Below are positions 1 through 9,227 of a stretch of DNA of 9,227 nucleotides, one piece after another. The translations under genes and the position numbers were made by a program. This DNA is from Eggerthellaceae bacterium. Lineage in GTDB: Bacteria; Actinomycetota; Coriobacteriia; Coriobacteriales; Eggerthellaceae. The stretch lies in contig JAFUCW010000224.1 of NCBI GenBank assembly GCA_017459485.1, forward strand, positions 1 through 9,227, given 5' to 3'. The stretch's first letter is position 1; the number at the start of each line of letters is the position of its first letter. The notes below the pieces were generated by a model. The model was not told the origin of the DNA and did not search any database. It saw only the letters and a program-made list of their open reading frames with translations.

Positions 1-1
1 C

Positions 2-1003
2 GCCCCGCGTGCAGCATACAGCGCCATTCGCGCTCACTGTGTTGAGTCGATAGGGCTTGTCAGCGTGGCTGGAAACAAGGCTTTGATGCAGAAGGCGGGC
101 TACGTCTTCGAGCGTCGCCTCAGAGATAAGGCCCAGTCGGGCACGGTTCGGCATACTGACGCATCGGAACTCAACGCACTCGACACAATTGATATCGAAG
201 TAAAGGCATCAAACCGAGATTTGCACGACGCCTGCAACAACCAGCTTTACAAGATTGCTAATAGCACGGGAATGGGGTACTCGGACCTCGGCAAGATCTT
301 CCGCAGGCTTTTCTTGAAAGGCTCTTCGGACAAAAAGAGCGGCGACGTGAAGCTGCTCTCGCTCGAGCAGCCCGACTACTATGCTTTCGTCGCGAACAAT
401 GCTGAGTTGCTGAAGGAGGCGGTCCGAGATGCGGTCTCTAACAATCTTCCCGAAAACCAGCGTCTGCTGGCGCCGACACGGGAGAAGACGTTCCGCTTGC
501 CGCAGGAGGTGAAATTCAAGTATGACGCCTCCGAGAAGGACCAGTCGCTAGTGGATAAAAACGTGTACGACGGCTATCGGGCCTCTGCCTGTCCCCGGTC
601 CGATGGGGAGAAACGTTTCGAAGAATTCTGCCAGTCGTCCCCTCGGGTTAAGTGGTTCTACAAGAACGGTGACAAAGGAAGCGAGTATTTCTCTATCGTC
701 TACTTAGACAACGCAGGTCGAGATCCCCTATTCTTCCCTGATTACATCTTGGAAGATAGCGAAGGTACGATTTGGATCATCGAGGCCAAGGGCGGCCAGA
801 AGAAGTCAGGCGAGAGCGAGAACATAGACCGGTTCGCTGGGAAGAAGTTCGATGCGCTGCAGTCCTACATCGGGCGTCATCCGGGTCTGAAGATGGGCTT
901 CGTCCGCTATGACCAGAAGAGCCAGCGCCTGTGCATAAACACCGAGCAGTACACAGAAGACCTCGACACGTTCTTCTGGAAGCTGCTGAAGGACGTACTG
1001 TAA
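2..1003 (+). CDS. C-terminal part of a type III restriction-like helicase-nuclease (5' end outside window)
   Basis: The frame is open from base 2 with no stop before the stop codon at 1001-1003, so this is the tail of a longer gene. A GTG at 65 is the first start-like codon inside the window, but the reading frame upstream of it is intact, so I do not treat it as the real start. Numbering from that GTG, residues 180-245 look like a PD-(D/E)XK nuclease: a helix containing E182 and E186, V-K-W-F-Y-K-N-G near 195-202, then PD at 225-226 and E240-A-K242 on the next strands. This arrangement is typical of the C-terminal endonuclease domain of type III Res subunits and related DEAD/DEAH helicase-nucleases, in which an N-terminal helicase translocates on DNA and this domain cuts. 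No helicase motif is visible, because that part lies left of the window. It is the first gene of a plus-strand cluster, 55 bases before a DUF262 gene. Which helicase subfamily it belongs to cannot be decided from the tail. Confidence 0.8.
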   Translation, partial: APRAAYSAIRAHCVESIGLVSVAGNKALMQKAGYVFERRLRDKAQSGTVRHTDASELNALDTIDIEVKASNRDLHDACNNQLYKIANSTGMGYSDLGKIFRRLFLKGSSDKKSGDVKLLSLEQPDYYAFVANNAELLKEAVRDAVSNNLPENQRLLAPTREKTFRLPQEVKFKYDASEKDQSLVDKNVYDGYRASACPRSDGEKRFEEFCQSSPRVKWFYKNGDKGSEYFSIVYLDNAGRDPLFFPDYILEDSEGTIWIIEAKGGQKKSGESENIDRFAGKKFDALQSYIGRHPGLKMGFVRYDQKSQRLCINTEQYTEDLDTFFWKLLKDVL

Positions 1004-1044
1004 GGCGAGCGCCTTCTGCAAGGAAGCGCATTGTCGATAGTTCG

Positions 1045-1052
1045 AAGGGGAG
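1045..1052 (+). promoter_or_regulatory. Ribosome binding site of the DUF262 gene
   Basis: AAGGGGAG ends six bases before the ATG at 1059 and fixes that start. No promoter is evident in the 55-base gap, so the gene is probably read from upstream. Confidence 0.7.
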
Positions 1053-1058
1053 CGAATC

Positions 1059-2897
1059 ATGGGCTCAACTTTTCAATCAAACGACACCTCGATTTCCGAG
1101 ATTCTTGGCCAGATAGACAAAGGGCTAGTACAGCTTCCCGACTTCCAGCGGGGATGGGTTTGGGATGACTACAGGATTCGAGCGCTCATTGCAAGCATCA
1201 TGAACTCCTACCCCGTCGGCGCCCTCATGTTCTTGAAGTATGGCGGCGACACTGTCCGCTTCCGAAGGCGGCTGTTTACGGGGGCGACGAATGACGCCAC
1301 CCCAGACTCTCTTGTCCTGGATGGGCAGCAGCGACTAACTTCTATATACAACGCGATGTACTGCACGACTCCCGTGCCGACGAAAACGGAGAAAGGCCAG
1401 GAGACAAAGCGGTACTACTATCTCGACATCAGAAAATGCCTGGACGGGGAAACCGATACCGTCGATGCAATCCTTTCAATTCCCGACGGCAGGCAAATCA
1501 AGTCGAACTTCGGCCGCGATATAGATCTTGACCTATCCAGCCGTGAAAGGGAATTCAAGGAGTTGATGTTCCCCTTGAGCATCGTGTTCAACACGGCCGA
1601 ATGGTTGTCCTGGACCAACGGGTGCAAGCAGCACTACGGCTACGGGGACGCCGAGAAAGCCGAACTCATCGACAAGTTCATATCGAAGGTTCTCGTCAGC
1701 ATTCAGAACTATAAGGTTCCAGTCATCGCAGTGGACAAGGAAACCCCGAAGGAGGCCGTGTGCCAGGTCTTCGAGAACGTCAATACGGGAGGCGTGTCTC
1801 TCACCGTGTTCGAGCTGGTGACCGCATCGTTTGCGGCCGACAACTACCCGCTTAGGGAAGACTGGGAGGGTGATGAAAAGACGGGTGTGCTTGGCAGATC
1901 TAGTAGGATGATTGACGGATCTCCCCTTCTGGAGGACGTGACGGCTACAGACTTCCTTACGTCATTAGCGCTTGTTTCGAGGTATTGGGCATGGAAAGAC
2001 GGCGGCCTAGCGGTGAGCTGCAAAAAGAAAGACGTTCTATCGCTAACGCTTGCCGAGTATAAGAAGTACGCTGATGCCCTTGAGGCGGGCTTCGTGCAGG
2101 CAGCGCATTTCTTGGGCGAGCAGCACATCTACTCAACCAACGACACGCCTTACTCTACCCAGCTGATTCCTCTTTCGGCACTTTGCACAATCCTGGGCAA
2201 CCGGGCGCATGACTCCGAGGTTCGCAAGAAGCTTTCTCGCTGGTACTGGTGTGGGGTATTCGGGGAAATGTACGGAGGTGCTAACGAGACAAGGTACGCA
2301 AACGATGTGACGGGCGTAATGGCTTGGGTTGACGGCTCCACCGACGAGCCAGACACTGTGGCAAGGGCGTACTTCCATCCGACCAGACTTCTAACGTTGC
2401 AAAGCAGGCAAAGTGCGGCCTACAAGGGCGTGATGGCGCTAATACTGCAGCAGGGGGCAGTTGACTTCATGAGTGGCGCTGCGATGGATTTCGCCTACTA
2501 CAACAACAACCCAGTCGACATACACCACGTCTTTCCTAAAGACTACTGCAACAGGCAGGGACATCCGAAAAGGAAATGGAACTCCGTTGTGAACAAGACG
2601 CCAATTGCAGCTCGAACAAACAGGGTGCTGAAGGGAGACGCCCCTAGCTGCTATGCCGCAAGGATAGAAAGGGATGGGCACGTAAGCCCTGAAGACCTCG
2701 ACTCCTACGTTGCTACGCATGTTATCGACGTAGCGCTGTTTCGCTCCGACTCTTTCGACGAGTACTTTGTCGAGAGGGCGAAAGGTCTGCTGACGCTAAT
2801 ATCATCCTCGATGGGCAAGGCGATAACGAATCTCGACAGTGACGAGATCATCGATGGCTTCGGCGCACCACTGACTCAGCAGGATGGGGTTCGGTAA
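1059..2897 (+). CDS. Single-chain GmrSD-like protein: DUF262 (ParB/DndB-like) NTPase plus C-terminal DUF1524 HNH nuclease
   Basis: This 612-residue protein has both halves of the GmrS/GmrD type IV restriction family fused in one chain. The N-terminal DUF262 domain shows LPDFQRGWVW (26-35), the DGQQR signature (88-92) that belongs to the ParB-like nucleotide-handling site, and FENVNTGGVSLTVFEL (238-253). The C-terminal DUF1524 domain shows DIHHVFP (487-493), the HNH metal site, followed by N508, N512 and N521, the spaced asparagines usual in this family. All recognisable catalytic positions are present, so it should be active. Characterised members cleave modified (e.g. glucosylated or hydroxymethylated) phage DNA using NTPs; others act as phosphorothioate-sensing or broader anti-phage proteins, so the substrate here is not known. 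The start is set by a good ribosome binding site. It sits between a restriction-type nuclease and a HEPN-like protein. Codon use includes AGA, AGG and ATA codons that are scarce in the GC-rich genes at the right end. Confidence 0.9.
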   Translation: MGSTFQSNDTSISEILGQIDKGLVQLPDFQRGWVWDDYRIRALIASIMNSYPVGALMFLKYGGDTVRFRRRLFTGATNDATPDSLVLDGQQRLTSIYNAMYCTTPVPTKTEKGQETKRYYYLDIRKCLDGETDTVDAILSIPDGRQIKSNFGRDIDLDLSSREREFKELMFPLSIVFNTAEWLSWTNGCKQHYGYGDAEKAELIDKFISKVLVSIQNYKVPVIAVDKETPKEAVCQVFENVNTGGVSLTVFELVTASFAADNYPLREDWEGDEKTGVLGRSSRMIDGSPLLEDVTATDFLTSLALVSRYWAWKDGGLAVSCKKKDVLSLTLAEYKKYADALEAGFVQAAHFLGEQHIYSTNDTPYSTQLIPLSALCTILGNRAHDSEVRKKLSRWYWCGVFGEMYGGANETRYANDVTGVMAWVDGSTDEPDTVARAYFHPTRLLTLQSRQSAAYKGVMALILQQGAVDFMSGAAMDFAYYNNNPVDIHHVFPKDYCNRQGHPKRKWNSVVNKTPIAARTNRVLKGDAPSCYAARIERDGHVSPEDLDSYVATHVIDVALFRSDSFDEYFVERAKGLLTLISSSMGKAITNLDSDEIIDGFGAPLTQQDGVR

Positions 2898-2899
2898 GT

Positions 2900-3880
2900 T
2901 TGGGAGAATCTGTCGATAGTGGTGAGATGCATGTCGATGGGCGGGGGTCTGAACTCGCCGATGCCCTTCCCGTGGCTCAGATTGCAGAAACAGTTTACAG
3001 CTTCGGGTCGTTGATCCAGCATGTTGACGACATAGCCAACAAGATGGCATCTAAGAGTATCGAGGCTTCTCAGGTTGGGAAGGCTCTTCAAGGCTTTCGG
3101 CTTTCAATTGATGCAACAAGCACGATCTACGACAATCTTCCGCGCGTGAGTCTGAACTTGGACATTTTTGCCAGCGCGCTCTCTGAGGTCGTTCGTGGCA
3201 TGGAAGTTGCGCCAGCGGCACTCGAGCGGCTTTCTAGTTACTTTGACCTAGCTTTCGAATCTCTTGCGTCCAGCTTTCCTGAAGTTGACTGGCGGGCTTT
3301 GAGGAACGGTCACAGAATGTGGGGGAAGTATGGCTGGGTCGTTTGCGACGGCTTCCCTGTCTCGTACGTCTCCGACCCTCCCCAATCCTTGAATGAAGCC
3401 AATGCTCTAGCAATGAAAGTGATGCGCAGTGCACAACTTGAGGAGATGTTCGACGAGCTTCTGGAGAGCATCCCCAAGGCGAAGGATGCAAAAGAGGCTA
3501 TCGTCCTGTACAGAGAGAGGCGTTATAAACCCTGTGCCATGATGCTCTTTTCGCTCATAGATTGCGAGCTCTACAAAGAAGATTGGCGCATGTACGGCCG
3601 CGAAGGAAAGGGGAACCCATCGCGGCCGCTGAATGCAATGCGCCAAACAGAAGATGTCAGCTCCACGTTCGCGCTGAGCGCAGAGGGCGCGTTCCATGCT
3701 CAACAGTGTTTTTACAAAAGCGGCGGAGGGGCTTTCCGGAGAGAGAACGAAGGGGAGCTCAATAGGAATTTTCTTATGCACGGCATGACATACAAGCGCG
3801 TAACCAGGCAGTCGTGCACCAAGCTGTTCGCATTGCTCAATTGCATCTGCAGGCTGAAAATGCGGCGCGGGAGCAGCTAA
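2900..3880 (+). CDS. Unrecognised protein with a C-terminal HEPN-type R-x4-H motif, putative ribonuclease/abortive-infection effector
   Basis: The protein has up to 326 residues and belongs to no family I can name with certainty. The N-terminal half (about 20-125) is predicted to be mostly helical. A middle segment has K-Y-G-W-V at 143-147, resembling a short conserved patch in some abortive-infection proteins. The C-terminal part (about 195-320) runs as helix (A-I-V-L-Y-R-E-R-R-Y, then a hydrophobic helix around 211-223), a charged loop, then E-L-N-R-N-F-L-M-H-G at 286-295, followed by a Leu-rich helix. R289 and H294 give R-x4-H with a polar residue after the Arg, the catalytic pattern of HEPN RNases. 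The first possible start is TTG at 2900, two bases after the preceding stop, with AGGATGGGG about ten bases upstream; the in-frame ATG at 2927 is the alternative, removing nine residues. The tight spacing suggests translational coupling with the DUF262 gene. The HEPN assignment is an inference from one motif and its helical setting. Confidence 0.7.
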   Translation: MGESVDSGEMHVDGRGSELADALPVAQIAETVYSFGSLIQHVDDIANKMASKSIEASQVGKALQGFRLSIDATSTIYDNLPRVSLNLDIFASALSEVVRGMEVAPAALERLSSYFDLAFESLASSFPEVDWRALRNGHRMWGKYGWVVCDGFPVSYVSDPPQSLNEANALAMKVMRSAQLEEMFDELLESIPKAKDAKEAIVLYRERRYKPCAMMLFSLIDCELYKEDWRMYGREGKGNPSRPLNAMRQTEDVSSTFALSAEGAFHAQQCFYKSGGGAFRRENEGELNRNFLMHGMTYKRVTRQSCTKLFALLNCICRLKMRRGSS

Positions 3881-3882
3881 TC

Positions 3883-6800
3883 TTACCGGCCTTTTCTGCA
3901 CAGGGGACACTTGGACCGTCCGTGGTGCCTGCGGTCAATCCGCTGCTGCCATTCGTGTCCTTTGCTACATCTCCACCAGGCTAGTTTTGAAGAGCCCGGC
4001 TTGACATCCCATGGTGTAAGATCGCCGTTCAACGTTGGATGCCACTCCGCCGCCAGCCCAGGATTAATACTGGCAAGGCTAACGCATCGAGGACAGCCGC
4101 TTCCGTACATCAGAGCTTTGTATGACGCTTGCCAAGAACCATGCTTCGGGCATTCGCACTCGATAGGGAGTCTGCTGTCAGCGTATGAGCCAACGACAAC
4201 AAAATCGCCGTTGGCATAACGCTTGTTAGCTCTCGACAGGTCTTCGAGGAATTGTTCTTGGGTCTTGCATCGCGATTTCCCCCTTTCCGCAGAAGAGCAC
4301 TTCGGGCAGCCGGCGCCATTCATGAGAGTGTTTGCCTTCGTCTGCCATCTACCGTGTTCGGGGCACTCGCACTCTATGTCGTCCTTGCTTCTCGTGTATT
4401 CGCCCACAACCACGAACTCTCCGTTTGCGTAGTGGCGATTTTTCTTGGCAAGCCTTTCCAAGAACTCGCCATGGGTAATTCGCTTTTCGCCGATCCGGCA
4501 TTTGGGACACTGGCTGGCATGGTGGATTAGGTTGCTTGGAGTCGTGGCCCATTGACCGTGCATCGGGCATAAGCAGACTATCGGTTCTGTCGACTTAGCA
4601 TAGACACCCACTACTTCGAACTCACCGTTGGCATAATGGACGTTCTTTTCTTTCAGCTCGGATATGAACTGCTCATGAGTTCGGAGTTGCGAATGGGCGC
4701 TTTTGCGTTTGGTGCCCTTTTGGGTAGCGTGAGACTTAGCTACTCCGCACTTGGGGCAACCTGTGCCACGCAATAACAAATTGGGGGTTGTTGCCCAAGC
4801 CCCATGTTCGTGGCAACGGCACTCGATCTTTGTTTTGCTGTTCACGTACTTGCCGACAACGATAAATTTTCCGTTGGCATAGTCTTGGTTTTTCTCAACG
4901 AGCTTTTCCAAGAACTCATCTTGGGTAGGCTTTACCAAACCAGCGCATTTTGGGCATCCTCCACCGAGATTGATGATCACAGCTGGTTTCGTTGACCACC
5001 CATATCCGCAAACCTTGCATCGAAACTCAACCTTGGTATTTGCATTCTTGTACTCGCCGAGTGGCTCGATGCTGGGATTCGCTTCTGCTACTTCCTCGAC
5101 GAAACGCTCCTGCGTTCTTGCAGTAGGGTCGATGAAGCCAGGGTGCCGCCTGTATTTCGGGCATCCCTTGCCCTGCCGTATCGACCCTGTTGTCGTCTTC
5201 CACTCGTGCCCACAAATCTTGCACTTCACCATCAGGGGTTTCGACGCGCCTTCGTACTCGCCGAGAACTTCGACATCGGGACTGAGTGCCGCGATTTCGG
5301 CAACAACCTCATCGTGGGTTTTCTTTATCTCGTTGGCACAGCGTGGGCAGCCTTTGCTGTTGGGTAGCGTGATTACTGTAGGGGCCCATTCGTAGCCGCA
5401 GACATTGCATCTGCAATCGACCTTGTTCTGAACTCCCGTGTATTCACCGATGACCTCGAATTGCCCTTCGGCGTAATGTGGGTTGCTCTCCGCTAGTTCC
5501 GCCTTGAATTCTTCTTCTGATTTTAGAACCGTCCGGCTCGATGCCTTGGCTCGAAGAGACTTCCATTCCCTTTCCGAGAACGACAAATCGGACTCGACCA
5601 TGGAAAGGACATCGGCGACAAGTTTCTTCAATGCGGGCTGTCCTTTTTCGCTCCACAGGTCGAAGGGGTAAACCCGTACATCTTCGCTATAGATTTCGAA
5701 CGGCTCTCGGCATTGGTCGTAAACCATAAGCAGTCTTATGCCTGCATCCCGACACCTGCGGGCTTTCTCCAGATCCTTCTCGAATCGGTTTTTGTGCCAG
5801 AACCACGATCCGTATTCGATGGCGAGATGATGGACAGGAACGTAGATGTCCAGCTCGGATCCAATGGCGGTTTTGTCTCTGTTCAGGACGGCCTCTTCGC
5901 CCAGCGACTTCTCAAGTGCAACGCTTAGAATTTGCTCGACTCTTGATGTTCCGGATCGGCTACAGCGGGGGCAGCCGGCCCCTCTCAGTAGTAAAGCTTC
6001 GGGCTTGGCCTTCCAGTTGTTATCGCAGACAAGGCAGCGACATGCTATCGGCGTTTTGCTCGATTCGTATTCGCCGGTGACTTCGAACTTTCTTGTTGCG
6101 TAATACTCGTTGTCTCGGGCGAGTTCTTCTAAGAACTGCTCATGGGTTTTTCGAGATGCCAAGCCACGACGCTTCGCCGAGCATTCTGGGCAATCGCTTC
6201 CGTTGTGAACGAGATCGTAGGCGGTTCTCGACCAGCGGTTGCCACAAACAAGGCAATGGCATTCGATATGGTTATCGACCCCATCGTACTTGCTCAAGAT
6301 TTCAAACTCCCCGTTGGCATAGTGCCGATTGCCTCTTACAAGTTCTTCGACAAACTCAGCATGGCTCTTTCTTGTTGGGCTTTTGTATCCAGGATGGTTT
6401 CGCCAGTTGCTGCAGCCTTGCCCTACGGCAAGGAGCCTTGTGCCAGTTGTAGTCCATTCGTGGTTGCAGATGGCGCAACGAACTCTTAGCGGCTGCGTCA
6501 TTTTTTCGTAGGGTGACAGCAATTTGATATCGGGGTGTTTGGCGGCAAGCTCCGATAAAAAGCTCTCGGGGTCTTTCGCTTTCGCGTCCACCCAGCCTGG
6601 ATGTCGCCGGAAGTTCGGACAACCGTGGTTTGCGAGCAAGTCAGCGGGCTGAGCATCCCAGCTGTGGTCGCAGACGAGGCAATGCGTGCGTATCCTTGTT
6701 TTCCGGTCGGTGAACGAACCGAGTATTTCTATATCGCCGTTAATGAACTGGTCGTTCTGTTTGGACAGCCTGGCAAAAAACTCTGAGTCGGTCATCCTAT

Positions 6801-7209
6801 TCGCGCACTTTGGACAACCTGAGCCATTCAGCAGCGATGACGGAGTGGTTTCCCATTTGCCATGCTTGGGGCAGCGGCAAGCAATGTGCTTTAGCGCTCC
6901 CTGGTATTCGCCAACAACCTCGAAGTCCTTGCCGGCATACCTTCTGTTCTTCATTTCGAGCTTCTCAAGGAACCTCTTATGGTCCATCCTGTTGGGACCC
7001 TTGTCGTTGCCGTCGCATTTAGGGCATCCCTGTTTTTTCAGGTGGTCTGGCCGACGTTCAAATGCGTTGCCACATCTCGAACATCGGCATTTAATCTTTG
7101 TTGTGGCGTTCTCGTATTGGCTCTCGAGAAAGAAAGCACCGGACGCAAATAACGGGTTAGATTCCGCTAGCTCCTGTATGTAACCTGCGTTGGTCTTTCT
7201 TGTGCCCAT
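3883..7209 (-). CDS. Large multi-zinc-ribbon protein with an internal Vsr/EDxHD-like endonuclease domain
   Basis: This 1108-residue protein is a chain of repeats of about 50-70 residues. Each has a helical start (F-L-E-E-L-type), a segment like Y-A-N-G-E-F-E-V-V-G-E-Y, a C-x2-C or C-x2-H pair followed by G/x-x-W, and a closing G-C-P-K-C. I count six copies before the nuclease (residues 6-417), seven after it (564-1042) and a different treble-clef finger at the end (1047-1104). Residues 421-540 read as a Vsr-like nuclease with candidate active-site residues E425, D454, E465, H472 and D498. The repeats resemble the zinc-ribbon modules (DUF723-like, C-P-x-H-G type) attached to phage and bacterial homing-type nucleases, where they bind DNA. 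The start is well defined: an in-frame TAA lies at 7237-7239 with no start codon between it and the ATG, although no clear Shine-Dalgarno is seen. Its stop lies two bases from that of the HEPN-like gene, tail to tail. Lower G+C than the right-hand genes suggests acquisition. Its role (homing, restriction or other) is not settled. Confidence 0.85.
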   Translation of the reverse strand: MGTRKTNAGYIQELAESNPLFASGAFFLESQYENATTKIKCRCSRCGNAFERRPDHLKKQGCPKCDGNDKGPNRMDHKRFLEKLEMKNRRYAGKDFEVVGEYQGALKHIACRCPKHGKWETTPSSLLNGSGCPKCANRMTDSEFFARLSKQNDQFINGDIEILGSFTDRKTRIRTHCLVCDHSWDAQPADLLANHGCPNFRRHPGWVDAKAKDPESFLSELAAKHPDIKLLSPYEKMTQPLRVRCAICNHEWTTTGTRLLAVGQGCSNWRNHPGYKSPTRKSHAEFVEELVRGNRHYANGEFEILSKYDGVDNHIECHCLVCGNRWSRTAYDLVHNGSDCPECSAKRRGLASRKTHEQFLEELARDNEYYATRKFEVTGEYESSKTPIACRCLVCDNNWKAKPEALLLRGAGCPRCSRSGTSRVEQILSVALEKSLGEEAVLNRDKTAIGSELDIYVPVHHLAIEYGSWFWHKNRFEKDLEKARRCRDAGIRLLMVYDQCREPFEIYSEDVRVYPFDLWSEKGQPALKKLVADVLSMVESDLSFSEREWKSLRAKASSRTVLKSEEEFKAELAESNPHYAEGQFEVIGEYTGVQNKVDCRCNVCGYEWAPTVITLPNSKGCPRCANEIKKTHDEVVAEIAALSPDVEVLGEYEGASKPLMVKCKICGHEWKTTTGSIRQGKGCPKYRRHPGFIDPTARTQERFVEEVAEANPSIEPLGEYKNANTKVEFRCKVCGYGWSTKPAVIINLGGGCPKCAGLVKPTQDEFLEKLVEKNQDYANGKFIVVGKYVNSKTKIECRCHEHGAWATTPNLLLRGTGCPKCGVAKSHATQKGTKRKSAHSQLRTHEQFISELKEKNVHYANGEFEVVGVYAKSTEPIVCLCPMHGQWATTPSNLIHHASQCPKCRIGEKRITHGEFLERLAKKNRHYANGEFVVVGEYTRSKDDIECECPEHGRWQTKANTLMNGAGCPKCSSAERGKSRCKTQEQFLEDLSRANKRYANGDFVVVGSYADSRLPIECECPKHGSWQASYKALMYGSGCPRCVSLASINPGLAAEWHPTLNGDLTPWDVKPGSSKLAWWRCSKGHEWQQRIDRRHHGRSKCPLCRKGR
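3898..4071 (-). other. Domain: C-terminal DUF4379-like treble-clef zinc finger
   Basis: Residues 1047-1104 differ from the other repeats. They read S-I-N-P-G-L-A-A-E-W-H-P then N-G-D-L-T-P, K-P-G-S-S, W-W-R-C, G-H-E-W and finally K-C-P-L-C, the pattern of the treble-clef family in Pfam PF14311. Ligand candidates are C1081, H1085, C1101 and C1104. In other bacterial proteins this module is often found in tandem and next to Vsr-like nuclease domains. Here a single copy caps the array. Confidence 0.75.
4084..5520 (-). repeat. Zinc-ribbon repeats R7-R13 of the large protein
   Basis: Coding repeats covering residues 564-1042. Ligand candidates are R7 C601/C604/C621/C624, R8 C663/C666/C683 plus H689 (last Cys replaced by Y686), R9 C731/C734/C752/C755, R10 C799/H802/C818/C821, R11 C881/H884/C901/C904, R12 C949/H952/C968/C971 and R13 C1020/H1023/C1039/C1042. 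R8 and R9 are short forms. R10-R13 all use the C-x2-H-G variant and are the most alike, which suggests the most recent duplications. Confidence 0.85.
5590..5949 (-). other. Domain: Vsr/EDxHD-like endonuclease inside the zinc-ribbon protein
   Basis: Residues 421-540 follow the Vsr-type layout: a first helix with E425 (S-R-V-E-Q-I-L), a strand with S-E-L-D-I-Y (D454), a second strand L-A-I-E-Y-G (E465), then W-F-W-H-K (H472) matching the G-C-F-W-H region of Vsr, a Lys/Arg-rich helix K-A-R-R-C and the strand I-R-L-L-M-V-Y-D (D498). The same pattern defines the EDxHD homing endonucleases related to I-Bth0305I. The key acidic and His positions appear intact, so activity is plausible. The fold assignment rests on motif reading only. 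Confidence 0.65.
5959..7194 (-). repeat. Zinc-ribbon repeats R1-R6 of the large protein
   Basis: Coding tandem repeats covering residues 6-417. Zinc-ligand candidates by repeat are R1 C43/C46/C62/C65, R2 C113/H116/C132/C135, R3 C177/C180/C197 plus H203, R4 C245/C248/C266 plus H272, R5 C319/C322/C340/C343 and R6 C392/C395/C413/C416. R3 and R4 lack the last Cys and instead continue with R-R/N-H-P-G-aromatic. R4 is a short version that lacks the Y-A-N-G-x-F segment. Confidence 0.85.
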
Positions 7210-7248
7210 ATATTCAACTTTGACAGAGCATCTATTTTACCCAGGATG

Positions 7249-7254
7249 ATTATA
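7249..7254 (-). promoter_or_regulatory. Consensus -10 box for the zinc-ribbon nuclease gene
   Basis: Read on the minus strand this is TATAAT, a perfect -10 hexamer. It would start a transcript near 7242, giving a leader of about 33 bases before the ATG at 7209. The -35 region is poor: CTTTCA at 7271-7276 with 16-base spacing is the best candidate. A five-base inverted repeat (7265-7269 with 7275-7279) overlaps that position and could be an operator, but it is short enough to be chance. Confidence 0.5.
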
Positions 7255-7349
7255 GTAGAAGAAAATCCTATGAAAGGATGTAGAGGGATTAACTCCGTCA
7301 CATGAAGACGAAAATGATCACCTTTGTTGTTGGGTGTTTTAGCTACTAA

Positions 7350-7392
7350 AGCCCCTTCGCTTGTGGCATCAGGGTATACCGGCGAAGGGGCT
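7350..7392 (-). terminator. Distal hairpin, possible second terminator of the YraN-like gene
   Basis: Eleven perfectly complementary bases (7350-7360 and 7382-7392) enclose a 21-base loop that itself contains the palindrome GGTATACC. On the minus strand the stem is followed by only a short T run (CTTTAG), so termination would be weak. It lies about 65 bases downstream of the stop codon at 7457, behind another hairpin, and marks the point where base composition changes. A structural boundary element is an alternative reading. Confidence 0.4.
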
Positions 7393-7404
7393 AAACGTGG
7401 AAAT

Positions 7405-7435
7405 GCCCCGGCCAGGAGCGCGTCCCGGCCGGGGC
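7405..7435 (-). terminator. GC-rich hairpin just after the YraN-like gene, probable terminator
   Basis: Nine complementary bases (7405-7413 and 7427-7435, GCCCCGGCC with its complement) enclose a 13-base loop, about 20 bases after the stop at 7457 when read on the minus strand. ATTTCC follows the stem, so the U tract is short. Position and stem strength favour a terminator. Confidence 0.55.
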
Positions 7436-7456
7436 CGCTATCGCCGCTCGGAGGTC

Positions 7457-7810
7457 CTAGGCGGCGGAAAGCGCGTTGCGGTAGTGGCGAACCATTGCGC
7501 GGTCGTTGCTCAGCACCAGCATGCTCACGATGTCGAATCGGATCATGGTCTGCTCGAGACCGTCGGTCTGCGCCAGGTAGGCTGCCGCTGCCTTCTCGCA
7601 TGCTGCGCGGTCGGGCTTGTCCTCAGGGAACCCATCGCCGGCGTCTCCGAGGATGTTGCAGTTCACGAACACCAGGTCGTCCTCGTCGCGCGCGATGAAG
7701 TCCACGCTGTTCTTGCCCGACTTCCAGCCGTCTTCGACGATCTCGAACCCGCGCATTTCCAGGAACTTGCGGATGCCTGCCATCGCCTTGGTCTTGGTTG
7801 CCTTGTTCAT
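7457..7810 (-). CDS. YraN-like (UPF0102-type) small protein with degenerate nuclease site
   Basis: The frame could run further upstream to 8101, but a near-perfect ribosome binding site places the start at the ATG at 7808-7810, giving 117 residues, the usual size of the YraN family. The sequence follows that family: an N-terminal helix ending in R-G-F-E-I-V (20-25), a strand with S-V-D-F-I-A (35-40; D37 matches the conserved Asp), D-L-V-F-V-N-C-N (45-52), then A-A-A-A-Y-L (74-79) and R-F-D-I-V (91-95). In canonical members the second strand reads F-V-E-V-K and supplies the catalytic Glu and Lys; here both are Asn (N50 and N52). The fold is probably PD-(D/E)XK-like but inactive, perhaps a binding protein. 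YraN itself has no settled function. The gene stands alone on the minus strand, with terminator-like hairpins behind it and high G+C like its right-hand neighbours. Confidence 0.75.
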   Translation of the reverse strand: MNKATKTKAMAGIRKFLEMRGFEIVEDGWKSGKNSVDFIARDEDDLVFVNCNILGDAGDGFPEDKPDRAACEKAAAAYLAQTDGLEQTMIRFDIVSMLVLSNDRAMVRHYRNALSAA

Positions 7811-7816
7811 TTGTGA

Positions 7817-7824
7817 CCTCCTTT
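7817..7824 (-). promoter_or_regulatory. Strong ribosome binding site that sets the start of the YraN-like gene
   Basis: On the minus strand this reads AAAGGAGG, six bases before the ATG at 7810. The longer open frame upstream encodes a Pro/Arg-rich stretch without family resemblance and is not supported. Confidence 0.85.
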
Positions 7825-8058
7825 GGTTGGTGGCCGCCCCCTGCGGGCTGGCCTTGTGGCTTCGCGGCCATCGAGGTTCCCGGAGGCTGCAAGGGGGGAA
7901 TGCGAAAACCCGGAGGGCTTGAGTTTTTGGCCATGGTCTTGGGTGGATAGCCGAAAAGTTTTTCGCGGCCCTTGCGGCCTGTTGAGGGGTTCTCGATGAA
8001 GCTGCGGAAGGCTCAAGGCGGGACCGCGGGGTGGTGGGCGCATGTCCAGGAGGGCGGT

Positions 8059-8088
8059 AAGGCAACCAAGGCCAAGGCGACGGCGGGA
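8059..8088 (+). repeat. Inverted copy of the first codons of the YraN-like gene
   Basis: These 30 bases match the minus strand of 7775-7804 (codons 3-12 of the YraN-like gene) at 26 positions, with the four differences falling in codons 5, 8, 10 and 11 of that stretch's gene numbering or thereabouts. They encode K-A-T-K-A-K-A-T-A-G against K-A-T-K-T-K-A-M-A-G. AGGAGG precedes the copy at 8048-8053, but there is no ATG, and the frame stops at a TGA at 8101-8103. It looks like a decayed gene start or a small inverted duplication. Confidence 0.5.
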
Positions 8089-8148
8089 CGTGCCCATGCA
8101 TGAGCAGGGAATCCGCGAGGACGGTAAAATGGTTGCGGAAAGGAAAGC

Positions 8149-8709
8149 ATGCCTATATCGCAAGCGACAATCGAGACGAACCGCCTGCTGCTACGGCACT
8201 GGGAAGACGCCGACGCGGAAAGCCTCTACGAGTACGCGAAGGACCCTGCGGTTGGCCCGATTGCAGGCTGGCCGGCGCATAGGAGCATCGACGAGAGCCT
8301 GGAGATCATACGCACCGTGTTCGATGACCCCGAGACCTACGCCGTATGCCTCAAGCGCGACAACGTTGCCATAGGAGCGATAGGCCTAAAGTTCGGCGAC
8401 AATGCCGACCTGGCTGATGCTGACGACGAGGCAGAACTTGGCTACTGGATAGGGAAGCCCTTCTGGGGCCAAGGGCTTATCCCCGAAGCCGTCAATGCAA
8501 TTCTTGCGCATGCCTTTGAAAACCTGGGGCTTGCCAGGGTGTGGGCTGGCTACTACGAGGGCAACGACCGGTCGCGCCGCGTGCAGGAGAAATGCGGCTT
8601 CCACCATCTGTGGACTAGCGAGGGCGTGGACGTGCCGCTCATGAGCGAGAAGCGCACGGGGCACGTGAGCTGCATCACGCGCGAGGAATGGGACGCTCCG
8701 GCCTCTTAA
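8149..8709 (+). CDS. GNAT family N-acetyltransferase (RimJ/RimL-like)
   Basis: This 186-residue protein should transfer an acetyl group from acetyl-CoA to an amine; the acceptor is unknown (N-terminal amino group of a ribosomal or other protein, or a small molecule). The N terminus has T-N-R-L-L-L-R (10-16), standard for this subfamily. Motif A runs from L-G-Y-W-I-G (97-102) to F-W-G-Q-G-L (105-110), the pyrophosphate-binding loop, followed by helix I-P-E-A. Motif B is G-N-D-R-S-R-R-V-Q-E-K-C-G-F (138-151), where N139 and the C-G-F end match the family. AAGGA lies a few bases before the ATG. It is the only plus-strand gene in the right-hand part, so it is probably transcribed alone, possibly from TAAAAT at 8125-8130. 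High G+C fits its neighbours. Nothing links it functionally to the nuclease genes. Confidence 0.9.
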   Translation: MPISQATIETNRLLLRHWEDADAESLYEYAKDPAVGPIAGWPAHRSIDESLEIIRTVFDDPETYAVCLKRDNVAIGAIGLKFGDNADLADADDEAELGYWIGKPFWGQGLIPEAVNAILAHAFENLGLARVWAGYYEGNDRSRRVQEKCGFHHLWTSEGVDVPLMSEKRTGHVSCITREEWDAPAS

Positions 8710-8782
8710 GCAAGCGCAGCCCGAAACAGCCAGCGGGCGAACCTGAATATGTAGCGTATAGCGGTTGCGGCAATCACCTCCC

Positions 8783-9019
8783 CTAGTCTATGACGGCTCC
8801 GCCGTAGAACTCGTCGAAGGTCGGGTGGCGCCAGGCGAGCATAGAGGTGGACACCATGATGGTGCCGTACTTCGAGTCGCTTCCCTCGCAGTAGACGCGC
8901 TTCCAGGTTCCTTCGAGGTGGAACTTGACGGGCAGGCAGCGGAACTCGTCCTCGGTGAAGTAGCGGTAGTTCCGTTTGATGCGGTCCCACTCCTCGCGGG
9001 ATACCATCTTGCTGGCCAT
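8783..9019 (-). CDS. Small conserved-looking protein of unknown function (78 aa)
   Basis: I do not recognise this protein. It is supported by AAGGAG five to six bases before the ATG (9017-9019) and by high G+C with GC-ending codons. It begins M-A-S-K-M-V-S-R-E-E-W-D and is rich in aromatic and charged residues (several Tyr, Phe and Trp). It has no signal peptide, membrane segment or Cys pair. The composition suggests a small cytoplasmic globular protein. A second Met at position 5 is a weaker start because the ribosome binding site fits the first. It follows another minus-strand gene after a 52-base gap that contains a strong hairpin, so the two may form one operon. Confidence 0.7.
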   Translation of the reverse strand: MASKMVSREEWDRIKRNYRYFTEDEFRCLPVKFHLEGTWKRVYCEGSDSKYGTIMVSTSMLAWRHPTFDEFYGGAVID

Positions 9020-9033
9020 GACGGCTCCTTTCC

Positions 9034-9059
9034 GGCGCGGGCCGGATGCGACCCGCGCC
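9034..9059 (-). promoter_or_regulatory. GC-rich hairpin in the leader of the 78-aa gene
   Basis: Eight perfectly complementary bases (GGCGCGGG at 9034-9041 and CCCGCGCC at 9052-9059) enclose a 10-base loop. It lies between the stop of the upstream minus-strand gene and the ribosome binding site of the 78-aa gene. No T run follows on the minus strand, so it is not a classical terminator. It could stabilise mRNA ends or attenuate transcription. Confidence 0.4.
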
Positions 9060-9071
9060 TATCGTCGTGGT

Positions 9072-9227
9072 TTACTTGCGCGGCTTGATGCGGCAGGTCT
9101 CGCCGCCGACGTAGTTGTTCGGGTTCCAGCTGTAGTCGCCGTCGTGGTCGTAGAGGGCCACGTAGGGGACGCCCTTCTTGAAGCTCGGCGCATCGTCCGA
9201 CCCGAACCCCACGACCGGGTAGGAGTC
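9072..9227 (-). CDS. C-terminal end of an unknown protein (5' end outside window)
   Basis: The minus strand is open from the right edge to a TAA at 9072-9074, giving 51 codons without any start codon needed. The peptide is rich in Tyr, Asp, Gly and Pro (P-Y-V-A-L-Y-D-H-D-G-D-Y-S-W-N-P) and ends in a basic tail (I-K-P-R-K). Codon use is strongly GC-ending and matches the 78-aa gene downstream, with which it is probably co-transcribed. I do not recognise the family. Confidence 0.6.
   Translation of the reverse strand, partial: DSYPVVGFGSDDAPSFKKGVPYVALYDHDGDYSWNPNNYVGGETCRIKPRK

Follow-up and report, generated by a model that had tools for sequence, protein, structure and literature searches.

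What might a nuclease do that sits between two rows of putative zinc modules, and which nucleic acid would it read? This question is raised by one gene of the window, i.e. the whole stretch of 9,227 nucleotides analysed here. In our preferred reading, to which we give a probability of roughly 0.45, its product, a 13-module chain around a predicted nuclease of the Vsr/EDxHD type, is a sequence-specific DNA endonuclease, probably directed against invading or rival mobile DNA.

The modules comprise about 60-65 residues each, contain two metal-knuckle motifs and form an N-terminal arm of six and a C-terminal arm of seven, the latter followed by a distinct C-terminal DUF4379 domain (Table 1). Independent Pfam models detect them far above chance: in the 1108-aa protein DUF4379 (E = 7.9e-51) and CapR (E = 1.2e-44) each match ten stretches and DUF723 (E = 2.3e-19) matches five. 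The embedding of a nuclease in a 13-module array, already observed in an earlier note on this DNA, is confirmed by the open reading frame, the Pfam models and our HMM, and domain parsing bears out the order of six modules, nuclease, seven modules and C-terminal treble clef given there. The first knuckle reads CxxH in modules 2 and 10-13 and CxxC in modules 1 and 3-9, and the modules would presumably bind zinc; their fold is likewise a predicted one. In modules 3, 4 and 8 the second knuckle is C-x5-H and not CPxC (CPNFRRHPG, CSNWRNHPG and CPKYRRHPG, respectively), a variant occurring at 16 sites in seven of 121 proteins: P0001, the identical P0002 and relatives at 52-69% identity. The ends of these three modules were lengthened by hand to take in the histidine. 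Module 9 is 76-81% identical in proteins P0003-P0006. A PDB search by sequence returned mt-SAF33 (DUF4379; E = 3.3e-4) and two weak matches, and the gene has a single match within its own assembly. The whole protein is matched by 985 of 50,697 phage records, in one case over at least 80% of its length, and the nuclease part by 214 at E up to 1e-3; for 72,556 plasmids the respective numbers are 117 and two. In viral contigs, a single-protein scan found one relative and a scan with alignment A1 none.

Table 1. Features of the window (positions on the forward strand; residues refer to the array nuclease)
Feature	Residues	Position	Strand	Remarks
GmrSD_N (DUF262) protein		1059..2897	+	E 5.6e-32; neighbour in low-GC stretch shared with array gene
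Array nuclease, whole gene		3883..7209	-	ATG start, 1108 aa
C-terminal DUF4379	1052-1106	3892..4056	-	Pfam models
Module 13	982-1042	4084..4266	-	CxxH / CPxC
Module 12	910-972	4294..4482	-	CxxH / CPxC
Module 11	843-905	4495..4683	-	CxxH / CPxC
Module 10	761-821	4747..4929	-	CxxH / CPxC
Module 9	698-756	4942..5118	-	CxxC / CPxC
Module 8	629-692	5134..5325	-	CxxC / C-x5-H variant knuckle
Module 7	563-625	5335..5523	-	CxxC / CPxC
Vsr/EDxHD-like nuclease (predicted)	419-531 (HMM)	5617..5955	-	E425, D454, E465, H472, D479
Module 6	353-417	5959..6153	-	CxxC / CPxC; inside model m1e287ce3ca0c
Module 5	280-344	6178..6372	-	CxxC / CPxC
Module 4	212-275	6385..6576	-	CxxC / C-x5-H variant knuckle
Module 3	138-206	6592..6798	-	CxxC / C-x5-H variant knuckle
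Module 2	74-136	6802..6990	-	CxxH / CPxC
Module 1	4-65	7015..7200	-	CxxC / CPxC
End of homology to two dispersed copies of upstream YraN-like cassette		7351..7352	.	low-GC stretch starts nearby

The segment between the arms is predicted to adopt the fold of Vsr and I-Bth0305I, and the E-D-xH-D residues expected of a catalytic EDxHD domain are present. Predicted fold and conserved residues thus bear out the relation to Vsr/EDxHD nucleases proposed in the earlier note, which was right in placing the domain between the arms while its limits, residues 421-540, become 419-531 by HMM. The motif label is one that we take over from general knowledge and assigned from the order of residues along the chain rather than by a residue-level comparison with 3r3p, a structure that the profile of alignment A1 reached in the PDB only at E = 0.6. 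A domain search at E up to 1 yielded no T5orf172 nuclease domain in the protein, and PADLOC returned no described defence protein family at E up to 0.1.

Neither the number of modules nor the central position of the nuclease is unique. The homologue search was restricted to proteins between 0.55 and 1.75 times as long as the query, which leaves short relatives out of the counts, and 120 of its 298 matches were listed; architectures were parsed for these and for P0001, and P0002 was left out of the count of 112 nuclease-bearing homologues. Among the matches listed, modules flank the nuclease on both sides in 105 of the 112 and at least 13 modules, with DUF4379 counted as one, occur in five. A central nuclease is thus the rule in homologues of comparable length among the matches listed, and uniqueness is ruled out. 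The earlier note had considered thirteen modules unusual for a homing-type nuclease, which stands as a contrast to the three to five modules of the phage proteins described in the available part of PMC12350094 but does not amount to an anomaly, given the counts just cited. In members from bacterial genomes the nuclease lies inside the array in 17 of 24 nuclease ORFs; this arrangement is new, while the kind of protein itself is partly in print (PMC12350094, as far as available). Close relatives keep the order of the modules beside the nuclease and vary at the ends of the chain. Furthermore, certain positions vary from module to module, yet relatives conserve them at the corresponding address of the array. 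Kept order near the nuclease and address-wise conservation lend indirect support to the idea of modular recognition, so that the interpretation offered in the earlier note is partly supported overall.

To our knowledge, I-Bth0305I (PDB 3r3p) carries no comparable module array. According to the accessible text of PMC3943268, its dimer recognises nearly 60 bp. EDxHD homing endonucleases of this type differ from the window protein by an intron location, which was not detected here, although free-standing members exist. The available part of PMC12350094 describes proteins combining CapR, DUF4379 or DUF723 modules with EDxHD/Vsr domains in phage group II introns; three to five modules and a C-terminal nuclease are reported there for four proteins and are typical, not defining. 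The authors' profiles give thousands of matches, many of them unannotated, and CapR/DUF723/DUF4379-array nucleases with an EDxHD/Vsr domain are named there as an outgroup. Module families and nuclease relation in one chain are common to those proteins and ours, which differs by its 13 modules, its internal nuclease, the absence of a detected intron and its residence in a bacterial low-GC stretch. Arrays of the same zinc modules are also shared with T5orf172 homing endonucleases, for which the text available of PMC10448857 mentions CapR arrays, six repeats in one phage protein and in-frame loss of repeats; their nuclease domain sits opposite the binding domains, and the window protein lacks a T5orf172 domain. 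The nuclease domains of two Hef-like free-standing phage endonucleases, F-LimX (E = 4e-21; PMC3296691, in part) and KpV52 gp19 (E = 4e-22), were matched by the HMM built here; these proteins, with no and three detected modules, respectively, are both encoded in phage genomes. A precedent for a homing-type nuclease redirected at rival mobile DNA is Odn, the anti-satellite nuclease of phage ICP1, which derives from a homing endonuclease and whose nuclease and reader, T5orf172 and RepA_N, differ from those of the window protein (PMC10448857, available part).

On the window's contig, the array gene is located among defence genes. As to an empty site of the gene itself, a search of 41 genomes recovered the low-GC-side neighbour from just its own genome and genome G001, and its other flank is a dispersed repeat. 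GmrSD_N adjoins the window gene as well as the relative at L004; as a constant partner it was rejected, since it lies within 10 kb on the same contig of none of 29 Lachnospiraceae matches, the nearest being 11 kb away, in G151. The neighbours of the Lachnospiraceae relatives match 88 defence models as compared with seven for controls, this being a tally of models against an imperfect control. For an empty-site comparison at L003, the neighbour gene of the nearest relative offers no more than 42% identity.

The most serious alternative, though a rather doubtful one, is a free-standing homing endonuclease, which as a selfish gene would cut the allele lacking it and be copied into the break; the array would then serve a very long and rare target, and the defence-type neighbours would be chance company in a mobile region. 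Several findings point in this direction. The nuclease part is matched (E = 1.3e-14) by the phage family PHROG 3339, which bears the name homing endonuclease. One phage relative, with a terminase fragment on either side, is annotated as associated with a group I intron, and a relative from a Klebsiella phage, in which three modules and this nuclease are detected, forms a 1451-bp insertion missing in both related phages checked. One bacterial relative resides in a 3.7-kb insertion present in one of nine genomes of its genus, the flanks being adjacent in all eight sister genomes, and its array-nuclease copy is split. Decaying homing genes often are. The same insertion also contains a second gene, of the YhcG type, and is bounded by a 9-bp direct repeat, neither of which is expected from simple homing into a break. 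Homing would moreover require frequent encounters of filled and empty alleles, which by textbook knowledge are rare for chromosomes, and it leaves the defence-rich surroundings of the relatives to coincidence. An intron origin was rejected, as no Rfam match exceeded the gathering score in the window or in L002.

Zinc ribbons and treble clefs bind DNA or RNA alike, and the fold therefore leaves the choice between the two undecided. A protein whose modules read RNA and whose Vsr-like domain has RNA as its substrate or plays a structural role is nevertheless very improbable, because the full acidic and histidine set of the Vsr/EDxHD families is kept and these families cut DNA (textbook knowledge; PMC3943268, available part). 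Only slightly less improbable is a structure-specific or low-specificity island nuclease that would serve recombination or degradation and to which the array would add affinity only. Mixed charges (K+R-D-E between -4 and +6 per module, +29 for the whole protein) are compatible with a grip on the backbone, and McrC, restriction enzymes and a Holliday-junction enzyme are among the lower-Z structural matches of the nuclease. Conservation of otherwise variable residues at specific array positions, on the other hand, would not be expected for a non-specific grip.

For the sequence-specific endonuclease that we favour, we infer a DNA rather than an RNA substrate, which would be read by the modules and cleaved, with interference against foreign DNA as the outcome. 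The two arms may clasp a long target, with the cut falling between them. The lineage would likely have started from a phage homing endonuclease, its reader growing at the ends through module duplication; the array nuclease may then have become cargo of integrative islands and would now ride in mobile islands of the defence type. A more specific version, in our view unlikely, takes the bacterial array nucleases as a protein-only, address-coded defence that would cut specific mobile elements at modular two-arm targets of dozens of bp. A short address would lie in the loop (columns 26-28) and the knuckle helix (columns 44-48) of every module, and the system would acquire new targets as modules are added, lost or edited at the ends of the chain. 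Such a protein would act in defence islands as nature's own TALE-nuclease.

Should each module read DNA by itself, the family would amount to a modular DNA reader that occurs in nature, evolves and brings its own cutter, apart from TALE, zinc-finger and CRISPR systems, and the variable module positions point to the residues worth testing first. If the bacterial members serve in defence, a lineage so far described as phage homing genes would have turned into a sequence-specific immune nuclease. The defence-rich regions of the relatives and the design of the array together suggest a new and testable form of a modular DNA-cutter family that is already known.

The distribution of the relatives is patchy. 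A near-identical copy of the window is present in contig JAFUCE010000004.1 of an Eggerthellaceae MAG from roe deer jejunum. It differs at five of the 9,227 bases, two of which fall into the array gene and cause the exchanges V612A in module 7 and E627K just behind it.

The open reading frame that the earlier note had described is present as claimed and is predicted to encode a nuclease flanked on either side by an arm of a long module array. Thirteen modules of the same type, six on the N-terminal and seven on the C-terminal side of residues 419-531, are followed by DUF4379 at the C-terminus; the Pfam names for the modules are CapR, DUF723 and DUF4379. Pairwise comparisons of the modules give 22-55% identity. 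Among the most similar are modules 2 and 10-13, whose first knuckle is CxxH throughout; modules 3, 4 and 8 carry a C-x5-H motif in place of the last Cys, which occurs in 7 of the 121 proteins parsed. The knuckle ligands suggest that the modules bind metal. Within its own assembly (72% complete) the gene gave a single match, and contig JAFUCE010000004.1 from an Eggerthellaceae MAG (roe deer jejunum) is 99.95% identical to the window over its full length. Just two base differences, at window positions 5331 and 5375, separate the two near-identical MAG copies over the array gene; both are missense and affect module 7 itself (V612A, in column 46) or a residue shortly after it (E627K).

A homologue search of 5.8 billion proteins yielded 298 matches; it was length-limited, so that short relatives are under-represented in the counts. 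The best 120 of the 298 (duplicate dropped) were parsed with HMMs built from the window protein and iterated on the homologue sequences, DUF4379 being counted as a module, and the nuclease was detected in 112 of them. Since 105 of these 112 among the matches listed have modules on both sides (six only before, one only after), long members as a rule have the nuclease in a central position. Their median module number is 8, with at least 13 in 5/112. The 1870-aa homologue P0007 contains 25 detected modules and PF00226 (DnaJ), and no nuclease was detected in it. Genome G149, to which region L003 belongs, has three ORFs with DUF4379-type array matches and genome G050 one 794-aa frame with eight; some of these stretches include an internal nuclease-like match.

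In a separate sample, Lachnospiraceae gave 29 matches in 22 of 397 genomes. The 20 regions read contain 24 ORFs with the nuclease. Of these, 17 place modules on either side of it, four have no detected modules and three, all at locus L144, carry it C-terminally. Among the phage/viral relatives read, modules precede a nuclease that comes last in L045, L046, L047 and L010; L044 has six modules with no nuclease detected, L050 the nuclease only, and KpV52 gp19 and F-LimX extend about 170 residues past the nuclease, a part in which no modules were detected. Samples are small, and the split between internal-nuclease forms in bacterial genomes and C-terminal ones in phages is therefore only a trend. 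For phage introns, PMC12350094 reports proteins of these domain families that have three to five modules and end in the nuclease, and it states that its profiles yield thousands of hits. In the literature on CapR/DUF4379/DUF723, Vsr/EDxHD and homing endonucleases, as covered here without most subscription journals, we found neither bacterial internal-nuclease members nor defence-type neighbourhoods of bacterial array nucleases described.

Module order is kept adjoining the nuclease, and the chain ends vary. Homologue P0003 (69% identity to the window protein, P0001) is colinear across all 14 modules; in P0004-P0006 (54-55%) modules 1-9 are matched in order, followed by one weakly matching module, and P0009 consists of modules 4-6, nuclease and modules 7-9. 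For each of the 59 module columns, between-module identity within a protein was set against the identity that relatives show at the corresponding array address. From the P0001 clade, columns 44, 26, 46, 47, 28 and 27 were the top six out of 30 varying between modules. Outside this clade their same-address conservation exceeded that of the bottom six in 11/11 computable clusters (two of 13 were not computable); the rank correlation was 0.67 (p 6e-5). Between modules, too, the chosen columns show a slightly higher similarity (0.22-0.33 vs 0.11-0.24), and two clusters, those at about 40% identity, lack the same-address excess. In a structure model of modules 7-9 (pLDDT 87.8; pTM 0.50, leaving the inter-module arrangement uncertain), a short helix that follows the knuckle strands of module 7 contains columns 46-51, and columns 26-29 fall in a loop. 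Such address-like conservation is the pattern that a position-specific reader would show; inter-module contacts are a possible alternative cause.

The neighbourhoods of the Lachnospiraceae relatives were assessed with 81 of the 96 neighbours within three ORFs of 16 loci, neighbours being longest non-overlapping ORFs and not annotated genes. Ten ORFs of L144, presumed phage-like, were left out, as were L142:6043-6356, L153:1-4973, L154:948-4463, L154:13318-14142 and L155:4333-4635. At E 1e-10 the 81 neighbours gave matches to 88 PADLOC models; the best 25 of these include AbiEi, AbiTii, type IV restriction, type III restriction and methylation, and a number of candidate systems. By PHROG/Pfam, the neighbours further comprise genes of mobile elements (integrase, invertase, resolvase, Mob_Pre), housekeeping genes and a YhcG gene. 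For the control, 84 ORFs were taken from the central part of 17 regions, five from almost every region, and all but the last three were used; these 81 match seven models, most of them generic and one a type II methyltransferase. The difference is strong but does not amount to a calibrated enrichment, because the tallies count models, not proteins. Fourteen of the 17 control regions share a contig with a tested locus, in most cases at a distance of tens of kilobases (only about 13 kb in G304); for those of G440, G533 and G504 the genome's own locus was not part of the test set, and the tested loci L142 and L157, on short contigs, are without control. Ten neighbours scanned singly gave defence-type matches in one each of L154 (type III restriction), L152 (PDC-S41), L156 (LmuA, E 7e-12) and L142 (exonuclease-like, PDC-S48), one generic match (mad8) and five without match.

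The window gene lies in a stretch of 53% GC that also holds a GmrSD_N protein, with a shift to about 61% just upstream of the gene. ORF 65-1003 of the window shows a PD-(D/E)xK-like motif by eye and has no Pfam match. About 1 to 5 kb outside the window, the same contig carries a tyrosine integrase, an AAA_15/AAA_21 ATPase and an HNH_5-like gene (E 1.1e-5, under Pfam's cut-off). In PADLOC the latter two, with the integrase nearby, score best to AriA and also to PtuA and GajA, and possibly constitute a defence pair.

Coordinates of the array gene and associated features (L002, further stretch of the window's contig; L077 and L078, regions with the two other repeat copies; L104, region with the G055 insert)
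Feature	Location	Strand	Size
Array nuclease ORF	window 3883-7209	minus	1108 aa
AAA_15/AAA_21 ATPase gene and adjoining HNH_5-like gene	L002 981-3158 and 3328-4944		
YraN-like repeat copies	window 7351-8101; L077 6412-7141; L078 2602-3269		
G055 insert, array nuclease and YhcG-type nuclease gene	L104 2753-6467		

Few of the organism's relatives carry the window gene: any match to it is found in 8 of 149 genomes, its own included, and the gene itself in two of these, its own and G001, by position the genome of the JAFUCE contig. In Eggerthellaceae genome G055 the array relative comprises two overlapping ORFs (143 and 566 aa) and forms, together with a YhcG-type gene, one 3,715-bp insert, whose GC content is about 50% against 64-74% around it, with the 9-bp direct repeat CTATTGGTT at both ends. 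Its flanking genes resemble transketolase and prfB by eye. Both flanks are present in 9/9 genomes of the genus examined and lie 19-247 bp apart in the eight others, in four of which the empty sites were compared base by base; no integrase was seen among the ORFs of the insert. In the Klebsiella phage KpV52, a gene with three detected modules and the same nuclease type constitutes an insertion of 1,451 bp that follows the gene of the major head protein and is absent from the two related phages checked.

That the array reads DNA is suggested by its family (PMC10448857, PMC12350094) and by the address-like conservation. The nearest solved relatives of the module fold are proteins of mitoribosome complexes, which leaves a low weight for reading of RNA. 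As to the biological role, interference, with homing ancestry, is somewhat more likely than homing, in view of the neighbourhoods and because chromosomes rarely offer opportunities for homing.

The YraN-like gene upstream of the window gene is a dispersed repeat with three copies 80-82% alike, one of them inverted 12 kb away. Their homologies end at the same point, directly behind a terminator-like hairpin, in the stem of which a base change is matched on both sides (by eye).
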